Origin: Clostridiales bacterium
GTDB lineage: Bacteria; Bacillota; Clostridia; Christensenellales; Aristaeellaceae
Assembly: GCA_015056055.1 (NCBI GenBank)
Contig: SVHC01000006.1
Coordinates: 1 to 64,000, forward strand
Direction: 5' to 3'
Length of the DNA: 64,000 nt
A model generated the notes under the pieces. It did not search any database. It was not told the origin of the DNA and saw only the letters and a program-made list of their open reading frames with translations. A program made the translations under genes and the position numbers. Below are positions 1 to 64,000 of the stretch, piece by piece. Position 1 is the stretch's first letter. Every line of letters starts with the position of its first letter.

Positions 1-157
1 TAGCGGATTTCTCCGGTGTTGACAATGGCTCGTTTTTTTGTCCCGAGCCTGCTAACTTTTTCGCGCCCTTTTGCGTCACTTACATTTTAGCGAATACAGT
101 TTCACTTGAAAATGAAACCCTAATGAGGAAAATGAAACCATAAAAAATCATCCTATA
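1..157. other. Intergenic edge, no gene seen
   Basis: I see no gene or RNA here. The sequence is AT-rich and holds a short direct repeat of about 12 nt (core AAAATGAAACC) at roughly 111-147, just beyond the stop codon of the HNH gene. It may be part of the same acquired segment. Confidence 0.4.
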
Positions 158-808
158 TTATGGCAAATTGCTCTTTCCTAAATTGCATTTGCTACAAAGT
201 GTTTGAAGATTTTGAAGTGTAGTTTCGCCACCCTTTGACCAAGGAATTATATGATCAATATGTAACTCAACTGAAGGGTCTTTTGCTGGAGAGGCACCGC
301 AAACACAACACTTAAAATTATCGCGTTGCATAACAATAAAGCGCATTCTCAAATTTACATCACGCTTTGTTTTGTGAATAGATTCGTGATGATTATCGAA
401 AGAATATACTTTTTCGTTTTCATTTATGTATTTGGTAAACGATTTTAGTGCATTAGACCATTGACCGAATTTTCTAAGGTAGGATCCACTCGATATAGAA
501 GATATGGCAGTGTTATCCATATCTCTTCGTGTCGGCTGCTTGCCGAGTTTTATCCACACCGTTTCGATGTTTTCAAACAACTCATTATCAGAAAATGCCC
601 TATTTCTATAGTCAAGCTTAGCAATGGAAAGCGCTTGATTCCAAGTGCCAAATCTTCTGGATACAGCTGAACTGCTGAATTTTCCATTTTCATCGTACTC
701 GCGCATAGAAAGTGACGATACACCTAATTGTTTTGCCGTTTCCTTTAAATCTGCGATTAATTCATCATTGCTCGCACTTTTATGATATTCTATATATTCG
801 AACTTCAT
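158..808 (-). CDS. HNH endonuclease with HNH-associated repeats
   Basis: This 216-residue protein has a C-terminal HNH nuclease domain. A zinc-type CxxC (CCVCG) is followed by LHIDHIIPWSKGG and LCSKCNLGKS, the normal beta-beta-alpha-metal layout. The N-terminal 130 residues hold two or three copies of a short repeat (SRRFGTWNQALSIA, LRKFGQWSNALKSF) that matches the homing-endonuclease-associated repeat, probably DNA-binding. The start has a GAGAGG ribosome site. The gene is visibly more AT-rich than its neighbours and lies just past the ssrA terminator, a common landing place for mobile DNA. It is probably a stand-alone homing or defence-type nuclease. No integrase is visible. Confidence 0.85.
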   Translation of the reverse strand: MKFEYIEYHKSASNDELIADLKETAKQLGVSSLSMREYDENGKFSSSAVSRRFGTWNQALSIAKLDYRNRAFSDNELFENIETVWIKLGKQPTRRDMDNTAISSISSGSYLRKFGQWSNALKSFTKYINENEKVYSFDNHHESIHKTKRDVNLRMRFIVMQRDNFKCCVCGASPAKDPSVELHIDHIIPWSKGGETTLQNLQTLCSKCNLGKSNLP

Positions 809-876
809 TTAATGAACCTCTCAGCATGAATTATTAAATAATTATAAGGTAATATCATGCATTTTTCAAGGTTATT

Positions 877-918
877 GAAAAGAAAAGTACGATGGTTTCG
901 TATCAAAACCATCGTACT
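877..918 (-). terminator. ssrA terminator
   Basis: A perfect 13-bp stem (AGTACGATGGTTT and its complement, 886-898 with 906-918) is followed on the minus strand by TTTTCTTTTC. It lies 4 nt beyond the CCA end of ssrA. Confidence 0.85.
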
Positions 919-922
919 AATA

Positions 923-1273
923 TGGTGGAGGCGAGGGGGGTCGAACCCCTGTCCGAAAATCCGGCGAACCGAGCATCTCCGAGCGCAGTCTGTGTTTTAA
1001 CATTCCCTCCGCGCCGCGCCCGACAGACAGGCTAGACGCTTCAGTAGCTTCATAAAGATCCCATTCGCCGCAAAGCTTAAGCGAACTGGTTCCCTGCTTT
1101 TAATGACGCCGGTTGGCCGCGCCGCAGGAGGCTCGGGACCGACGAGGCAGCATTAAGCTGCCAGAGCGAAATTGTTATTATTCGCAGTTATTTTTTTCCC
1201 GATTTTATGGTGGTTCGGGGCCACCGCTCGCTTCTCAACCCTCCGTGATCCCCGTCGAAACCAATACGCCCCC
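923..1273 (-). ncRNA. ssrA: Transfer-messenger RNA (tmRNA)
   Basis: One-piece tmRNA of about 351 nt. The 5' end GGGGGCGTATTGGTTTCGAC and the 3' end CGCCTCCACCA form the 7-bp acceptor stem with one G-U pair. A tRNA-like T arm (GGTTCGA) precedes the encoded CCA. The tag frame lies at 1153-1185 (minus). The resume codon GCG follows AATAACT and gives ANNNNFALAA before TAA, ending in the usual ALAA degron. The gene begins 5 nt after the smpB stop, so it is either co-transcribed or tightly linked. It rescues stalled ribosomes together with SmpB. Confidence 0.96.
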
Positions 1274-1278
1274 AAGAA

Positions 1279-1743
1279 TCAGCGCAATTTTTCGCGCATA
1301 TGGCGCTCCATTTCGCGCTGAGCATCCTGTTTAGCCATGGTATCGCGCTTGTCGTAAAGCTTTTTACCTTTACATACGGCGATCTCCATTTTGATTCGCC
1401 CATCCTTGAGATACAGACTGAGCGGAATCAGCGCAAGGCCTTTGAGCATAACCGCCTGCTGCAGTTTGCGGATTTCAGCCTTGTGCATAAGCAGCCTTTT
1501 CGGCCGAAGCGGGTCGGTATTAAAGATATTTCCCTTCTCATAGGGGCTGATATGCATACCATATACAAACAGCTCCCCATCTTTGACCTGCGCGTAGCAA
1601 TCTTTCATATTGCATTTGCCCAGGCGGATGGACTTTACTTCCGTACCCTTCAGCTCAAGACCGGCTTCCCACGTTTCCTCGATGAAATAGTCGTGCCGCG
1701 CCTTGCGGTTTTGGGCCACAACTTTTTCTTCCTTATGCGGCAC
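1279..1743 (-). CDS. smpB: SsrA-binding protein SmpB
   Basis: This 154-residue protein is full length for SmpB. It shows the typical N-terminal beta-barrel segments ([36 protein letters not shown]) and a basic C-terminal tail ([15 protein letters not shown]) that forms a helix in the decoding centre. The start is GTG, set by AGGAGG eight bases upstream. A consensus promoter lies just before it. The protein delivers alanyl-tmRNA to stalled ribosomes, and ssrA directly follows. Confidence 0.97.
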
Positions 1744-1772
1744 AACGATCCCCTCCTCTTCGTGGATTACGA

Positions 1773-1801
1773 ATTATAGCACGTTTTTCTCAAAATGTCA
1801 A
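1773..1801 (-). promoter_or_regulatory. Sigma-A promoter for smpB-ssrA
   Basis: Read on the minus strand, TTGACA and TATAAT are separated by exactly 17 bp, a perfect consensus promoter. It lies about 30 nt upstream of the smpB start. Confidence 0.85.
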
Positions 1802-1804
1802 CTG

Positions 1805-3739
1805 TTATTCCCCGGCAATCGTGCCGTACGGGAACTGGGAAATTCTAAGCGACGTATCGCCATAGGGCACAAGGCGGATGGTTTCAAGCTGATCGGCCTC
1901 GATCGCAGGCAGAATCGGCGGCGTCTGGCAGCTGCCGTTTTCCATACCCCAGTCTTCCAGCTTTGCAGCCTTTACCAGCACCTCGACGGCGCTTTCACCC
2001 TTTTTGAATGCGCTTGCATTTTCCGGATGGAACACAGCCTTCATGGGCGCATCCTTTGCAAGGGCATAGTTCCATGCGCTTGCAGCTTCAACGGCAAAGT
2101 CACCGTTTTCCAGCTTCTGCCACTTTTCTTCGGGACGCAGCGCCATAAGCAGCGGTCCGATTTCAACGGCAGCGGACTGATGATGCCAGCGTGTGATGCG
2201 CGGCTCCATGGGAAGTTCCAGCTTCACCACGTCGCCCGTGCGCCAGCGGCGGCGTACAAAGGCGGTTTCGCCTGCACGCACCTGCATGATTTCGCCGCCC
2301 GGCAGATAAATCATGGGCTGCTTTGCCCACGACGGAATGCGCAGGGAAAGCGAGAATTCCATGGGCTGCTTTACGCTGACCTCGATGCGAACCGTCTGTT
2401 CAAAAGGATATACCGTATCCACCTTCAGGCGGATGGGCGTATTGCCGATGACGTGACGGACGGTGCAGGGCGCATAGCTTGCTGCATACAGGCCGTCCTC
2501 ACTGGTTGCGTACCAGAGATTTGCGGCAAACTTCGGGAAACCCTGATGATAGTTTGCGGTGCAGCATCCATAATTGGTCTCAAATCCAAACAGGTTGGCT
2601 TCGTCGCCGTTGTTGTACCAGGCGCGCTTTTCTTTCGAAACGCTTACCTGATTGGCCTGCTGCAGATACTGACGCTTTTCCATATCCGGCGTAAACATGG
2701 CCGGAAGTGCATTGAATGCAAGCTTTTCAAGAATATCCGGAATCTCGTCCGAGAAGTCGCCGGCCGCCAGCAGGCATTCCAGCGAATACATGAGTTCCGT
2801 AACAGCGCAAAGCTCGGTGCCCTGCGAAGGATTGGTGCCGTTGAGGTGCTCATCGCAGGTGAACATACCGTAAGCTACGCCGTGGTACTTCATCAACTTT
2901 TCCCAACCGAATTTGAAACCGCCCTGCTCTTTGAAACCGGCCTTGAACAGGCTGATGAGAGCAGGCGTCTTGAGCGCCATTGCAATATTCACGCCATGGG
3001 AATAGTGATGCGCAGTGCGGTACATCGGGCGATAAAGTCCGGTGAGCATTTCATTTTCGCGTTCCATCGCCGCGTTGAATCCTTCCCACGGAGAGGACTG
3101 CGACTTAGGACGCGTCTGCGGGAACGTATGGAATTGGTTCGGCCAGTCCAGCGTCTGCTGACGAAGCTTGGCCAGCAGGTCCAACAGATACCTCTGACCG
3201 GTAATGTTGTACAGCCAGATGACCGCCAGCATATTTTCGCCGCCGCGTGCAACCGCATAGTTGGTGAGCGGCTTGTTATCCAGCGTCTTTTTCTGATACT
3301 GGAAATACTTATCCATGAATACGAGGACGCGCTTGTCCATCGTCGCCTGGAAGTACTGGATCAGTGCCTTCAGAACGACCATGCGCGGCCACCAGTCCTG
3401 ATTGGATTCGGGGCCGAAGAATCCGTTTTCCTGCTGGCTGGCGAGAATCCATTCGATGTAGCGCAGGCAGATATCCTGCAGATCCTCGTCATTCAGCAGC
3501 CATGCGAGCGGCACAAGACCGTCCAGATAATACGGCGCGCGCTCCCAGGCATCTCCGTCGCCGCCCAGCCAGCCGCAATTTTCGCCTACGTCCGGCCAGA
3601 TTTCGAACAGCTTTCCGGACAAACCGTCCGCCTGCGTGCGCAGCTGCTCCTTCAGCCAGCCTTCCGGCTCAATCTGGCCCAGTGCCAGCGGTGCACGGAA
3701 ATTCGGCGTAAGCGGTGCACGGTTGAAAATCGGCTTCAT
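1805..3739 (-). CDS. GH127-family (DUF1680) beta-L-arabinofuranosidase
   Basis: This 644-residue predicted cytoplasmic glycosidase has no signal peptide. The N-terminal part carries GGDGDAWERAPYYLDG and further alpha/alpha-barrel repeats. The family's zinc-thiolate centre appears intact: a Glu-x-Cys in GTELCAVTELMYS (about residue 310) and a double Cys in NYGCCTANYHQG (about residue 390), one of which would be the nucleophile in characterised GH127 enzymes. It probably removes beta-L-arabinofuranose from plant glycans, though related sugars are possible. An in-frame ATG at 3757 overlaps the upstream stop, but GAGGAG points to the ATG at 3739. It sits alone among housekeeping genes rather than in the distant sugar region. 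Confidence 0.85.
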   Translation of the reverse strand: MKPIFNRAPLTPNFRAPLALGQIEPEGWLKEQLRTQADGLSGKLFEIWPDVGENCGWLGGDGDAWERAPYYLDGLVPLAWLLNDEDLQDICLRYIEWILASQQENGFFGPESNQDWWPRMVVLKALIQYFQATMDKRVLVFMDKYFQYQKKTLDNKPLTNYAVARGGENMLAVIWLYNITGQRYLLDLLAKLRQQTLDWPNQFHTFPQTRPKSQSSPWEGFNAAMERENEMLTGLYRPMYRTAHHYSHGVNIAMALKTPALISLFKAGFKEQGGFKFGWEKLMKYHGVAYGMFTCDEHLNGTNPSQGTELCAVTELMYSLECLLAAGDFSDEIPDILEKLAFNALPAMFTPDMEKRQYLQQANQVSVSKEKRAWYNNGDEANLFGFETNYGCCTANYHQGFPKFAANLWYATSEDGLYAASYAPCTVRHVIGNTPIRLKVDTVYPFEQTVRIEVSVKQPMEFSLSLRIPSWAKQPMIYLPGGEIMQVRAGETAFVRRRWRTGDVVKLELPMEPRITRWHHQSAAVEIGPLLMALRPEEKWQKLENGDFAVEAASAWNYALAKDAPMKAVFHPENASAFKKGESAVEVLVKAAKLEDWGMENGSCQTPPILPAIEADQLETIRLVPYGDTSLRISQFPYGTIAGE

Positions 3740-3753
3740 ACTCGCCACACTCC

Positions 3754-4869
3754 TCATTCAAAGATGCGATATTCGCATTCGATTTTGCCGTTATAATACC
3801 TGCGGCGTTTGACCGCGCGTTTACCGAACATGCGCTCAAAGCCCATATCCGCCGTGATTACGCACATCTTCCAGCCGGGTGTACGCTGGTGCAGTTTGCC
3901 CAGCTGCTCTGCAATAACGTGAGCCGCACGCTGGTTATCCAGGCGTTCGCCGTAGGGCGGATTTGCAATGATCACACCGGCTTCTCCGCGGGGATACAGT
4001 TCACGCAGGTCGCGCTGCTCCAAAATGATGCGGTTGCCCAGACCTGCCTGACGAATATGCCTGCGTGCCAACTCCAGCGCATCCGGATTGATATCGCTGC
4101 CGGAGATTTTGATTTCACGCGTGCTGCTGGAATCATACTTGGCCTGTGCCTCGCGGCGGATAACGTCAAGCTCCGCCTTGTTGACGATCGGCCATGCCTC
4201 CATGTCGAAGGAACGTCTCAGTCCCGGCGCACGTGCAAGCGCGATGAATGCCGCCTCGATCAGGATAGTACCGGTACCGCAGCACGGGTCGATCAGCGGC
4301 TGCCACGGATGCCAGCCGCTTGCAAGCACAAGACCTGCCGCCAGCGTTTCGCGGATGGGAGCCTCGCCGTTCCAGGTACGATAGCCGCGCTTGGAAAGCG
4401 GTTCGCCGCTGGAATCCAGCGAAACAATTACCTTATCATTTCGAATGTTGATATCGATCTGCACCTTTGCGCCGGTTTCCTGGAACCATTCCACGCGGTG
4501 CTTTGCCTTCAGACGCTCAACAACAGCCTTTTTTACGATTTTCTGGCAATCGCTTTCGCTCATCAGCTGCGAACGCACGCAATGTGCACGTACCGGGAAA
4601 CGGCCGTCTACGGGAACATACTTTTCCCACTCAATGGCGCGAACAGCCTGGAAAAGCTCCTCAAAGCTCCTTGCTTCAAACTCGCCCAGAACCAGGAGCA
4701 CACGGTCTGCCGTGCGCAGCCACAGGTTCGCGGCAAAGCCCATATTTATATCGCCTTCAAACATTGCACCGCCAACATTCATGGCAGTAATGTTCTCGGC
4801 GCCCAATCTCTTCAAATCGCGCGTGGTCTGTCCTTCCAGACCGAACGCTGCGCTGGCAATCCACTTCAT
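3754..4869 (-). CDS. THUMP-domain class I RNA methyltransferase (RlmL/YpsC type)
   Basis: This 371-residue protein has an N-terminal THUMP RNA-binding region (about 45-155) and a Rossmann methyltransferase domain. The AdoMet motif is DPCCGTGTILIEAA and the catalytic motif IV is NPPYGERL, as in N2-guanine methyltransferases. The family modifies 23S rRNA (RlmL-type, m2G2445 in E. coli). The exact target here is inferred. An AGAGG ribosome site lies 8 nt upstream of the ATG. The stop lies just before the GH127 gene, and proC is 24 nt upstream, so co-transcription is likely. Confidence 0.9.
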   Translation of the reverse strand: MKWIASAAFGLEGQTTRDLKRLGAENITAMNVGGAMFEGDINMGFAANLWLRTADRVLLVLGEFEARSFEELFQAVRAIEWEKYVPVDGRFPVRAHCVRSQLMSESDCQKIVKKAVVERLKAKHRVEWFQETGAKVQIDINIRNDKVIVSLDSSGEPLSKRGYRTWNGEAPIRETLAAGLVLASGWHPWQPLIDPCCGTGTILIEAAFIALARAPGLRRSFDMEAWPIVNKAELDVIRREAQAKYDSSSTREIKISGSDINPDALELARRHIRQAGLGNRIILEQRDLRELYPRGEAGVIIANPPYGERLDNQRAAHVIAEQLGKLHQRTPGWKMCVITADMGFERMFGKRAVKRRRYYNGKIECEYRIFE

Positions 4870-4893
4870 TTGTCAGCCTCTTTCGTGTCAGCC

Positions 4894-5670
4894 TTATTTG
4901 GCCATTTTTGCAGATTTTTCACCTGCACAGATTACTGCATCCATAACCGCCGCGCGGAAGCCTTCCTTTTCGAGCGTACGAACCGCATCGATGGTGGTTC
5001 CTGCGGGCGAACATACCATATCTTTCAATTCACCGGGATGTTTGCCGGTTTCCAGCACCATTTTGGCGCTGCCAAGCAGCGTCTGCGCCGCCATCTTGTA
5101 GGCATCCTGACGGGAAAGTCCCAGCGCAACGCCGCCGTCCGCCATTGCCTCAATAAACATAAAGGCATATGCGGGGCCGCTGCCGGAAACGCCCACTGCG
5201 CCGTCCATCTGGTATTCATGCACCCAGACCGTACGACCGATGGAATTGAACAGCGTCTCGGCAAATTCCGCTTCTTCTTTGGTCAGGTTGTTTTCCATGC
5301 ACAGTGCCGTCATGCCTGCGCCGACCAGAGCCGGCGTATTGGGCATCACGCGCAGAAATCTTGCGTCCTCCGGCAGAAGTTCACCAAGCTTTTCGCGCGT
5401 CAGTCCGGCAACAATGGAAATCACTGCCTTACCGGAAAACGCTGCGCGGTTTGCGCTCAGAACATCCGGCGCAACATTCGGCTTGACCGCAAGGACGATC
5501 ACATCGCACTCAGCCGCCAGCGAAGGAATATCCTTATGCGGCACTGCGCCGCACTGCTCGCGACGCGTTTCCATAAGCGCGGCATTCACATCATAAATAT
5601 GCGCGCCGTGCGCACCGCCCAAGAGAATCGCGCCGGCCATATTGCCCGCGCCGATAAAACCCAGTTTCAT
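4894..5670 (-). CDS. proC: Pyrroline-5-carboxylate reductase
   Basis: This 258-residue enzyme catalyses the last step of proline synthesis, NAD(P)H reduction of pyrroline-5-carboxylate. The N-terminal dinucleotide fold begins MKLGFIGAGNMAGAI (GxGxxA type). The C-terminal dimerisation domain has the signature DMVCSPAGTTIDAV (family consensus SPGGTT, here SPAGTT), and SGSGPAY is also present. The ribosome site is GGGAG. It follows the sigma-factor gene after 18 nt, apparently in the same leftward transcript. Confidence 0.95.
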   Translation of the reverse strand: MKLGFIGAGNMAGAILLGGAHGAHIYDVNAALMETRREQCGAVPHKDIPSLAAECDVIVLAVKPNVAPDVLSANRAAFSGKAVISIVAGLTREKLGELLPEDARFLRVMPNTPALVGAGMTALCMENNLTKEEAEFAETLFNSIGRTVWVHEYQMDGAVGVSGSGPAYAFMFIEAMADGGVALGLSRQDAYKMAAQTLLGSAKMVLETGKHPGELKDMVCSPAGTTIDAVRTLEKEGFRAAVMDAVICAGEKSAKMAK

Positions 5671-5688
5671 AAATCAGTCACTCTCCCG

Positions 5689-6405
5689 TCAGTCCCGCGA
5701 AAGCGCTTCCTTCATCAGGGCAAGCGCACGCCTTTCGGCCCGTGAAACCGTCATCTGCGATATATCCAGCGCAGCGGCAACATCCCGCTGACTCTTGCCT
5801 TCGAAATACCGCATTTCGATAATGCGCCGTTCGGTTTCAGGCAATTCGCCCAGAAGGCTCTTGATCGACTCGCGCGCCTCAAAATCGGCATAGCCCGATT
5901 CCGAAACACCCAGCGTTTCCGCAATGGAAAGCTCGTCATCCTGCGCATTGTCCATGGATGCCGGAGCAACCGCGCCGCGCACTTCCATTACTTCAATGAG
6001 TTCTTCCAGCGTAATGCCCGCCTCTTCGGCAAGCTCATCATATGTCGGCTCCCTGAGGAGCTGTTCATGCAACCGTTCCCGCGCAGCTTCGACCTTTTTA
6101 TACATTTCCGTGCTTCTGCGGGGCAGGCGAATCAGGCGCGAGCGGTCGCGGAAATAGTTTTTCACTTCGCCAATCATGGACGGCACAACAAAGCTGGAAA
6201 GCTTGACCCCTTTATCCGGGTCGTACCGTTCGATGGCCTTTACAAGCGCCAGCGAAGCCACCTGATACAGATCGTCGTAATCAACGCCGCGGCCGGCAAA
6301 TTTCCGCGCGACGATGCCCGCGATATACAGGTGTGCTTCCACAAGCCGGTTGCGCAATTCGGGCGACCGGTCCGTGCAGTAGCGCTGAAGGATAGCTTCC
6401 GTCAC
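5689..6405 (-). CDS. SigB/SigF-family RNA polymerase sigma factor
   Basis: This 238-residue group-3 sigma-70 protein has region 2 (DLYQVASLALVKAIERYDP, then KLSSFVVPSMIGEVKNYFRD), region 3 (PTYDELAEEAGITLEEL) and region 4 with a helix-turn-helix (KSQRDVAAALDISQMTVSR). This architecture is that of the SigB/SigF/SigG stress and sporulation group. The start is GTG, overlapping the TGA of the preceding anti-sigma-like gene (GTGA), with GGAGG upstream. Overlap with an RsbW/SpoIIAB-like gene is the classic arrangement. No anti-anti-sigma gene is beside it, unlike the spoIIA operon, so I do not assign SigF or SigB. Confidence 0.92.
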   Translation of the reverse strand: MTEAILQRYCTDRSPELRNRLVEAHLYIAGIVARKFAGRGVDYDDLYQVASLALVKAIERYDPDKGVKLSSFVVPSMIGEVKNYFRDRSRLIRLPRRSTEMYKKVEAARERLHEQLLREPTYDELAEEAGITLEELIEVMEVRGAVAPASMDNAQDDELSIAETLGVSESGYADFEARESIKSLLGELPETERRIIEMRYFEGKSQRDVAAALDISQMTVSRAERRALALMKEALSRD

Positions 6406-6764
6406 CTTGCGCCTCCGATTAAGCTTTTTTTCATTCGTATGGCGGTTGTTTCGCCGCCGGCTTCAATTTCCACGCTGTCCATCATGGACTCCAGAACGTA
6501 GCGAACGACCTCCTGCTCGGTTTCATCCGGCAGGCAGGTGCCTTCGCCTTCGATGGTGATCAGCACATTTTCCTTATCCGCCGCCATCTGAAGATGCAGC
6601 CTCTCACCATTGACGGCACCCAGCGCCTCTTCTACGGCAAGCTTGATATCCTCAGCCGCGTCCAGCGTAAAGCCCGCCTTTGCGACGTACCCGACCGTTG
6701 CCAGCTTTGCGACCAGCAGCAACTCTTTCCCGCCGGGAATATACAAATCAACTACTTTATTCAT
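6402..6764 (-). CDS. RsbW/SpoIIAB-like anti-sigma factor, degenerate kinase motifs
   Basis: This 120-residue GHKL-type protein resembles RsbW/SpoIIAB, which bind SigB/SigF and phosphorylate an antagonist. The segment EDIKLAVEEALGAVNGE aligns with the N-box, but the essential Asn (EACTNAV-type) is Gly. The G1 box DxGxG is only IEGEGT. The final GGETTAIRMKK resembles the G2 box. It may therefore bind sigma without kinase activity. I chose the ATG at 6764, which has AGGA upstream and starts 2 nt after the rsfS stop. A longer frame reaches 6812 but would overlap rsfS. Confidence 0.75.
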   Translation of the reverse strand: MNKVVDLYIPGGKELLLVAKLATVGYVAKAGFTLDAAEDIKLAVEEALGAVNGERLHLQMAADKENVLITIEGEGTCLPDETEQEVVRYVLESMMDSVEIEAGGETTAIRMKKSLIGGAR

Positions 6765-6766
6765 GT

Positions 6767-7120
6767 TCAGTCCTGAAAATCCGTTGCGATCTGGTTGGAA
6801 CCATCCAGCCACAGGCGCTCGATGTTGTAATACTCGCGCTCTTCCGGATGGAAAATATGCACGATTACGTTTGCATAGTCAAGAACGATCCAGCGGGATT
6901 CGCGGAAGCCTTCCTTGCGGCGGGGGAAAATATTCTGCGCATCCATCTTTTCCTGCAGGTCTTCTGCCAGTGCGCGAACGGACTGAGCGGAACGTCCGCT
7001 TACGATTACAAAATAATCCGTGATGGAAGTCAGGTGATCCACCTGCAAAACAAGAATATCCTTCGCCTGCTTTTCATACAGTACCTTTGCCATGTCCAAT
7101 GCCAGTTTCTGGGAGTTCAT
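6767..7120 (-). CDS. rsfS: Ribosomal silencing factor RsfS
   Basis: This 117-residue protein is full length for the RsfS/Iojap family. Conserved segments include DILVLQVDHLTSITDYFVIV, GRSAQSVRALAED and ESRWIVLDYANVIVHIFHPE. RsfS binds ribosomal protein uL14 and blocks subunit joining when nutrients are short. Its ATG overlaps the stop of the nadD-yqeK gene (ATGA) and GGAGG lies upstream, so the two are translationally coupled. The nadD-yqeK-rsfS order is the common Firmicute one. Confidence 0.95.
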   Translation of the reverse strand: MNSQKLALDMAKVLYEKQAKDILVLQVDHLTSITDYFVIVSGRSAQSVRALAEDLQEKMDAQNIFPRRKEGFRESRWIVLDYANVIVHIFHPEEREYYNIERLWLDGSNQIATDFQD

Positions 7121-8244
7121 ACTTCATCCTCCATTTCCACATTCAAAAATTTAAGCGTATCCGGATGCACGGTTCTTCCCGCGCCAAGGTTGTACTGATA
7201 GGACGATTCGGCGCAGCGCTTTGCCGCTGCCGTAAGATCTTCTTCCGCAAGCTGCCTGAGTTCGCGCAGCCCCGGAATCATTCTGCGTCCGGGTTCGATA
7301 GCGTCCGCCACATAAATCAGCATATCCAGCGGCGTCATTACCCGGTCTGCCGTCGTGTGCCTGCGAATTGCAATAAGTACCTCGGGGTCAAATACGTTAT
7401 AGTCACGCTCGGCAAGAATCTCTCCCGCCCACGCATGCAGCGTCTGCGGATAGAGTTTCCACGTATCGTCGGCGCCGGTCAGGTCAAACATTTCCTCCGC
7501 AGTCATGCTCTTTGCGCAGTCGTGCAGCGCAGCGGCAAGGAATGCCTGCCGTTCATTGATACCATATCCGGGAGCAAGGCGCACCGCCGTATCGATCACG
7601 CCCAGCGTATGCATGTATCTGCGGGGCTGAAGGGTCTCCTGCAGTTTTTCCAGAAGATCCGCCCGCGGCGCATACAGATTATGCTCGCGGATGTATTTTT
7701 CCACGCATCCGGGTACAAGATGGGAAATATCCTCATCCCGCTGGATGCACAGGCGTACCTGCGTGGATGAAATATCCGGCGCGTCCACCTCGATAAAATG
7801 GACCTTCGCTCCGATGGAATCCGCCCATTCGCGGGCATTTGCAACATCCTCGCCCACTCTGCGGATCACGGCAAACTCTGTCAGCGTTTTAACCGTTTCA
7901 AACTCTCTCCAGTTCGGCAGCTGATACAGAGTATCCGTTCCGATGATATATACAAAGCGTCTGTCGCCGCCCGCCGCATGCAATGCTCGCAGCGTATCCA
8001 CCGTATAGGTTCGGCCTTCGCGCTTCACCTCGATATCGCTTACGGTGAAGCCGGCCTCTTCCGCCGCCATGCGCGTCATTGCAAGGCGCATTTCGCCCGA
8101 AGCTCTGGGCGCCTTATGCGGCGGATCCCCTGTCGGGATCAGAATAATATCTTCAAGCCCGAGCTGTTCTTTCGCCAGCTGCGCAAGGCAAATATGTGCA
8201 TTGTGAACCGGGTCGAACGTACCGCCCAGCAATCCGATAGCCAA
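7117..8244 (-). CDS. NadD-YqeK fusion: nicotinate-nucleotide adenylyltransferase plus HD phosphohydrolase
   Basis: This 375-residue two-domain protein combines two usually adjacent genes. Residues 1 to about 190 are NadD: GLLGGTFDPVHNAHI with the nucleotidyltransferase HxxH-type motif, then TGDPPHKAP and DISSTQVR. NadD makes deamido-NAD from nicotinate mononucleotide. Residues from about 200 are the YqeK HD domain (MHTLG, ALHDCAKSM, LHAWAGE, IRRHTT, YVADAIEPGR), a family shown to hydrolyse Ap4A. The start is TTG at 8244, set by AAGGAGG eight bases upstream. The frame stays open upstream to 8466 without NadD-like sequence. The fusion couples NAD synthesis with Ap4A turnover. Confidence 0.93.
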   Translation of the reverse strand: MAIGLLGGTFDPVHNAHICLAQLAKEQLGLEDIILIPTGDPPHKAPRASGEMRLAMTRMAAEEAGFTVSDIEVKREGRTYTVDTLRALHAAGGDRRFVYIIGTDTLYQLPNWREFETVKTLTEFAVIRRVGEDVANAREWADSIGAKVHFIEVDAPDISSTQVRLCIQRDEDISHLVPGCVEKYIREHNLYAPRADLLEKLQETLQPRRYMHTLGVIDTAVRLAPGYGINERQAFLAAALHDCAKSMTAEEMFDLTGADDTWKLYPQTLHAWAGEILAERDYNVFDPEVLIAIRRHTTADRVMTPLDMLIYVADAIEPGRRMIPGLRELRQLAEEDLTAAAKRCAESSYQYNLGAGRTVHPDTLKFLNVEMEDEV

Positions 8245-8434
8245 CAGTAAGCCCTCCTTAAAGGGGATATACTCGCAAATTTCACACCGTATCGATTTTC
8301 CCTTTTCCAAAAAGGGTATGCCTCTCCATGGTGTACATACTATTATATACCATAATTGCCGTTCCGAAAAGAGGTCATGGGTAAATTTCGAAAAGAATGC
8401 ATACTTTATGCATATCCGAGCCATACTTTTTTCC

Positions 8435-9208
8435 ATGGGAAAGAAAATCGACAAACTGGCAGGCATCCTTTTTGGGACACTGTGCAGCCATGCTTACTAC
8501 ATGACAATGACAAAAAATCTCTGGCTTTCTCTGATTCTGACGTCCGTCACAATGGTTGCGCTGCGCAGAATCCTGAAAACCGTTCTGCGCGTGCGAAAAA
8601 GCGCCGGGAAACGCAGTCTGCGCGCAAGGCGGCAGAGGGCACAGAAAAAGATGGATACATGGCTGACCGCAGAAGAAAGCGCGGCATCCTGCGACATTGC
8701 GCATCTGCTTTCGCTTGCCTATCCGGAGGAAATCGCCTTTATAAACGCAAGCGCCGTCCATCGCAGAACAGGCAAAGCCATTCCGCTTGTATTTCTTCCG
8801 CGCCGCACGCCGCTCGGGGATGATGACGTGCTCTCCGCCTGGAAAGCGCACCGCGGATGCGATTATGTGATCCTTGCATCCACCGCGCCTGCCGGAAGCA
8901 TCACCTGCGCAGGTCGCCTTGCTTCGCCGCGCGTAATTATCGCCGACAGAAATCTTCTGGAAAAGCTTTCCGTGCGCCATCCGGAAGTGCTGCCGGACGA
9001 ACCCGAATTGTCCAAAGAGCGCGCTCGCCCTTCGCTTGCCCGCCTTACGGACAAAAAAAAAGCGCCCCGATACCTTACGTACGGTGCGCTCATGTTCGTA
9101 TTTTATCTTTTGCTCGGGGCGCATGCCTATCTCGGCGCGGCATGCATCATGCTCTTTCTTGCAGGTGCGGGCTTTCACAGCGCCGCAGCTCCGGAAAGGC
9201 TGCTTTAG
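8435..9208 (+). CDS. Membrane protein of unknown function with a nuclease-like middle region
   Basis: This is a predicted 257-residue protein that I do not recognise firmly. It has a hydrophobic N-terminal segment (KLAGILFGTLCSHAYYM, then NLWLSLILTSVTMVAL), a basic linker and a soluble middle region. Two hydrophobic stretches lie near the C terminus (YGALMFVFYLLLGAHAYLGA, CIMLFLAGAGF). The middle part, ending SPRVIIADRNLLEKL, faintly resembles Mrr-type restriction-endonuclease folds, but I cannot point to a complete active site. The start is uncertain: ATG 8435 or ATG 8408, neither with a strong ribosome site. It is the only rightward gene in this leftward housekeeping block. Confidence 0.6.
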   Translation: MGKKIDKLAGILFGTLCSHAYYMTMTKNLWLSLILTSVTMVALRRILKTVLRVRKSAGKRSLRARRQRAQKKMDTWLTAEESAASCDIAHLLSLAYPEEIAFINASAVHRRTGKAIPLVFLPRRTPLGDDDVLSAWKAHRGCDYVILASTAPAGSITCAGRLASPRVIIADRNLLEKLSVRHPEVLPDEPELSKERARPSLARLTDKKKAPRYLTYGALMFVFYLLLGAHAYLGAACIMLFLAGAGFHSAAAPERLL

Positions 9209-9233
9209 GTTTGCTTCCCCGTCCACAAGGGCG

Positions 9234-9533
9234 TCAGCCCAGCTTATCGATATCGATTTTGGAATCCTTGCGTGCCTTGCGGTAAATCACAAAACGGCTG
9301 CCGATGATCTGCACCGACTCGGCATGCACGCGCTCGCACAGGGCTTCACAGGCCTCGCGGGCGTTTACATAGGGTGCATTGCGCTGCACATCAACCTTGA
9401 TCAGCTCACGTGCCTCCAGTACATCCCAGGTCTGCTTTACAAGATTATCGTTCACGCCATCCTTGCCGATGTGCACAACAGGTTCCAAGGTATTTGCCAT
9501 GGAACGGAGAGCTGCTCTCTGCTTGGTAGTCAC
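9234..9533 (-). CDS. yhbY: YhbY-family CRM-domain RNA-binding protein
   Basis: This 99-residue single CRM-domain protein begins VTTKQRAALRSMANTLEP and continues with VVHIGKDGVNDNLV, DVLEARELIKV and IIGSRFVIYRK, all family hallmarks. YhbY binds pre-50S ribosomal RNA. I chose GTG at 9533, which has AGGGGG nine bases upstream. A TTG at 9557 opens the same frame but has no ribosome site. It follows obgE by 32 nt, a frequent pairing. Confidence 0.9.
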   Translation of the reverse strand: MTTKQRAALRSMANTLEPVVHIGKDGVNDNLVKQTWDVLEARELIKVDVQRNAPYVNAREACEALCERVHAESVQIIGSRFVIYRKARKDSKIDIDKLG

Positions 9534-9565
9534 GGTATTATATCCCCCTGTTTTCAATTCAAAAA

Positions 9566-10825
<1,260 letters not shown>

Positions 10826-11020
10826 TTATCTCTCCCTGTTCCCGCCGCCTGCCGTGCCAATAAGGCGCGCTGCCGGATTGACTTCCGGCACCGGCGCGCA
10901 GAATACATTTTCAGCCGTTTTCTTCGTCATGCTTCACGCCATCCTGTCATCCGGCGGCAAAGCACACTATTTCCATTGTACCAGATTGAAAGCGCAAAAA
11001 AAATGCTTTTCTTGTTATTT

Positions 11021-11296
11021 TTATCTTGATAACGCAGTCAGCCGCGCCCTTGCATTGCCGTGTTTTTCCACCTGATAGACTCCGATCAGATTGCCCGTCT
11101 GCGCACGCCGCAGAGCTCCCATTACAGCCGGCGCATCCTGCATATTGAACCGCACGGAAAGTCCGCATCCCACGGCCACGTCGCGCGGCGTTGAAACCAC
11201 ATGCACATTCTGAACCCCTTCGCGCCTGAGCTGCTGTTCAAACCGCAATACCTGCTGCCGCGACCGGAACGCCGCGATACCGTAAGTTTCATCCAT
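11021..11296 (-). CDS. DUF3343 putative Se/S carrier protein
   Basis: This 91-residue protein matches the DUF3343 pattern of a short alpha/beta fold with a conserved GCG. Here it is in AVGCGLSVRF, and this Cys is predicted in the family to carry sulfur or selenium. The start ATG at 11296 has GAGGAGG eight bases upstream, although the frame is open further. The divergent neighbour is a cysteine-desulfurase-like enzyme, and these two families often travel together. A joint sulfur or selenium delivery role is inferred. No selD, selA or yqeB/yqeC gene is in the window. Confidence 0.82.
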   Translation of the reverse strand: MDETYGIAAFRSRQQVLRFEQQLRREGVQNVHVVSTPRDVAVGCGLSVRFNMQDAPAVMGALRRAQTGNLIGVYQVEKHGNARARLTALSR

Positions 11297-11385
11297 ATTC
11301 CATTCCTCCTCATGCAATCGCACATGGCGCGCCTGCTTCATACTATACGCTATACGCGCCCAATCCTGTGAATGGAGGGATCCGA

Positions 11386-12546
11386 TTGGAAATCTATCTT
11401 GACAACGCCGCCACCAGCCATCCGAAACCCGAGTGTGTGACCCGGGCCGTAGAAGAGGCGCTGACAACTTTCAATGCCAATCCCGGCCGTGCCGGGCATG
11501 ACCGCGCACTGGCGGCAGGGCGCATTGTTTTAGGTGCGCGCGAAGCGCTGGCAAATGTGCTGGATGCAGACGATGCATTTTCGGTTGTCCACACTTTCAA
11601 CTGCACGGACGCATTGAATCTGGCAATCAAAGGCTGCCTGAAAACGGGCGATCATGTGGTGAGCACCATGCTGGAGCACAACAGCATCCTGCGCGTGCTT
11701 ATGGAGAAAAAGCAGCGCGGCGAAATCGACGTAACGCTTGTCAGACCGCGCGGCTGGTTTATTGACCCCAAGGATATCCGATCTGCCCTGCGCAGAAATA
11801 CCCGCCTGATCGCAGTAACGCATGCCTCCAACGTAACCGGAGCCGTGCAGCCCGTGCGCGAAATCTGCTCCCTTGCCCATGAAAAGGGCATACTCAGCCT
11901 GGTGGACGGCGCGCAGTATCTGGGAACTTCTCCCGTAAGCGTCCAAAGTCTGAAATGCAGCCTGTACGCCTTCCCCGGCCATAAATCCCTGCTCGGTCCT
12001 GCCGGAACCGGAGGATTGTACATAGCCCCCGGCATATCCCTTGCCACCCTGCGCGAGGGCGGAACCGGTTCTGTTTCGGACTCCATGCTGCAGCCGCCGG
12101 ACGCACCCGAACGCTACGAAGCCGGAACCGTGAATCTCCCGGGCATTGCAGGTCTGCGCGCGGGCGCGGAGTATGCTGCGAAAAATCTTTCGCTCATCCG
12201 CGCGCGGGAAGGCATTCTTTCTGATATGCTGTACAGCGGAGCAAAAAACATTCCGGGGATAACCCTTTATTCTCCTCCGGAAGCAGTCTCCCGCGCGGGC
12301 ATCGTAACCCTGAATCTGGGCGACATGAGCAGTTCCGAGCTTGCCGACGCGCTGAACCGCGCCGGAATCCTCACTCGCGGCGGCCTGCACTGCGCACCCG
12401 GCGCGCATGAAGTTCTGGGAACGCTGCAACGCGGAAGCGTACGCCTGAGCGTAGGGCATGCCACGCGTCCGGATGAAATCGAATATACGCTGCGCACGCT
12501 GTATTATCTTTCCCACGGGCTGGATATATCCCGCACGCGCACGTAA
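11386..12546 (+). CDS. Cysteine desulfurase-like class V aminotransferase
   Basis: This 386-residue PLP enzyme of the NifS/SufS-like group (TIGR01977-type) begins IYLDNAATSHPKPE. The PLP-binding lysine is in FPGHKSLLGPAGTGGLYI. The likely persulfide cysteine is in the loop RGGLHCAPGAHEVLGT. The start is TTG at 11386, set by GGAGGG six bases upstream, and GTG at 11368 is less likely. It is divergent from the DUF3343 gene with about 90 bp between them. It probably mobilises S or Se from cysteine or selenocysteine. The acceptor is unknown. Confidence 0.9.
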   Translation: MEIYLDNAATSHPKPECVTRAVEEALTTFNANPGRAGHDRALAAGRIVLGAREALANVLDADDAFSVVHTFNCTDALNLAIKGCLKTGDHVVSTMLEHNSILRVLMEKKQRGEIDVTLVRPRGWFIDPKDIRSALRRNTRLIAVTHASNVTGAVQPVREICSLAHEKGILSLVDGAQYLGTSPVSVQSLKCSLYAFPGHKSLLGPAGTGGLYIAPGISLATLREGGTGSVSDSMLQPPDAPERYEAGTVNLPGIAGLRAGAEYAAKNLSLIRAREGILSDMLYSGAKNIPGITLYSPPEAVSRAGIVTLNLGDMSSSELADALNRAGILTRGGLHCAPGAHEVLGTLQRGSVRLSVGHATRPDEIEYTLRTLYYLSHGLDISRTRT

Positions 12547-12701
12547 CTTTTCTCCGCTTTCCAAAAACTATCCTTTTCATCACATAGATGTCATACTCCT
12601 TTTGTATAATTATAGCGTGGAAAAGTATTACAAGACTCACCTGTCCTTTATTCATATTTTTCACTTATCGCAAATTGACCCGTGATGGAAAGGAGCCTTT
12701 T

Positions 12702-15700
12702 ATGCTGGAACTCAAAGGGATAAAAAAAGACTACCCCATGGGCGACGGTATCGTCCATGCCCTTAAGGGAATTGACCTGCAATTCCGCAAAAACGAATTT
12801 GTTGCCATTCTCGGCCCCTCCGGCTGCGGCAAGACCACCATGCTCAACATTATCGGCGGTCTGGACCAATACACCGAAGGCGATCTCATCATCAACGGTA
12901 CCTCCACCAAGCACTATAAGGACCGCGACTGGGACGCATACCGAAACCACTCCATCGGCTTTGTATTCCAGAGCTACAATCTGATTCCGCACCAGTCGGT
13001 TCTGCAGAACGTGGAACTCGCACTGACGCTTTCCGGCGTATCCAAATCCGAGCGCCGCAAGCGCGCCATCAAGGTGCTGGAAGATGTGGGGCTCGGCAAT
13101 CAGCTGAGGAAGAAGCCTGCCCAGATGTCCGGCGGTCAGATGCAGCGCGTGGCAATCGCCCGCGCGCTGGTAAACAACCCCGATATTATTCTGGCGGACG
13201 AGCCCACCGGCGCACTGGATACCGAAACCAGCGTGCAGGTCATGGATATTCTCAAGGAAGTCGCCAAGGACCGTCTGGTCATCATGGTAACGCACAATCC
13301 CGATCTTGCGGAAAAGTATGCCACCCGCATCATCCGCATGCTGGACGGCGTGATCACCAGCGATTCCATGCCCCTGACCGCCGCCGAATCTGCCGAGTTT
13401 GAAAAGCAGGAAAAAGAAGCCCGCGCGGCACGGCTCGCCAAGACCAAAAAGGAAAAGAAGCCCTCCATGTCCTGGGCCACCTCCTTCGGCCTGAGCCTTA
13501 AAAACCTGATCAGCAAAAAGAGCCGCACGCTTCTGACCTCCTTTGCAGGCTCCATCGGTATCATCGGTATCGCGCTGATTTTCGCCGTATCCAACGGTAT
13601 GACTACCTATATCAATACCGTGCAGGAAGATACCCTTTCCTCCTACCCGCTGACATTGCAGGCCAGCGAAATGAGCATGGGCTCCCTGATGGCCGCATTC
13701 ATCGGCAACGCCATATCCGGCGAGCCGCATGAAAACGACGCGGTTTATGAGAAGACCATGGTCTATGATCTGGTCAATGCACTGGGTTCCATGGAAGAAA
13801 CCACCAACGACCTTAAATCCTTCAAAACATATCTCGACAATGCAATCGCGGATTCCGAAAGCGAACTGCACCACGCCATCAACGGTGTGCAGTACACGTA
13901 TCAGCTGCCCCTGACGGTCTACACGCAGAATGTGGACGGCGATATTATTCAGGCCGACTCTCAGGTGCTGACGCAGGAATTGATGCTGGAATTCATGGGC
14001 ATGGATCTTTCCGCCATGATGGACATCTCCTCCACCTACGGAATGGACCCCTCCAGCATGTCCGGCATGATGGGCGGCGGAATGGGCGGCTCGGTCGTGC
14101 TGTGGCAGGAAATGCTCACCGGCACGAACGGCGAAACCATCAATCCGCTGCTGGAAAAACAGTATGACCTGATCTATGGTTCCTGGCCCAACGATTACAA
14201 CGAAGTTGTGGTCGTCGTGGATGAAAAGAACGAAATTGCGGATATGACGCTCTACGCCATGGGTCTGAAGCCCAAGTCCGAAATCGAAGCGCTGGCAAAC
14301 GCCGCCTTTGAGCAGAGCGGCATCGAGGTTTCCGATGAAAAGTGGAGTTATAAGGACATCTGCGGTCTGACCTTCCGCGTGGTGCTCCCCTCCGGCAGCT
14401 ATACGCTGGACGAAGCCACCGGTACCTGGACCAATCTGCAGGATACGCAGGCAGGTCTGCGCTACCTGTATGACAATGGCCTTGACCTCAAGATCACCGG
14501 TATTATCCGTCCCAATGAGGAAGCCGTTTCCGGCATGCTCAGCGGCACCATCTGCTACACCTCCGCCCTTACGGAGCACATCATTGCCGCCGCGCAGGAA
14601 TCCCCCGCAGTCATCGCGCAGCAGGCTGACCCCGCCACCGATATCTTCACCGGCCTGCCCTTCCGCGAGACCACCGGTTCCATGAGCGATGCGGACAAGG
14701 CCGCTGACTTCACTGCATTTATTGCCACGCTGGATGAAAAATCCAAGGCAGACACCTACATTCAGATCATGTCCATCCCCACGCAGGAGCAGGTGGACCG
14801 GATTATTGAACAGCAGCTTTCTGCCCTGACCCGTCAGGATATCGAAACCATGATGGTCGAAGCCATGAACGGTCAGGTAAACATCAGCGCAGACGAAATG
14901 CTGCAATATATCGGCGACATGACGGATGACGAGCTCTATGCCCTTGTTGCCCAGATGATGGGCGAACAGGTAAAAGCCCAGTACAGCGAACAGGTAAAAG
15001 CTCAGATGTCTGCCATGGACAATGCCACGCTCGCCATGGCGCTCGATCTGGCAATGCCTGCCGCCACGCCGGAGCAGATTTCCGCAAAGGCCGCCATGTA
15101 TGCCCAGAATGCCGCAAACATCCCGCAGGAACAGCTGGATGCCCTGACGCAGGAAGCACTCTCCGCCATGTCCCGCGAGGAAATGGAAGCCTTCATTCTG
15201 CCCGCCATGGCAGCGCAGATGAATGTTCCCGCAGAGCAGGCTGCCACGCTGGCTCCCATGCTTGCCGCCATGAGCGATGATGATCTGCGCGCACAGCTCG
15301 CTCCCGGTATTCAGGAAAAGATCAAGCAGGAAGCCGCTGCAAAACTCGCAGCCATGTCCGAAGAAGAAATGTGCGCCGCTCTGGAAGCCGTTCAGCCGCC
15401 CTTTACCGAGGCGCAGATGGCAGCCTACCATGACGAAGTGCTGCATTTCTCCGAATCCACCTATGAAGACAATCTGATCACCCTCGGCTGCGTGGATCTC
15501 GACAGCCCCGCTTCCATCAACATCTACGCTTCCTCCTTCGAGGAAAAAGACCTGATCGAAGACGCAATCACCGACTACAACGATTCCGTGGATGAAATCC
15601 ACCAGATCCGCTATATCGACTATGTCGGTCTGATGATGTCCTCCGTGACCTCCATCATCAACGCTATCACCTACGTACTGATCGCATTCGTTGCCATCTC

Positions 15701-16070
15701 GCTGGTGGTATCTTCCATCATGATCGGCGTGATCACCCTGATCTCCGTTCAGGAGCGCACCAAGGAAATCGGCATCCTGCGTGCCATCGGCGCATCCAAG
15801 CGCAACGTAAGCAGCATGTTCAATGCCGAAACCATTATGATCGGCTTTGCCTCCGGTGTAATCGGCGTATGCACGACATGGCTTCTGTGCATCCCGATCA
15901 ATGCCATTATCTTTGCACTGACGGGCATTGCCGGTCTGGAAGCTTACCTCCCCGTGGAAATCGCCCTGATTCTGGTAGCGATCAGCGTGATCCTGACCTC
16001 CTTCGCAGGCGTTGTTCCCGCAAAGTCCGCCGCGAAGAAAGACCCCGTCGTCGCACTCAGAACCGAATAG
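12702..16070 (+). CDS. ABC transporter, fused ATPase and FtsX-type permease with a very large extracellular insert
   Basis: This 1122-residue protein has an N-terminal ATPase (Walker A GPSGCGKTT at 38-46, signature MSGGQMQR, Walker B IILADEPTGALD), a charged linker, then a MacB/FtsX-like permease. One transmembrane segment (SIGIIGIALIFAVSNGM) lies near residue 285 and three more are at the C terminus with the conserved ERTKEIGILRAIGASKRNV. Between them lies an extracellular region of about 680 residues. Its later half is Met/Ala-rich and helical, with recurring motifs such as LAAMSEEEMCAALE and LSAMSREEMEAF. The start ATG has AAGGAG upstream. Substrate unknown. A mechanotransmission or lipid/peptide export role is possible. 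Confidence 0.9.
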   Translation: MLELKGIKKDYPMGDGIVHALKGIDLQFRKNEFVAILGPSGCGKTTMLNIIGGLDQYTEGDLIINGTSTKHYKDRDWDAYRNHSIGFVFQSYNLIPHQSVLQNVELALTLSGVSKSERRKRAIKVLEDVGLGNQLRKKPAQMSGGQMQRVAIARALVNNPDIILADEPTGALDTETSVQVMDILKEVAKDRLVIMVTHNPDLAEKYATRIIRMLDGVITSDSMPLTAAESAEFEKQEKEARAARLAKTKKEKKPSMSWATSFGLSLKNLISKKSRTLLTSFAGSIGIIGIALIFAVSNGMTTYINTVQEDTLSSYPLTLQASEMSMGSLMAAFIGNAISGEPHENDAVYEKTMVYDLVNALGSMEETTNDLKSFKTYLDNAIADSESELHHAINGVQYTYQLPLTVYTQNVDGDIIQADSQVLTQELMLEFMGMDLSAMMDISSTYGMDPSSMSGMMGGGMGGSVVLWQEMLTGTNGETINPLLEKQYDLIYGSWPNDYNEVVVVVDEKNEIADMTLYAMGLKPKSEIEALANAAFEQSGIEVSDEKWSYKDICGLTFRVVLPSGSYTLDEATGTWTNLQDTQAGLRYLYDNGLDLKITGIIRPNEEAVSGMLSGTICYTSALTEHIIAAAQESPAVIAQQADPATDIFTGLPFRETTGSMSDADKAADFTAFIATLDEKSKADTYIQIMSIPTQEQVDRIIEQQLSALTRQDIETMMVEAMNGQVNISADEMLQYIGDMTDDELYALVAQMMGEQVKAQYSEQVKAQMSAMDNATLAMALDLAMPAATPEQISAKAAMYAQNAANIPQEQLDALTQEALSAMSREEMEAFILPAMAAQMNVPAEQAATLAPMLAAMSDDDLRAQLAPGIQEKIKQEAAAKLAAMSEEEMCAALEAVQPPFTEAQMAAYHDEVLHFSESTYEDNLITLGCVDLDSPASINIYASSFEEKDLIEDAITDYNDSVDEIHQIRYIDYVGLMMSSVTSIINAITYVLIAFVAISLVVSSIMIGVITLISVQERTKEIGILRAIGASKRNVSSMFNAETIMIGFASGVIGVCTTWLLCIPINAIIFALTGIAGLEAYLPVEIALILVAISVILTSFAGVVPAKSAAKKDPVVALRTE

Positions 16071-16084
16071 TATTCTTACTCCAC

Positions 16085-16118
16085 AAAGCGCCCGCAGCGA
16101 TGCAGGCGCTTTTCTTTT
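16085..16118 (+). terminator. Terminator of the ABC transporter gene
   Basis: An 8-bp stem AAAGCGCC/GGCGCTTT with a 12-nt loop is followed by TCTTTT, 14 nt after the stop codon. Confidence 0.8.
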
Positions 16119-16124
16119 AGGAAA

Positions 16125-16186
16125 TCTCTCCCTCAGTCATCTTCGGCTTGGCCTTGATGACAGCCGCAGGCTGACTGAGGGAGAGA
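16125..16186. repeat. Intergenic palindromic repeat with 15-bp perfect arms
   Basis: TCTCTCCCTCAGTCA at 16125-16139 is exactly complementary to 16172-16186. The interior is rich in short palindromes. The CTCCCTCAGTCA type of sequence recurs between genes in many Clostridia as a REP/MITE-like element. A smaller palindrome (TATCTCTC with GAGAGATA, 16201-16224) follows directly. It may double as a terminator or RNA stability element. Confidence 0.7.
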
Positions 16187-16254
16187 CCGTTCCCTTCAGG
16201 TATCTCTCTGATGCGTGAGAGATATACTGTGCAAACAAACTCTCGCCCCAGTAG

Positions 16255-16435
16255 CCAGTCATTCCAGTCATTCTGGTCATACATGCCGACCGGAATGACC
16301 GGGAATGCAAACAGGCAGCCTGTGTTGATAGTATATACTCTTATATATTATATATATATAAGAGGGAGGGGATTCCGTGCTGTCAGCAGTGAAGGAATGA
16401 AGTTTATGACTGAAATGACTGGAATGACTGATGAC
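16255..16435. repeat. Nested inverted repeat region
   Basis: A 26-nt arm at 16255-16280 (core CAGTCATTCCAGTCATT) recurs inverted near 16406-16435 with about four mismatches. Between the arms lies an AT hairpin with 11-bp arms, CTCTTATATAT at 16338-16348 and ATATATAAGAG at 16354-16364. Each outer arm is itself a run of GTCATTC/TGACTGG units. I see no gene. It could be a small MITE-like element or a large regulatory hairpin. Confidence 0.55.
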
Positions 16436-16537
16436 CACACCCCGCTTTTTCCGTATTTCCCGCATCCTTCGAATATGTTCTTTCCGCACAATTTCCGGCA
16501 TAAAAATTGCACGCGGCGTCAATTTCAAAAATGCGCC

Positions 16538-16597
16538 AAAATGACATTTCAGACACGAAAATGTATAATTCAGACGCCAAAATGTATCTTTCAGCGC
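16538..16597. repeat. Three imperfect tandem repeats of about 20 nt
   Basis: Units beginning AAAATG at 16538, 16558 and 16579 share AAAATGtAt--TTCAG. They lie upstream of the NfeD gene. The rest of the 600-bp gap (16071-16671) holds the terminator and palindromes described separately, and no convincing gene. Confidence 0.5.
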
Positions 16598-16671
16598 AAA
16601 TCCCTTCCATTTCATCTTCCAATGTGCTATACTTATCCCATCAAGAGTAAAGAAAGGAGGAACTTAATATT

Positions 16672-17169
16672 ATGGATATTCTTTCCCAGATCATCGTGGA
16701 CAACACGCTTGCCGTAGTGCTGCTGGTGGTTGGATTCATTCTCATGTGTATTGAGATGTACATTCCCGGCTTCGGCGTCTTCGGCACCCTCGGCGGCGTC
16801 ATGCTTATCGGAGGTATCGTCGCCACGAAGCCCACGCCTTTGCAGGCGCTGATCATGGTCGTGGTAATCGTTGCGCTTCTGTGCATCGTATTGTCCCTCT
16901 CCATCCATTCCGCATCCAAGGGGCGGCTTTCCAAATCAAAGCTTGTCCTTAAGGAAGTCAGTGTGGAACGCTCTGCTGTGGAGGATATGGAGTATTTCAT
17001 CGGCAAGGACGGCGTTTCGCTCACCGTTCTGCGTCCCGCAGGCATGGCGGAATTTGAGGGTGTAAAGCTCAATGTCGTTTCCGATGGTGAATTCATCCCC
17101 GCAGGTGCGCATGTATCTGTTGCCCGCGTGGACGGCAACCGCATCGTAGTGCAGAAAAAGTCCGCATAA
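16672..17169 (+). CDS. NfeD-family membrane protein
   Basis: This 165-residue protein has three N-terminal hydrophobic segments (VVLLVVGFILMCIEMYIPGF with the family EMYIPGFG motif, then VMLIGGIVA, and LIMVVVIVALLCIVLSLSI). A C-terminal OB-like beta domain follows (about 100-165, ending SVARVDGNRIVVQKK). NfeD proteins partner SPFH proteins, and floA is next, 45 nt downstream. The start has AAAGGAGG. It probably acts with FloA in membrane microdomain organisation. Confidence 0.9.
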   Translation: MDILSQIIVDNTLAVVLLVVGFILMCIEMYIPGFGVFGTLGGVMLIGGIVATKPTPLQALIMVVVIVALLCIVLSLSIHSASKGRLSKSKLVLKEVSVERSAVEDMEYFIGKDGVSLTVLRPAGMAEFEGVKLNVVSDGEFIPAGAHVSVARVDGNRIVVQKKSA

Positions 17170-17214
17170 ACACATCATTCATTAAAAACAATAATATAAA
17201 GGAGCGTTTGAACT

Positions 17215-18198
17215 ATGGAAAGCATCATTCTCGTTCTTGTAGTAGCCGTGCTGCTCATCGTGTTCCTTTCGATTTTCCTCTCGTTTGTTCCCCTGGGACT
17301 GTGGATTTCGGCCATCGCATCCGGCGCGCATGTAAGCATCTCCACGCTGATCGGTATGCGCCTGCGCCACATTCCCCCGGCCCGCATCGTTCGCCCCTAC
17401 ATTCAGGCAACCAAGGCAGGCCTTCAGATCAACATGAGCGAAATGGAAACGCACTTCCTGGCCGGCGGTAACGTTGAGCGCGTTATCAATGCGCTGATCG
17501 CCGCACAGGCCGCACAGATTCCGCTGGAATTTGCATCCACCCGCGCCATCGACCTGGCAGGCCGCGATGTTCTGCAGGCTGTTCAGATGAGCGTTAACCC
17601 GAAGGTCATCGAAACCCCGATCGTTGCAGCCATCGCCAAGGACGGCATTGAGCTGCGCGCCAAGGCCCGCGTAACCGTTCGCGCCAACATCGAGCGCCTC
17701 ATCGGCGGCGCCGGCGAAGAAACCATTATCGCCCGCGTAGGTGAAGGTATCGTTACCACCGTAGGTTCCGCACAGACTCACAAGGAAGTTCTGGAAAACC
17801 CGGACCGTATCAGCCAGACAGTTCTCGCCAAGGGTCTGGACGCCGGTACCGCATACGAAATTCTCTCCATTGACATTGCAGACGTGGATGTAGGCCGCAA
17901 CGTCGGCGCACAGCTGCAGATGGATCAGGCAGAAGCCGACCGCCGCATTGCTCAGGCCAAGGCCGAAGAACGCCGCGCAATGGCAGTTGCAAAGGAACAG
18001 GAAATGATCGCAGCCGTTCAGGAAATGCGCGCCAAGGTCGTTCAGGCCGAAGCAGAAGTTCCCATGGCAATGGCAGCCGCACTGCGCGAAGGCAAGCTGG
18101 GCGTAATGGATTACTACCAGATGCAGAACGTAATTTCCGACACCCGCATGCGCGAATCCATCGCAGGCGAAACCAAGGCCACTACCGAAGAAAAGTAA
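17215..18198 (+). CDS. floA: Flotillin-like protein FloA
   Basis: This 327-residue SPFH protein matches FloA along its length. An N-terminal membrane anchor ([20 protein letters not shown]) precedes [16 protein letters not shown] and the SPFH core (about 60-200), including [15 protein letters not shown] and [15 protein letters not shown]. An Ala/Glu-rich coiled coil at about 235-290 ([20 protein letters not shown]) follows. FloA scaffolds ordered membrane domains. The ribosome site is AAGGAGCG. It sits in an nfeD-floA operon as in Bacillus yqeZ-yqfA. Confidence 0.96.
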
Positions 18199-18223
18199 TC
18201 ATCGAAAATAGCTTGACTTTCTT

Positions 18224-18249
18224 GCCGCTCCGTATCCACGCGGAGCGGC
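18224..18249 (+). other. GC-rich hairpin between floA and the next gene
   Basis: A 9-bp perfect stem GCCGCTCCG/CGGAGCGGC with an 8-nt loop. No T run follows, so it is more likely an mRNA stability or processing hairpin than a terminator. The ribosome site of the next gene begins about 14 nt later. Confidence 0.55.
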
Positions 18250-18274
18250 TCACCCCCATGAAAGGAGGTGCCCA

Positions 18275-18871
18275 ATGTACAGTTCATACGGTCCATACGG
18301 CCCGGCAGACGCAGCCATCTTTTCCCGCGTTCTCTCCGGAATTGGTGGTTTCTTCATCATAATAGCCTTTTTTGCTATCTTTTCAATCGTAAGATATGCC
18401 TTCCACTCCAGGCTGGCTGCCATAAAAGCTGCCAAACAGCAGGAAAAAGCTTTCTGGGATAACCTCGCCGATACCGCCAAGGTATCAAATCCCGAAACAT
18501 CCTCAGGCAGTCAGCAGGAAAAGCTTGTTTTCACTCCCCACATGGAGGGCATCGGCAGTACCGAAGGAAAGGGTTCTTCCGTCAGGATGACTCCCGAGCT
18601 TACGGCGCAAGAGCCTAAGCCGCAGGACAGAACGCGTCCGCGCCCTGAACCCAAGCCTGCGCCGCCTTCCGGTTCCATGGGCTTTCAGTCCACCGAAGGA
18701 GTCGGCACCAGCGCCTACCAGTCCCCGGCACCTGCCCAGATCGCAGATTCCCAGTACAAGAACATTGACCGCAAGCTGCCCGCAGACAAGCTCCGCGCAG
18801 CAATCGTAATGAGCGAGATTCTCGCAAAGCCCGTTTCCCTGCGCAAACGCGATGCACGAATCGGGCGCTGA
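18275..18871 (+). CDS. Single-pass membrane protein downstream of floA, unknown function
   Basis: This 198-residue protein has one N-terminal transmembrane helix (IGGFFIIIAFFAIFSIV, about 23-39). A long low-complexity cytoplasmic stretch rich in Pro, Gln and Ser follows, with two similar motifs (GIGSTEGKGSS, GFQSTEGVGTS). The short C-terminal helical tail (ADKLRAAIVMSEILAKPVSLR) looks conserved in type. The ribosome site is a strong AAAGGAGGTG. Its position suggests a third partner of the NfeD/FloA membrane complex. That is inference, and I do not recognise the family. Confidence 0.75.
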   Translation: MYSSYGPYGPADAAIFSRVLSGIGGFFIIIAFFAIFSIVRYAFHSRLAAIKAAKQQEKAFWDNLADTAKVSNPETSSGSQQEKLVFTPHMEGIGSTEGKGSSVRMTPELTAQEPKPQDRTRPRPEPKPAPPSGSMGFQSTEGVGTSAYQSPAPAQIADSQYKNIDRKLPADKLRAAIVMSEILAKPVSLRKRDARIGR

Positions 18872-18888
18872 CAATACGAGGTGTAAAA

Positions 18889-19635
18889 TTGGAAAAAATT
18901 CGTATTCTGATCGCAGATGACGATGCAGGAATGCGCATGATCGTTCGCAAGCTCATTGAGCGGGCGGACGATTATGTGCTGGTTGGGGAAGCCGAAAACG
19001 GTGAAGAGCTTTTGGCTCTGTTTGATGAGGAACGCCCCGAAGTGGTGTTCATGGATGTGGAAATGCCCGGGCTGACCGGCGTGGAATGCGCGCGCATCAT
19101 TCAGGACAAAGCCCCAAAAACCGTGATTATCTTTGCCACCGCACACGAAGAATATATGTCGGATGCATTTGAGGTTTACGCCTTTGATTATCTGGTGAAA
19201 CCGTTCCGGATAGAACGCGCAGCAAATACGCTGAATCTGATTCGCGAACGCCTGCGCATGCATCCCCAAGCCACCGCCATAAAGCAGATTCCGCACACGC
19301 AATCGCCTGCGCGCCTCATGCTGCAGCACAGGGACGGCGTCTCCTTTCTGGATATGAGTGACATTCTTATGATTCAGCGCGAGGAGCGTACCAGCGTGAT
19401 CTTCACTGCCTCCGGAGCCCGTCTCTTCACCAGCGATTCCCTGAACAAGCTGGAAGAACGCCTGCCGGAGAATATATTTTTCCGTGCGCACAAATCCTAT
19501 ATCGTCAATATGAACCACATTGAATCCATCACCCCCTACGGGCGGTGGACGTTCGTCATTAAAATCCGCGGGCTTGAGCAGGATGCTCTGATTACTTACG
19601 AACGATTCGAAGAACTGCAAACAAGATTTGCTTAG
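18889..19635 (+). CDS. LytTR-family response regulator
   Basis: This 248-residue regulator has a receiver domain (about 1-120) with acidic pocket DDDAG, phospho-acceptor Asp in VVFMDVEMPGLTG and Lys in FDYLVKPF. The C-terminal LytTR DNA-binding domain runs from about 140 to 245 (MLQQHRDGVSFLDMSDILMIQ, FFRAHKSYIVNMNHIESI). The start is TTG with GAGGTG seven bases upstream. No sensor histidine kinase is adjacent, so the signal is unknown. It lies 17 nt after the membrane-protein gene and just before tldD, so it is probably in the same transcript. Confidence 0.92.
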   Translation: MEKIRILIADDDAGMRMIVRKLIERADDYVLVGEAENGEELLALFDEERPEVVFMDVEMPGLTGVECARIIQDKAPKTVIIFATAHEEYMSDAFEVYAFDYLVKPFRIERAANTLNLIRERLRMHPQATAIKQIPHTQSPARLMLQHRDGVSFLDMSDILMIQREERTSVIFTASGARLFTSDSLNKLEERLPENIFFRAHKSYIVNMNHIESITPYGRWTFVIKIRGLEQDALITYERFEELQTRFA

Positions 19636-19645
19636 GAGGGCTTTC

Positions 19646-21028
19646 ATGGCATCGAAAAAAGCATTTGAGCTGGCGCTGTCCGCAGCGCTGACTACAGGCG
19701 GCGATTTTGCCGAGATCTTCTTTGAAGATACGCGCAGAACCCGCATGAACCTGATCGACGGAAAGATCGAAAACTTCGTCGCAGGCCGCGAACACGGCGC
19801 AGGCGTGCGCGTATACAAGGGCCTGAACAGCGTATACGTTCATACCAATGACACTTCCGAAGCCGGCATGTGCGCCGCGGCACGCTCCGCAGCGGATGCA
19901 ATCGGCTCCATTCAGGGCGGACGCGAGGTACACCTTGTGCAGTCCGTTATCCCCAATCTCCACGCTTTCCGCGAAATCCCCATGGATATTCCCGGCGCTT
20001 CCAAGGCCGACCTCCTGCACGCTGCATATGCCGCTGCCAAGGGCTACAGCCCGCTGGTCTCGCAGGTTTCCGCCGGAATTTTTGACTGGGATGCCGACAT
20101 CACCATCGCCAACAGCGAAGGCCTGCTCGTATCCGACCGCCGCGTTTATTCCCGCATTGCAATCAATGCCGTTGCCAGTGAAAACGGCGAAAATCAGACC
20201 GGCTCCCGCAGCCCCGGCGCACTGCGCGGCTATGAACTGTTCCGCGATTTCGTAAATCCCGAAGAAGAGGCACGCAAGGCAGCCGAAAGCGCCGTAACCA
20301 TGCTCAAGGCTGAAAACTGCCCGGCAGGCATCATGCCCGTGGTAATCGACGGCGGCTTCGGCGGCGTTATCTTCCACGAAGCATGCGGCCATTCTCTTGA
20401 AGCCACCAGCGTTGCATTCGGCAATTCCGAATTCTGCGGCAAGCTCGGCGAAAAGATCGCCAGCGACTGCGTGACCGCCATCGACGACGGCACCATGGCC
20501 AACGAATGGGGCTCCACCAACATTGATGACGAGGGCAACCCGACCACCCGCCTCGTTCTCATCGAAAACGGCATTCTGAAAAATTATATGATCGACCGCC
20601 TGAACAGCCGCCGCATGAATATGCCCGTCACCGGCAGCGGCCGCCGTGAAAGCTACTGCTACGCTCCCACTTCCCGCATGCGCAACACCTTCATCGCCGC
20701 AGGCAATGACGACGAGGCCGAAATCATCCGCACCATGGGCGACGGCCTGTATGCCAAGCAGATGGGCGGCGGCTCCGTAAATCCCGCCACCGGCGAATTC
20801 AACTTCTCCGTAGCCGAAGGCTACCTCGTTAAGGACGGCAAGATCGACCGCCCCGTACGCGGCGCAACGCTGATCGGCAAGGGCGGCGAGGTATTGAAGC
20901 GCATTGACCGAGTCGGCAAAAAGATGTGGATGGCTCAGGGCATGTGCGGCTCGCAGAGCGGCAGCGTTCCCACCAACGTCGGCCAGCCGATGATCCGCGT
21001 AACCAGCATGACTGTGGGAGGACGGTAA
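19646..21028 (+). CDS. tldD: TldD-type metalloprotease subunit
   Basis: This 460-residue protein of the TldD/PmbA family carries the zinc motif HEACGHSLEA near residue 243, which marks the catalytic TldD subunit. TldD/TldE pairs degrade unfolded or leader peptides and process some modified peptides such as microcin B17. I chose the ATG at 19646 behind AGGAGGG. The partner gene follows after 3 nt. The only modified peptide evident in this window is SCIFF, encoded 20 kb away, and a link would be speculative. Confidence 0.94.
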   Translation: MASKKAFELALSAALTTGGDFAEIFFEDTRRTRMNLIDGKIENFVAGREHGAGVRVYKGLNSVYVHTNDTSEAGMCAAARSAADAIGSIQGGREVHLVQSVIPNLHAFREIPMDIPGASKADLLHAAYAAAKGYSPLVSQVSAGIFDWDADITIANSEGLLVSDRRVYSRIAINAVASENGENQTGSRSPGALRGYELFRDFVNPEEEARKAAESAVTMLKAENCPAGIMPVVIDGGFGGVIFHEACGHSLEATSVAFGNSEFCGKLGEKIASDCVTAIDDGTMANEWGSTNIDDEGNPTTRLVLIENGILKNYMIDRLNSRRMNMPVTGSGRRESYCYAPTSRMRNTFIAAGNDDEAEIIRTMGDGLYAKQMGGGSVNPATGEFNFSVAEGYLVKDGKIDRPVRGATLIGKGGEVLKRIDRVGKKMWMAQGMCGSQSGSVPTNVGQPMIRVTSMTVGGR

Positions 21029-21031
21029 ACA

Positions 21032-22384
21032 ATGGACAGACAGAAATTTATTGACGCACTGTTCGCCCGCGCAAAGGCCGAAGGTTTTGAGGCATACGAG
21101 GCATTCTATTCCTCCGGCGAGCAGTTCAATGCCGAGGTATTCGGCGGCGAAATCGTGGATTATTCCGTTTCCGAATCCGGCGGACTGGGTTTCCGCGCGC
21201 TGATCAACGGCAAGATGGGCTATGCCTCCACCGAGGTACTCGACGAGGATGCTATCGACCTTTTGATCGACGGCGTAAAGAACGGCGCAGCAGTCATCGA
21301 GAACGACGACCGCCAGTTCATCTTTGAGGGCAGCAGCGAATACGCCTCCGTTGACAATTATTCCGAATCCCTTGCAGCTGTTTCTGCCAAGGACAAGATT
21401 CAGTTTGCACTCGATCTTGAAAAGATCACCCTCAGCCGGGACGAGCGCATCCAGCGCGTCGGCGGCTGCGCGATATTGACCTCCAGCTCCGAGTGCGCCA
21501 TCTACAACTCCAAGGGACTGAACGTTTCCCACAAATCCAACCTGGCAGGCGGCTATGTTGTGCCCATCGCACAGGAAGGCGAACGCGTAAACACCGGCAT
21601 GGAAATCTGCGTCAAGCAGGAATTCTCCGACCTCAGCGCGGAAGCCATCGCAAACAAGGCTGTAAAGCAGGCGCTCGATGGTCTTAACGCCATCCAGCCC
21701 GAATCCCGCACCTGCGCCATCGCATTCGACAGCGGCGCAGCGACCAGCATGCTGTCCGTATTCTCCTCCATCTTCTCTGCCGACGCCGCACAGAAGGGTC
21801 TTTCCCTCCTGAAAGGCCGCGAAGGCGAAAAGATCGCAGGCGATGCCGTTACCATCGTGGACGATCCGCATCTTGCGCACAGCGGCGCTTCCACCCCGTT
21901 TGACGGCGAAGGCGTTGCCACCTATAAGAAGAATATCGTGGAAAACGGCGTTCTCACCACGCTGCTTCACAACCTGAAGACCGCTGCCAAGCAGGGCGTT
22001 GCCACCACGGCGAACGCTTCCCGCGGTTCCTATGCCGCTACCGTAGGCGTAGCTCCGACGAACTTCTATATCGTGCCCTCCGAAACCACGCAGGATGAAC
22101 TGCTCGCCGCCATGAACGACGGCATTCTCATCACCGAGGTTTCCGGTCTGCACGCAGGCGCAAACCAGATCAGCGGCGATTTCTCTCTGCTGGCAAAGGG
22201 TTTCCTCATTGAAAACGGCAAAAAGGGCGCAGCCGTCGAGCAGATTACCGTCGCAGGCAACTTCTTCACCATGCTGAATGACGTTGTCGCCGTTGCAAGC
22301 GATCTGGATTTCGGCATGCCCGGCAGCTCCATGTTCGGAAGCCCCACCCTGTGGATCAAATCTCTCTCCGTGGCAGGTAAATAA
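21032..22384 (+). CDS. PmbA/TldE-type partner subunit
   Basis: This 450-residue TldD/PmbA-family protein lacks the HExxxH zinc motif and so is the non-catalytic partner. Family features include LEKITLSRDERIQRV, TLLHNLKTAAKQGVATTANASR and GLHAGANQISGDFSLLAKGF near the C terminus. It is tightly coupled to tldD (3-nt gap, GGAGG within the end of tldD). The two would form the heterodimeric protease. Confidence 0.93.
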   Translation: MDRQKFIDALFARAKAEGFEAYEAFYSSGEQFNAEVFGGEIVDYSVSESGGLGFRALINGKMGYASTEVLDEDAIDLLIDGVKNGAAVIENDDRQFIFEGSSEYASVDNYSESLAAVSAKDKIQFALDLEKITLSRDERIQRVGGCAILTSSSECAIYNSKGLNVSHKSNLAGGYVVPIAQEGERVNTGMEICVKQEFSDLSAEAIANKAVKQALDGLNAIQPESRTCAIAFDSGAATSMLSVFSSIFSADAAQKGLSLLKGREGEKIAGDAVTIVDDPHLAHSGASTPFDGEGVATYKKNIVENGVLTTLLHNLKTAAKQGVATTANASRGSYAATVGVAPTNFYIVPSETTQDELLAAMNDGILITEVSGLHAGANQISGDFSLLAKGFLIENGKKGAAVEQITVAGNFFTMLNDVVAVASDLDFGMPGSSMFGSPTLWIKSLSVAGK

Positions 22385-22386
22385 CT

Positions 22387-22665
22387 ATGAAGCTGAATTA
22401 TACGCAGGATGAAATGCGCGCCATCTGCGCATTCCTTGAAAACAACGAGGATTGCGAGCGTCTGCCCGGGAATGAATTCGTTGCCGACCTTTATGACGAA
22501 TCCCCGTGCCTTACGCTGAATCTATCGCTGGAAAAGGATGAACTCCACCTTCTCGCCGCTGCCGAGCTGCTCTTTGACGAAGAACTTGACGCCTACTACA
22601 TGGGCGACGCCGTCGAGGACATTGCTAAAGTTTCCGAAGCGCTTCTGCGCGCGGCAAAGGCATAG
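22387..22665 (+). CDS. Small acidic protein of unknown function
   Basis: This 92-residue acidic protein begins 2 nt after the PmbA-like stop, so it is surely co-transcribed. It has no membrane segment or recognisable motif, and many Glu/Asp residues in its C-terminal half (LLFDEELDAYYMGDAVEDI). It may be an accessory of the protease pair. I cannot name a family. Confidence 0.7.
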   Translation: MKLNYTQDEMRAICAFLENNEDCERLPGNEFVADLYDESPCLTLNLSLEKDELHLLAAAELLFDEELDAYYMGDAVEDIAKVSEALLRAAKA

Positions 22666-22780
22666 GTGGACGGGGAAGCAAGCTCCCCCGCAAAAAAAAT
22701 ATGTTCCTCGCGGCGTGCATGCCGCCGCTGCGGATTGTATTCTGAATCTTTCTGCAGGTTATCAGAACATCTCGTCCGGC

Positions 22781-22824
22781 AAAAAGCGGACTGCAACAGC
22801 ACCATCGTTGCAGCCCGCTTTTTT
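22781..22824 (+). terminator. Bidirectional terminator after the TldD operon
   Basis: AAAAAGCGG-CTGCAAC pairs with GTTGCAG-CCGCTTTTTT around a 9-nt loop. It has a T run rightward and an A run that serves the convergent SpoIVFB-like gene leftward. Confidence 0.85.
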
Positions 22825-23660
22825 CATGCCATAATCTCCGGTTTTTCGCCGCCGAACCACTTTTTCAATGCATCCTCATCCAGGACTCCTTTCAGACGCA
22901 TGTTCCCATCGTACACAGCAATCATGTTTACCCGCCTTGCGCGCAGAAGCCGCGCCGCCTGCAAGGCATCCGCATCGTCCGGCAAAGCCGCCCACCGGAC
23001 CGGAAGAGTGCCCTTTCTGCGCATTTCCTCCCGGCGTTCATAAAGGCTGATCATCTGTGCGCCCTGTGCCTGCATAAGCTCCCTTTCACCGGATGCAAAA
23101 ATATAGATCGCACAGAACAGCGGCGTAAGATTCATCCTCCGCGTAACAACGCACCCGACCACGCACAGAATCACAAGCAGCCCCGCCAGAATACGCCCCA
23201 TCCATACGCCCGCCTTCGGGGAGTTCAGTATACAGCACATCACCCTTCCCCCGTCCAGCGGCAGTGCCGGAATCAGATTGAACGCCATCAGCATCACATT
23301 TGCCCGTATCAAATCCGCCGCCCGGTCTTCGGGCAGAAATCCCATCCACGCGCATGCCGCACTCAACAGCAAAAGAAGGAAATTCATTCCCGGCCCGGCA
23401 AGCGCCACCGCAGCCACCTGCCCCGCACGCACGCGCCAGAGGTTCTCCATGCGGATTGCCGCGCCAAAGGGCATCAGCTCCACCTCCTCCACTCGCACGC
23501 CCAAAAGCAGCGCCGCCGCCAGATGCGCCCCCTCATGCACAAGCATTGTCACGGAAAATGCCACGAGCATTCTGCCTTCGCCCAGCACAGCGGCAAGCAC
23601 GCACATAAGCAGCAGCGCCGGATGAATCCGCACCCGAACGCCTTTTATCATCCATTTCAC
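22824..23660 (-). CDS. SpoIVFB-like M50 site-2 intramembrane metalloprotease
   Basis: This 278-residue polytopic protein has the zinc motif HEGAH (residues 42-46) in its second hydrophobic segment. The second metal motif NLIPALPLDGGRV (NxxPxxxxDGG) follows near 135-147. The C-terminal half contains a CBS-like region (ARLLRARRVNMIAVYDGNMRLKGVL). SpoIVFB cleaves pro-sigma-K in spore formers. The preceding gene is a SpoIVFA-like protein and the two overlap by 4 nt, which supports that role. pro-sigma-K is not in the window, so other substrates remain possible. Confidence 0.9.
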   Translation of the reverse strand: MKWMIKGVRVRIHPALLLMCVLAAVLGEGRMLVAFSVTMLVHEGAHLAAALLLGVRVEEVELMPFGAAIRMENLWRVRAGQVAAVALAGPGMNFLLLLLSAACAWMGFLPEDRAADLIRANVMLMAFNLIPALPLDGGRVMCCILNSPKAGVWMGRILAGLLVILCVVGCVVTRRMNLTPLFCAIYIFASGERELMQAQGAQMISLYERREEMRRKGTLPVRWAALPDDADALQAARLLRARRVNMIAVYDGNMRLKGVLDEDALKKWFGGEKPEIMA

Positions 23661-24373
23661 GTCAGGCCCTTCTCCTCCGGATTCACACTAACGCCGTTTT
23701 CCCTGAGTTCAAAATACAGCCTTTCGGATGCGCGCCCCACCACGCTGCCGGATGCCAGCTCTTCCCCGACCCGTACACCCGCCTCATCCATAAAGGCATA
23801 CACGCTTTTGTATCCGTTCGCATGGTCGACCATAACGCTCCATTCGCCCGCCGCCGTTTCACCCACGGCAGAAACCATGCCGTCCATCACGATGCGAACC
23901 GGCTCCAGCCCTTCCAGCGAATATTCCTGCCACGGCTGCTGCGCGCTGAATTCATGCGAAAGAACGCCGTCCACAGGTACCGGTGAGCCGGACCCGACAT
24001 TCCAAAAAACAAGCGTTGACTCCGGCATCAGCCGCTCCACAAAGCGCATCCCGCCAATTCGCTCGTCCAGCCGCACATTCATGGTCAGAGCCTGCCGTAT
24101 ACCGTCCACCGCCTTTTGGCTCCACGGCGTTTCAATGTTTGAAAGCGCCAGTATCGTGAGCAAAAGCGCACAGGCAACTGCCGTATTTCGCAAAAGCCTT
24201 TCGGAAAACGTGTACTTTGGTTTTTCCCGCTGCGCCGCGCGCATTTTTCGGCCAAGCCGCCTGCGTCGGATATTCTGCCGGGCAAAGTGCTTTTTCAGGC
24301 CGGAAGGCTTCTTCTCTTCCGGTTCCGGCGGCGTAATGGATGTATGGACCCGAATTCTGGAATTTTGCTGCAT
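23657..24373 (-). CDS. SpoIVFA-like protein with degenerate M23/LytM domain
   Basis: This 238-residue protein has a basic N-terminal region (RRRRLGRKMRAAQREKPK) and one transmembrane segment (LLRNTAVACALLLTILALSN, about 75-95). The extracytoplasmic LytM-type domain (SVMVDHANGYKSVYAFMDEA, GSVVGRASERLYFELREN) lacks the metal-binding His residues, as in SpoIVFA, and is therefore non-catalytic. I chose the ATG at 24373 behind GGGAGGG. The overlap with the SpoIVFB-like gene implies a complex that holds or inhibits the intramembrane protease. Confidence 0.85.
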   Translation of the reverse strand: MQQNSRIRVHTSITPPEPEEKKPSGLKKHFARQNIRRRRLGRKMRAAQREKPKYTFSERLLRNTAVACALLLTILALSNIETPWSQKAVDGIRQALTMNVRLDERIGGMRFVERLMPESTLVFWNVGSGSPVPVDGVLSHEFSAQQPWQEYSLEGLEPVRIVMDGMVSAVGETAAGEWSVMVDHANGYKSVYAFMDEAGVRVGEELASGSVVGRASERLYFELRENGVSVNPEEKGLT

Positions 24374-24550
24374 GGAAAATCCCTCCCGTCGCCAGAGTAT
24401 ATGCGCGGAAGGGACAGGATTAGGCCAAGAATACCGACGAATCCCCTTCTCCGCACCGGCCTGCACTGCGTTTAACCGGTGTTCCGTGGCGGCGTTCTAA
24501 GTTTGCCGCCATTTCAATCTCCGGAATCCGTCGGCCCGCGCGACGTCAAG

Positions 24551-24588
24551 CTCCCCTTGAAGCAAGGGGAGGTGTCACCGCAGGTGAC
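24551..24588. repeat. REP-like double palindrome
   Basis: CTCCCCTTG-AAG-CAAGGGGAG (9-bp stem) is directly followed by GTCACC-GCA-GGTGAC (6-bp stem). This pattern is common between genes of Clostridia. The rest of 24374-24683 holds only the terminator listed next. I see no gene. Confidence 0.7.
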
Positions 24589-24628
24589 GGAGGGGATTCA
24601 CCGCATCCGTCCGCTATTCTTGTAACTT

Positions 24629-24668
24629 CAAAAAAACAGAGCAGGCATATCCAAAGATACACCTGCTC
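24629..24668 (-). terminator. Terminator of the Gfo/Idh/MocA gene
   Basis: On the minus strand GAGCAGG and CCTGCTC form the stem and TGTTTTTTTG follows. Confidence 0.8.
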
Positions 24669-24683
24669 CAAACAAACGCTTTA

Positions 24684-25847
24684 TCAGATTTCCGGAATCT
24701 CGATCTCGATTTCGCGGCCGAGCTTTGCGGACTTGACGATGCCGTCGATAATTGCCTGGTTGTACAGAATTTCGCTGGTGGGAACCGGAGCCGGAGTGCC
24801 TTCCCAGATTGCATCGAGGAAGGAACGAACCTTCAGGTCAAACAGGCTGCCGTTGGTGTTGAGGATCGGGAACTTGGTCTCGGTCATCTCGCCCGCGATG
24901 TCGTGATAGAGGGTCATTGCGCCGCCGACGGTGCCGTTCCAGCACTCGGTGGAGGGAATGCGCAGAGCGCCTTCGGTACCGAGGATAACGGTGTCACCGG
25001 GGGTATCCAGATGCATGGCCCAGGAAATACGGAAGTCCAGAATAATGTCGCCCTCAAGGCGTACGAATGCAGCGGCAAAGTCCTCTACGCTGAAGCGTGC
25101 AGCATTTTCCGCTGCGGTGTGGAACGCGTCGGGACGCTGATACTTCGCATTGGTGCCGAAGAAATCAGAGATATAGCCCGATGCGGTCAGCGGCTTCGGA
25201 TAGCCGATGGCATTGAGAACCATGTCCAGAGAATAGCAGCCAATATCGCCCATGGCGCCGATGCCGCCGGTGGACTTTTCGATAAAGGTGCTGTTCGGGA
25301 TGCCGCGGCGACGACCGCCGCCGGTCTGGATGTAGTATACCTTACCAAGTGCGCCGCTTTCAACGATGCGCTTGATCATCTTCATATTTTCGTCCATGCG
25401 AGGCTGGAAGCCGATGGAAAGGATCTTGCCGCTCTTCTTCTCGGCGCGCATGATCTCAACAGCCTCTTCGGTGGTCACGCACATGGGCTTCTCAAGCAGT
25501 ACATTCACGCCGGCGTTCAGAGCGTCGATCGTGGTCTGCGCATGGGCTACGTTATAGGTGCAGTTGCTGACTGCATCCAGCTTTTCATTTGCCAGCATGG
25601 CGGCGTGATCCGGATAGAAGTTTACGTTTTCAATGCCGAACCTGGCTGCAAATGCCTCAGCCTTGCCGGGGATCAGATCAGCCATGGCAACGATCTCAAC
25701 GTCGTCCATCTTTTTGAGGCTTTCTGCATGTGCCTCGGCGATCCAGCCGGTGCCGATGATACCTACGCGAAGCTTGCCTTCGCGGGTCTTAACGGTTTCC
25801 TCTACAGCCTGAGTGGTCTGATTGAGAACTGCATCAGAATTTCCCAT
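24684..25847 (-). CDS. Gfo/Idh/MocA-family oxidoreductase
   Basis: This 387-residue NAD(P)-dependent dehydrogenase has a Rossmann domain beginning RVGIIGTGWIAEAHAESL. The family EKP motif (VNVLLEKPMCVTTEEAVEIM) carries the catalytic lysine. The C-terminal substrate domain includes GGIGAMGDIGCYSLDMVLNA, where the Asp-x-x-x-Tyr-type active-site residues sit. Substrates in this family are usually sugars or inositols, and the one here is unknown. It is monocistronic, with its own consensus promoter and terminator. Confidence 0.92.
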   Translation of the reverse strand: MGNSDAVLNQTTQAVEETVKTREGKLRVGIIGTGWIAEAHAESLKKMDDVEIVAMADLIPGKAEAFAARFGIENVNFYPDHAAMLANEKLDAVSNCTYNVAHAQTTIDALNAGVNVLLEKPMCVTTEEAVEIMRAEKKSGKILSIGFQPRMDENMKMIKRIVESGALGKVYYIQTGGGRRRGIPNSTFIEKSTGGIGAMGDIGCYSLDMVLNAIGYPKPLTASGYISDFFGTNAKYQRPDAFHTAAENAARFSVEDFAAAFVRLEGDIILDFRISWAMHLDTPGDTVILGTEGALRIPSTECWNGTVGGAMTLYHDIAGEMTETKFPILNTNGSLFDLKVRSFLDAIWEGTPAPVPTSEILYNQAIIDGIVKSAKLGREIEIEIPEI

Positions 25848-25883
25848 ATTTTTCGCTCCTTATCGCATAAATTGCTATTATTC

Positions 25884-25912
25884 ATGATACCCATTTTTTC
25901 GCGGCATGTCAA
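25884..25912 (-). promoter_or_regulatory. Sigma-A promoter for the Gfo/Idh/MocA gene
   Basis: Minus strand TTGACA, 17 bp, TATCAT, about 35 nt upstream of the start. Confidence 0.75.
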
Positions 25913-25945
25913 GCACTGCACGCCTTCCCGGGAATGTTTTTTGCA

Positions 25946-27070
25946 TCAAATCACGATATCCCAGGGGCGGTATCCCTCAGGCATTTCCTCTTCTTCCAGG
26001 AAGGTGAATTCCTCGTCCCTGAGCGTGGGAAGGAACGCTTCAAACGGGACGCGGTCAAACTCACAGTGGTATTCGCTCGCGCCGAACCAGCCGCCCTCTT
26101 TCGCCTTGAGGTTGAGGTCACGCGCAAACTTGGTGCGGTTGTCGCAATCGTGCACAACGATGTTCCAGCCTTCTTCCGCAGCCATCTTCATGAACTTCAG
26201 CGTAAGCTCGTGGCTCCAGATGGGCGAAACGTATCCGCGTCTGCACATATACATGCTTTCACCTTCGTAATTGCCGATGTTGTTTTCGTTCAGATGAAGT
26301 TCCGCACAGTTGATAAAGTCAACTCCGGTGGCAAGAATCGCCTGCTTTTTCTGCATGAACGAATCGAAGAATTCCGGCGTCATGGGCGTTTCGATACCCA
26401 CGCGGGGGATGTACTTCTTTGCAAGGGCAATGTTTTCGATAACCTTGTCCGCGCAGTTCGTGGCGCCGAGATTAAAGCGCAATTCATCAAGCCCCGCCTC
26501 GGCCAGTGCGCGCAGGGATTCCTCCGTAGCCTTTACGCCGTTGGTGTACAGGTGCTGGTGAACACCCGCATCACGGAACTTGCGGATGATTCCGTAATAC
26601 TTTTCAATCTCCATGAACGGCTCGAGGTACACATAGGCAATTCCCGTGGGCTTTTTGTGAATGGACAGAAGAAGGTCAATATCTTCCTCATAGAACTTGG
26701 TGCCGCCGATGTCCCACATTCCCTCGCCGATGGGCGGAATGCAGTCGAGCTCGCCATAGTTATAGCAGAACTTGCACTGCAGATTGCATTTATTCGTCTT
26801 GCGCACGGCGCTCAGACCCGTACCCATCAGGCAGGAACGGCAGCCGTCGGGGAATTTCTCATCGCTGCCCACATAGTATGTACGGTTTCCCAGCGATTTT
26901 AACCCCGGAATTTCGCTCATCAAAGCAGCGGTTCTGTGGTCAACTGCGCGTTCAATCTGCGCAAGCACGGCATAGATAATCTCCTGCTGACGCACCGTGA
27001 TCGCCTCATCATCGGGCAGCTGCGCAAAAAATTCAAACCACATCAGCGCTTCCTTTTTGGAAATTTTCAT
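25946..27070 (-). CDS. Radical SAM protein, unknown substrate
   Basis: This 374-residue protein has the cluster motif CNLQCKFC (CxxxCxxC at 95, 99 and 102) preceded by an extra pair of cysteines (DGCRSC, 77 and 80). The barrel continues with YLEPFMEIEKYYGIIRKF and ELRFNLGATNC. There is no SPASM cluster signature at the C terminus. Substrate and pathway are unknown, and no precursor peptide is adjacent. ATG 27070 fits the GGGAGG ribosome site better than the TTG four codons upstream. Confidence 0.88.
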   Translation of the reverse strand: MKISKKEALMWFEFFAQLPDDEAITVRQQEIIYAVLAQIERAVDHRTAALMSEIPGLKSLGNRTYYVGSDEKFPDGCRSCLMGTGLSAVRKTNKCNLQCKFCYNYGELDCIPPIGEGMWDIGGTKFYEEDIDLLLSIHKKPTGIAYVYLEPFMEIEKYYGIIRKFRDAGVHQHLYTNGVKATEESLRALAEAGLDELRFNLGATNCADKVIENIALAKKYIPRVGIETPMTPEFFDSFMQKKQAILATGVDFINCAELHLNENNIGNYEGESMYMCRRGYVSPIWSHELTLKFMKMAAEEGWNIVVHDCDNRTKFARDLNLKAKEGGWFGASEYHCEFDRVPFEAFLPTLRDEEFTFLEEEEMPEGYRPWDIVI

Positions 27071-27109
27071 ATCAAGAACCAACCTCCCGGCTTTTCATCC
27101 GTAAAACAG

Positions 27110-27153
27110 CGCCGGACGAAACCTGCGCTTCTGTCAGGCATCCGTCCGGCGCC
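27110..27153 (-). terminator. Strong hairpin, likely terminator after the ZIP gene
   Basis: Perfect 10-bp arms GCGCCGGACG/CGTCCGGCGC. On the minus strand TGTTTTA follows, a weak T run. It lies in the leader of the radical SAM gene, downstream of that gene's promoter, so it may also attenuate that gene. Confidence 0.5.
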
Positions 27154-27178
27154 AAATTGCATGCATCGTATGCAAAAT

Positions 27179-27207
27179 ATTATATCGTGTTTGCCATTCA
27201 AAGTCAA
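27179..27207 (-). promoter_or_regulatory. Sigma-A promoter for the radical SAM gene
   Basis: Minus strand TTGACT, 17 bp, TATAAT. The predicted transcript starts about 100 nt before the ATG and includes the strong hairpin at 27110-27153. Confidence 0.78.
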
Positions 27208-27217
27208 GAAACCGGCC

Positions 27218-27988
27218 TTATCCCAAATAGTGGCTCATGGCAAGCATCAGGCAGAATCCGATGAGCAATGAATAGGTGGATGCGCGTTCACATCCGTGCG
27301 CATGCGTTTCGGGAATCATCTCGTCGCTGATGACATAGAGCATCGTGCCGCCCGCAAAAGCCAGCGCAAAAGGCAGAATGGCCGACGAAATGCTCACGGC
27401 AAAATAGCCCAGCATCGTGCCGATTACCTCGACCACACCGGTTGCAATCGCAATTGCAAGTGTTCTTCCCGGGCGCATTCCGGCCGCCAGCATGGGTCCG
27501 ATAATAACCATGCCCTCCGGAATATTCTGCAGTGCAATACCTGCGGCAATCGTAAGCGCCTCGGCATTGTTGCCCGTTCCGAAGCCTACGCCCGCAGCTA
27601 TACCTTCAGGCAGATTGTGAATGGCAATGGCCATTACAAACAGAAGCACCTTGTTAAGCTGCGCGGTTTTGCCCGGATGCGTTTCCGTTTCCGCGCCGCT
27701 AAGCCTGTGCAGATGCGGAACCACCTTATCCATAAGGTTCAGGCACAGTGCGCCGCAGAAAATTCCGATCACGGCAACCGGAATCGCAAACGCCGCATGC
27801 TGCTCCATTCCGTATTCCACCGAAGGCAGAATCAGACCGATTACCGCCGCCGCAAGCATAACGCCCGCCGCAAACGAAAGTACGATATCACTGAATTTGT
27901 GCGAAATCTTTTTGAATGCGAAACCCATAATCGCGCCGATTATAGTCGCACCGCCCACGCCCAGCGCGGTAAGAAGAACCATCTGCAT
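27218..27988 (-). CDS. ZIP-family divalent metal transporter
   Basis: This 256-residue protein has eight predicted transmembrane helices. Helices IV and V hold the metal-binding motifs AIHNLPEGIAAGVGFGTG and ALQNIPEGMVIIGPM, typical of ZIP (ZupT-type) zinc, iron or manganese importers. A histidine-containing loop (PHLHRLSGAETETH) lies before helix IV. The start ATG at 27988 has AGAGGTG five bases upstream. No metal regulator is adjacent. Confidence 0.93.
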   Translation of the reverse strand: MQMVLLTALGVGGATIIGAIMGFAFKKISHKFSDIVLSFAAGVMLAAAVIGLILPSVEYGMEQHAAFAIPVAVIGIFCGALCLNLMDKVVPHLHRLSGAETETHPGKTAQLNKVLLFVMAIAIHNLPEGIAAGVGFGTGNNAEALTIAAGIALQNIPEGMVIIGPMLAAGMRPGRTLAIAIATGVVEVIGTMLGYFAVSISSAILPFALAFAGGTMLYVISDEMIPETHAHGCERASTYSLLIGFCLMLAMSHYLG

Positions 27989-28095
27989 AAAAGCACCTCT
28001 TCCCGGTATTACTGTACACAATTATACCACATATAATTCGCATTGAAGCACTCCGGCATACTTTTTGCCGTATTTTACTTATATGCCGCTTTTCT

Positions 28096-29130
28096 TTAGA
28101 TGCGCACCGCCACCTTGATTACGCCGTCCATACGCTTTTCGAAAATCTCATATCCCTTTTCGATATTCTTCAGCTCGCAGGTATGCGTGATCAAAGGCAG
28201 AGTATTGATTTTGCCCTGTGCAATGTGCTCCAAAATTTCCCGGCAGTCGCACCCGTCGACGCCGCCCGTTTTGAAAGTAAGATTCTTTCCGTACATCTCC
28301 GGCAGCGGAAGGCTCTGCGGCCCATCATACATGGCAACCACGGTGACCACCGCATTGGGCCGAGCACACTGCCACGCAAGGCGGAACGTATCTTCGCCGC
28401 CTGCGACCTCCAGCACCGCATCCGCGCCGCCGTGTTTGCTGTGCCTGAGCACAGTTTCAAGCACGTCCTCCGGCGAACACACGATTACGCCGGGATAGTT
28501 TTGCTTCACAAACGCCCGCCGCTCCTCAGCTTTTTCGCACACGATGATGCGGCCGGGATTTTTCAGCATCGCGCACAGAAGCGTGCATAGACCGGTCGGC
28601 CCTGCTCCCAAAATCAAAACCGTATCCCCGGGTGCAATTTCCGCAATACGCGCCGCCCAGAATCCCGTTGCCAGAACATCGCCCACCAAAAGCGCCTGTT
28701 CATCCGTCACATTATCCGGAATTTTCGTAAGCCCCTGATTTGCAAGCGGAACGCGCACATATTCGGCCTGACCGCCGTCAATCCGGCATCCAAGCGCCCA
28801 GCCGCCAAGCTTATCCGTGCAGTTGTTCACATATCCGTTTTTGCAGAAAAAGCATTCGCCGCAGAAGGTTTCCACATTCACAACCACGCGATCGCCTTTT
28901 TTGACCGCCGTAACCGCCTCGCCCGTTTCTTCCACAATGCCGACCATTTCATGCCCGACGGTGATCCCCGGCACGGCACGCGGCACAAAACCATGCTTTA
29001 TGTGCAGATCGCTGGAGCATATGCTCGCAAGCGTCACGCGCACGATGGCATCCTGCGCATTTTCAATCACGGGGCGTGATTTTTCCCGCAGTTCGAATTT
29101 CCCTTTTTCCACATATGTACAGGCAAGCAT
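28096..29130 (-). CDS. Zinc-dependent alcohol dehydrogenase (MDR family)
   Basis: This 344-residue medium-chain dehydrogenase has catalytic zinc ligands in SSDLHIKHG and GHEMVGIVEETG. A structural-zinc lobe (CGECFFCKNGYVNNC) and the coenzyme fold (TVLILGAGPTGLCTLLCAML) follow. It probably oxidises or reduces a short alcohol or polyol with NAD(P). The exact substrate cannot be read. It lies 14 nt downstream of the deformylase-like gene and may share its promoter. Confidence 0.92.
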   Translation of the reverse strand: MLACTYVEKGKFELREKSRPVIENAQDAIVRVTLASICSSDLHIKHGFVPRAVPGITVGHEMVGIVEETGEAVTAVKKGDRVVVNVETFCGECFFCKNGYVNNCTDKLGGWALGCRIDGGQAEYVRVPLANQGLTKIPDNVTDEQALLVGDVLATGFWAARIAEIAPGDTVLILGAGPTGLCTLLCAMLKNPGRIIVCEKAEERRAFVKQNYPGVIVCSPEDVLETVLRHSKHGGADAVLEVAGGEDTFRLAWQCARPNAVVTVVAMYDGPQSLPLPEMYGKNLTFKTGGVDGCDCREILEHIAQGKINTLPLITHTCELKNIEKGYEIFEKRMDGVIKVAVRI

Positions 29131-29144
29131 GTTTTCCTCTCCAC

Positions 29145-29558
29145 TTAAATCAGTATGCCGTTCAGGTGATCGATTTCGTGCTGAATGATCTGCGCGGTAA
29201 ATCCCGTGAACAGGCGCGTGTATTCCTTGAATTCCTTGCTGTAATAGCGCACCTTTATACTGTGGTATCTTTTCGTTTTTCTGGGACCGCCCAGAAGGGA
29301 AAGGCAGCTTTCCTCCGTTTCGTATTCGCCCGAATGGCTTACGATTTCCGGATTGAACATCAGCATGTACATGCCGCCGTTATCAATGGCAATAATGCGC
29401 TTTGTCACGCCGATCATATTGGCCGCCATACCCACGCAGGTGGCTTTGTGTGCGCGCAGCGTATCCAGAAGATCCTGCGCCGCATCCATATCTTCGCGCG
29501 TTGCTTCCTCGGATTTCTGCGCAAGGAAAATCGCATCGTGCATCAGTTCCCGTTTCAT
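29145..29558 (-). CDS. Peptide deformylase-like protein with an altered motif 1
   Basis: This 137-residue protein is a short peptide deformylase. Motif 2 (EESCLSLLGG, metal Cys85) and motif 3 (QHEIDHLNG, both metal His residues and the catalytic Glu) are intact. Motif 1, normally GxGLAAxQ, reads VGMAANMIG, so the conserved oxyanion Gln is Met48. The protein ends right after motif 3, without the usual C-terminal helix. It may act on a different N-terminal substrate or be less active. The main deformylase is presumably elsewhere on the chromosome. Confidence 0.85.
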   Translation of the reverse strand: MKRELMHDAIFLAQKSEEATREDMDAAQDLLDTLRAHKATCVGMAANMIGVTKRIIAIDNGGMYMLMFNPEIVSHSGEYETEESCLSLLGGPRKTKRYHSIKVRYYSKEFKEYTRLFTGFTAQIIQHEIDHLNGILI

Positions 29559-29593
29559 AATCTCCCTCTTTTCGCCGGGATTTTTCTGTTTGT

Positions 29594-29622
29594 ATTATAG
29601 CAAACACCGATGCCGTTCACAA
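29594..29622 (-). promoter_or_regulatory. Promoter for the deformylase-like gene
   Basis: Minus strand TTGTGA, 17 bp, TATAAT. The -10 is perfect and the -35 weak. Confidence 0.6.
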
Positions 29623-29635
29623 GCCTTTTTCTCAA

Positions 29636-29664
29636 TTGACAATTGCCTCCGTTTCCGCTATACT
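29636..29664 (+). promoter_or_regulatory. Sigma-A promoter for the first URO-D family gene
   Basis: TTGACA, 17 bp, TATACT, about 44 nt before the ATG. It lies back to back with the leftward promoter. Confidence 0.8.
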
Positions 29665-29707
29665 GATAATAGTATATTATTGCTTATTATATTGGAGGCG
29701 TACATAT

Positions 29708-30682
29708 ATGACCGGTAAACAGAGAATGATTCAGGCTTTTAAGCGCGAACCCATCAGCGGTCATGCTCCGCATTTTGAACTGGTCTATTTCCTCACCATG
29801 GAAAAATTCGGCAAGGTTCATCCCTCCCACCGCGCATTTGGCCAGTGGAAGCAGATGTCCAAAAAAGAGCAGCAGGCTCAGATCGACGACGTTGCAGATT
29901 GCTTCATCCAGATCGCCGAAACCTACCATCATGACGCCATCTTTATCCACAATCCCTGGGAGATCGACGTTAAGTACATTCTTGAAAGCATCCGCAAAAA
30001 GTCCGGCGACCAGTATCTGCTGATGATTCACGGCGATACCACCTTCGGCGTTCCCAACGGCGATGAGATGATGGAATTCTCCGTCAGGATGTACGAAGAA
30101 CCTGAAGAGCTCCACGATATCGCCAAGCGCAATGTGGAAAATGCCGTTCGCAATGCAGAAATACTCAAAAAGCAAGGATGCCTGGATTGCTTCGCCCTGT
30201 GCTCCGACTATGCATTCAACGTAAATCCCTTCTTCACCCCGGATCAGTTCGCTGAGTTCGTTGCTCCCTATCTCAAGCAGACCATCGACGAGTACCGCAA
30301 GCTGGGCTTCTGGACGATCAAGCACACCGACGGCAACATCAATCCCATTCTGGATCAGATCGTAAATGCCGGACCCGATGCGCTGCACTCCATCGACCCG
30401 CAGGGCTACATGAATCTTGCAGACGTTCGCGCCAAGTACAGCGACCGCATCTGCACCATCGGCAACGTAAACTGCGGCCTTCTGCAGACCGGCACGCAGG
30501 AAGAAGCCGATGCGGACGTTCGCCGCTGCCTGCACGAGGGTATGGACGACGGCAAGAACGGCTTCGTATTCTCCACCTCCAACTGCGTATACACCGGTCT
30601 TGACCTTGCCCGCTACGAGCGCATGGTCGAAATCTGGCAGAACGAAGGCATCTACGAAAAGCGCCCCGCACTGGCGAAGTAA
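29708..30682 (+). CDS. Uroporphyrinogen decarboxylase (URO-D) family protein
   Basis: This 324-residue TIM-barrel protein of the URO-D/MtaA superfamily begins MTGKQRMIQAFKREP, and IKHTDGNINPILDQIVNAGPDALHSIDP is typical. The N-terminal Arg pattern of true HemE (RQAGRYLP) is absent, so it is not the haem enzyme. MtaA/CmuA relatives transfer methyl groups from corrinoid proteins to thiols, but no corrinoid protein is nearby. A carbohydrate- or methoxy-linked role is conjecture. ATG 29708 has GGAGG upstream. Confidence 0.85.
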   Translation: MTGKQRMIQAFKREPISGHAPHFELVYFLTMEKFGKVHPSHRAFGQWKQMSKKEQQAQIDDVADCFIQIAETYHHDAIFIHNPWEIDVKYILESIRKKSGDQYLLMIHGDTTFGVPNGDEMMEFSVRMYEEPEELHDIAKRNVENAVRNAEILKKQGCLDCFALCSDYAFNVNPFFTPDQFAEFVAPYLKQTIDEYRKLGFWTIKHTDGNINPILDQIVNAGPDALHSIDPQGYMNLADVRAKYSDRICTIGNVNCGLLQTGTQEEADADVRRCLHEGMDDGKNGFVFSTSNCVYTGLDLARYERMVEIWQNEGIYEKRPALAK

Positions 30683-30697
30683 TACTTTATGCTCAAG

Positions 30698-30724
30698 CAG
30701 CCCTGACCGCATCGGTCAGGGCTG
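30698..30724 (+). terminator. Terminator after the URO-D family gene
   Basis: CAGCCCTGACC/GGTCAGGGCTG, 11-bp perfect stem with a 5-nt loop, followed by TATTTTTA. It may also serve the convergent alpha-mannosidase gene. Confidence 0.85.
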
Positions 30725-30769
30725 TATTTTTACCTTTCACGGCAAACGTGCTATTCAGTTACATCTTCC

Positions 30770-33289
30770 TTACACTCTGATCGTCAGCGGTGCAAAGCCC
30801 TTCGCCTCAACCGAATCCGCATTAAAACGCGCATTTTCCACTTCAGACAGTTCGCACCGGCGCACAACTTCTTCCTTTACAAGACTGCCGGACGCCTTTA
30901 CAGATACCGTTTCGCCCATATTGAACGCACGTACAACAGTACCTTCCCCATCCCATGCACGTTTCACGCTGACAACAGGCATCTCGTTTGAACCTTCCAG
31001 ACAGATCAGCGTTTCGGCATGCTTGATAATGCCATCTTCCGTTGCCTTGCCCGCTTCAATCACGCAGCCGGCATGATAATTGGCGGACGCCGCCATCTGC
31101 TTTTCACAGCCGACACTCAGCGCATATTCATGAACAATTTCGCCGATCATGCTTCCCTTGGGCGTGGGATGGTTTGCTCCGGCTGCAGGTCCCAACTGGG
31201 AAGTGCAGCGCAGAAGTTCAAGACAGTCGCCCTCATATGCCGTGACCGTTCCCTGGAAAATGGTAAGATCTCCCATTTCCAGATAATCCGTAAACGGATG
31301 CTCAAGCCATTCACCTTCGCAGTATGCAGGACGGTCTACGCGCACATAGTGGTCGCAGGCAACGGTTTTTGCGCCTGTCGGGAACTGTGCCCGCAGGCAA
31401 TGGTCACCCACAAGGTTGTTGATCGTAAGCTTCACGCGCGCCTCGGGGCGGCCGCGGAAAAGAGATACGCTCAGTACGGCTTCCGCACGGTTGCCCACGC
31501 GAACGGTTGCCTCAGCGCGGCTTTCCACCGCATCGGACGTAATCTTCCATCCGTCCACGCATTCGCCGTACACTTCCTCGGGATTCTCGGGCTCATGATG
31601 CGTATAGGCATTGCCCGCTTCCAGCCTGTCCAGCAGTTTGTTGAGTCCGTCCGCTTTCTTTCCGGATGCAAGGTCGCAAATGCCGAACGTTCCGTCCGCA
31701 TTCAGAGTAACCTTGGTAAATTCATTGCGCAGGACATTTGCACCGGTTTCCATGGCGTGAGCCTTTTGCTCACCCGGCAGCAGATACCAGCACTTCCAGC
31801 CGGCAGCAGGCATATCTTCCGCCGTAAACGTCAGGCGAACCACGGTGAATACATGTCTGTCCGGTCTGTTTTCCGGTGAATCCTTGGAAAGCACCTGTGC
31901 CATGAGCGTTTTGGTCATATACACGCTTTCCAGATCGTTGTTCTTATTGCAGATCCATTTTGCACGGCAGGGAACTTCACGTCCGTTTTCGTCCACAAGG
32001 CGATAATTCTCAAACTGGAACCTTCTCGGAATACGCACAAGGCTGTCCACAACGCAGGAACCTTCCACGCCGCCGCCCTTAAATACCATGATTGGAACGC
32101 TGCCTTCAGGCCCGCCCGCTTCCAGCGAATTTGCCAGAATGCGGATTGCCTCATCGCGCAGATAATCGCCCGTGCGGAGGATATCGTCCATGCGTGCAAG
32201 CATATCGGCGTGTACCTCGTCCAGCGAGCAGCCGCAGATGGAATCGTGCGGATGGCAGGCGATAACGCCCTTCCACAGCTTATCGAGATAACCCTTCGGA
32301 TACTTGCCAAGTCCCGTTTCGGCGACCACCGCCCACAGGGGATCCAGATGGTACTGCATCATGCGTTCGCAGGCGAGGTTGGCAATTTTGGTATCCATGC
32401 GGCTGGAAAGCGTTCCGTTGAGGAAGGTATCTTTCTTTTCAGGCGTGCCGCGCATCTCACCCTCATACGGCGGCAGCGGATACTTCGCCACCTCGCGCAT
32501 GTAATCCTCGGTGTTGGCAAAAATCAGGTCGTATTTATCCTGATGATTCTGAATGTAATCCACCAGTTCAAGCAGCGATTCGCGCGGTTCCATATGGTCC
32601 ACGCCCACAGACAGATATACAGCCGGCGCACACGAACGCGCAAGGAACTTATCCGCTTCCTGCAAGAAGACCCGCACGGCATCGACAATATCGAACTTCA
32701 TATTGACGTCCGAAAAAATATCATACCAGATGTTCGGATAGCTCAAAAACAGGCCGCTGCCATAGCCCTGGGCAACGCAGGCAACATTCGATCCGTCCTT
32801 TGAACTCCATCGGCATTCCAGCTTTTCCAGGCCGGGATTTCCGCGTGAAAAATTGGCATATTCAATGCCGAATCCGTTCAGAATCTGCGGAAGCGCCGCT
32901 ATGCTGCCGAAAGAGTCGGGAACATAGCCTTCCATCATAGGTTTGCCGCCCATTTTCTCCACAAGCTCGAATCCGTAATGCAGATTGCGCACAGTGGATT
33001 CATAGCTTTCCATTTCCTGGTCCGCCAGCACGTACCACGGACCCGCCTTAATTGCACCGCGCTTGAGCGCCGCGGTCAAGCGTTCCCGATTTTCCGGGCA
33101 GATATCCAGATAATCGTCAAGCACGATGGACTGTCCGTCCAGCATAAAGCGATATTCCGGGTATTTTTCCACCAGATCCAGAGCCTTATCCATCAGGTGG
33201 GCAAGGCGCACCTTGAACTGGCCAAGCGTCATTACCCATTCGCGGTCCCAATGTGTGGTGGGCACGATATAAGCAGGAATCCTTTTCAT
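30770..33289 (-). CDS. GH38 alpha-mannosidase
   Basis: This 839-residue cytoplasmic enzyme has the N-terminal catalytic (alpha/beta)7 domain with HWDREW (zinc ligands) and GYVPDSFGSIAALPQIL. The nucleophile Asp is expected in the mid-domain. HPHDSICGCSLDEVHADML is the usual helical-domain signature, and C-terminal beta-sandwich domains follow. It removes alpha-linked mannose from N-glycan or mannan fragments. I chose ATG 33289 behind GGGAGAAG. A perfect promoter lies upstream. It is divergent from the six-hairpin-type protein gene. Confidence 0.93.
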   Translation of the reverse strand: MKRIPAYIVPTTHWDREWVMTLGQFKVRLAHLMDKALDLVEKYPEYRFMLDGQSIVLDDYLDICPENRERLTAALKRGAIKAGPWYVLADQEMESYESTVRNLHYGFELVEKMGGKPMMEGYVPDSFGSIAALPQILNGFGIEYANFSRGNPGLEKLECRWSSKDGSNVACVAQGYGSGLFLSYPNIWYDIFSDVNMKFDIVDAVRVFLQEADKFLARSCAPAVYLSVGVDHMEPRESLLELVDYIQNHQDKYDLIFANTEDYMREVAKYPLPPYEGEMRGTPEKKDTFLNGTLSSRMDTKIANLACERMMQYHLDPLWAVVAETGLGKYPKGYLDKLWKGVIACHPHDSICGCSLDEVHADMLARMDDILRTGDYLRDEAIRILANSLEAGGPEGSVPIMVFKGGGVEGSCVVDSLVRIPRRFQFENYRLVDENGREVPCRAKWICNKNNDLESVYMTKTLMAQVLSKDSPENRPDRHVFTVVRLTFTAEDMPAAGWKCWYLLPGEQKAHAMETGANVLRNEFTKVTLNADGTFGICDLASGKKADGLNKLLDRLEAGNAYTHHEPENPEEVYGECVDGWKITSDAVESRAEATVRVGNRAEAVLSVSLFRGRPEARVKLTINNLVGDHCLRAQFPTGAKTVACDHYVRVDRPAYCEGEWLEHPFTDYLEMGDLTIFQGTVTAYEGDCLELLRCTSQLGPAAGANHPTPKGSMIGEIVHEYALSVGCEKQMAASANYHAGCVIEAGKATEDGIIKHAETLICLEGSNEMPVVSVKRAWDGEGTVVRAFNMGETVSVKASGSLVKEEVVRRCELSEVENARFNADSVEAKGFAPLTIRV

Positions 33290-33335
33290 AATGCTTCTCC
33301 CATAAAACACAGATATGCTTGTTTTTCTTATGCTA

Positions 33336-33364
33336 ATTATACTTTTTGCCGCATATTCTGTCAA
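33336..33364 (-). promoter_or_regulatory. Sigma-A promoter for the alpha-mannosidase gene
   Basis: Minus strand TTGACA, 17 bp, TATAAT, a perfect consensus. Confidence 0.85.
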
Positions 33365-33371
33365 GAAATCG

Positions 33372-33400
33372 TTGGCAAGCGGCACTGTTTCTGGTAGAAT
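33372..33400 (+). promoter_or_regulatory. Promoter for the six-hairpin-type protein gene
   Basis: TTGGCA, 17 bp, TAGAAT. Its -35 lies only 7 bp from the -35 of the leftward promoter, so one regulator could control both genes. Confidence 0.7.
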
Positions 33401-33437
33401 AGGAGCAATGGCTTTCTATTACAGAAAGGGGATTCAC

Positions 33438-35528
33438 ATGCTTATCGAAAATCATTACGGTTTTTCCGGCAGTTCCACCCGCGTCCTCTCCGGCGCGGAT
33501 GAAACACGCTTTATCGCCCTGGAAGCATCGAATGATGCCGCCTACTGGGTACAATGGACGCTGCATGCGCCCATCTCTGAAACTTACATCATGCTCCCCG
33601 CATGCGCCTATGACGGAAACCGGTTCGAGGGCGTCCATCGTCGCTATCCGCCCATGTTCACCGAAGATGAAATGGGCGTTGACGTACCCACCCGCATGAC
33701 GGAAGTTCCCCGTCTTTCCCCCGAAGGCGATTCCTTCATGGACGTGACCACCGGCGACCTTTCCACGCCCTGTGTATGCGTTCTGAACAAAAAGAACCGG
33801 ACTGCGTTCATGGTCTTTTTTGAGCAGGGCGCGCATTCTCTCAATCACGGCGTGACCCTTGAGCAGGAGGGTGACAAGCTCCACATTGTCCTGCGCGCAC
33901 CCGCAAAGCGCCGTTTGGTTTATCGCTGGTATGAGGGTTATCCTTCCCTGCGCGAAAATCCGGAAGCCGATGCACCGCTTCATGTAAACGCAGGCGATGA
34001 AACCGTTATCACGCACCGCGTTTTTGCCATGCCCTGCAGGGACATTCCCGAACTGTACCGCATCTTCTTTGAAAAGCGCGCACTTCTCTACCGTGCCGCC
34101 TCGCATGCGTCGCTGCCCTTCTCTGCCGCATGGGACATGTCCGAAGAGCAGTACAATCTCGTGCATTTTGATGAAAAAAACGGCTTCTACACGCTGCAGG
34201 CAATCGATACCGTCGGCTGCGGCACCGACGCCTACCAGCCCGGCTGGGTCGGAGGGGGCATGTCCACGCTTCCGCTCATGGTAAACGGAAGTGAGCTTTC
34301 CTTTAACCGTTCCATGCGCGCGCTGGATTTCTCCGCAAAATACCAGAGCAAAAAAGGCTTCTATTACGGCGTAGTAAATTTTGATACGGTCATGCACGAC
34401 TGTTTCGGTCACTACGGCGACAAATATAATATGCTCCTTATCCGCAAGCACGCTGATCTGGTCTACTTCATGTTCAAGCAGATCGAAGTTCTGAAGAAAA
34501 TGGGCAAGTCCGTGCCGGAGAATATCCTCACAAGTGCTACCCGCGCGGCGGATGCGCTGGTTTCCCTCTGGAAGCAGTACGGCCAGCTCGGGCAGTTTGT
34601 AAATGCCGAAACCGGCGAAATCGTTGTGGGCGGTTCTACCTCCGGCGCAATCGCACCTGCCGCTCTGTGTGCTGCCGCTATCGTAACCGGGAACGCCGTC
34701 TATGCCGAAGCCGCCCGCGAAATCGGCCGCTTCTTCTATCGTACTGCAACCCTTACCGGCGTTACCACCGGCGGTCCCGGTGAAATCCTGCAGGCTCCTG
34801 ATTCCGAAAGCTCCGCAGCACTGCTTGAAAGCTTCGTCGCGCTCTATGATATGGACGAAACCGATGAATGGCTCAAAATGGCCTGCGACGCCGCTCATCA
34901 GCTGGCAAGCTGGGTTGTTCCCTACGATTACGAATTCCCGAAGACAGGCCAGTTTGGCCGCCTTGGCATCCGCTCTGCAGGCAGCGTATGGGCCAATGTG
35001 CAGAACAAGCATTCTTCCCCCGGCCTGTGCACGCTGAGCGCAGCCTCCCTTCTGAAACTGTACCGCGCCACCGGAAACGAAAACTATCTGCGCATGATGC
35101 GTGAAATTGCGCATTTCATTCCGCAGGTCGCCTCCCGCCCGGACCGCCCGGTTCTCAACTTTGCAAACGAACCGCTTCTCCCCGGAAAAATGTGCGAGCG
35201 TGTCAATCTTTCCGACTGGGAAGGACAGAATAATGTAGGCGGTTCCATTTTCGGCCCCTGTTCCTGGCCGGAGGTCAGCATGATGCTCAACTGGACAGAA
35301 GTTCCCGGCATCTATGCCATCCCTTCGCGCGGCGTGCTGTGCGTGTCCGACCACGTGAATGCACGTCTTGAAAATGGCCGCATCGTTATCGAAAACCCCA
35401 CCACCTACCCCGCACGCGTAAAAGTTATGATCGAAACGGAAGAATCGCTCTCCCGTCCCATGGGACTTTACTGGCTGGATGCCTTCCGGATTGTAAATGT
35501 TGAAAGCGGAGAAACCGTGGTTATCTAA
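33438..35528 (+). CDS. Putative six-hairpin glycosidase-like protein
   Basis: This 696-residue cytoplasmic protein has a beta-sandwich-like N-terminal third (to about 230). Next comes a helical domain with repeated paired helices (for example GAIAPAALCAAAIVTGNAVY, SESSAALLESFVALYDMDET and LCTLSAASLLKLYRATG) in the style of (alpha/alpha)6 barrels. A short beta C-terminal region follows. Such proteins include glycoside hydrolases and polysaccharide lyases. I cannot assign a family or catalytic residues. It faces the alpha-mannosidase gene, suggesting a shared glycan substrate. ATG 33438 has AAGGGG upstream. Confidence 0.7.
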   Translation: MLIENHYGFSGSSTRVLSGADETRFIALEASNDAAYWVQWTLHAPISETYIMLPACAYDGNRFEGVHRRYPPMFTEDEMGVDVPTRMTEVPRLSPEGDSFMDVTTGDLSTPCVCVLNKKNRTAFMVFFEQGAHSLNHGVTLEQEGDKLHIVLRAPAKRRLVYRWYEGYPSLRENPEADAPLHVNAGDETVITHRVFAMPCRDIPELYRIFFEKRALLYRAASHASLPFSAAWDMSEEQYNLVHFDEKNGFYTLQAIDTVGCGTDAYQPGWVGGGMSTLPLMVNGSELSFNRSMRALDFSAKYQSKKGFYYGVVNFDTVMHDCFGHYGDKYNMLLIRKHADLVYFMFKQIEVLKKMGKSVPENILTSATRAADALVSLWKQYGQLGQFVNAETGEIVVGGSTSGAIAPAALCAAAIVTGNAVYAEAAREIGRFFYRTATLTGVTTGGPGEILQAPDSESSAALLESFVALYDMDETDEWLKMACDAAHQLASWVVPYDYEFPKTGQFGRLGIRSAGSVWANVQNKHSSPGLCTLSAASLLKLYRATGNENYLRMMREIAHFIPQVASRPDRPVLNFANEPLLPGKMCERVNLSDWEGQNNVGGSIFGPCSWPEVSMMLNWTEVPGIYAIPSRGVLCVSDHVNARLENGRIVIENPTTYPARVKVMIETEESLSRPMGLYWLDAFRIVNVESGETVVI

Positions 35529-35544
35529 CGCGGCAAATACGTTG

Positions 35545-35576
35545 ACAGGCACAGCGATTTGAACTGCTGTGCCTGT
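35545..35576 (+). terminator. Hairpin after the six-hairpin-type protein gene
   Basis: Perfect 11-bp arms ACAGGCACAGC/GCTGTGCCTGT. The following T tract is weak (TCTTGT) and overlaps the next gene's -35. Confidence 0.6.
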
Positions 35577-35578
35577 TC

Positions 35579-35607
35579 TTGTAAAATCCACTTTTGTGTG
35601 ATAATAT
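35579..35607 (+). promoter_or_regulatory. Promoter for the nucleoside phosphorylase-like gene
   Basis: TTGTAA, 17 bp, TAATAT, about 40 nt before the chosen ATG. Confidence 0.55.
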
Positions 35608-35650
35608 GTACCAAATCAAAACGTCAATATGCATTTTCGAGGACAGTAAT

Positions 35651-36400
35651 ATGATTATCGATTGTTACGACATCAAAACAGAACCCATTATCAGTATGCG
35701 TGATTTTTATGGAGAACCCAAACACATTCTGGACATTTGCCTGATTATATTTTCAAAAGATATCCATACACATTTGCTGAACACCTATGACTGCGAAGAA
35801 ATTGGACTTCTGACAGCGTGTAACGGAAACATCGTCATCTACAAAATGAACTACAAAGGTACCGATATTGCTTTTTACTTAACCGGCATAGGTTCTGCTG
35901 TTGCTTCTTCGATGTGCTACGAAACAAGCTGGCTTACAGGCGCGACAAAATTTATTATGTTTGGTTCCTGCGGAAGCCTGAACAGAGAAAAAACAGACGG
36001 AAAATTTATCATCCCGACAGAAAGTTATCGTGGCGAAGGATGCTCTTACTATTATGCTCCGCCATCTGACTACATAGAAATTAAAAACAGCGCTAAGCTT
36101 TCGGCTATATTTGGAGAATTGGCTGTTCCTTATGTGGCAGGAAAAGTTTGGACTACCGATTCTATGCTGAGAGAAACCGTAGGGCTGGTCGAAAAACGAA
36201 GGGCAGAAGGCTGCATTGCTGTTGAAATGGAACTGTCAGGCGTACAAGCCGTGTGCGATTTCTACAATTTGGAATTGTATGATTTTCTGGAAGCCGGAGA
36301 TGTGCTGGAATCCAGCGGCTATGAAGTTGAAGGACTTCATGCTGCAAATCACAATCTGGGCAAGCTATATATTGCGCTTGAAACGGCATTGCGCTTATAA
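35651..36400 (+). CDS. Nucleoside phosphorylase-superfamily protein
   Basis: This 249-residue protein resembles the PNP/UDP family. It shows GIGSAVASSMCYETSWLTGATK and FIMFGSCGSL (the phosphate/base pocket glycine region), then EGCIAVEMELSGVQAVCDFY, the conserved Glu-Met-Glu that binds the ribose hydroxyls. It probably cleaves a purine or uridine nucleoside with phosphate. Substrate is not readable. The ATG at 35651 is preceded by GAGGA, and an earlier in-frame ATG at 35594 lacks this. The gene is visibly more AT-rich than its neighbours, which suggests transfer. Confidence 0.85.
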   Translation: MIIDCYDIKTEPIISMRDFYGEPKHILDICLIIFSKDIHTHLLNTYDCEEIGLLTACNGNIVIYKMNYKGTDIAFYLTGIGSAVASSMCYETSWLTGATKFIMFGSCGSLNREKTDGKFIIPTESYRGEGCSYYYAPPSDYIEIKNSAKLSAIFGELAVPYVAGKVWTTDSMLRETVGLVEKRRAEGCIAVEMELSGVQAVCDFYNLELYDFLEAGDVLESSGYEVEGLHAANHNLGKLYIALETALRL

Positions 36401-36424
36401 CCGATTTATAAATGCCGATGCGGA

Positions 36425-36716
36425 CAAAAAATAACCCTTGACCGTTGTTTTCTTTTTCAACGATCAAGGGTTATTTTTGCGTCTTCTTGTTATCTAACAT
36501 CCATGGTTACCTCTCTTTCTTCATATTGACGCGGCTTTCGTCGATTTGAATCCTTCCGTGCGCTGGATTCTGCTCTTTACTTTCTTCCCAATTTCAGAAG
36601 CTCTATATAAAACGGAAGACTTCTTGCATTTTACTTTGGTTGAAAGCCGTCGCCGCTCATTCGGATTTTTTATCCGAAACCGTCAGGAATCTCTTTTTCG
36701 TTTATTTCCTTTCGGT
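36425..36716 (-). ncRNA. Orphan attenuator-type RNA, copy A
   Basis: This is the predicted leftward transcript of about 290 nt. It starts about 7 nt after the promoter at 36723-36751 and ends in the terminator at 36425-36474. The leader holds a hairpin (TTCGGAT-AAAAA-ATCCGAA) and a long-range 8-bp pairing (CGGCTTTC with GAAAGCCG). Then come AGAGAGG and the 9-codon ORF. The terminator arms contain AACCCTTGA and TCAAGGGTT, and TTTTTTG follows. No gene follows leftward: readthrough would enter the nucleoside phosphorylase-like gene antisense. Two more copies lie at 38979-39198 and 39437-39727. Confidence 0.65.
36471..36500 (-). CDS. Micro-ORF A (MLDNKKTQK) in the attenuator-type RNA
   Basis: Nine codons plus TAA encode MLDNKKTQK. 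The ribosome site AGAGAGG lies about 9 nt upstream. The peptide is matched by the other two copies, which begin MMLDTKK and MMLDTKN. The stop codon lies at the foot of the terminator's 5' arm, so a ribosome finishing translation would cover that arm. A first ATG 4 nt upstream would give only four codons in another frame. Direct function unknown; a leader-peptide role is inferred. Confidence 0.6.
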   Translation of the reverse strand: MLDNKKTQK

Positions 36717-36722
36717 GTCTAT

Positions 36723-36751
36723 AATATATCACATATAACTCCATTTTGCAA
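36723..36751 (-). promoter_or_regulatory. Leftward promoter of module A
   Basis: Minus strand TTGCAA, 17 bp, TATATT. The same position in modules B and C holds TTGCAA/TATAAT and TTGAAA/TATAAT, each with 17 bp between. Confidence 0.7.
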
Positions 36752-36815
36752 TTGGTATTTTTCCCGAATATATAAACCGAATGATATTCATATTCACGAT
36801 TTTTCCTTAACCTCA

Positions 36816-36844
36816 TTGACTTCCTATTCACTTTTTGCTATACT
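36816..36844 (+). promoter_or_regulatory. Rightward promoter of module A
   Basis: TTGACT, 17 bp, TATACT. It fires into a terminator whose stem starts about 10 nt after the -10, not directly into a gene. Confidence 0.7.
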
Positions 36845-36850
36845 GGATAT

Positions 36851-36879
36851 GTTGGGTGCTTAAAAAGGCGCCTTTTTTC
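36851..36879 (+). ncRNA. Ultra-short promoter-terminator RNA, copy A
   Basis: GTTGGG follows the -10 by 6 nt. Stem GGTGC/GCGCC with an 8-nt loop is then followed by TTTTTTC. The predicted transcript is only about 30 nt. The hexamer GTTGGG recurs at the same place in copies B and C, although the hairpins differ. Here the T tract borders the -35 of the sugar isomerase gene's promoter. Confidence 0.5.
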
Positions 36880-36909
36880 TTGCCCGAAAGCCTGCTTTCG
36901 TGTTATAAT
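36880..36909 (+). promoter_or_regulatory. Promoter for the sugar isomerase/SGNH operon
   Basis: TTGCCC, 18 bp, TATAAT. The spacer contains the inverted repeat GAAAGC-CT-GCTTTC, a possible operator. Confidence 0.65.
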
Positions 36910-36947
36910 ACTGTTACACACAAAACACAATACAGGAGGTTTTTTGC

Positions 36948-37865
36948 ATGTTCAAAATTGCCGTACAGACCGGCGGTGCCGAGAATTATATGGGCGTCGA
37001 CTTTGCCTACAAAGTAATCAGCGAAGCCGGATTTGACGCCGTAGATGCCAATATCGACCGTCTTTGGAGCTACGGTGACATTATAAACAAAAAAGCTCCC
37101 GGATTCCTTTCTGCCGCATCCGATTCCGAAGCTATGGAACACTTCAACCCCTGGCGCGACGCTGCAAAAAAATACGGTCTTGAAAACTATCAGGCGCACG
37201 CACCGTTCCCGTCCTATGTGCTCGATAAGGACGGATCGCACAACGCCCTGATACTGAATGTTCTCAAACGCGTTATTATGGGTTGTGACTATATTGGGTG
37301 CCGCAATCTCATCGTCCATCCCTTCTTCCTGCAATACAACGAAAGAATCTCCGCCGAAGATGAGTGGAACACCAATATTGAATACTATTCCAAACTGATT
37401 CCCACCGCAAAGCAGTACGGCGTGACCATCTGCCTTGAAAACATGTTCTCCGGTTTCCGCAACAAAGTTATCGAAGCCTGCTGCTCCAATTTTGAAACTG
37501 CAGCCCGCTATATCGATACCCTCAACGGCATCGCCGGCGAAAAGGTATTCGCATTCTGCCTGGATACCGGCCATGCACTGCTTCTGGGCCGCGATATCAA
37601 GGACGCCATGCTGACCATGGGCGACCGCATCGAAGCCTTCCACGTGCATGACAACGACGGTCTTAATGACCAGCATCTCGCCCCGTACATGGGCGTGCAG
37701 GACTGGAACCGCTTTGTAGACGGTCTTAAGGCCATCAAATTCAATAAAACGCTGAGCTTTGAAACCTTCAACATCTGGAATACCGTGGATAAGGAACTCT
37801 GCCCCTCCATGATGCGCTTCATCGCAGAAACCGGCCGCATGTTTGCCCGCCGCGCAGAAGCATAA
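36948..37865 (+). CDS. Sugar phosphate isomerase/epimerase-type TIM-barrel protein
   Basis: This 305-residue AP-endonuclease-2-like TIM barrel is of the kind found in xylose isomerase-like epimerases. The metal-binding Glu is in TICLENMFSGF, the Asp/His in FCLDTGHALLLG, the next His in AFHVHDNDG and the last Glu in LSFETFN. It probably isomerises a keto-sugar or inositol derivative. The ribosome site is a strong AGGAGG. The SGNH hydrolase gene follows after 17 nt, so they form an operon. Confidence 0.9.
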   Translation: MFKIAVQTGGAENYMGVDFAYKVISEAGFDAVDANIDRLWSYGDIINKKAPGFLSAASDSEAMEHFNPWRDAAKKYGLENYQAHAPFPSYVLDKDGSHNALILNVLKRVIMGCDYIGCRNLIVHPFFLQYNERISAEDEWNTNIEYYSKLIPTAKQYGVTICLENMFSGFRNKVIEACCSNFETAARYIDTLNGIAGEKVFAFCLDTGHALLLGRDIKDAMLTMGDRIEAFHVHDNDGLNDQHLAPYMGVQDWNRFVDGLKAIKFNKTLSFETFNIWNTVDKELCPSMMRFIAETGRMFARRAEA

Positions 37866-37882
37866 TTCCCGGGTATAGCATC

Positions 37883-38896
37883 ATGAAAACCTACTGCATC
37901 ACCGATTCCCCCATTGAAATCTACGGTCTTGACGTGATCGATGCGGAGAATAAAAATTTCTGGCGTCTTGCGGACGAAGAATCCCGCGAAGTCAGCGATT
38001 TTATCCGTGGCAGAAGCAAGACCTCCTTTGGCGGACGCGTTCGTTTCCGCACCAATTCCCGCATGCTTACCGTTAAAATGGAACTGCATGAGCTCTATCC
38101 CGATCCCTGCATTCCCATTTGCGGTTCCGGCGGCGCGGATATTATGCTTGGTACCGGCACGGCGAGCGTTTTCGCAGGCTCGGTAAATCCCGCCCTTTAC
38201 GACAATAAAACCCCTTCCCTTACCATAAAACTTGACGGCTCCATGCAGCAGGTAACCATTAACCTGCCCCGCAACGAGAGGCTTGCCGGTATGTGGATAT
38301 CGATCGATGACGATTCGGAGCTTCTGGCCCCCGAGCCTTATTCCCGCCCGGGCAGGCTCTGCTTCTACGGTTCCTCCATCACAGAAGGCGGCTGCGCATC
38401 CCGTCCCGGTAATGCATATACTGCAGCGGTTTCCCGCTGGCTGGATATGGACTATGTGAACTACGGCTTTTCCGGAAACGCCTTGGGCGAGGATGCCATG
38501 GCGGATATCATCTGCCGCAGACAGTTCGAAGTGTTCATTTACGACTATGACCACAACGCACCCGATGCCGCACATCTGGAAAAGACGCACGAGCGCTTCT
38601 ACAAACGCGTGCGCGCCGCGCATCCGGATATGCCCATCATTATGATGTCCAAGCCCGGATACGATACCGACCCGCCTTTCAACGATGCACGCCGCGAAGT
38701 CATCCGCTGCACATACACAAACGCCGTTGCCGCAGGCGATAAAAACGTCTACTTTCTGGACGGAGAAAAGTTCTACGGCTCCTTCGGACGCGAAATGTGT
38801 ACCGTGGATGGAACGCACCCCAACGACCTTGGCTTCTACCGCATGGCCGAAGCTGTGTACGGAATGATTCTGAAAGCCATGAGAAGGATAAAGTAG
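37883..38896 (+). CDS. Two-domain SGNH/GDSL carbohydrate esterase (CE2-like)
   Basis: This 337-residue protein has an N-terminal jelly-roll-like region (about 1-145). The SGNH hydrolase domain begins LCFYGSSITEGG, with the nucleophile Ser in GSSIT. It includes NYGFSGNALGED (block II/III Gly and Asn) and ends with the catalytic Asp/His pair in VDGTHPNDLGF. The domain order matches CE2-type deacetylases. It probably removes acyl groups from sugars. There is no signal peptide, so it acts on imported oligosaccharides. It forms an operon with the sugar isomerase. Confidence 0.88.
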   Translation: MKTYCITDSPIEIYGLDVIDAENKNFWRLADEESREVSDFIRGRSKTSFGGRVRFRTNSRMLTVKMELHELYPDPCIPICGSGGADIMLGTGTASVFAGSVNPALYDNKTPSLTIKLDGSMQQVTINLPRNERLAGMWISIDDDSELLAPEPYSRPGRLCFYGSSITEGGCASRPGNAYTAAVSRWLDMDYVNYGFSGNALGEDAMADIICRRQFEVFIYDYDHNAPDAAHLEKTHERFYKRVRAAHPDMPIIMMSKPGYDTDPPFNDARREVIRCTYTNAVAAGDKNVYFLDGEKFYGSFGREMCTVDGTHPNDLGFYRMAEAVYGMILKAMRRIK

Positions 38897-38900
38897 TTGA

Positions 38901-38931
38901 ATTGCCGCAGCCTTGTCTGCGGCAATTTTTT
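38901..38931 (+). terminator. Terminator of the isomerase/SGNH operon
   Basis: Perfect 10-bp stem ATTGCCGCAG/CTGCGGCAAT with a 6-nt loop and TTTTT. Confidence 0.9.
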
Positions 38932-38935
38932 CGTC

Positions 38936-38964
38936 CAAAACAAAAACAACCGCCCATTCGGCGG
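38936..38964 (-). terminator. Second terminator of module B
   Basis: On the minus strand CCGCC/GGCGG with a 5-nt loop is followed by TTGTTTTTGTTTT. It lies about 15 nt beyond the first terminator's T run. Module C has the same hairpin at 39408-39421. Confidence 0.65.
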
Positions 38965-38978
38965 CTTTCCATACGTCT

Positions 38979-39198
38979 CCAAAAAACGAAATACCCTTGA
39001 TTGCTTCATTTTGCGATCTTCGTCTTTCTTTACAAACTCCGATCATCCACAATCAAGGGTTATTTCTGTACCTTTTTCGTATCTAACATCATTTTTTGTA
39101 CCTCGCTTTCTTTTGATAGATTCGATTCTGTTTCAGAATCTCATCTTCGAAAACCCGGGGATTTTACCGGTACATCGGACTCACCCTTTCTGTTTTCT
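38979..39198 (-). ncRNA. Orphan attenuator-type RNA, copy B
   Basis: This predicted leftward RNA of about 220 nt comes from the promoter at 39205-39233. Its first 75 nt are almost identical to copy C (includes CAGAAAGGGTGAGTCC and CCCCGGGTTTTCGAAGA). A hairpin GATTCTG-AAA-CAGAATC follows, then GCGAGG and the 10-codon ORF. The terminator has arms GAAATAACCCTTGATTG and CAATCAAGGGTATTTC (one bulge) and GTTTTTTGG. Inside its loop about 50 nt are nearly identical to copy C. Readthrough would run antisense into the SGNH hydrolase gene. Confidence 0.7.
39060..39092 (-). CDS. Micro-ORF B (MMLDTKKVQK)
   Basis: Ten codons plus TAA, with GCGAGG about 8 nt before the first ATG. The peptide shares MLD-KK-QK with copy A. 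Its TAA is inside the terminator's 5' arm, as in the other two copies. Confidence 0.6.
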   Translation of the reverse strand: MMLDTKKVQK

Positions 39199-39204
39199 GG
39201 CTTT

Positions 39205-39233
39205 ATTATAACGCCGCACTCCTCACTTTGCAA
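39205..39233 (-). promoter_or_regulatory. Leftward promoter of module B
   Basis: Minus strand TTGCAA, 17 bp, TATAAT. Confidence 0.8.
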
Positions 39234-39299
39234 GTCGGAATTTTACACAGTCTTTTTATATCAGTTATTGTGCTGCGTGGAGAACTTGTCTTATACCCA

Positions 39300-39328
39300 T
39301 TGACGCCAATTTCGATCTGTGCTATACT
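39300..39328 (+). promoter_or_regulatory. Rightward promoter of module B
   Basis: TTGACG, 17 bp, TATACT. It is about 45 nt identical or nearly so with module C at 39829. Confidence 0.7.
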
Positions 39329-39334
39329 TAAAAT

Positions 39335-39366
39335 GTTGGGCTCAATATGGGCTCAACTTTTTGTTT
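39335..39366 (+). ncRNA. Ultra-short promoter-terminator RNA, copy B
   Basis: GTTGGGCTC-AATAT-GGGCTCAAC forms a 9-bp stem with two G-U pairs and TTTTTGTTT follows. The stem begins 7 nt after the -10, so the transcript would be about 30 nt. Confidence 0.5.
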
Positions 39367-39393
39367 CACACGACCCGAATCTGCTGTTTCTCC

Positions 39394-39421
39394 AAAAAAA
39401 CAACAAACCGCCCATTGGCGG
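39394..39421 (-). terminator. Second terminator of module C
   Basis: CCGCC/GGCGG with a 4-nt loop, then on the minus strand TTTGTTGTTTTTTT. It is homologous to 38936-38964. Confidence 0.65.
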
Positions 39422-39436
39422 CCTTCTCGCATAGCT

Positions 39437-39727
39437 CCAAAAATTGAATAACCCTTGATTGCTTCATTTTGCGATCTTTGTCTTTCTTCACAAACTCCGA
39501 TCATCCGCAATCAAGGGTTATTCATTCGTATTCTTGGTATCTAACATCATTTTTTGTACCTCTCTTTCTTCAGATAGATTCGATTCCGTTTCCTTATTCC
39601 TTTTTTTGCATTGGCTTTTGATTCTTGTACTTAAATCATCTGCCTTTATGGGAATCTCTCTTTAGAATCTCCTCTTCGAAAACCCGGGGCTTTTACCTGT
39701 ACATTGGACTCACCCTTTCTGTTTTCT
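39437..39727 (-). ncRNA. Orphan attenuator-type RNA, copy C
   Basis: This predicted leftward RNA of about 290 nt is homologous to copy B throughout. It differs by an insertion of about 70 nt in the leader hairpin (near 39600-39665). AGAGAGG precedes the 10-codon ORF. The terminator has perfect 17-bp arms (GAATAACCCTTGATTGC and complement, 39507-39523 with 39446-39462) and AATTTTTGG. Copies B and C lie in tandem, about 460 bp apart, and look like a duplication. Confidence 0.7.
39518..39550 (-). CDS. Micro-ORF C (MMLDTKNTNE)
   Basis: Ten codons plus TAA behind AGAGAGG. Its start is identical to copy B for MMLDTK and the C terminus diverges. The stop is again in the terminator's 5' arm. Confidence 0.6.
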   Translation of the reverse strand: MMLDTKNTNE

Positions 39728-39733
39728 GGTTAC

Positions 39734-39762
39734 ATTATAACGCAGTTCCCCCCACTTTTCAA
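39734..39762 (-). promoter_or_regulatory. Leftward promoter of module C
   Basis: Minus strand TTGAAA, 17 bp, TATAAT. Confidence 0.8.
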
Positions 39763-39828
39763 GCCCGCATTTTACACAATCTTTTTATATCAGTCATTGT
39801 GCTGCATGCAGATTTTTCACCATACCCA

Positions 39829-39857
39829 TTGACGCCAATTTTGATTTGTGATAGAAT
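39829..39857 (+). promoter_or_regulatory. Rightward promoter of module C
   Basis: TTGACG, 17 bp, TAGAAT. Confidence 0.65.
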
Positions 39858-39863
39858 AAAAGT

Positions 39864-39895
39864 GTTGGGCCTCACAAAGAGACCCAACATTTTTT
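39864..39895 (+). ncRNA. Ultra-short promoter-terminator RNA, copy C
   Basis: GTTGGGCCTC-ACAAA-GAGACCCAAC forms a 10-bp stem with one mismatch and ATTTTTTATTTG follows. The stem begins 7 nt after the -10. The hairpin abuts the stop codon of the convergent esterase gene and can also terminate it. Confidence 0.5.
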
Positions 39896-40652
39896 ATTTG
39901 TTTTTCAGAATTGCGTCCGTCATAAATTTCTGCATCTCACGCCATACTTCCGGAATAAAGCCGCCGTGACCGATTCCGGGCTGACGATGATACGTCACAT
40001 CATAGCCGTAACCGCGCAGCACATCCACGTAGTGATCGCACTGCTCTTCGGGGAAAAGATCATCCTCCGCATCGCTGGCGATAAAATACGGAACGTGCGG
40101 CATATCCGCCGCAAATTCAATGGGAGAAATCGTCTTCAACGCATCTTCAAGCGGCATATCATATCCGGCAACCGCGCTGATGTAGGTGCGCGGGAAATCC
40201 GGATTGCAGTTGAACCTGTCAAGTACATCCACGCACGGGCATGCAGCTGCCACAGCCACAATATTGTGCCTGGAGTAGCGTGCGCAGTTCAAAGAGCCCA
40301 TTCCGCCCATGCTGCCGCCGCTTACAACAACCGGTGCATCTGCAGGCAGCTCATATTTTTCAATAATGGCATCCACAACGGCATCCGCCATGCGAATCGC
40401 AGCCTTGCTTCCCCAGCTCCACGGACCCGGGAACATGTAGGCAACTACGATGCCGTTTTTCGCAAATGCTCGCGTTTCCGGCGAATCATATGTTCCACGT
40501 TCAACCGAACCGCCAAAGCAGGAACCGCCGCCCAGACCCGGAAATTCAAGCACGATACCGCAGACCTTGCCTTCCAGAAAAGCCTCATTGGTATTTGCAT
40601 AGGAAGTAATCGTCTGTGCATTTATGTATTTGCTGTCGTTATATACGCTCAT
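39894..40652 (-). CDS. Alpha/beta hydrolase, probable esterase
   Basis: This 252-residue cytoplasmic hydrolase has the nucleophile elbow SGGSMGGMGSLNCARY and an oxyanion HG-like region (LEFPGLGGGSCFGG). A likely Asp lies in FIASDAEDDLFPEEQ and the His in PGIGHGGFIPEVW. The resemblance is to sugar-ester or acetyl-xylan-type esterases. It has AAGGAG upstream and its own consensus promoter. Substrate inferred only from the glycan context. Confidence 0.85.
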   Translation of the reverse strand: MSVYNDSKYINAQTITSYANTNEAFLEGKVCGIVLEFPGLGGGSCFGGSVERGTYDSPETRAFAKNGIVVAYMFPGPWSWGSKAAIRMADAVVDAIIEKYELPADAPVVVSGGSMGGMGSLNCARYSRHNIVAVAAACPCVDVLDRFNCNPDFPRTYISAVAGYDMPLEDALKTISPIEFAADMPHVPYFIASDAEDDLFPEEQCDHYVDVLRGYGYDVTYHRQPGIGHGGFIPEVWREMQKFMTDAILKNK

Positions 40653-40687
40653 CCTTAGCTCTCCTTTCGGAAATACAATCTTTATGT

Positions 40688-40716
40688 ATTATACCTTTTG
40701 CAGGTAACCCTGTCAA
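40688..40716 (-). promoter_or_regulatory. Sigma-A promoter for the esterase gene
   Basis: Minus strand TTGACA, 17 bp, TATAAT, perfect consensus. Confidence 0.85.
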
Positions 40717-40768
40717 TCGTCCAGTGAAGCCATCTATAGCCCACATAAGATTGGCATCTGCTGCACAA

Positions 40769-40796
40769 AGTCCCGACCACCGAAATGGCCGGGACT
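40769..40796 (-). terminator. Terminator of the SCIFF operon
   Basis: AGTCCCG-CCA pairs with TGG-CGGGACT around a short loop. TTTGTG follows on the minus strand. It lies 17 nt beyond the scfB stop. Confidence 0.65.
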
Positions 40797-40812
40797 TCTG
40801 TATTATATTGTT

Positions 40813-42201
40813 TTAGTCATCCTGCTCTTCCAGCATGCGGGCAACCGCCACCATGATGGCGCATTCCATACGCTTTTTGAACAGCTCACATCCGTATTTA
40901 TAAACGCCTGTGATCGCGCCGGTTGCATGATATGCATTGGCAGCGCAGCCGCCGGAGCAATACAGTTTTGCCCAGCAGTCATGGCATTCCGGGCGTGCAT
41001 ATACGTTGCATGCCGCAAACTCATTCTGGATTTCGTGGTTGGTAACGCCGGTCCAGATATCGCCGAGCTTGAACTTTTCCTCGCCCACGAACTGGTGGCA
41101 GGGATACAGGTCGCCCCACGGGGTAACAGCCATGTACTCCGTTCCCGAACCGCAGCCGGAAATGCGCTTATAAATGCAGGGACCGCCCGTCAAATCAATC
41201 ATGTAATGATAGAAGGTAAAGGGCTTGCCTTCCTTATCGCGCTTAAGCATAAGCTCCGCCAGCTTTTCATACTGCTCCATGATGATGGGCATATCTTCCT
41301 GCGTCAGCTCGGAAGGATCGCCGGAAGCGCAGACCACGGGTTCCATGCTCAGTTCGCTGAAACCGAGCTCCAGCATCTTCTCAATATCCTTGAGGAAATC
41401 AGGGTTTGCATGCGTGAACGTGCCGCGCATGTAGTAGTTCTTACCCTCGCGGGCTTCTACCATCTTCTGGAACTTGGGAACGATCTTTTCCCAGCTGCCG
41501 TTGCCCGCATAGTCCACGCGGTAACGGTCATGGATTTCCTTGCGGCCATCTAGGCTGAGAACGACATTGCTCATTTCCTTATTGGCAAATTCGATCACGT
41601 CGTCATCGATAAGCATGCCGTTGGTGGTCAGCGTGAAGCGGAAATTCTTGTTGTATTCCTTTTCGATGCTGCGCGCATATGCGACCAGCTGCTTGACCAC
41701 ATCAAAATTCATCAGCGGTTCGCCGCCGAAGAAGTCCACTTCCAGATTGCGGCGCGTGCCGGAATTCTGAATGAGGAAATCCAGCGCCTGCTTGCCGACC
41801 TCAAAGCTCATCACAGCGCGGTCGCCGTGATACTTACCCTGGCTTGCAAAGCAGTATGCGCAGTTCAGGTTGCAGATATGGGCAACATGCATGCACAGCG
41901 CCTTGATTACGCCGGACGTCTTTGCCTTCAGCTGGCCGGCCATGGGCTTAAAGGTATCCGGAGTGAACAGCTTGCCGCTTTCCTTCAGGGCAACGACCTG
42001 CTCATAGCACTCCTCGATATCATCGGATGTAATATCCTCGCGTGCGCCGTACTTTTCCTGCATGGCAGCGATGATGGCATCCTTTTCATTTGCCTCAAAC
42101 ATTGCAATAATGTCGTAAGCAACCTCATCCACGACGTGCACAGAGCCGGAACAAATATCCAGCACGATATTGTGCCCGCCCAGCTGATACTGGTGAATCA
42201 T
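40813..42201 (-). CDS. scfB: SCIFF peptide maturase, radical SAM/SPASM enzyme
   Basis: This 462-residue enzyme installs thioether crosslinks in the SCIFF peptide. It has an N-terminal peptide-recognition-type region (about 1-95) and the radical SAM motif CNLNCAYC (C110, C114, C117). VDFFGGEPLMNFDVV and LTTNGMLIDD follow. The C-terminal SPASM domain has its cysteine series from ISGCGSGTEY through LYPCHQF, PECHDCW and YCSGGCAANA. The peptide gene scfA lies immediately upstream, which makes the assignment firm. The ribosome site is GAGGGAG. Confidence 0.97.
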   Translation of the reverse strand: MIHQYQLGGHNIVLDICSGSVHVVDEVAYDIIAMFEANEKDAIIAAMQEKYGAREDITSDDIEECYEQVVALKESGKLFTPDTFKPMAGQLKAKTSGVIKALCMHVAHICNLNCAYCFASQGKYHGDRAVMSFEVGKQALDFLIQNSGTRRNLEVDFFGGEPLMNFDVVKQLVAYARSIEKEYNKNFRFTLTTNGMLIDDDVIEFANKEMSNVVLSLDGRKEIHDRYRVDYAGNGSWEKIVPKFQKMVEAREGKNYYMRGTFTHANPDFLKDIEKMLELGFSELSMEPVVCASGDPSELTQEDMPIIMEQYEKLAELMLKRDKEGKPFTFYHYMIDLTGGPCIYKRISGCGSGTEYMAVTPWGDLYPCHQFVGEEKFKLGDIWTGVTNHEIQNEFAACNVYARPECHDCWAKLYCSGGCAANAYHATGAITGVYKYGCELFKKRMECAIMVAVARMLEEQDD

Positions 42202-42245
42202 AAATTTCTCCCTCTTCTATAAAAAACGCTTTGGCGAATGATTTC

Positions 42246-42271
42246 ACAAAAAACGCCGCCATGCGGCGGCG
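42246..42271 (-). terminator. Intercistronic attenuating terminator between scfA and scfB
   Basis: Perfect 7-bp GC stem CGCCGCC/GGCGGCG with a 4-nt loop, then TTTTTTGTG on the minus strand. It lies 15 nt after the scfA stop and would make the peptide mRNA more abundant than the maturase mRNA. Confidence 0.8.
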
Positions 42272-42286
42272 CTTTACAGGATTGAT

Positions 42287-42436
42287 TTACTTGCTTTCCT
42301 TCTTCTCGCACTGCTGATTGGCAATACCGCAGCTGGTCTTGCATGCAGACTGGCAGGAAGTCTGGCACTCACCGCAGCCACCGTTCTTAGCGCTTTCGCA
42401 CAGATTGCGAGTGTTGATGGTCTTGATATGCTTCAT
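42287..42436 (-). CDS. scfA: SCIFF ribosomally made precursor peptide
   Basis: This 49-residue peptide has seven cysteines at 13, 21, 24, 28, 32, 36 and 43, of which the last six make the 'six cysteines in forty-five' pattern. The leader MKHIKTINTRNLCESA matches the family and the core contains CGECQTSCQSACKTSC. It is modified by ScfB and is a near-universal Clostridia marker whose final role is unsettled. The start is preceded by GGAGGG, and a consensus promoter lies upstream. Confidence 0.97.
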   Translation of the reverse strand: MKHIKTINTRNLCESAKNGGCGECQTSCQSACKTSCGIANQQCEKKESK

Positions 42437-42470
42437 GGTAATTCCCTCCGCAATAATGTTTGTACAGGAA

Positions 42471-42499
42471 ATTATATCATTTTCCTATGCTAAAGTCAA
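42471..42499 (-). promoter_or_regulatory. Sigma-A promoter for scfA-scfB
   Basis: Minus strand TTGACT, 17 bp, TATAAT. Confidence 0.82.
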
Positions 42500-42554
42500 C
42501 TGCCGCAGAAAAAAACAGGAGTGATATCGCGAAATTATTCTGGTGGACAGCCAC

Positions 42555-42583
42555 TATACATCTGTATTTCAGTTTGATATAAT
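42555..42583 (+). promoter_or_regulatory. Promoter for the SGNH/beta-helix fusion gene
   Basis: TATACA, 17 bp, TATAAT. The -10 is perfect, the -35 weak. Confidence 0.55.
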
Positions 42584-42614
42584 AAAACCATCCACAATCT
42601 GCAAGGAGGCTATT

Positions 42615-44651
42615 ATGAAAATCCTTTTCCTTGGAAACTCCATCACTCGCCATGCACCGGCGCCCGATATTGGCTGGTACGGAGACTGGGGCATGGCTGC
42701 AAGCTGCAAAGAGAAAGATTATATCCATCAGCTGTGCGGCATTCTGAGTGCCGCCGGAAAAAAGCCCGAAGTGCGCCTGCGCAATGTTGCAGATTTTGAG
42801 CGCGACCCGAAGCGCGATATTCCGGAATATTTTGCGGATGACCTTGCCTTCGGAGCAGATGTTGCCATCATTCGTCTGGGTGAAAATGTTCCGGAAGAGG
42901 CTCTGGATGCCTTTGCCGAAGGAATAGAAGCCCTGATTCCCCTGCTGCGCAAGCAGGATTGCACCGTCTTTGTAACCGGACGCTTCTGGAAAAACGATCA
43001 GTGCGAACGCATCCTGCGCACAATTGCCGCAAATACCGACGCGCATTTTATTTCCCTTGCACACCTGCAAAAGGAAACTTTCTGGGCACTCAAGGAATTT
43101 GAAAACGGTGGCGTCGCCTGCCATCCTTCGGACCGCGGCATGTACTGCATTGCAAATGCCATCTTTGCCGCCATTGCAGAAGCCGGTCTTCTAAGCGGTG
43201 CACAGATTGCCCCGATTCCGGACGGTGAACCGCCCTTTACCGGATACAGCGTTTTTGTGGACGGTAAATTTGCGCCGCTTTACTCCGTGCGCGTTTCCGC
43301 TATGCCGTTCAACCGCGAATGGCCGGGATATCAGCGGGATATTGCGCAATCCGAACTCGCAGCCATGCTCTCCATGGACATGTCTGCGCCCGTCGATATC
43401 ACAATTGATTTCCCGGATGAAATCAAAACGGCAGTCGTTCGCCCGCTTTCCGCAGACGTAAGCATCTGCACCGAAGGAAAACAGGCCTTCTTTACCATTC
43501 GCCGTCCCGGCCAGTATTCCGTGGAAATCAACGGCAGGCATCACAATCTGCATATCTTTGCAAATCCGCCCGCCGAAAAAATCGACCGCAGCAAGTACAC
43601 GCATTATTTTGCCGCAGGTGTCCACGAGGCAGGCACGATCATTCTGAATTCCGGTGACAGTATGTACCTTGAAGCCGGCGCTGTTGTACACGGAACCCTT
43701 CAGGCATTCGACGCGGAAAACATCCGTATCGAAGGCCGCGGCATTCTGGACTATTCCCGTTTTGACCGTCCCGAACCCTTCCGCCACGAACGCACCGGAA
43801 TGATCAACTTCATCCGCTGCCGCAACATTACGATGGATGGCATCATCCTGCGCGACAGTTCCTGGTGGACGATTACCGCCGCCAACTGCAAAAATCTCTA
43901 TTTCCACAATTTGAAATCCGTCGGCATGTGGCGGTACAATTCGGACGGTTTTGATTTCGTCTGCAGCCAGAATGTTCACATGGACGGATGCTTCCTGCGC
44001 AATTTTGATGATGTTATCGTTTTCAAGGGATACAGTCTTTCTGCAAACGGCGTTACGCCCGTAAGCCCCGCCGGAAAAGCCTCCCCGCCCTACAATCTGC
44101 AGAATGTGGAAAACTGCCTGATTGAAAACTGTGTAATCTGGTGCGACTGGGGCGGTGCGCTGGAAATCGGCGCCGAAACCGTTACGGATGAATATGTCAA
44201 CATGGTATTCAAAAACTGCGACATCATCCATTCTTCCGAGGGTGCTATCCGCATCCAGAGCGGTGACCGCGCCATCATCCACAATCTGCTGTATGACAAT
44301 ATCCGCATTGAATACGACGGATTGGAAGATCTGCCCGTATTCCAGAAATCCGATGATATGGTATATGTGCCCAGTGATACACCCTACCTTTCTCCCGTTA
44401 TCTGCGGATGGATGTACTGCAATCACTGGTCAAAAGCCGGTATCCTGGGCGATATTCACGATGTTACTTTCCGGAATATCCGCGTTTTCGCCCCGGAAGG
44501 CTTCGACTGCCCGGAAGTGCGCCTGCTCAGCGCCAATGAAAATCACCGTTTCCACAATATCACCATCGACGGTTTCTTCTTTAACGGCAAGGAGATCGAT
44601 ATTCCCTTCAATATCAATGAATTCACGGACGTCAAAGTCGTGAAAAAATAA
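42615..44651 (+). CDS. Fusion of SGNH hydrolase and GH28-like right-handed beta-helix
   Basis: This 678-residue protein has an N-terminal SGNH domain (about 1-205; FLGNSITRHAP block I, HPSDRGM block V) joined to a polygalacturonase-like beta-helix (about 320-660). The helix keeps NSDGFDF and NFDDVIVF, matching the GH28 aspartates (NTDG, DD). The positions of the GH28 GHG and RIK motifs read WGGALEIG and RIQSG, so the usual His and Lys are missing. It could be a bifunctional deacylase and altered pectinase-type enzyme, or an epimerase- or lyase-like variant. No signal peptide. The start has AAGGAGG. Confidence 0.82.
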   Translation: MKILFLGNSITRHAPAPDIGWYGDWGMAASCKEKDYIHQLCGILSAAGKKPEVRLRNVADFERDPKRDIPEYFADDLAFGADVAIIRLGENVPEEALDAFAEGIEALIPLLRKQDCTVFVTGRFWKNDQCERILRTIAANTDAHFISLAHLQKETFWALKEFENGGVACHPSDRGMYCIANAIFAAIAEAGLLSGAQIAPIPDGEPPFTGYSVFVDGKFAPLYSVRVSAMPFNREWPGYQRDIAQSELAAMLSMDMSAPVDITIDFPDEIKTAVVRPLSADVSICTEGKQAFFTIRRPGQYSVEINGRHHNLHIFANPPAEKIDRSKYTHYFAAGVHEAGTIILNSGDSMYLEAGAVVHGTLQAFDAENIRIEGRGILDYSRFDRPEPFRHERTGMINFIRCRNITMDGIILRDSSWWTITAANCKNLYFHNLKSVGMWRYNSDGFDFVCSQNVHMDGCFLRNFDDVIVFKGYSLSANGVTPVSPAGKASPPYNLQNVENCLIENCVIWCDWGGALEIGAETVTDEYVNMVFKNCDIIHSSEGAIRIQSGDRAIIHNLLYDNIRIEYDGLEDLPVFQKSDDMVYVPSDTPYLSPVICGWMYCNHWSKAGILGDIHDVTFRNIRVFAPEGFDCPEVRLLSANENHRFHNITIDGFFFNGKEIDIPFNINEFTDVKVVKK

Positions 44652-44663
44652 GCCTGCAATTCA

Positions 44664-44707
44664 AAACACCCGCAAAGCACGAAGTACATCGCGCCTTGCG
44701 GGTGTTT
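44664..44707. terminator. Bidirectional terminator hairpin
   Basis: Perfect 12-bp arms AAACACCCGCAA/TTGCGGGTGTTT between convergent genes. Confidence 0.75.
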
Positions 44708-44720
44708 GCTGTCATAAGAT

Positions 44721-46745
44721 CTATTTCACCAATTCCCTGTACGCTCTACAGCGATAGTACAGCGTTTTGAGCTGGCAGCGCATGAGCGCATCATAGCAAT
44801 GAAGCTCCACTGCGTAGTTCTCATAGCGTATGGAAACATAGTAGCCCATCATCTTCTGCGCAAGGGCGTCAATGCGTGCAAAGAGTTCATCCGTCTCCTG
44901 CTCTGCGCGCAGCGCTTCATGGTACATGACAAACAGCGTGATCATTTCCATGCAATCCCTGCCGTAGTTTGCATAGTTGAGATCAAGACGCAGATGCTCG
45001 ACAACGGGATCGGTTTTTGCAAGCATGATCTGCTCGGCAGGATTGACCCCGGCACCGCCTGATACCCTGCCCATGCCGCATACATAGGCTTCCTCTGCAT
45101 TCAACAATTCTTTCTGCAGGATTGCAATTGCTTCTTCATAAAGCCTGACGCTTTCCATGCCGATTTCCGCCGCATGCTCACCCAGATGGGATTCTCTTTC
45201 CAGTTCGGTTTCCGGCTTGCATCCATCCCAGCTGAGAAGCTTGCTCAGGATGCTGTACGGGCTCCATGCGCGCCAGTTTGCGCAGTATTTTCCCGCTTCT
45301 TCCATCAGCTCATATACCTTGCGTATGGCGGCAGCATGGCTTCCGTAGCGATTTTCAAAATACTTTGCAAGAATCTCTTCCACATCTGCATCCACATTCC
45401 AGCACAATTCGGCATAAAGTATCTGCGTCAGGTTCTTCACATCCCAGTGCACCATCGGCAGGTGCATATAGACCATGCCGGTGGCTCCAAGTTCATGATA
45501 ACGCCTGAAATCATGCGCCATAGTTCGCGTGAACAGAAAGGGAAGATCCTCGAACTTGGAAACATTGTAATACTCATTTATGCGCATATTCACATTTTTC
45601 CACCCGGCAAGGCACTCATAATAATGCCGGTTGTGATCGCATTCCGGGTCGTCAATGGCATGCACATAGCAGCGATTGATCGGGCAGTAAGTTCCGTTAT
45701 CCCGGCTGCCCCGCAAATTTTCGGGAACAGGATTCTCCGGCGGCTGCAAATCGGACGTGCCCTCGTAGGAAGAGAATGAGATCGTAATATGCCTGTCCAG
45801 TCTGCCGTCAGCAAATGCGCGGTCCAGATAATCACGTATGTAGGAATTCAACCGCAGCGTATGGTCGGACCCGTTGCCCAGCTTTTTGCAAGCGTCGCAG
45901 GTACAGATACCGCCCCAGGTATCAAATCCCCACAGAACAATTCCATCCACCTCATACCATTCTGCGTTGAGGCGTTCCACCAGCTTTTCCGAAATATATT
46001 CCAGCAGACTATCCTGCGATACACAAAAGCCCACATGCTGTGCCTTATGCTTTTCCCGCTTTCCGCTCGGCGGCAATCCATACCATTCGGGATGTTCTTC
46101 CCAGATGGTTGCGCCGGAAGGAAGCACAGCATCCACAGCCAGCATTTCCTCAAACACATGCCCGCCCTGTACAAATACAAAACCCAGCTTCTGCTGCAGC
46201 TTTGCCTTATTCGGGCGACACGGCACAGCATTCAGCTTTTTCCTTGCCATCCATTTCCACAAAAGCGCCGATTCCTTGAGTTCACCCTCCAGAGAATATC
46301 CCCTGTCATGCGGAAAAGAGGCACGATAATGCCTTGCTTCCGGCATAATCAGCTTTCCATTTCCTTCCGGTACAATTTCCTCCCAGGGATTCAGCCAGTA
46401 TACGCCCTGCTTTTCCAGAAATTCATACACGCCGTACAGCACACCCACGCGACCGTTGCCATCAATCGTAAGCGAATTATCGGCTGTGGCTATTGTGAAT
46501 TCCTCGCCCGCTTCGTCCTTTGTAATCGTCAGAAATATGTTGAAATCTTCGCCCGCCTTATCGGATACACAGGCAGAAAAACCGAGTTTTGTAAGATAGT
46601 TTTCCATTTCCAGCGCCGCATAGGAAACGGTGCAGCGCGTTGCGCGCTCTTTTTCCTTGCGGAAGTTGATTTTTTCTTCCTCATGCGCCCAAAGGCGGTA
46701 TTCATCCCGCGCATTCTCATAAGCCAAAACTATTGTAATATGCAT
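44721..46745 (-). CDS. DUF4838-family glycosidase-like protein
   Basis: This 674-residue protein matches the DUF4838 pattern. It has an N-terminal GH20/GH67-like alpha/beta domain (VGVLYGVYEFLEKQGVYWLNP), followed by a barrel with GIVLWGFDTWGGICTCDACKK. That motif has the paired cysteines seen in the family. DUF4838 proteins sit in glycan loci and are presumed glycosidases. The activity is not established for this one. There is no signal peptide. I chose the second ATG (46745), 8-9 nt after AAAGGA. Confidence 0.8.
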   Translation of the reverse strand: MHITIVLAYENARDEYRLWAHEEEKINFRKEKERATRCTVSYAALEMENYLTKLGFSACVSDKAGEDFNIFLTITKDEAGEEFTIATADNSLTIDGNGRVGVLYGVYEFLEKQGVYWLNPWEEIVPEGNGKLIMPEARHYRASFPHDRGYSLEGELKESALLWKWMARKKLNAVPCRPNKAKLQQKLGFVFVQGGHVFEEMLAVDAVLPSGATIWEEHPEWYGLPPSGKREKHKAQHVGFCVSQDSLLEYISEKLVERLNAEWYEVDGIVLWGFDTWGGICTCDACKKLGNGSDHTLRLNSYIRDYLDRAFADGRLDRHITISFSSYEGTSDLQPPENPVPENLRGSRDNGTYCPINRCYVHAIDDPECDHNRHYYECLAGWKNVNMRINEYYNVSKFEDLPFLFTRTMAHDFRRYHELGATGMVYMHLPMVHWDVKNLTQILYAELCWNVDADVEEILAKYFENRYGSHAAAIRKVYELMEEAGKYCANWRAWSPYSILSKLLSWDGCKPETELERESHLGEHAAEIGMESVRLYEEAIAILQKELLNAEEAYVCGMGRVSGGAGVNPAEQIMLAKTDPVVEHLRLDLNYANYGRDCMEMITLFVMYHEALRAEQETDELFARIDALAQKMMGYYVSIRYENYAVELHCYDALMRCQLKTLYYRCRAYRELVK

Positions 46746-46846
46746 GATATGCATCCTTTCCGAGTTGTTGCGGACTCATAAATCCAATTATAGCACACCA
46801 TTTTTCCCGCTTCAAGCTTTGCACCCACTCGCAAAGCACCTCATCC

Positions 46847-46875
46847 TTGACAATATGCAGCCCGAACGATATACT
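46847..46875 (+). promoter_or_regulatory. Sigma-A promoter for the GH5/URO-D genes
   Basis: TTGACA, 17 bp, TATACT, about 37 nt before the GH5 start. Confidence 0.85.
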
Positions 46876-46912
46876 GGAACCAGCTACTTACGCACGTCAG
46901 GAGGGCGCTGTC

Positions 46913-48007
46913 ATGAAGCAGTTCACCGGTTTTGAACACGGCATGGGCATCGGCGGTTGGCTCACCAACTACAAACGGTTTAATGTTTTGCCCGTGCACC
47001 AGCGTTCGCACCTTACCATCGGCGACATGGAGCATTTTGCTGCCTATATCACAGAGGATGATATCCGCTATATTGCTTCCCTCGGAATGGACCACATCCG
47101 TCTCGGCTTTGATCAGATTGTGCTGGAAGAAAAGCCCTATGTATATCGCGAGGAAATCTTTATCCATATTGACCGGTTTATCGGCTGGTGCAAAAAATAT
47201 GGTCTCAATATCGTTCTCAACATGCACAAGGCAATCGGCAACTATTGCGATATACAGGAAGATGTTGATCTGGTGGACAATGAGGAACTGCAAAACCGCT
47301 TCATCGCTCTCTGGCTTGCATTTGAAAAGCGCTATTCTAAGGACACCTCCATTGTGTTCGAGCTTCTCAACGAAGTGCGCGACATAGAACCCGAAAAGTG
47401 GAACGCACTGGCAGAAAAGGCAGTTCTGGAATTGAGAAAACTCAATCCCTTTAGAAAAATCATCATCGGGCCCACTGCCTGGAACAGCTGCGATAAGCTC
47501 CGTTACCTTAAAATCTTTGATGACGAGAATGTCATTTACACCTTCCACACCTACGCACCTTTTGAATTCACGCATCAAAGGGGCGTATTGCAGCCTGCGC
47601 CGCTCTACTACAACCGCGAAATGCCCTATCCCTGCGATATTGAACGCTACCGCGATTTTTGCGCCACGGTATTTGGCGACCACAATTCCTATCAGAATTA
47701 TGACCGCATGGATATTGCGTACCTGCGCGACTCCCTGCAGCCCGCCGTGGAATTTGCCCGAATGCATCCGGATAAAATCCTCTGGTGCGGCGAATTCGGC
47801 ACCATTCGCCATGCCAACATTCGCTGGCGCGAAAACTGGATGCGGGATGTGATCACCATTCTCAAAGAAAACCACATTCCCTACTGCGTATGGAACTATC
47901 TCAGCACGCCAAACGATGGAAACCGATTCAGCCTTGTGGACGATGACAACCGCCGAATCTTAAGCGACGAAATGGCCCGGATTATCCGCGGAGACAGCAT
48001 TATATAA
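46913..48007 (+). CDS. GH5-family glycoside hydrolase
   Basis: This 364-residue TIM-barrel hydrolase begins with a GIGGWL element. The acid/base Glu is in IVFELLNEVRD, the catalytic-cleft His in YTFHTYAPFEFTHQ and the nucleophile Glu in ILWCGEFGTIR. The layout is that of GH5 endoglucanases and mannanases. With no secretion signal, it probably cleaves imported beta-linked oligosaccharides. ATG 46913 has AGGAGGG. The second URO-D family gene follows after 24 nt. Confidence 0.92.
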   Translation: MKQFTGFEHGMGIGGWLTNYKRFNVLPVHQRSHLTIGDMEHFAAYITEDDIRYIASLGMDHIRLGFDQIVLEEKPYVYREEIFIHIDRFIGWCKKYGLNIVLNMHKAIGNYCDIQEDVDLVDNEELQNRFIALWLAFEKRYSKDTSIVFELLNEVRDIEPEKWNALAEKAVLELRKLNPFRKIIIGPTAWNSCDKLRYLKIFDDENVIYTFHTYAPFEFTHQRGVLQPAPLYYNREMPYPCDIERYRDFCATVFGDHNSYQNYDRMDIAYLRDSLQPAVEFARMHPDKILWCGEFGTIRHANIRWRENWMRDVITILKENHIPYCVWNYLSTPNDGNRFSLVDDDNRRILSDEMARIIRGDSII

Positions 48008-48031
48008 ACAATCTGTTCAGGACGTGATGTT

Positions 48032-49099
48032 ATGTATAAAATGACTTCCAAAGAGCGCTTTCAGCGTGCATTTGAACACAAAGAGCCCGACCGCGTGGTC
48101 ATGTGGGATTTTCCTTGGGCAAGTGCCCTGAACCGCTGGCGCACGGAAGGCATGCCGGAAGGCGTCAGCTATGAAGAGTACTTTGACGTTGACACCGTAG
48201 GCCGTGTGGTGCCGGATTCCTCGCCGCGTTATCCCGTATCCGTCGTTGCGGAGGATGATACCTTCATCACCGTCAAAAATGAGTGGGGCACCACGGTGCG
48301 CAACTTCAAGCACGAAGTCACCACACCCGACTTTATGGACTTCACCATCGTAGACTGGGATTCCTGGCGCGCCGCAAAGGAACGCATCACGTCTGACCGC
48401 GACCGCATTCAGTGGGACTATCTGCAGAAGAACTACAAAAACTGGGTCAAGGAAGGCCGTTGGCTTTTGGGTGACGTTTACTGCACGTTCAACAACCTTT
48501 CCTCCGAGGTCATGGGCCTTGAAACCTTCCTTTTGAACATGTACGACGAACCTGAACTGGTCAAGGATATGATGCTTCACACGCTGGATGTCTGCCTGAA
48601 ACAGCTGGACATGGCATGGGACGCAGGCTATACATTTGATATGCTCAATCTGCGCGATGATCTTGGATACAAGGGAACGGCCTTTTTCTCTGTGGATATG
48701 TACAGGGAATTCATCAAGCCTGTGCACCAGCGGGCCGTTGACTGGGCGCGTCGGAAGGGGATCTTTGTTCGCCTGCACTCCTGCGGCAACATCAACTCTC
48801 TTCTCCCGGAAATCATGACCGTGGGCTTTGATGCCCTGCACCCAATGGAAGTCAAGGCCGGAATGAATCCCGAAGAGGTAAAAGCCAAATATGGCGACAA
48901 GCTCGTTCTGCACGGCGGTTTCAACGCCATGCTGTGGAGCGATAAAGAAACCATTCTTGCCGAAATCCGCCGCCTGCTGCCCATCCTGATGAAAGACGGC
49001 GCCTATATCTTTGCAAGCGACCACTCCATTCCAAAGCACGTATCCTTCGACACCATGAAGGCTGTGATTGAACTGGTTAAGGATATCGGCAGATTCTGA
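48032..49099 (+). CDS. Second URO-D family protein
   Basis: This 355-residue TIM-barrel protein of the URO-D superfamily begins TSKERFQRAFEHKEPDRV. HSCGNINSLLPEIMTVGFDALHPMEV is the MtaA-like segment where His and Cys can bind zinc. It is a paralogue of the protein at 29708-30682, which has HTDGNINPILDQI there, so the Cys is not shared. It is co-transcribed with the GH5 gene. Function unknown. It is not a haem-pathway HemE by motif. Confidence 0.85.
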   Translation: MYKMTSKERFQRAFEHKEPDRVVMWDFPWASALNRWRTEGMPEGVSYEEYFDVDTVGRVVPDSSPRYPVSVVAEDDTFITVKNEWGTTVRNFKHEVTTPDFMDFTIVDWDSWRAAKERITSDRDRIQWDYLQKNYKNWVKEGRWLLGDVYCTFNNLSSEVMGLETFLLNMYDEPELVKDMMLHTLDVCLKQLDMAWDAGYTFDMLNLRDDLGYKGTAFFSVDMYREFIKPVHQRAVDWARRKGIFVRLHSCGNINSLLPEIMTVGFDALHPMEVKAGMNPEEVKAKYGDKLVLHGGFNAMLWSDKETILAEIRRLLPILMKDGAYIFASDHSIPKHVSFDTMKAVIELVKDIGRF

Positions 49100-49131
49100 T
49101 TATCCCCATCAAGCGGAGGCAAAAAACGGCT

Positions 49132-49848
49132 ATGATTTTTGAAAAAGCGTTCTCCATTTTCACGCAAACGCCTGCGATCAATGTTTCCGTCCTCACCATA
49201 ATTCAGCACGCCATTGAGCAGGAAATTGCCTCCTCCGAATTGTCCGCTCTCTTTTCCGGCATAGACGGTTCCATTGACCCGCAAAAAAGAAGATACGGAA
49301 CATCCGCCCTTCTGGGGCCGCTTGGATATTATAACCCAACCAAGATCATGGAGCATATTTGCAACAACGTCAGGCGCGGCCGCCTTTTGCGAAAAGAGCC
49401 ATCCTCTCCTGTATTTGTATATGACTATGATCACGCAGGCGATATTGTTCGAATCACCAATTGCAGCTTGCGCATGGTTTCATATGCCCTGCATTATCCG
49501 GCGTACGATGTCTTTATCTGCAAAGAATCCGCCACTAACGAAATTGAACACATCTTGCTGCTTGAAAAAGATGAAAGTGGCCGCACCTCAAAATGGATCA
49601 GCTTCTACTGGCATAACAATATGAAAGTCATAGGCTTCGTGGATATCGAAGTGTATCGTTATATACCTACAGGTTTTACATGTACAGCCATGCACGGAAT
49701 CAGCAGCGAACGCGGTATTTTTGAAGGCCTGTCCTGCGATGACTTCACATTCTATCTGGATGAAAAAGGCCGCGTGCAGACCATCGACTATCCATGCCGT
49801 GATGAGGTTCATCCCCGCTATCAGGCATTCATGCACCACCTCAATTAA
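49132..49848 (+). CDS. Conserved-looking protein of unknown function
   Basis: This predicted 238-residue soluble protein starts 32 nt after the second URO-D family gene, with GGAGG about 13 nt upstream of the ATG. The middle has a beta-rich pattern (SSPVFVYDYDHAGDIVRITN, EHILLLEKDESGRTSKWISF). Spaced aromatic residues follow and a charged tail contains DDFTFYLDEKGRVQTIDYP. I recognise no family or catalytic motif. Its position suggests membership in the GH5 operon. Confidence 0.7.
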   Translation: MIFEKAFSIFTQTPAINVSVLTIIQHAIEQEIASSELSALFSGIDGSIDPQKRRYGTSALLGPLGYYNPTKIMEHICNNVRRGRLLRKEPSSPVFVYDYDHAGDIVRITNCSLRMVSYALHYPAYDVFICKESATNEIEHILLLEKDESGRTSKWISFYWHNNMKVIGFVDIEVYRYIPTGFTCTAMHGISSERGIFEGLSCDDFTFYLDEKGRVQTIDYPCRDEVHPRYQAFMHHLN

Positions 49849-49857
49849 AGCTGAAAC

Positions 49858-49910
49858 AAAAGGTCTGAAACCGCAATCGGAAACATCCATTGCGATTTCA
49901 GACCTTTATT
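49858..49910. terminator. Bidirectional terminator between convergent genes
   Basis: AAAGGTCTGAAA pairs with TTTCAGACCTTT and an inner CGCAAT/ATTGCG extends the stem. T-rich sequence follows rightward (ATTC, weak). Leftward the hairpin is followed by TGTTTCAGC. Confidence 0.65.
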
Positions 49911-49919
49911 CATATAACT

Positions 49920-51902
49920 CTATATACCGTAGCTGGTTCTGTCGATCACCGTCTGCTGAAGTTCGGGCGACAGGCGGGTGAAATACTCGGAATATCCGCC
50001 GATGCGAACCACCAGATTCGGATACTTTTCGGGATGTTCCCGCGCATCCAGCATATCTTCCCGGCTTACGCAGGTAACCTGCATCTGCATGCCGCCCTTA
50101 TCGAAATAGCCCTTTACCAGGGGCTGCAGTGCCTTGGAAATCTTTGCGGCGTCCAGTCTTACGTTGAGAACAGGAGTACCGATCAATTTTGCCTGACAAA
50201 GTGATGCTGCACTGTTCAAAAGAGCGGTTACGCCCTGGATATCATTGCCCTGAAGAGCTCCGATGCAATCGCACAGCGGAGCACCATTTTTTCTTCCGTC
50301 GGGCGTCGCCCCGATTCCCCTGCCCGCATCGGCATATGTTGTAAACTGAATGGAGGAAGGCAGGAATTTACCGCCAAGATAAGGCGTTTTTCCTTCAAAC
50401 ACAGCGCACAGGTCACCGGAGACGCGCGCTGCCATGGCATTGGCTTCCTCGTTGTCCACACCGTGCCTTGCAACATTCGAAAAGCGTTTGAAATCCTCGC
50501 CCTCGTCCATGCGTTTCAGCAGCTCGGCTCCGCTCATAGCATTGTCCGCAAAAACAAGTCTGTTGATTACCAGCAGGGAATCCACAACATTTATGATTCC
50601 CGCCATATTGACAACGCTCCAGTAATATCTGGCTCCGCCGGCATTGTACTCCTTTTCGCTGTCGATGCAATCATCAATCAGCAAGGTGCGCATGACCTGC
50701 GGCATAAACTCGGCGCGATTTTTCTGAGATTCGCTGATTCCGTCAAATACAATATTCGCCTGTCTGCAATACTCTTCAAGGAATGCACCGTAAAACGCCT
50801 CAAAACTCTGTGCCTCGGGCAGCGCTTCGCGCATGACCTTTTCAAAAATTGCTGCGACATTGATTCCCGCATCAAGAGAGCCTACATTGCTCATTCCGAC
50901 AAGCATAGTTTCCGTGCAGCCGCCGCCCGAGAAGCAGAGGCGGTCTTCTGCGGGAATATGCGGGAACAGATCTGCAAGGGTATTCTGGTAAGCCTCCTCA
51001 TTGTACAGACTGGGCGAGCCGCCGCCTGCATATATCGAATCCAGCGCAGCATCCCACACTTCCTGAGGCATATCTTTGGTTACGCGCAATTCAAGACTCG
51101 GCCTGCGCAGACCCTTGATTGCCCGCAGACACTGCACTGTAAGCGCATTGTAATCCGGGCCAAGCGCACCGGACCAGCCGTTGTTCGCGTCTACATTTTT
51201 GAAGAAGCAGCGGAGAATCTCCGTTACATCCTCCCCCTTATAAAAATCGATCAGATCCGCATCGGGTCTGCCAACATTATCACAGCCATCCATGTAATAG
51301 ATGAAATTCCAGCAAACGATCGCCTCATACAGCGTATCGGCCGGCTTGAAGGGCACCTTCTGAAGCGCCTTATACAGTTCGGAATCCGGCGCAGTTTCCC
51401 TTACCGCCTGCAAAGCTCTGCCATGCAAGTGACGGATTCCGCAAAGAACGTCCAGAAGTCCGTCGCGCATGTCGGTATCTTTCATTTTGCTGACGCGCTC
51501 TTCGTAGCTGTCCAATCCTTCCCGCACGATGCGGCGGAAATTGGGATGGGAATGCGTATACATGATTCCGCCGACGGTATGACCCCAGACTACAGAAGGC
51601 CGATAGGCAGAAAGAAACTTGTCCACGCGCTTGGCGACCTCAGCATCTTCTTTATACAGCCTTCCATAGTCGGCGGATACCGTATAAGAATAGCAGTGCT
51701 TTATCGCCATTTTCTGTTCGCTTGTTCCGCACGGATAAAGCGGGCCGCCATCATACGCAGGCAAATTGTAGTTTTCCAGATACCTTCTCATCGCCCGCGA
51801 AAAACGCTTAAAGCGCGGCTTTTCCGGTTCCTCAAAAAGACCCGCGGCGTAAAATTCACCCATAGCTTCCAATCTGTTTTTTATATCAATGCAGTTTTCC
51901 AT
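49920..51902 (-). CDS. Pyruvate formate-lyase-type glycyl radical enzyme
   Basis: This 660-residue protein has the catalytic Cys motif GGGCTET (about residue 328, the position of GCVE in glycerol or diol dehydratase-like enzymes). The C-terminal glycyl radical loop is RIGGYSEYF (about 635). It is shorter than the usual 750-850 residues. The dehydratase-like CTE context is closer to diol or hydroxyproline-type dehydratases than to true PFL. No activating radical SAM enzyme is adjacent. It is the last gene of an MFS-esterase-GRE operon. ATG 51902 has GGAAAGGTG upstream. Confidence 0.87.
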   Translation of the reverse strand: MENCIDIKNRLEAMGEFYAAGLFEEPEKPRFKRFSRAMRRYLENYNLPAYDGGPLYPCGTSEQKMAIKHCYSYTVSADYGRLYKEDAEVAKRVDKFLSAYRPSVVWGHTVGGIMYTHSHPNFRRIVREGLDSYEERVSKMKDTDMRDGLLDVLCGIRHLHGRALQAVRETAPDSELYKALQKVPFKPADTLYEAIVCWNFIYYMDGCDNVGRPDADLIDFYKGEDVTEILRCFFKNVDANNGWSGALGPDYNALTVQCLRAIKGLRRPSLELRVTKDMPQEVWDAALDSIYAGGGSPSLYNEEAYQNTLADLFPHIPAEDRLCFSGGGCTETMLVGMSNVGSLDAGINVAAIFEKVMREALPEAQSFEAFYGAFLEEYCRQANIVFDGISESQKNRAEFMPQVMRTLLIDDCIDSEKEYNAGGARYYWSVVNMAGIINVVDSLLVINRLVFADNAMSGAELLKRMDEGEDFKRFSNVARHGVDNEEANAMAARVSGDLCAVFEGKTPYLGGKFLPSSIQFTTYADAGRGIGATPDGRKNGAPLCDCIGALQGNDIQGVTALLNSAASLCQAKLIGTPVLNVRLDAAKISKALQPLVKGYFDKGGMQMQVTCVSREDMLDAREHPEKYPNLVVRIGGYSEYFTRLSPELQQTVIDRTSYGI

Positions 51903-51927
51903 CTTCCCGGCACCTTTCCTGTTTCTT

Positions 51928-52986
51928 TCAGTCATTTAGATGTCCCACAAAAAAATTGTATCCTACGTCCTCTGCCGCCACTTCATGCACGCCTTCGCTT
52001 CGGTAGAAAAGCAGCTTATCGCGTGCTCCCAAGACCTCAAAATATTTTTCTGTTTCCGCATACTCTTCGCATGCCTGATCATATGGATACAACTCATCAT
52101 TCACGCCATTTTCAATATACAATGCTCTCGGCGCAATCAAAGCCGCGATCTCGGCTTCACCAAACATGAAAGCCGAATCCGGCCAGAACAAATCCGGCCT
52201 GCACATTTTTACCGGATCCTTAAACCGATCGAAGAAAGAGCACGAAACAAAAGCGCTTTTTATTCGCGTATCCGCAGCCGAAGCATACAGCGTGAAAAAT
52301 CCACCATACGAAAGACCCATCATGCCGATTTTCGTTTCATCAATCTTCTCATGGGCTATCAGGTAATCAATTGCGCATTCCACATTGTATATTTCCAATG
52401 CCATCATGCTTCCGCCCACGGCTTTCAGCTGAACGTCGAAGCGGTTTCTGTCCGCCGGGGTATTGATTCCCCTCTCTGCATCATTCCAAATCAGATTCTG
52501 CGGGCAGAACATCAGCATTCCGCCTTCCAGAAACCTGCCGCCGATGTTCTTGCACTGGTCGCATTTGTGTTCCCCATGTGCAATCAGATTTTCCACAAAA
52601 TAGCCGCCGCCCGGATGCTGGATAACAAGCGGACACCCTTCTTTGCGCACGGTCGGCTCATACAAAATTCCTTCATACCACATGCCCGGAAGTGTTTCGA
52701 AACTAAGCCGATATATCTTCACAAAGCCGGTTTCTTCCAGCAATTCCTTCTTATAGGGAACCGCTGTTCCTTCCCTGTATTCCGTCAGAGGCCATCCCAG
52801 CATCTGTATATATTGTCGGCGATATTCTTCCGTGCGGCCCTTCAGTTTTTCCGGCGAAATAAAGTCCCGCCGCTTCTGTTTGGCGGCTTCCACTCTTTCG
52901 GATACGACTTTCTGAATGCCGTTATAGTATAGATTTCTGGCTTCCTCGCCCCAGGAGCTTGTCAATTGCAGTTCCTGATACTTCAT
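51928..52986 (-). CDS. Alpha/beta hydrolase (acetyl-esterase type)
   Basis: This 352-residue hydrolase has nucleophile motif IGMMGLSYGGFFTLYAS, likely Asp near YIENGVNDELYP and His in FYRSEGVHEVAAE. The large N-terminal part (QHPGGGYFVENL) has the oxyanion HxGG-like segment. It resembles the dienelactone or acetyl-xylan esterase-type hydrolases found in glycan loci. ATG 52986 is set by GGAGGGG. It lies 25 nt upstream of the glycyl radical enzyme gene, in the same operon. Confidence 0.85.
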   Translation of the reverse strand: MKYQELQLTSSWGEEARNLYYNGIQKVVSERVEAAKQKRRDFISPEKLKGRTEEYRRQYIQMLGWPLTEYREGTAVPYKKELLEETGFVKIYRLSFETLPGMWYEGILYEPTVRKEGCPLVIQHPGGGYFVENLIAHGEHKCDQCKNIGGRFLEGGMLMFCPQNLIWNDAERGINTPADRNRFDVQLKAVGGSMMALEIYNVECAIDYLIAHEKIDETKIGMMGLSYGGFFTLYASAADTRIKSAFVSCSFFDRFKDPVKMCRPDLFWPDSAFMFGEAEIAALIAPRALYIENGVNDELYPYDQACEEYAETEKYFEVLGARDKLLFYRSEGVHEVAAEDVGYNFFVGHLND

Positions 52987-53015
52987 TTCCACCCCTCCGT
53001 TCAACCGTCGAATCG

Positions 53016-54227
53016 TCAGTCTTTCATCTGATCCCGGAAGTGATGAAAGTACATCACGCCGCCAGCCAGATAAATCGCCGCAGCAATGAGCATTGTCACA
53101 AAGGGATATACATCAATCATCCGTCCGAATGCCATTACCAGAATACAATTCACGCCGTTGCATGCCATCATGCGCAAAGAGGAAATCAGCGGAAGATCTT
53201 CCGATGCGGTAGAACGCAGTACGCCATTTGGAATCGCGCAATCCGAAATGCAGGTAAACAGCAGCAACACAAAATACAATGCCAAAAACCCGATTACCCC
53301 ATCGACAAACGGCACAAGCAAAAGGCATGCAATCTCAATCCCAAAGGGAACCAGAACCAGCCAGCCTGAACGAATCCGCTTGCACAGGCGCGCAAACAGC
53401 AAATTTCCCATAAGCTGCGCCGCAACGCCGACAACGATCAGATAGCCGCTTTGCGCCGCATTGAGCGCAACCCTTTGCATACCCACCATCGGAAAATAGT
53501 AAATACCCGTCATACCTGCGCCGCGCAAAAAGTGCGGCAGCATTCTCATAAGAAATGCCCTGTCCCTGATGCGTTCAAACAGCTGCCTGAATTGAATTCC
53601 GCCGTGAGAAGCGCTTTCCTGCGCCTCCTCGGGATTTTTTATCAGCCTGTAGCGCGTGCCAAACCATGCGGAAAGCACCATAAACAAAAACGCCACTGCA
53701 AAAAAGCCGATGTACGCCGCATTTCCGCTTTCCGGGGATATCATCGCTGCGCCAATAAGACTGATCGCCGCCGCAATCAGGCAACCAATACTGCCGCTTT
53801 TTCCGACAACCGAGCCATACTCGCTTCTCGGGAACAATCGCGGGATCACCGTAAACTCCGATGAATACTTAAATGCCAGAAAAATACAGTACAGCGCGTT
53901 TCCGCCCAGAATGAGCGCCAGCGCCGTCTTTCCGCCGAACAAACCGCTGATCAAAAGGCATGACGGATACAGCGCCATCAAAAATGCATTGATCAGCATG
54001 GTCTTATAATAGTCCCCGTTTTTCGGCCGAAAAAGTGAAAACAAAAAGTAGGCACACATGGCAAAAGCCGTACTGACCGCGCCCAGTGAAGCCACATCTT
54101 CCGTCCCAAGTCCCAGATTCAGCATAAATGACTGTATGTAGCCATTGGAGATCAAGTTGACTGCCGTTGTATAGGACAGCATCGACAACACAAACAGTGT
54201 TTTGTTGCCAAAGGCTCTCTTTGTCAT
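53016..54227 (-). CDS. MFS-type transporter
   Basis: This 403-residue protein has about twelve hydrophobic segments. The N-terminal half begins FVLSMLSYTTAVNLISNGYI and a central charged loop lies at about 190-215 (KNPEEAQESASHGG). It looks like a GPH/MFS-type sugar or glycoside permease. The operon with an esterase and a glycyl radical enzyme suggests uptake of the compound they process. A TTGACG/TATATT promoter lies upstream. Confidence 0.85.
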   Translation of the reverse strand: MTKRAFGNKTLFVLSMLSYTTAVNLISNGYIQSFMLNLGLGTEDVASLGAVSTAFAMCAYFLFSLFRPKNGDYYKTMLINAFLMALYPSCLLISGLFGGKTALALILGGNALYCIFLAFKYSSEFTVIPRLFPRSEYGSVVGKSGSIGCLIAAAISLIGAAMISPESGNAAYIGFFAVAFLFMVLSAWFGTRYRLIKNPEEAQESASHGGIQFRQLFERIRDRAFLMRMLPHFLRGAGMTGIYYFPMVGMQRVALNAAQSGYLIVVGVAAQLMGNLLFARLCKRIRSGWLVLVPFGIEIACLLLVPFVDGVIGFLALYFVLLLFTCISDCAIPNGVLRSTASEDLPLISSLRMMACNGVNCILVMAFGRMIDVYPFVTMLIAAAIYLAGGVMYFHHFRDQMKD

Positions 54228-54287
54228 ATGTTATACGGCCTTTCTGTAATTTCATCACGCATTTATCATACTTCTGCGCACAGATAC

Positions 54288-54316
54288 AATATAGCAAAAA
54301 AAGCAAAATGCGTCAA
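54288..54316 (-). promoter_or_regulatory. Promoter for the MFS-esterase-GRE operon
   Basis: Minus strand TTGACG, 17 bp, TATATT. Confidence 0.78.
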
Positions 54317-54392
54317 TCGCTTTAAGTACCCGTCCGTCTTAAAATCATATCTATCCGAAAGTCAGGAATATGCCACAGGATACAGATTTCAA

Positions 54393-54421
54393 TGGACTTC
54401 ATGAAAAATATGCGCTATAAT
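54393..54421 (+). promoter_or_regulatory. Promoter for the TIR/RyR operon
   Basis: TGGACT, 17 bp, TATAAT, 35 nt before the ATG. Confidence 0.6.
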
Positions 54422-54456
54422 AATTGTATACCTTCAAATATCAAAAGGAGGATCGT

Positions 54457-57400
54457 ATGGATCGATCATACATTGCCTTTATCAGTTATAAGCATACGGA
54501 GCGCGACGCGGCAATTGCCAAGCTGATCCATACGCTGATTGAAAACTATGTAGTTCCAAAGGCGCTGCGAACAAACGGCAAAAAGCTTGGAATCGTTTTT
54601 CGCGATGAAGAAGAATTGCCGATCGCAAGCAACCTGTCGGAAACCATCTGCTCCGCGTTGGACGCAACGCGCTATCTGATCGTCATCTGTTCGAAGGAAT
54701 CCAAAAAATCCGTCTGGGTTTCCCGCGAGGTCAATTACTTTCTCCGCAATCACGATGCTGACAGTGTCTTTGTTGTCCTTGTTGACGGGGAACCGGACGA
54801 TGTATTCCCCCATGAGCTGACCTATGTTCGTGACAAGAAAACAGGTATATATCAGAATGTAGAACCGCTTGCACTGGATGTCCGCGCAGACAGCACTGCT
54901 GCCGCACTTAAGAAAGTCAAAATGCATATCAGGAAATTATATGCAGGCATGCTTGGCTGTTCCTATGACAATCTGGTTCATCGTGAAAAGGCACGCAAAC
55001 TTAGGCGCATTGCAGCGCTGTCAACGCTCGGCATGCTATTCGCCGGTTGCTTTATCGGCATGCTCTTCGTCAAAAACAGGGAACTTTCTCAAAAGAATAA
55101 CGAACTGACCACCGCAATCGAGCTTGCTCTCAACAGAGAATCCAAACTATTGGTGGAACAGGCAGATGAAGCTCTGCAGAACAGGGATATTGCCGCAGCC
55201 CTAAAATACGCAAGCGATGCTCTCTATTCCGAAGATATCGAACGCCCGTATTATGCTCCCGCCGAGCGTGTACTCTTTCAGGCGGCTGATGTACTGCACG
55301 AAAATGCGCCCGCCATTCTGCTTTCAAAAATTGCACTCCACCATTACGCCCCGATCGAAACACTTACCTATTCCGCAGACGGCAGCGCAGTATACACAAT
55401 AGATGTCTACGGCACGGTAAGCTGCTTTGATTCAGCCTCAGGAGATTTGCTTTGGGATGTAAATCTCCCGGAGCGCGAGTTCAACAGGGCTGCAGCACCT
55501 CAAATCCTGTACGATAGCAAAAACAGCCTTGTCGCCTGCTATTACGATGATATTCTTTCCGGTTTGGACGCAACGACAGGAAATATTGCATGGCGGGTCG
55601 AATTGGAAAATACTGTCGCATGCGGATTTTTCTTCGACGAAGCAGAACACAAGTTAGCGTACATTGAGGAACTGCTAACGCAGCCTTGCGAATACAACTT
55701 CGTCACTGTTTCAACCCATGACGGCAGTATACTGCATAAAATCTTATTGCCAATAAATACCACAAGCGGAAGCTACAATTTTGCCGGAGCTTTTGCCGGG
55801 TCTGATATGTTTGCAGGGACGGTATTTAAAACAGAAGAAGGCAGCACAAAATCACTTTTCTATACCGTTGATCTTTCGAAAAATGCAGTGACCTTTGCAG
55901 AAAACACATCCGCGATCAACGCTTCGAATCATATGCGCACGTTCTGCGTTGGCAACAACCGGGCACTTGTTTTAGGCTATCAGCCTCATGAGCTGTTTCT
56001 GCAATGTTTTGACCTGACAACGAACACTCTCCTATGGGAAAGCGCAACCAACGTCGAAGGCTCCGTATCCGAGTATTCCGACTGCTATATTGTTCCAAAC
56101 GCAAACTGCTTGATTCTTGCCGTCGGCAATTGCATGTGCGTGATTAACAGCGAAAGCGGCGAATTCGAATCTTCCATAACACGCCATTCCGCTATCGTTA
56201 AAATGCTTCCACTTAGAAACTCCATGTTCAGCCTTGTTCTGGCCAACGGTCAATATGCCGTGGGATGGAACACCAATTCCGGCATTCTGTACGATTCGCT
56301 TCTCTCTTCTGTATCCATTGACCTGCCGGATGTTTCTGAAGTGTTTTTTCACAACGGCGGCATCATCCAACCGCATTTCACAGAAAATGTATATGATGGA
56401 CTTACCAGTCTGCCGCCACAGGAGGGCGGAGGCAGCATAACCTACCTTTCCAAGGACAGGTGTACCGCCTATGTAACATCTGCGCTGCCTGCCGTAGCGT
56501 TGTCTGAGAGTATTCCCATTACTGCCGAAAATTCCGTTCCCCTCAAGGTGGGAGACTTCATTGATGAGCACCCGCAAGGCAATGTTCTTATGATTCCGTC
56601 CTCCTTTGCATCAGAATCTGTTTTTGTCATAGTGGATACCGAAAACCATACTCTCAAAACCATTCCCAGCCCCGATAATATGACACGGTATGATACAATT
56701 GCCCACCTGAGCAAAGATTGCCGGAATATCCTTACATGCACAAAATCCGGTGATATTCAGCGCATTGACATGAACGGCAATGCTTCTGTCCTTTCAGACC
56801 GCGAAACGATTACGCTGCAAGTTGCAGACACCGAGACCTATGTGGTTTCTTTCACCAGGTCGGATGCCGCACGACTGATATCGAGCGGACAAATCGTCAC
56901 GGCAAGAAGCGATGGAAAAAGTCTCACTTTCTGGCTGGACGGTGACAACGAAACTTCCGTCTTGTTTCCGGAAGATGTTTGCTGCCTGTCTACCGGCACG
57001 CGCTCGATTTACTCCATGCTGCATGCAGGAGAAAACGGACTGATTCTTCTGGCCGATTTTCTTTCCGAAAATGCAGAAGAAGTTGAAAATTTTGTCGTAT
57101 ATGACCTGCATGCACAGAAGTGGAAACTGATTCCGGATGTCGCCCGTGGTACGGATGAGCGCCTGATTGTTTTTGCGCAGAACTTGCCCTTATTTGCAGT
57201 CTATGATGCCGACATGAATATACGCTTGTATGACTATGATACTGCAGCGCCGGTACAATGCATCCGCACCGAACTTCCACCGCGGTCTATTCATAGCATC
57301 GGAATGCTTATGGATGATCAGTATATGTATGTCCTGTCCTATGATGGTCAGTTTATGCTTTACCGCACAGCAACGGGCCAAATGGTGTTTCGTACAGTAT

Positions 57401-57672
57401 TGGTCTCAGCCGTTGATACTAACATCTTTTCAAGTTGGTTTGACTCGGAAAACAGCCGCCTGTATATATGTGTTAAGGACAACGCCATCTGTATCGATGT
57501 ACGCTCATGGGAAGAGCTTTTCAGCGTGAAGGATTTCAAGTTCTACAGTTCTGCACAGAATGAAGTTTACACATACAGCTATGATGCGGCAATTTCCGGC
57601 AATTCTCTGAAGGCAATTCCGATTCCCACCACATCGGAGCTGATTCATATGTCACTGGACGCCCTCCACTAA
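54457..57672 (+). CDS. TIR domain, transmembrane helix and beta-propeller protein
   Basis: This 1071-residue protein has an N-terminal TIR domain (about 1-150): YIAFISYKHTERD, the IVFRDEEELP loop and SVWVSREVNYF, whose Glu91 aligns with the catalytic Glu of NAD-consuming TIRs. One transmembrane helix lies at about 186-205. A helical neck (ALKYASDALY) follows, then about 750 residues of WD40/PQQ-like beta-propeller repeats (for example SADGSAVYTIDVYGTVSCFD). TIR would be cytoplasmic and the propeller on the other face, or both on one face if the helix is re-entrant. The start has AAGGAGGATC. The RyR-domain gene follows. Confidence 0.9.
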   Translation: MDRSYIAFISYKHTERDAAIAKLIHTLIENYVVPKALRTNGKKLGIVFRDEEELPIASNLSETICSALDATRYLIVICSKESKKSVWVSREVNYFLRNHDADSVFVVLVDGEPDDVFPHELTYVRDKKTGIYQNVEPLALDVRADSTAAALKKVKMHIRKLYAGMLGCSYDNLVHREKARKLRRIAALSTLGMLFAGCFIGMLFVKNRELSQKNNELTTAIELALNRESKLLVEQADEALQNRDIAAALKYASDALYSEDIERPYYAPAERVLFQAADVLHENAPAILLSKIALHHYAPIETLTYSADGSAVYTIDVYGTVSCFDSASGDLLWDVNLPEREFNRAAAPQILYDSKNSLVACYYDDILSGLDATTGNIAWRVELENTVACGFFFDEAEHKLAYIEELLTQPCEYNFVTVSTHDGSILHKILLPINTTSGSYNFAGAFAGSDMFAGTVFKTEEGSTKSLFYTVDLSKNAVTFAENTSAINASNHMRTFCVGNNRALVLGYQPHELFLQCFDLTTNTLLWESATNVEGSVSEYSDCYIVPNANCLILAVGNCMCVINSESGEFESSITRHSAIVKMLPLRNSMFSLVLANGQYAVGWNTNSGILYDSLLSSVSIDLPDVSEVFFHNGGIIQPHFTENVYDGLTSLPPQEGGGSITYLSKDRCTAYVTSALPAVALSESIPITAENSVPLKVGDFIDEHPQGNVLMIPSSFASESVFVIVDTENHTLKTIPSPDNMTRYDTIAHLSKDCRNILTCTKSGDIQRIDMNGNASVLSDRETITLQVADTETYVVSFTRSDAARLISSGQIVTARSDGKSLTFWLDGDNETSVLFPEDVCCLSTGTRSIYSMLHAGENGLILLADFLSENAEEVENFVVYDLHAQKWKLIPDVARGTDERLIVFAQNLPLFAVYDADMNIRLYDYDTAAPVQCIRTELPPRSIHSIGMLMDDQYMYVLSYDGQFMLYRTATGQMVFRTVLVSAVDTNIFSSWFDSENSRLYICVKDNAICIDVRSWEELFSVKDFKFYSSAQNEVYTYSYDAAISGNSLKAIPIPTTSELIHMSLDALH

Positions 57673-57735
57673 AACTGTCGCAAAACCGCAAACAAAATGA
57701 TTACGCGCCGAATGCGCAGAAGTACAGGAGCAACT

Positions 57736-59592
57736 ATGTTTACGATTGCAATTGTTGTTATTGCTGCAGCAAGTCTCTTCGCTGCCGTGCTGAATCTGTC
57801 CACCGAAAGCCGTTTTAAGAAGCGGGTTAAGAACGTATTTTTCACCTTATCCCTGCTGTTTGGTCTTCTCTTGTACGGCTACGGCTATTCGTATGTATCT
57901 GAGTCCATTCCGATTGCGGTAATACATACGATCATGTCCGTCTGCCAGATGTTCGCCGGCGCAAACGATTTGGGCGCTATTCAGGAAGCCCCGCTCTTTT
58001 CGCTGAATTGGGGAATTCTTGTTTTTTGGCTCATGCATTTTATGGCGTTTTATGTCACGGCCGATGTTGCCGCCACAACGCTTGGCAGCAAACTTCTGCG
58101 TCGAATCCGCATTGCACTTTCCAGACGCGGGACGCTGCTTTTGATCTACGGAATAAATGACAACTCCCTTGCATACGGCAAAATGCACAGCCGCGATCTG
58201 CGCCGATCGGTTGTATTTATCGGTCGGGCTACACCGGCCCAGGAATCGGCCATCAATAATGTCGGCAGCGTTCTGGAAAAAACCAACGATCAGCCGGATG
58301 CCGCATTGCTGCGCAGATTTGGAATCCGCCCCGGCAAGCGTCATATCGAGGTTGCTGTTCTTCATGAAGACGGCGCAAAAAATCTGGATTTTTCCCGGAA
58401 GTTACTGGAAACTTTTAAGAAGGCCGGGATCCTCACAGATCAGACTACACTGCTTATGCGGAATGTGGACGAAGACCTCGCCTGTTCTCTTATTGCTTCG
58501 AAAAATACATATGGCTATGGCAGCGTTATGGCCTTTGACGAATACAAGCTTGCCGCCCGCCTGATGGTGCAAAAGCTGCCGCCGTGCGAAACCATTCGTT
58601 TTGACAACAACGCACGCGCTCAGGAAGATTTCGGCGTACTGATGGTCGGCTTCGGGCAAATGGGACGTGCTGCGCTGAATGCCCTTGTAATGAACGGTCA
58701 GTTCTGCGGAAGCACCTTTCATGCCGATATCTTTGACCCCAATCCGCAGAATGGCGCACTGTACGACCACGAAATTCTCAAACAATATACTATTCGCTTT
58801 CACAAAAGCAACGGACGATCCGAAGCCATTTATGCCTTCCTCAGCGAGCGCAAAAATTCCATTCACTATATCGTCGTTTGCACGGGCGACGAGAAAACAA
58901 ACAATGAGATCGCATCCGATCTCCGGCATTGGCTGCTGGAACGCGGTTCAAAGCCTCTTATTGTACAATGCACGGAGCGCGGCATCGTATTCGGACAGCC
59001 CGGAGAAACCGATTACATGCGGCACAATATTTATGGAAGCGATGCACTGGATATCGAACGCATCGACCGGATGGCTATGGCGATCAATCACGCCTACTGC
59101 CGTTCTTCCGGAAAAACGGCTCAGGAAAACTGGAAGCATTGCGATTATTTCAGCAGAATGAGCAGCCGCGCTTCCGCCGACTTTTACCCCGCCTTGCTCA
59201 CAGCATCCGGAAAAACCGCCCTGCAGGCTGAAACAGGAGATTGGCCGCCGCATAGCGAAGCGCTTGAAAATCTGGCCATCTCTGAGCATTTGCGCTGGTG
59301 CGCCTTCCATTATGTAATGGGATTCCGCCCGATGAGCGAATCAGAATACTCTCAGCGTGCTGCCCGGTACCAAATGGATATTCAGGAAAAAGGCGCATCT
59401 TCCCTGCGTATCAGCAAGGATATGCAGAACAAAAAACACGCCTGTCTGATTCCATGGGAAGAATTGGATCAGCTTTCCGCTCAGGAAAACGCCGTAACCG
59501 GTGGCCATGTTGATTATAAACAAATGGACCGCAATAACATACTGGCTCTTCCGGACATACTGGCATCCCTGCGTGAAATGCAGAAAAAATGA
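57736..59592 (+). CDS. Membrane protein with TrkA-N-like Rossmann folds and a RyR domain
   Basis: This 618-residue protein has three N-terminal hydrophobic segments (about 3-20, 33-52 and 90-112). A first nucleotide-binding-like fold follows (LLLIYGINDNSLAYGKM), then a second with GxGxxG (VLMVGFGQMGRAALNAL). A C-terminal RyR-like region runs from about 505 (ISEHLRWCAFHYVMGFRP, KKHACLIPWEELDQL, NNILALPDIL). No K+ selectivity filter (TVGYG) is seen. ATG 57736 has CAGGAG six bases upstream. An earlier ATG at 57697 lacks one. It is clearly in an operon with the TIR gene, probably as sensor or membrane effector of its signal. Confidence 0.85.
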   Translation: MFTIAIVVIAAASLFAAVLNLSTESRFKKRVKNVFFTLSLLFGLLLYGYGYSYVSESIPIAVIHTIMSVCQMFAGANDLGAIQEAPLFSLNWGILVFWLMHFMAFYVTADVAATTLGSKLLRRIRIALSRRGTLLLIYGINDNSLAYGKMHSRDLRRSVVFIGRATPAQESAINNVGSVLEKTNDQPDAALLRRFGIRPGKRHIEVAVLHEDGAKNLDFSRKLLETFKKAGILTDQTTLLMRNVDEDLACSLIASKNTYGYGSVMAFDEYKLAARLMVQKLPPCETIRFDNNARAQEDFGVLMVGFGQMGRAALNALVMNGQFCGSTFHADIFDPNPQNGALYDHEILKQYTIRFHKSNGRSEAIYAFLSERKNSIHYIVVCTGDEKTNNEIASDLRHWLLERGSKPLIVQCTERGIVFGQPGETDYMRHNIYGSDALDIERIDRMAMAINHAYCRSSGKTAQENWKHCDYFSRMSSRASADFYPALLTASGKTALQAETGDWPPHSEALENLAISEHLRWCAFHYVMGFRPMSESEYSQRAARYQMDIQEKGASSLRISKDMQNKKHACLIPWEELDQLSAQENAVTGGHVDYKQMDRNNILALPDILASLREMQKK

Positions 59593-59604
59593 GCACCTGC
59601 ACAA

Positions 59605-59646
59605 AAACAGATCACGCCCACAAAAACGGGCGTGATCTGTTTTTTT
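59605..59646 (+). terminator. Terminator of the TIR/RyR operon
   Basis: Perfect 15-bp stem AAACAGATCACGCCC with an 8-nt loop and TTTT. Confidence 0.92.
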
Positions 59647-59753
59647 AGGTCGCCATCAGATTTCTCCAGCAGAACCGGCTATCAAAAATCCAACCATATC
59701 AGTGCGAAGGCATTGCAAAAGAAGGAATGTACAAACAGGGTATTCAGACGAAA

Positions 59754-60509
59754 TTAAAGAAATACGGCAGGTTTCTTATAACCGGAAGCATTCGCATGCA
59801 GCATCTTTCCAATCATGTCCATGAATGCCTCGGGCAGTGCTCGGCAGTGCACAGGACATACCTGAACGCAGCGCATGCAGTTGATGCAAGCATCATTTAT
59901 GGTCTTTGCGGGCTCATCCGCGGGAATGGCACTTACGGGACATTGTTCTGCGCAAATGTTGCACCGGATGCAATTTTCATCGGCCGCAGGATGGTATGCG
60001 GAAGGTTTCAGTTCCTTATAGGGATGCTTTCCAGGAACCTGAACCGGCGCCGCATCGTCTGCTTTTTTCATCACGTCAGTGCCAAACTGCCGTGCAAGCT
60101 TGGTGTCTTCCGCATCAGGGCGCGCCGCAGCAATGGAACTCAGCATGGAGTGTTCCGCAATAAAGGCAGCACCAGCAATTACGCAGAACCCGTTTGCTTC
60201 CAATGCATCGCGGGTTTCCAGAAGCGCGTCGTCATATTCACGATTGCCATACACCACCACGGCAACAGCCTTCTGACCGTTTCCTTTTATCGCAGCCAGC
60301 CTTTCCAGCGCAACCTGCGGAACCCTTCCCGCAAACACAGGCAGAACCGCCATAAGACCATCGTTCGTGCCCAAAGTGGCTTTAGCGTCCGTTTTCGTCA
60401 AATCCATCTCTTCAACCGTTGTTCCAAAGCCTGCGGCAATTGCATCGGCAACCCGTTTGGTGCCGCCGGTAGGGCTGAAATGCGCAACGATCCACTTTTC
60501 GATATTCAT
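59754..60509 (-). CDS. EFR1-type flavodoxin-ferredoxin protein
   Basis: This 251-residue protein has an N-terminal flavodoxin-like domain (FSPTGGTKRVADAIAAGF is the FMN phosphate loop; VVVYGNREYDDALLE). A C-terminal ferredoxin with two 4Fe-4S clusters follows (CIRCNICAEQCP and CINCMRCVQVCP). It carries electrons for an unknown partner, perhaps a radical SAM enzyme or reductase. ATG 60509 is preceded by GGAGG; the TTG two codons upstream is less likely. Confidence 0.92.
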   Translation of the reverse strand: MNIEKWIVAHFSPTGGTKRVADAIAAGFGTTVEEMDLTKTDAKATLGTNDGLMAVLPVFAGRVPQVALERLAAIKGNGQKAVAVVVYGNREYDDALLETRDALEANGFCVIAGAAFIAEHSMLSSIAAARPDAEDTKLARQFGTDVMKKADDAAPVQVPGKHPYKELKPSAYHPAADENCIRCNICAEQCPVSAIPADEPAKTINDACINCMRCVQVCPVHCRALPEAFMDMIGKMLHANASGYKKPAVFL

Positions 60510-60538
60510 ATCCAAACCTCCATATCTTCCGCTTTCGT

Positions 60539-60886
60539 TTAGAAAATCCAGTTTATCTCATCAAAGCCAAATTCGCATATTTGGGACGAAGGCGTTGTGC
60601 GCCACACAATATCCTTGTGATGCCGTTTGAAATATTCCGCATCGCCGAATATCGACGATATGCTTGATTTTTGTACGATCCTGACCACAGCGTTTTCACC
60701 CTGATACCTTTCATCCAGTGCAAAAACAAACGGCGCGTAAATCCTTTCTGCAAGCAGGTGTTCATCAATATACACAGCTGTATAAAGTTCTGTACCGCTG
60801 ATCTCAATGTCTTTAGCCCCTCTGGGTACCGTTACTGTTCTTCTGAATTCAACCGTACCAAAGGAATATCTGCCGCATCGGTTCAA
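60539..60886 (-). CDS. Short beta-sandwich protein resembling a glycosidase C-terminal fragment
   Basis: This predicted 115-residue protein (TTG start, weak GAGG site) looks like the accessory beta-sandwich end of a GH2-like glycosidase (TAVYIDEHLLAERIYAPFVF). No catalytic domain is present upstream. It has a well-formed promoter just upstream, so it may be expressed. It may instead be the decayed remnant of a larger gene. It lies 29 nt upstream of the EFR1 gene in the same direction. Confidence 0.5.
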   Translation of the reverse strand: MNRCGRYSFGTVEFRRTVTVPRGAKDIEISGTELYTAVYIDEHLLAERIYAPFVFALDERYQGENAVVRIVQKSSISSIFGDAEYFKRHHKDIVWRTTPSSQICEFGFDEINWIF

Positions 60887-60900
60887 CCTGTAATAACCTC

Positions 60901-60929
60901 ATTATACCACATGCTTATGTTTGCATCAA
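60901..60929 (-). promoter_or_regulatory. Promoter for the short protein and EFR1 gene
   Basis: Minus strand TTGATG, 17 bp, TATAAT. Confidence 0.7.
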
Positions 60930-60995
60930 ACAATTACTCTTCCGCTTTTTCCTCTGCAAACTGACGGAATGCAGCCGCCTTCTTATTCAAAAAAC

Positions 60996-61024
60996 TTGAT
61001 TTTCCCCTCCGGTCATGCTATCCT
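60996..61024 (+). promoter_or_regulatory. Promoter for the second MFS transporter
   Basis: TTGATT, 17 bp, TATCCT. Confidence 0.6.
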
Positions 61025-61058
61025 AAACATAGCAATTGACTACAAAGGAAGATGCAAT

Positions 61059-62384
61059 ATGAAGCGTTTCCCCCGTCTGCACAGCAGCCTTTTCAATCTT
61101 CACGATGACCGCAGCCGCGGTCGATGCGTGATGCTGACCAGCTCCATTATATGTGCCATCAACACATGGCTGACCACCGATATTTTCTACACCAGTTTTC
61201 TGATGATCTACGGTATTGATCTGGTGAATATCGGTATCATCGCGTTTATCCCATACATCGCCAGCTGTTTCAGCATATTCTCGCCCAGCCTGTTGGAACG
61301 GTTTCAAAAGCGCCGCTGGGTGCTGGTGGGCGGAAAATTGCTCTACTACACGCTGAACATACTGGGAATTACGCTGGTTCCTGTGATCGTAGCGGATCCC
61401 ACGCTGCGGGTAGTATGCTTTGCATCGATTATTTTCCTTGCCAACCTGATCAACGCATTGATCGGCAGCGGAATCTCGATCTGGCATCTGAACTTTATCC
61501 CTGAGCACATCCGCGCTGATTACTTCTTGAAACAATCCACCATCAGCAGCTTCATCGGCATTGGTATTTCTCTCATATCCGGTGTTGTCGCGGACGCACT
61601 TTCGGCATCGCCCTATGCAAACACGATCATTATTCTGTTCCGCTATGTGGCATACGGTCTTGCGCTGATTGACGTAATAGTGCTGGCACTGCCGAAGGAA
61701 TACCCCTATCCGCGCAGCCACGATCGTCCTCGTCTGCGCGATATCGTCACCATGCCGTTCAGCAGCAAACCCTTCATGCTGACGATGCTGGTTATCGTGC
61801 TGCATACCTTCTGCACCAACGTGCCGACATCGTTCGTAAACTACTATCTGCTGAATAATGTTGGCGTTCAGTACACCTACATCTACGCCATCAATATGGT
61901 CTATCCTTTTATGCTGCTGTTTCTGCAGCCCATCGCGCGCAGGCTGATCAACCGCTTCGGCTGGTTCAAGGTGCTGGCTGTGTCAATGCTTATTCATGCT
62001 CCGTCGTGGGTCGCTTATGCCTGCGTTACAGGCGGCAACTACCTTTGGCTGTTTACTGCCACACGCATTTTCCAGCATGTAGTCGGAGTATGCCTGAATA
62101 CCGCTTACTCCAACATTGCCTATGTAAATCTGCCGCCCAGAGATCAGACCAACTACTACTCCTTCTATCTGCTGGGTACAAACATGAGTGCATTCCTTGG
62201 CATGATGCTGGGCACCGGACTGATCGCACTCATCGGCGACCATGCACCCATTCTTCTGGGCATGCCGTTCACCAGCGTACAGCTGCTTCTTCTGATTCAG
62301 GCACTGGGAAATCTGGTGGTGCCGGTCGTCATCTTCTCCTGTTTCCGCATGCTGGATCCCAATGCCAGACTCGCAGCAAAGTAA
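61059..62384 (+). CDS. MFS-type transporter
   Basis: This 441-residue protein has about twelve hydrophobic segments after a short charged N terminus (RLHSSLFNLHDDRSRGRC). The central loop (KEYPYPRSHDRPRLRDIV) separates two halves of six. It resembles the GPH/MFS permease at 53016-54227 in overall length and topology, and may carry a sugar or glycoside. It stands alone, with its own promoter and terminator. ATG 61059 has AAAGGAAG upstream. Confidence 0.83.
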   Translation: MKRFPRLHSSLFNLHDDRSRGRCVMLTSSIICAINTWLTTDIFYTSFLMIYGIDLVNIGIIAFIPYIASCFSIFSPSLLERFQKRRWVLVGGKLLYYTLNILGITLVPVIVADPTLRVVCFASIIFLANLINALIGSGISIWHLNFIPEHIRADYFLKQSTISSFIGIGISLISGVVADALSASPYANTIIILFRYVAYGLALIDVIVLALPKEYPYPRSHDRPRLRDIVTMPFSSKPFMLTMLVIVLHTFCTNVPTSFVNYYLLNNVGVQYTYIYAINMVYPFMLLFLQPIARRLINRFGWFKVLAVSMLIHAPSWVAYACVTGGNYLWLFTATRIFQHVVGVCLNTAYSNIAYVNLPPRDQTNYYSFYLLGTNMSAFLGMMLGTGLIALIGDHAPILLGMPFTSVQLLLLIQALGNLVVPVVIFSCFRMLDPNARLAAK

Positions 62385-62420
62385 ACTCACAGGTCCGCTG
62401 TCGAATCTTCTCAAATACAA

Positions 62421-62468
62421 AAAACAGAGTTTCCAACCGCAAACAGCGGAAGAAAACTCTGTTTTCTT
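62421..62468 (+). terminator. Terminator of the MFS gene
   Basis: AAAACAGAGTTT pairs with AAAACTCTGTTTT around a small loop, with TCTT following. It also lies in the right place to serve the leftward cysK gene. Confidence 0.78.
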
Positions 62469-62558
62469 ATAAACTCTATCGGACGCCCGTACAGCGCATA
62501 TGTAAATATTCTTTCGGTTTTTCCACGCTTTCAGGCTTTCATTGTTGCCGTATCAACC

Positions 62559-63488
62559 TTACTCATCAAAAAGCGGCGTGGAGAAGTACCTCTCGGCAGT
62601 ATCCGGCAGAACGGTTACAACCGTTTTGCCCGGTCCAAGCTGCTTTGCCAGCTGAATAGCGGCAGCCACATTCGTACCGGAAGAAATACCGCACATCAAG
62701 CCTTCTTCGCAAGCCAGTCTGCGCGCGGTCTGAATGGCTTCCTCGTCGCTTACGATATAGATATGCTCGTAAATATTCTGATTGAGAATCTCCGGAATCA
62801 GTCCGTCGCCAATGCCCATCTGCAAATGCGTTCCAATGGTACCGCCTGCAAGAATAGCAGCGTTTTCCGGCTCCACAGCCCAAATGGTCATGTGGGGATT
62901 GAGTGCTTTCAGCGTTTCACCGATGCCGGTAATGGTACCGCCGGTGCCGATGCCGGAACAGAAACCATCAATTGGGCCGCCCACCTGTTCCAGAATCTCC
63001 AAACCGGTCTGATGCCTGTGAATCATGGGGTTTGCCGGATTGATAAACTGCTGGGGCACAAAAACATTTGGATCCTCACGCTGCATCTTCATGGCAGTCT
63101 GCAGGCAGTTTTCAATCGCTTCGCCAATGTTTCCCGCATCGTGGATCAATACCACTTCCGCACCATAGTGGCGCATCAGCTTGCGGCGCTCGATGCTGAC
63201 GGAATCGGGCATGATAATGCGCACCTTATATCCCAGAACAGCTCCGACCAACGCAAGACCAATACCCTGATTGCCCGAAGTAGGTTCTACGATAATAGTA
63301 TCCTTTGTAATCTGACCCTTGCGTACAGCATCCATCACCATGTTGTAAGCTACGCGGGTTTTGATGGAACCGCCTACATTCAGCCCTTCATACTTTACCA
63401 GAATGCGCGCTGCATTCTCAGGCACGATGTGATTGAGCTGCACAAGCGGAGTATTTCCAATTGCATCTAAAATATTTTGATATATCAT
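62559..63488 (-). CDS. cysK: Cysteine synthase
   Basis: This 309-residue PLP enzyme makes cysteine from O-acetylserine and sulfide. The PLP Lys is in GGSIKTRVAYNMV. The substrate loop is TSGNQGIGLALV (usual TSGNTGIGLA), the PLP phosphate loop is GIGTGGTITGIG and the C-terminal region is CGISSGTNVAAAIQ. Gln for Thr in the substrate loop is unusual and could shift the acceptor substrate. ATG 63488 has AAGGGA nine bases upstream. It has a strong promoter. Confidence 0.93.
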   Translation of the reverse strand: MIYQNILDAIGNTPLVQLNHIVPENAARILVKYEGLNVGGSIKTRVAYNMVMDAVRKGQITKDTIIVEPTSGNQGIGLALVGAVLGYKVRIIMPDSVSIERRKLMRHYGAEVVLIHDAGNIGEAIENCLQTAMKMQREDPNVFVPQQFINPANPMIHRHQTGLEILEQVGGPIDGFCSGIGTGGTITGIGETLKALNPHMTIWAVEPENAAILAGGTIGTHLQMGIGDGLIPEILNQNIYEHIYIVSDEEAIQTARRLACEEGLMCGISSGTNVAAAIQLAKQLGPGKTVVTVLPDTAERYFSTPLFDE

Positions 63489-63520
63489 GATATGGATTCC
63501 CTTCAATATAGCTGTTTGCT

Positions 63521-63549
63521 ATTATAACCCAGAACACGCAACATTGCAA
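63521..63549 (-). promoter_or_regulatory. Sigma-A promoter for cysK
   Basis: Minus strand TTGCAA, 17 bp, TATAAT. Confidence 0.8.
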
Positions 63550-63611
63550 GAAGGTTGTGGCATACGCGATACTTTTTCTTTGGCAGGTCATCCCCATCTC
63601 AAGAGAAACGC

Positions 63612-63650
63612 AAAAAAGTCCTGAAACCTCAATGATTTCAGGACTTTTTT
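63612..63650 (-). terminator. Terminator next to the tRNA fragment
   Basis: Perfect 15-bp stem AAAAAAGTCCTGAAA with a 9-nt loop, with T runs in both directions. It directly follows the encoded CCA of the tRNA fragment, as expected for a tRNA gene terminator. Confidence 0.9.
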
Positions 63651-63651
63651 G

Positions 63652-63693
63652 TGGTCTGGGTGAGAAGATTCGAACTTCCGGCCTCTTGAACCC
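63652..63693 (-). pseudogene. 3' fragment of a tRNA gene
   Basis: On the minus strand a T arm (GGAAG-TTCGAAT-CTTCT) is followed by CACCCAG, discriminator A and CCA, then a terminator. The matching 5' acceptor strand CTGGGTG and the D and anticodon arms are not found upstream, so only the 3' half is present. Such fragments are typical of integration at a tRNA gene. Amino acid unknown. Confidence 0.65.
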
Positions 63694-63791
63694 CATTTTT
63701 TAGGATGGCCCTTACGTTCAAACAAACTCCCCTACCATATTCAAAAGCGATGCTTTACCCTTGATTCCACAAATATTCAAACCCGGAAACC

Positions 63792-63826
63792 AAATTTGGC
63801 TACCATAAACCCAAAATTTGGCTACC
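63792..63826. repeat. Direct repeat AAATTTGGCTACC
   Basis: Two exact 13-nt copies at 63792-63804 and 63814-63826, each with a palindromic core (CCAAATTTGG, CCAAAATTTGG). They may be protein-binding sites or part of an attachment site next to the tRNA fragment. Confidence 0.6.
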
Positions 63827-63844
63827 TTGGTTCGTGGGTATATT

Positions 63845-64000
63845 ATAGCAGAAGGGAAAGAGGAATGTCAATTGCTTCTGCGACAGAAAAAAGCTGTGGA
63901 GAGGCTGAAATAAACTGCGGGGAAACTGATGAAATCTGAGAAAAACTGATAACGAACTGAACCAATCTGATGGAATCTGACAACAAGCTAATAGAATCTG
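63845..64000. other. Window edge with degenerate AATCTGA repeats, no gene seen
   Basis: Short units of the AACTGATGGAATCTGA type recur four or five times from about 63928 to the end. No gene is visible. It may belong to an incoming mobile element. Confidence 0.35.

Follow-up and report, generated by a model that had tools for sequence, protein, structure and literature searches.

A family of predicted stand-alone RNA genes of gut Clostridia whose nine-codon ORF ends within its own terminator

Sequence comparison places three intergenic modules of a Clostridiales contig in a family of small stand-alone RNA genes that lies outside Rfam and is widespread in gut Clostridia. Each module is predicted to specify an RNA that binds ribosomes and encodes a conserved peptide, roughly nine residues long, which ends within the RNA's own terminator. 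The reading that we favour, with a probability of about 0.4, is that they are stand-alone genes of a new family, each giving two RNAs, in which translation of the ORF would gate the terminator and 3' end of the long RNA. The family is conserved, is present in a named strain and has no Rfam entry, and its ORF is too short for usual gene finders; it provides a handle on two questions, the role of the smallest translated ORFs and the use of attenuator-like devices as independent genes.

The window, i.e. the whole 64,000-nt stretch that was analysed, contains three copies, all on the minus strand (A, 36425-36879; B, 38936-39366; C, 39394-39895). The first-pass annotation had described for them leftward promoters with 17-bp spacers, which could be verified base by base in A, B and C, a strong ribosome-binding site (GAGAGG or GCGAGG), a short ORF beginning MLD or MMLD, terminator arms built on AACCCTTGA/TCAAGGGTT, and a second terminator in B and C, A being without one; all were found as described (Table 1), and comparison with B and C bore out the divergence of copy A. 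The latter two are 82-83% identical across two blocks (206 and 210 nt), and their ORFs have an additional ATG immediately 5' of the start. Three features were new: a tiny terminator-RNA preceded by a rightward promoter, which lies upstream in every copy, at its very end but inside the stated limits; a 3-codon minigene ATG-TAC-(A/C)GG-TAA in B and C; and a stop codon that forms part of the terminator stem. With five more copies in the same genome and others in relatives, the window modules exceed what chance would give.

Table 1. Positions of the predicted elements of the three modules in the window
Copy	Element	Positions	Strand	Basis
A	Terminator T1, stem takes in the ORF's final codon and stop	36423..36478	-	folding, sequence
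A	Nonapeptide ORF MLDNKKTQK-stop (TAA)	36471..36500	-	sequence
A	Promoter P2 of long RNA, TTGCAA-17-TATATT; no minigene seen	36723..36751	-	
A	Divergent promoter P1, TTGACT-17-TATACT	36816..36844	+	
A	Tiny RNA, TGTTGGG + terminator hairpin + T run	36850..36879	+	
B	Second terminator T2	38936..38966	-	sequence
B	Terminator T1, stop codon within stem	38983..39067	-	folding, sequence
B	Nonapeptide ORF MLDTKKVQK-stop (TAA), second ATG directly upstream	39060..39089	-	
B	Minigene ATG TAC CGG TAA	39164..39175	-	
B	Promoter P2, TTGCAA-17-TATAAT	39205..39233	-	
B	Divergent promoter P1, TTGACG-17-TATACT	39300..39328	+	
B	Tiny RNA, TGTTGGG + imperfect hairpin + T run	39334..39364	+	
C	Second terminator T2	39395..39424	-	sequence
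C	Terminator T1, stop codon within stem	39441..39527	-	folding, sequence
C	Nonapeptide ORF MLDTKNTNE-stop (TAA), second ATG directly upstream	39518..39547	-	
C	Minigene ATG TAC AGG TAA	39693..39704	-	
C	Promoter P2, TTGAAA-17-TATAAT	39734..39762	-	
C	Divergent promoter P1, TTGACG-17-TAGAAT	39829..39857	+	
C	Tiny RNA, TGTTGGG + hairpin + T run	39863..39895	+	

At least 139 distinct copies were parsed from Clostridia, chiefly from gut metagenome genomes; copy numbers are lower bounds. The search used an exact pattern, and only copies identical over 130 nt were merged, related ones being counted separately. Two of 141 parsed sequences, one from Armatimonadetes (L170) and one from a viral contig (L175), were removed as chance matches to the pattern. 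The source genome holds eight copies, A, B and C plus five others. One additional copy comes from Vescimonas fastidiosa MM35, a named strain of the human gut, where it occupies about 65,170-65,660 of NZ_AP023416.1; it was the sole match in the plasmid collection, on an 861-kb replicon typed as non-mobilizable. Carriers amounted to 20 of the 391 genomes of the class and, at best, to 4 of 297 for the order and 7 of 201 for the taxonomic family, the search filters losing weak matches in each tally. The last two are 'at best' values because L180 (38 bits, genome G396) and L043 (genome G055), in which no convincing ORF can be read, look like false positives. With so few carriers, the RNA gene family is dispensable in most lineages. 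Rfam 15 gave no match at or above the gathering score on the modules (the window and 14 loci), and permissive scans returned sub-gathering matches only, none of them credible, those on T1 being to animal miRNA families; identity with a known Rfam family was therefore ruled out.

The exact pattern fixes ATG-(C/T)TA-GAT and CCCTTG, so that the conservation of these bases in the 139 copies, and with it that of the residues M, L and D, is by construction. The ORF has about nine codons (range about 8-10) and reads MLD(N/T/I)K...K, typically MLDIKSEQK. Start and CCC lay 30 or 27 nt apart in all but four of the 139 copies, and these 135 stay in frame with a stop at the base of the stem. Their CCC was preceded by TGA (76), TAA (43), TAG (14) or CAG (2, with a stop one codon earlier), never by TGG; the stop triplets gave a Fisher p of 2.5e-6 on in-frame counts, a value which, like the Rayleigh values, overstates independence since related copies were counted separately. 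In most copies the 3' arm of the stem matches the stop triplet (TGA/TCA 75, TAA/TTA 41, TAG/CTA 5); the stem covaries, and ORF and terminator overlap in the manner of attenuators. Among the 125 nine-codon ORFs, codon 4 was T, I or N only, codon 5 was K throughout, written both AAG and AAA, and codon 9 was K in 110, with residues 6-8 varying widely. Copies found with covariance models are freer of the pattern bias, yet the models were built from pattern-found copies; they display the synonymous change ATG CTG GAC and very different stems, nonetheless with the stop at the base. Diverged copies, including those with other residues in place of LDI, retain K-(S/N)-E-(Q/E) close to the stop. A counter-example is given by the two copies of L082, which are out of frame with the usual stop and end four bases later, still within the stem. 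Across these homologous sequences, the stem pairing is conserved jointly with the reading frame and its stop codon, a signature of translation, and the ORF is probably translated.

Terminator T1 folded far better than its shuffled derivatives (z from -5.2 to -8.2 in six copies, A, B and C included), and 12 of its 18 stem pairs showed changes on both sides over 67 sequences. The first-pass annotation had taken the modules for self-contained small RNA genes under selection, a view that it tied to the existence of homologues and to covariation in the stems: many homologues were found and the stem pairs covary as above, both in support of this view. Of 133 copies, 66 had a T2-like hairpin at most 130 nt away, versus 6.4 in mononucleotide shuffles, and none was seen in the other 67; the enrichment extended to copies whose next gene had been called co-directional, a split that is touched by the wrong downstream-gene calls described below.

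The long RNA has its own putative promoter, P2, whose motif was found in 131 of 135 copies by a self-training search run without shuffled control. In two cases among the 131 (L125 and copy B of the window), the search chose the promoter of the upstream copy (that of copy C in the case of B, whose own P2 is the one in Table 1), so that their P2, minigene and other P2-based entries are wrong. The leader is purine-rich, 54-738 nt long (median 210, 129 copies) and contains a hairpin in some copies; it varies while frame, stop codon, stem and promoter pair stay conserved. Near the 5' end of the long RNA, a minigene of 2-3 codons, of the form AUG-(UAC/AAC)-AGG-UAA and variants, was found in 85 of 131 copies versus 6.5 in mononucleotide shuffles, together with a Shine-Dalgarno site as in lambda bar. 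Some leaders hold more than one; no minigene was detected in 46 of the 131, nor could one be read in copy A.

The divergent promoter, P1, would drive a tiny RNA of ~30 nt made of UGUUGGG and a terminator. P1 together with TGTTGGG was present in 86 of 122 copies versus 0.9 in mononucleotide shuffles (an initial stricter scan for P1 gave 51 of 139). One of the 86 is implausibly placed; in the other 85, the -35 to -35 spacings are 64-66, 74-76 or 85-86 bp. By these spacings P1 and P2, where found, are in fixed helical phase, the 10.5-bp period of the phase test having been chosen after the spacings were seen. Pairing of the 5' tail of the tiny RNA with its own long RNA was rejected: with its first 14 nt or UGUUGGG alone as query, the duplex energies were, in 85 copies, no better than those obtained with other copies or shuffles.

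Neighbouring genes were called by greedy ORF picking. The next gene downstream of the 139 copies was convergent in 71 cases and co-directional in 51 (44 of them within 400 nt), and none was found in 17. The calls made for L015 and for copies B and C of the window were wrong, the true neighbour being convergent in each, and co-directional neighbours are thus overcounted by at least two; what was picked as the co-directional gene of copy C, and likewise that of L015, is an ORF antisense to a convergent gene. With 71 of 122 neighbours convergent, and no gene family recurring downstream beyond small sets, the copies do not as a rule lie upstream of, and co-directional with, a gene to be regulated, and attenuation of a particular downstream gene was rejected; the lack of both a cognate downstream gene and a shared partner gene makes an ordinary attenuator unlikely. 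Of the parallel drawn earlier with leader-peptide attenuators, the placement before resistance or amino-acid genes is not supported by these orientations, while the ORF/terminator overlap, at which ribosomes would gate termination, is still best called 'attenuator-like'. A mobile regulatory element had also been envisaged. The core of copy C found no match in phage records, and viral contigs gave one chance match to the exact pattern and no true one; the copies were found neither on phages nor in association with a transposase or integrase. Two sets of related loci (L077/L081/L131/L139/L171 and L075/L108/L172) keep the same neighbours, and no partner gene is shared, on which grounds a phage or mobile origin was rejected.

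In the reading that we favour, P2 would direct synthesis of a long RNA to which ribosomes bind through strong Shine-Dalgarno sites: every copy has the one of the nonapeptide ORF, and most have another at the minigene near the 5' end. A ribosome at the ORF stop codon would, most likely, cover the 5' arm of T1, and the geometry permits such an effect of ribosome position on terminator folding; translation would then decide between an end at T1 and read-on, to T2 in about half of the copies, and so set the 3' end and lifetime of the RNA. P1 would make the tiny terminated RNA, and its helical phase with P2 suggests joint control by a DNA-bound regulator. The RNA or the peptide would act in trans, as no cognate gene turned up downstream. 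We tentatively envisage a new class of translation-sensing stand-alone RNA genes with phased promoters, in which one RNA would be a tiny terminator and the other would report ribosome behaviour through the minigene and the stop-in-terminator nonapeptide, the RNA or peptide acting in trans. Runaway transcription is described for some bacteria, including B. subtilis, in an excerpt of PMC13323073; if it also prevails in these Clostridia, T1 may seldom be reached by a ribosome early enough for gating.

The main rival to translational gating, to which we attach a rather low probability, is that the long RNA is a plain mRNA for a functional nonapeptide (an intracellular signal or a ribosome-acting peptide), T1 being an ordinary terminator at the stop. 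The restricted codon 4, the invariant lysine at codon 5 in both its spellings, the frequent one at codon 9 and the motif kept near the stop in diverged copies speak for it, and terminators located near stop codons are in keeping with runaway transcription; the variability of residues 6-8 does not, and the peptide alone leaves the leader with its occasional hairpin, the minigene and T2 unexplained. That the long RNA titrates ribosomes or tRNA, by idle ribosome cycling or peptidyl-tRNA drop-off as with lambda bar, is unlikely: the frequent and sometimes multiple minigenes and the eight copies in the source genome would agree with it, but about a third of the copies have no detected minigene, and the two-codon minigene of axe-txe is, according to an excerpt of PMC8708949, cis-acting, possibly on mRNA stability, and non-toxic to E. 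coli.

A portable cis-attenuator controlling whatever gene lies downstream seems quite improbable. It would suit the 51 co-directional neighbours among 122, most of them close by, and spoVAC, located ~200 nt downstream of the Vescimonas copy; against it stand the convergent majority, the antisense ORFs among the co-directional calls, the absence of a recurrent downstream family beyond small sets and the second terminator in half of the copies. The divergent RNA pair, the several copies per genome, the tandem duplicates and the patchy distribution recall type I toxin-antitoxin systems, in which the tiny P1 RNA would repress the long RNA via base pairing; we consider this very unlikely, as own-pair duplex energies equal those of other copies and shuffles (85 copies) and the short peptide is hydrophilic, not a small hydrophobic one. 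A short mobile or selfish repeat without function is scarcely credible: the copies are dispersed, multiple, intergenic and patchy between genomes, and one protein family, found near seven of them with no constant distance or orientation, might point to past movement of copies, but frame, stop, stem and promoter pair are all conserved despite a variable leader, and the preserved neighbours and the lack of phage or true viral-contig matches point the same way.

Several known systems come close to the module. With lambda bar and axe-txe (the latter from an excerpt of PMC8708949) it shares a 2-3-codon ORF with a Shine-Dalgarno site near the RNA 5' end, to which a second, conserved 9-codon ORF and a terminator are added here on a stand-alone RNA. 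With the trp/his, erm and cat leader-peptide attenuators it shares a strong-RBS short ORF whose end overlaps an intrinsic terminator and, in some leaders, a further hairpin; here, in contrast, there is neither a recurrent regulated gene nor a run of regulatory codons, and the stop lies in the terminator stem, often with a second terminator, next to a divergent tiny RNA. The tisB/istR pair likewise combines a long RNA carrying a small ORF with a divergent short RNA and is multi-copy, whereas no complementarity between the two RNAs was found here and the peptide is non-hydrophobic. Dual-function sRNAs (SgrS/SgrT, RNAIII, SR1) are also stand-alone RNAs of regulatory size with a small ORF; in the present family the ORF has only about 8-10 codons and is fused to the terminator. 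Gut-1 RNA (RF01706) is an orphan RNA motif from gut bacteria, and a match to it was found in one locus (L079), off the module.

The three modules A, B and C claimed by the first-pass annotation are present, all on the minus strand of the window and with the layout it had described: a leftward promoter with a 17-bp spacer (P2), a leader, a strong ribosome-binding site, a short ORF (nine codons in each, from a conserved ATG) and a strong hairpin terminator (T1). A second terminator (T2) is found in B and C only; these two are tandem copies with 82-83% identity, from which A has diverged. Two elements had been missed. At the upstream end of every window module lies a rightward promoter, P1 (TTGAC(G/T)-17-TATACT or TAGAAT). 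Some 5 nt beyond it come TGTTGGG, a short hairpin and a run of T, which would make up an RNA of ~30 nt; the P1 unit of copy B was already picked up by the first P1 scan. The other is a three-codon minigene, ATG-TAC-(C/A)GG-TAA, in B and C, with its own Shine-Dalgarno site and 30 nt past the -10 box.

The genome containing the window has eight copies matching the exact pattern: the three of the window, four in contig C49 and a single one in contig C5. The covariance-model search that had been proposed found homologues beyond this genome. A model built from ten copies matched 8 of 201 family genomes, in 5 of 50 genera (one match, in genome G055, is doubtful), and an exact-pattern scan of a species-genome collection gave at least 115 stretches. 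Among the matches listed, the groups named were Clostridia, Oscillospiraceae, Ruminococcaceae and similar, and nearly all sources were metagenome genomes, many of them from ruminant gut; an Armatimonadetes record was rejected as a chance match. Another model, built on 67 diverse copies, matched 5 of 297 order genomes (one doubtful), 20 of 391 class genomes and, among 299 phylum genomes, the window's own genome only. Thus the family is patchy and, as far as sampled, restricted to that class, taken as Clostridia from the group names on the matched records. The parsed set comprised at least 139 distinct copies, window and relatives included, after removal of two chance matches. A further copy, with no annotated feature beneath it, is that of Vescimonas fastidiosa MM35, a named strain from the human gut: it has P1-like and P2-like promoters (by eye), a minigene ATG ACC TAA, and the ORF MLDIKSEG-TAG, the stop of which is matched by CTA in the T1 3' arm.

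Comparative evidence indicates translation of the nonapeptide ORF. Of the 139 copies, 125 have a distance of 30 nt between the conserved ATG and the stem's CCC, 10 have 27, 2 have 31 and 2 have 29. At 30 or 27 nt (135 copies), the triplet preceding CCC is TGA in 76, TAA in 43, TAG in 14 and CAG in 2, the latter two having their stop one codon earlier; TGG, which the RNA stem by itself would permit, was never found (0 of 135; Fisher p 2.5e-6 on in-frame counts, copies treated as independent). Loci L065 and L104 have a single additional base behind the stop, and in both copies of L082 the frame is shifted and the stop comes four bases later, still within the stem. Changes of stop are usually mirrored in the 3' arm (TGA/TCA 75, TAA/TTA 41, TAG/CTA 5); facing the remaining TAG stops were CTG in four copies, TTA in three and no fit in two. 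In the 125 nine-codon ORFs, where M, L and D at codons 1-3 are dictated by the search pattern, codon 4 is T (52), I (41) or N (32), codon 5 is always K (AAG 107, AAA 18) and codon 9 is K in 110, codons 6-8 being variable. Of 29 model-found loci inspected, a script parsed 18 and visual reading 10 more; the last, L180, is probably a false match. These copies, found by model rather than by the pattern, begin ATG CTG GAC ATT AAG, have an added codon (MKLDLKSEQK, MTLDIKSEQK) or, in the most diverged, read SEPKNEQK and AEPKSEEN from a TTG start; they show conservation of the peptide itself. Their stems may be unrelated in sequence, with the stop codon still at the stem base.

RNAalifold gave an 18-bp T1 stem for the 67 copies; the covariation check showed 12 of the 18 pairs changed on both sides with pairing kept. 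Of 133 copies, 66 have a T2-like hairpin no more than 130 nt away (6.4 in shuffles). The nearest downstream ORF was called convergent in 71 of the 139 copies, co-directional in 51 (wrongly so called for window copy C and L015) and was not found in 17. T2-like hairpins precede 38 of 71 convergent genes, 19 of 39 co-directional genes called at least 60 nt away and 4 of 12 closer ones, and are present in 5 of 11 copies without a called gene; T2 is therefore probably not merely the terminator of a convergent neighbour, some gene calls behind this split being wrong.

P2 was recognised in 131 of 135 copies by a self-trained search run without shuffled control (2 of the 131 misassigned); the motif combines an extended -10 of consensus TGTGcTATATTATAG with an AT-rich box, around TTGTACAA, on the upstream side of the -35. 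In 85 of the 131 (6.5 in shuffles), a minigene of 2-3 codons starts no more than ~50 nt from the -10 box, most commonly ATG-TAC-AGG-TAA (20) or ATG-AAC-AGG-TAA (10), with TAA (73), TGA (7) or TAG (5) as stop; some leaders have two or more. The ribosome-binding site lies 54-738 nt from the -10 box (median 210, 129 copies). Leaders are purine-rich (62% in 122 leaders of at least 80 nt, versus 49% in the promoter spacer), and 30 of 120 (3.3 in shuffles) contain a small hairpin that keeps pairing in its varied stems and has the loop (A/G)C(A/U)UA; in 29 of the 30 it lies 71-108 nt upstream of the ribosome-binding site.

With one mismatch tolerated in each of TTGAC and TGTTGGG, P1 followed by TGTTGGG was found in 86 of the 122 copies with sufficient upstream sequence (0.9 in shuffles) and had no match in 36; the L139 match, at an implausible place, was set aside. 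In the other 85, the -35 to -35 distance is 64-66 bp (20 copies), 74-76 bp (50) or 85-86 bp (15), classes that differ by one turn of the helix. Such phasing suggests that a protein binds between the two promoters. The hairpins behind TGTTGGG differ in sequence, and most of them run into a stretch of T; a clear hairpin is absent from a few listed copies (L015, L130, L168). The 5' tail of the tiny RNA pairs with its own long RNA no better than with those of other copies or with shuffles. Copies with 75- and 86-bp spacing (e.g. L061, L135) have a second conserved block between P1 and P2, about AATTCTGTGTTTTGCA.AA, which resembles the P2 -35 region, lies ~42 bp upstream of it (counted by eye, L135) and looks like a tandem operator of a putative regulator. 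In L041 and L042 (genomes G174 and G159), the divergent upstream ORF is immediately preceded by a P1-like promoter with a TGTTGGG hairpin (by eye), so that the tiny RNA could double as the 5' leader of that gene.

The first-pass annotation had drawn a parallel with leader-peptide attenuators before resistance or amino-acid genes. One of their defining features is a regulated gene, and for the modules no recurrent one was found: when 903 ORFs neighbouring the modules at 123 loci were compared all against all, no common partner emerged. ABC transporter ATPases form the largest group (12 loci), with scattered positions. One protein family follows with seven loci (L061, L078, L083, L098, L124, L146, L159); its distance to the module varies from 0.2 to 1.8 kb, and its orientation varies too. 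The further groups shown cover at most 5 loci each. The alternative of a mobile element fared no better as to a phage-borne origin, phage records and viral contigs being without credible match. Type I toxin-antitoxins differ by their RNA complementarity, which was not found here with the 5' tail of the tiny RNA, and the peptide is hydrophilic. The suggested Rfam comparison gave no family at gathering score for the modules of the window and of 14 loci (permissive scans produced nothing above that score either); with Rfam 15 at gathering thresholds, the sole match in the entire window was a tmRNA, and none fell on the modules. Literature searches with peptide strings of the ORF gave no match, and nothing matching was among the listings for attenuators (the subject of PMC2965389, available in part), gut RNA motifs and divergent tiny RNAs. 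The module hairpin could sit unnamed among the 3161 human-microbiome RNA candidates mentioned in the available part of PMC8040213. Within the literature searched, the single ingredients are known and their combination as an independent gene is not.

Our preferred reading, at a probability of roughly 40%, is a translation-gated stand-alone RNA. By its geometry, T1 would have its 5' arm masked by a ribosome at the nonapeptide stop codon, and translation of the ORF could thereby prevent T1 from folding. The minigene may shield the long RNA, by analogy with the two-codon minigene of axe-txe, which acts in cis, possibly via mRNA stability (PMC8708949, as far as available). Against gating of T1 stands runaway transcription as shown in B. 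subtilis, in which, according to the part of PMC13323073 available, polymerases outrun ribosomes; wherever this applies, T1 would act as an ordinary terminator, and the purine-rich leader would serve to avoid Rho. That the long RNA is simply the mRNA for the peptide appears rather unlikely, and the remaining rivals were rated lower than both this and the gated RNA.

Coordinates of individual features in the window and in two other loci
Feature	Location	Position	Strand	Remark
tmRNA	window	923-1273	-	tag ANNNNFALAA; sole ARAGORN gene in the window
Cysteine-rich peptide, 49 aa (MKHIKTINTRNLC...)	window	42287-42436	-	
Protein looking like a radical SAM protein	window	40813-42201	-	after the cysteine-rich peptide
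Module copy	L074	2727	-	
Gut-1 RNA (RF01706)	L079	7465-7543	+	opposed to the next; ~2 kb from module copy
Gut-1 RNA (RF01706)	L079	7639-7718	-	opposed to the preceding; ~2 kb from module copy

The cysteine-rich peptide and the protein after it look like a SCIFF peptide with its maturase. In L074, the leader upstream of the module copy contains tandem minigenes (ATG TAC TAA, ATG TAT TAA and ATG TAC AAC TAA) behind repeated GTGTGGTTCCGATG-type sites, as if multiplying inside the leader.
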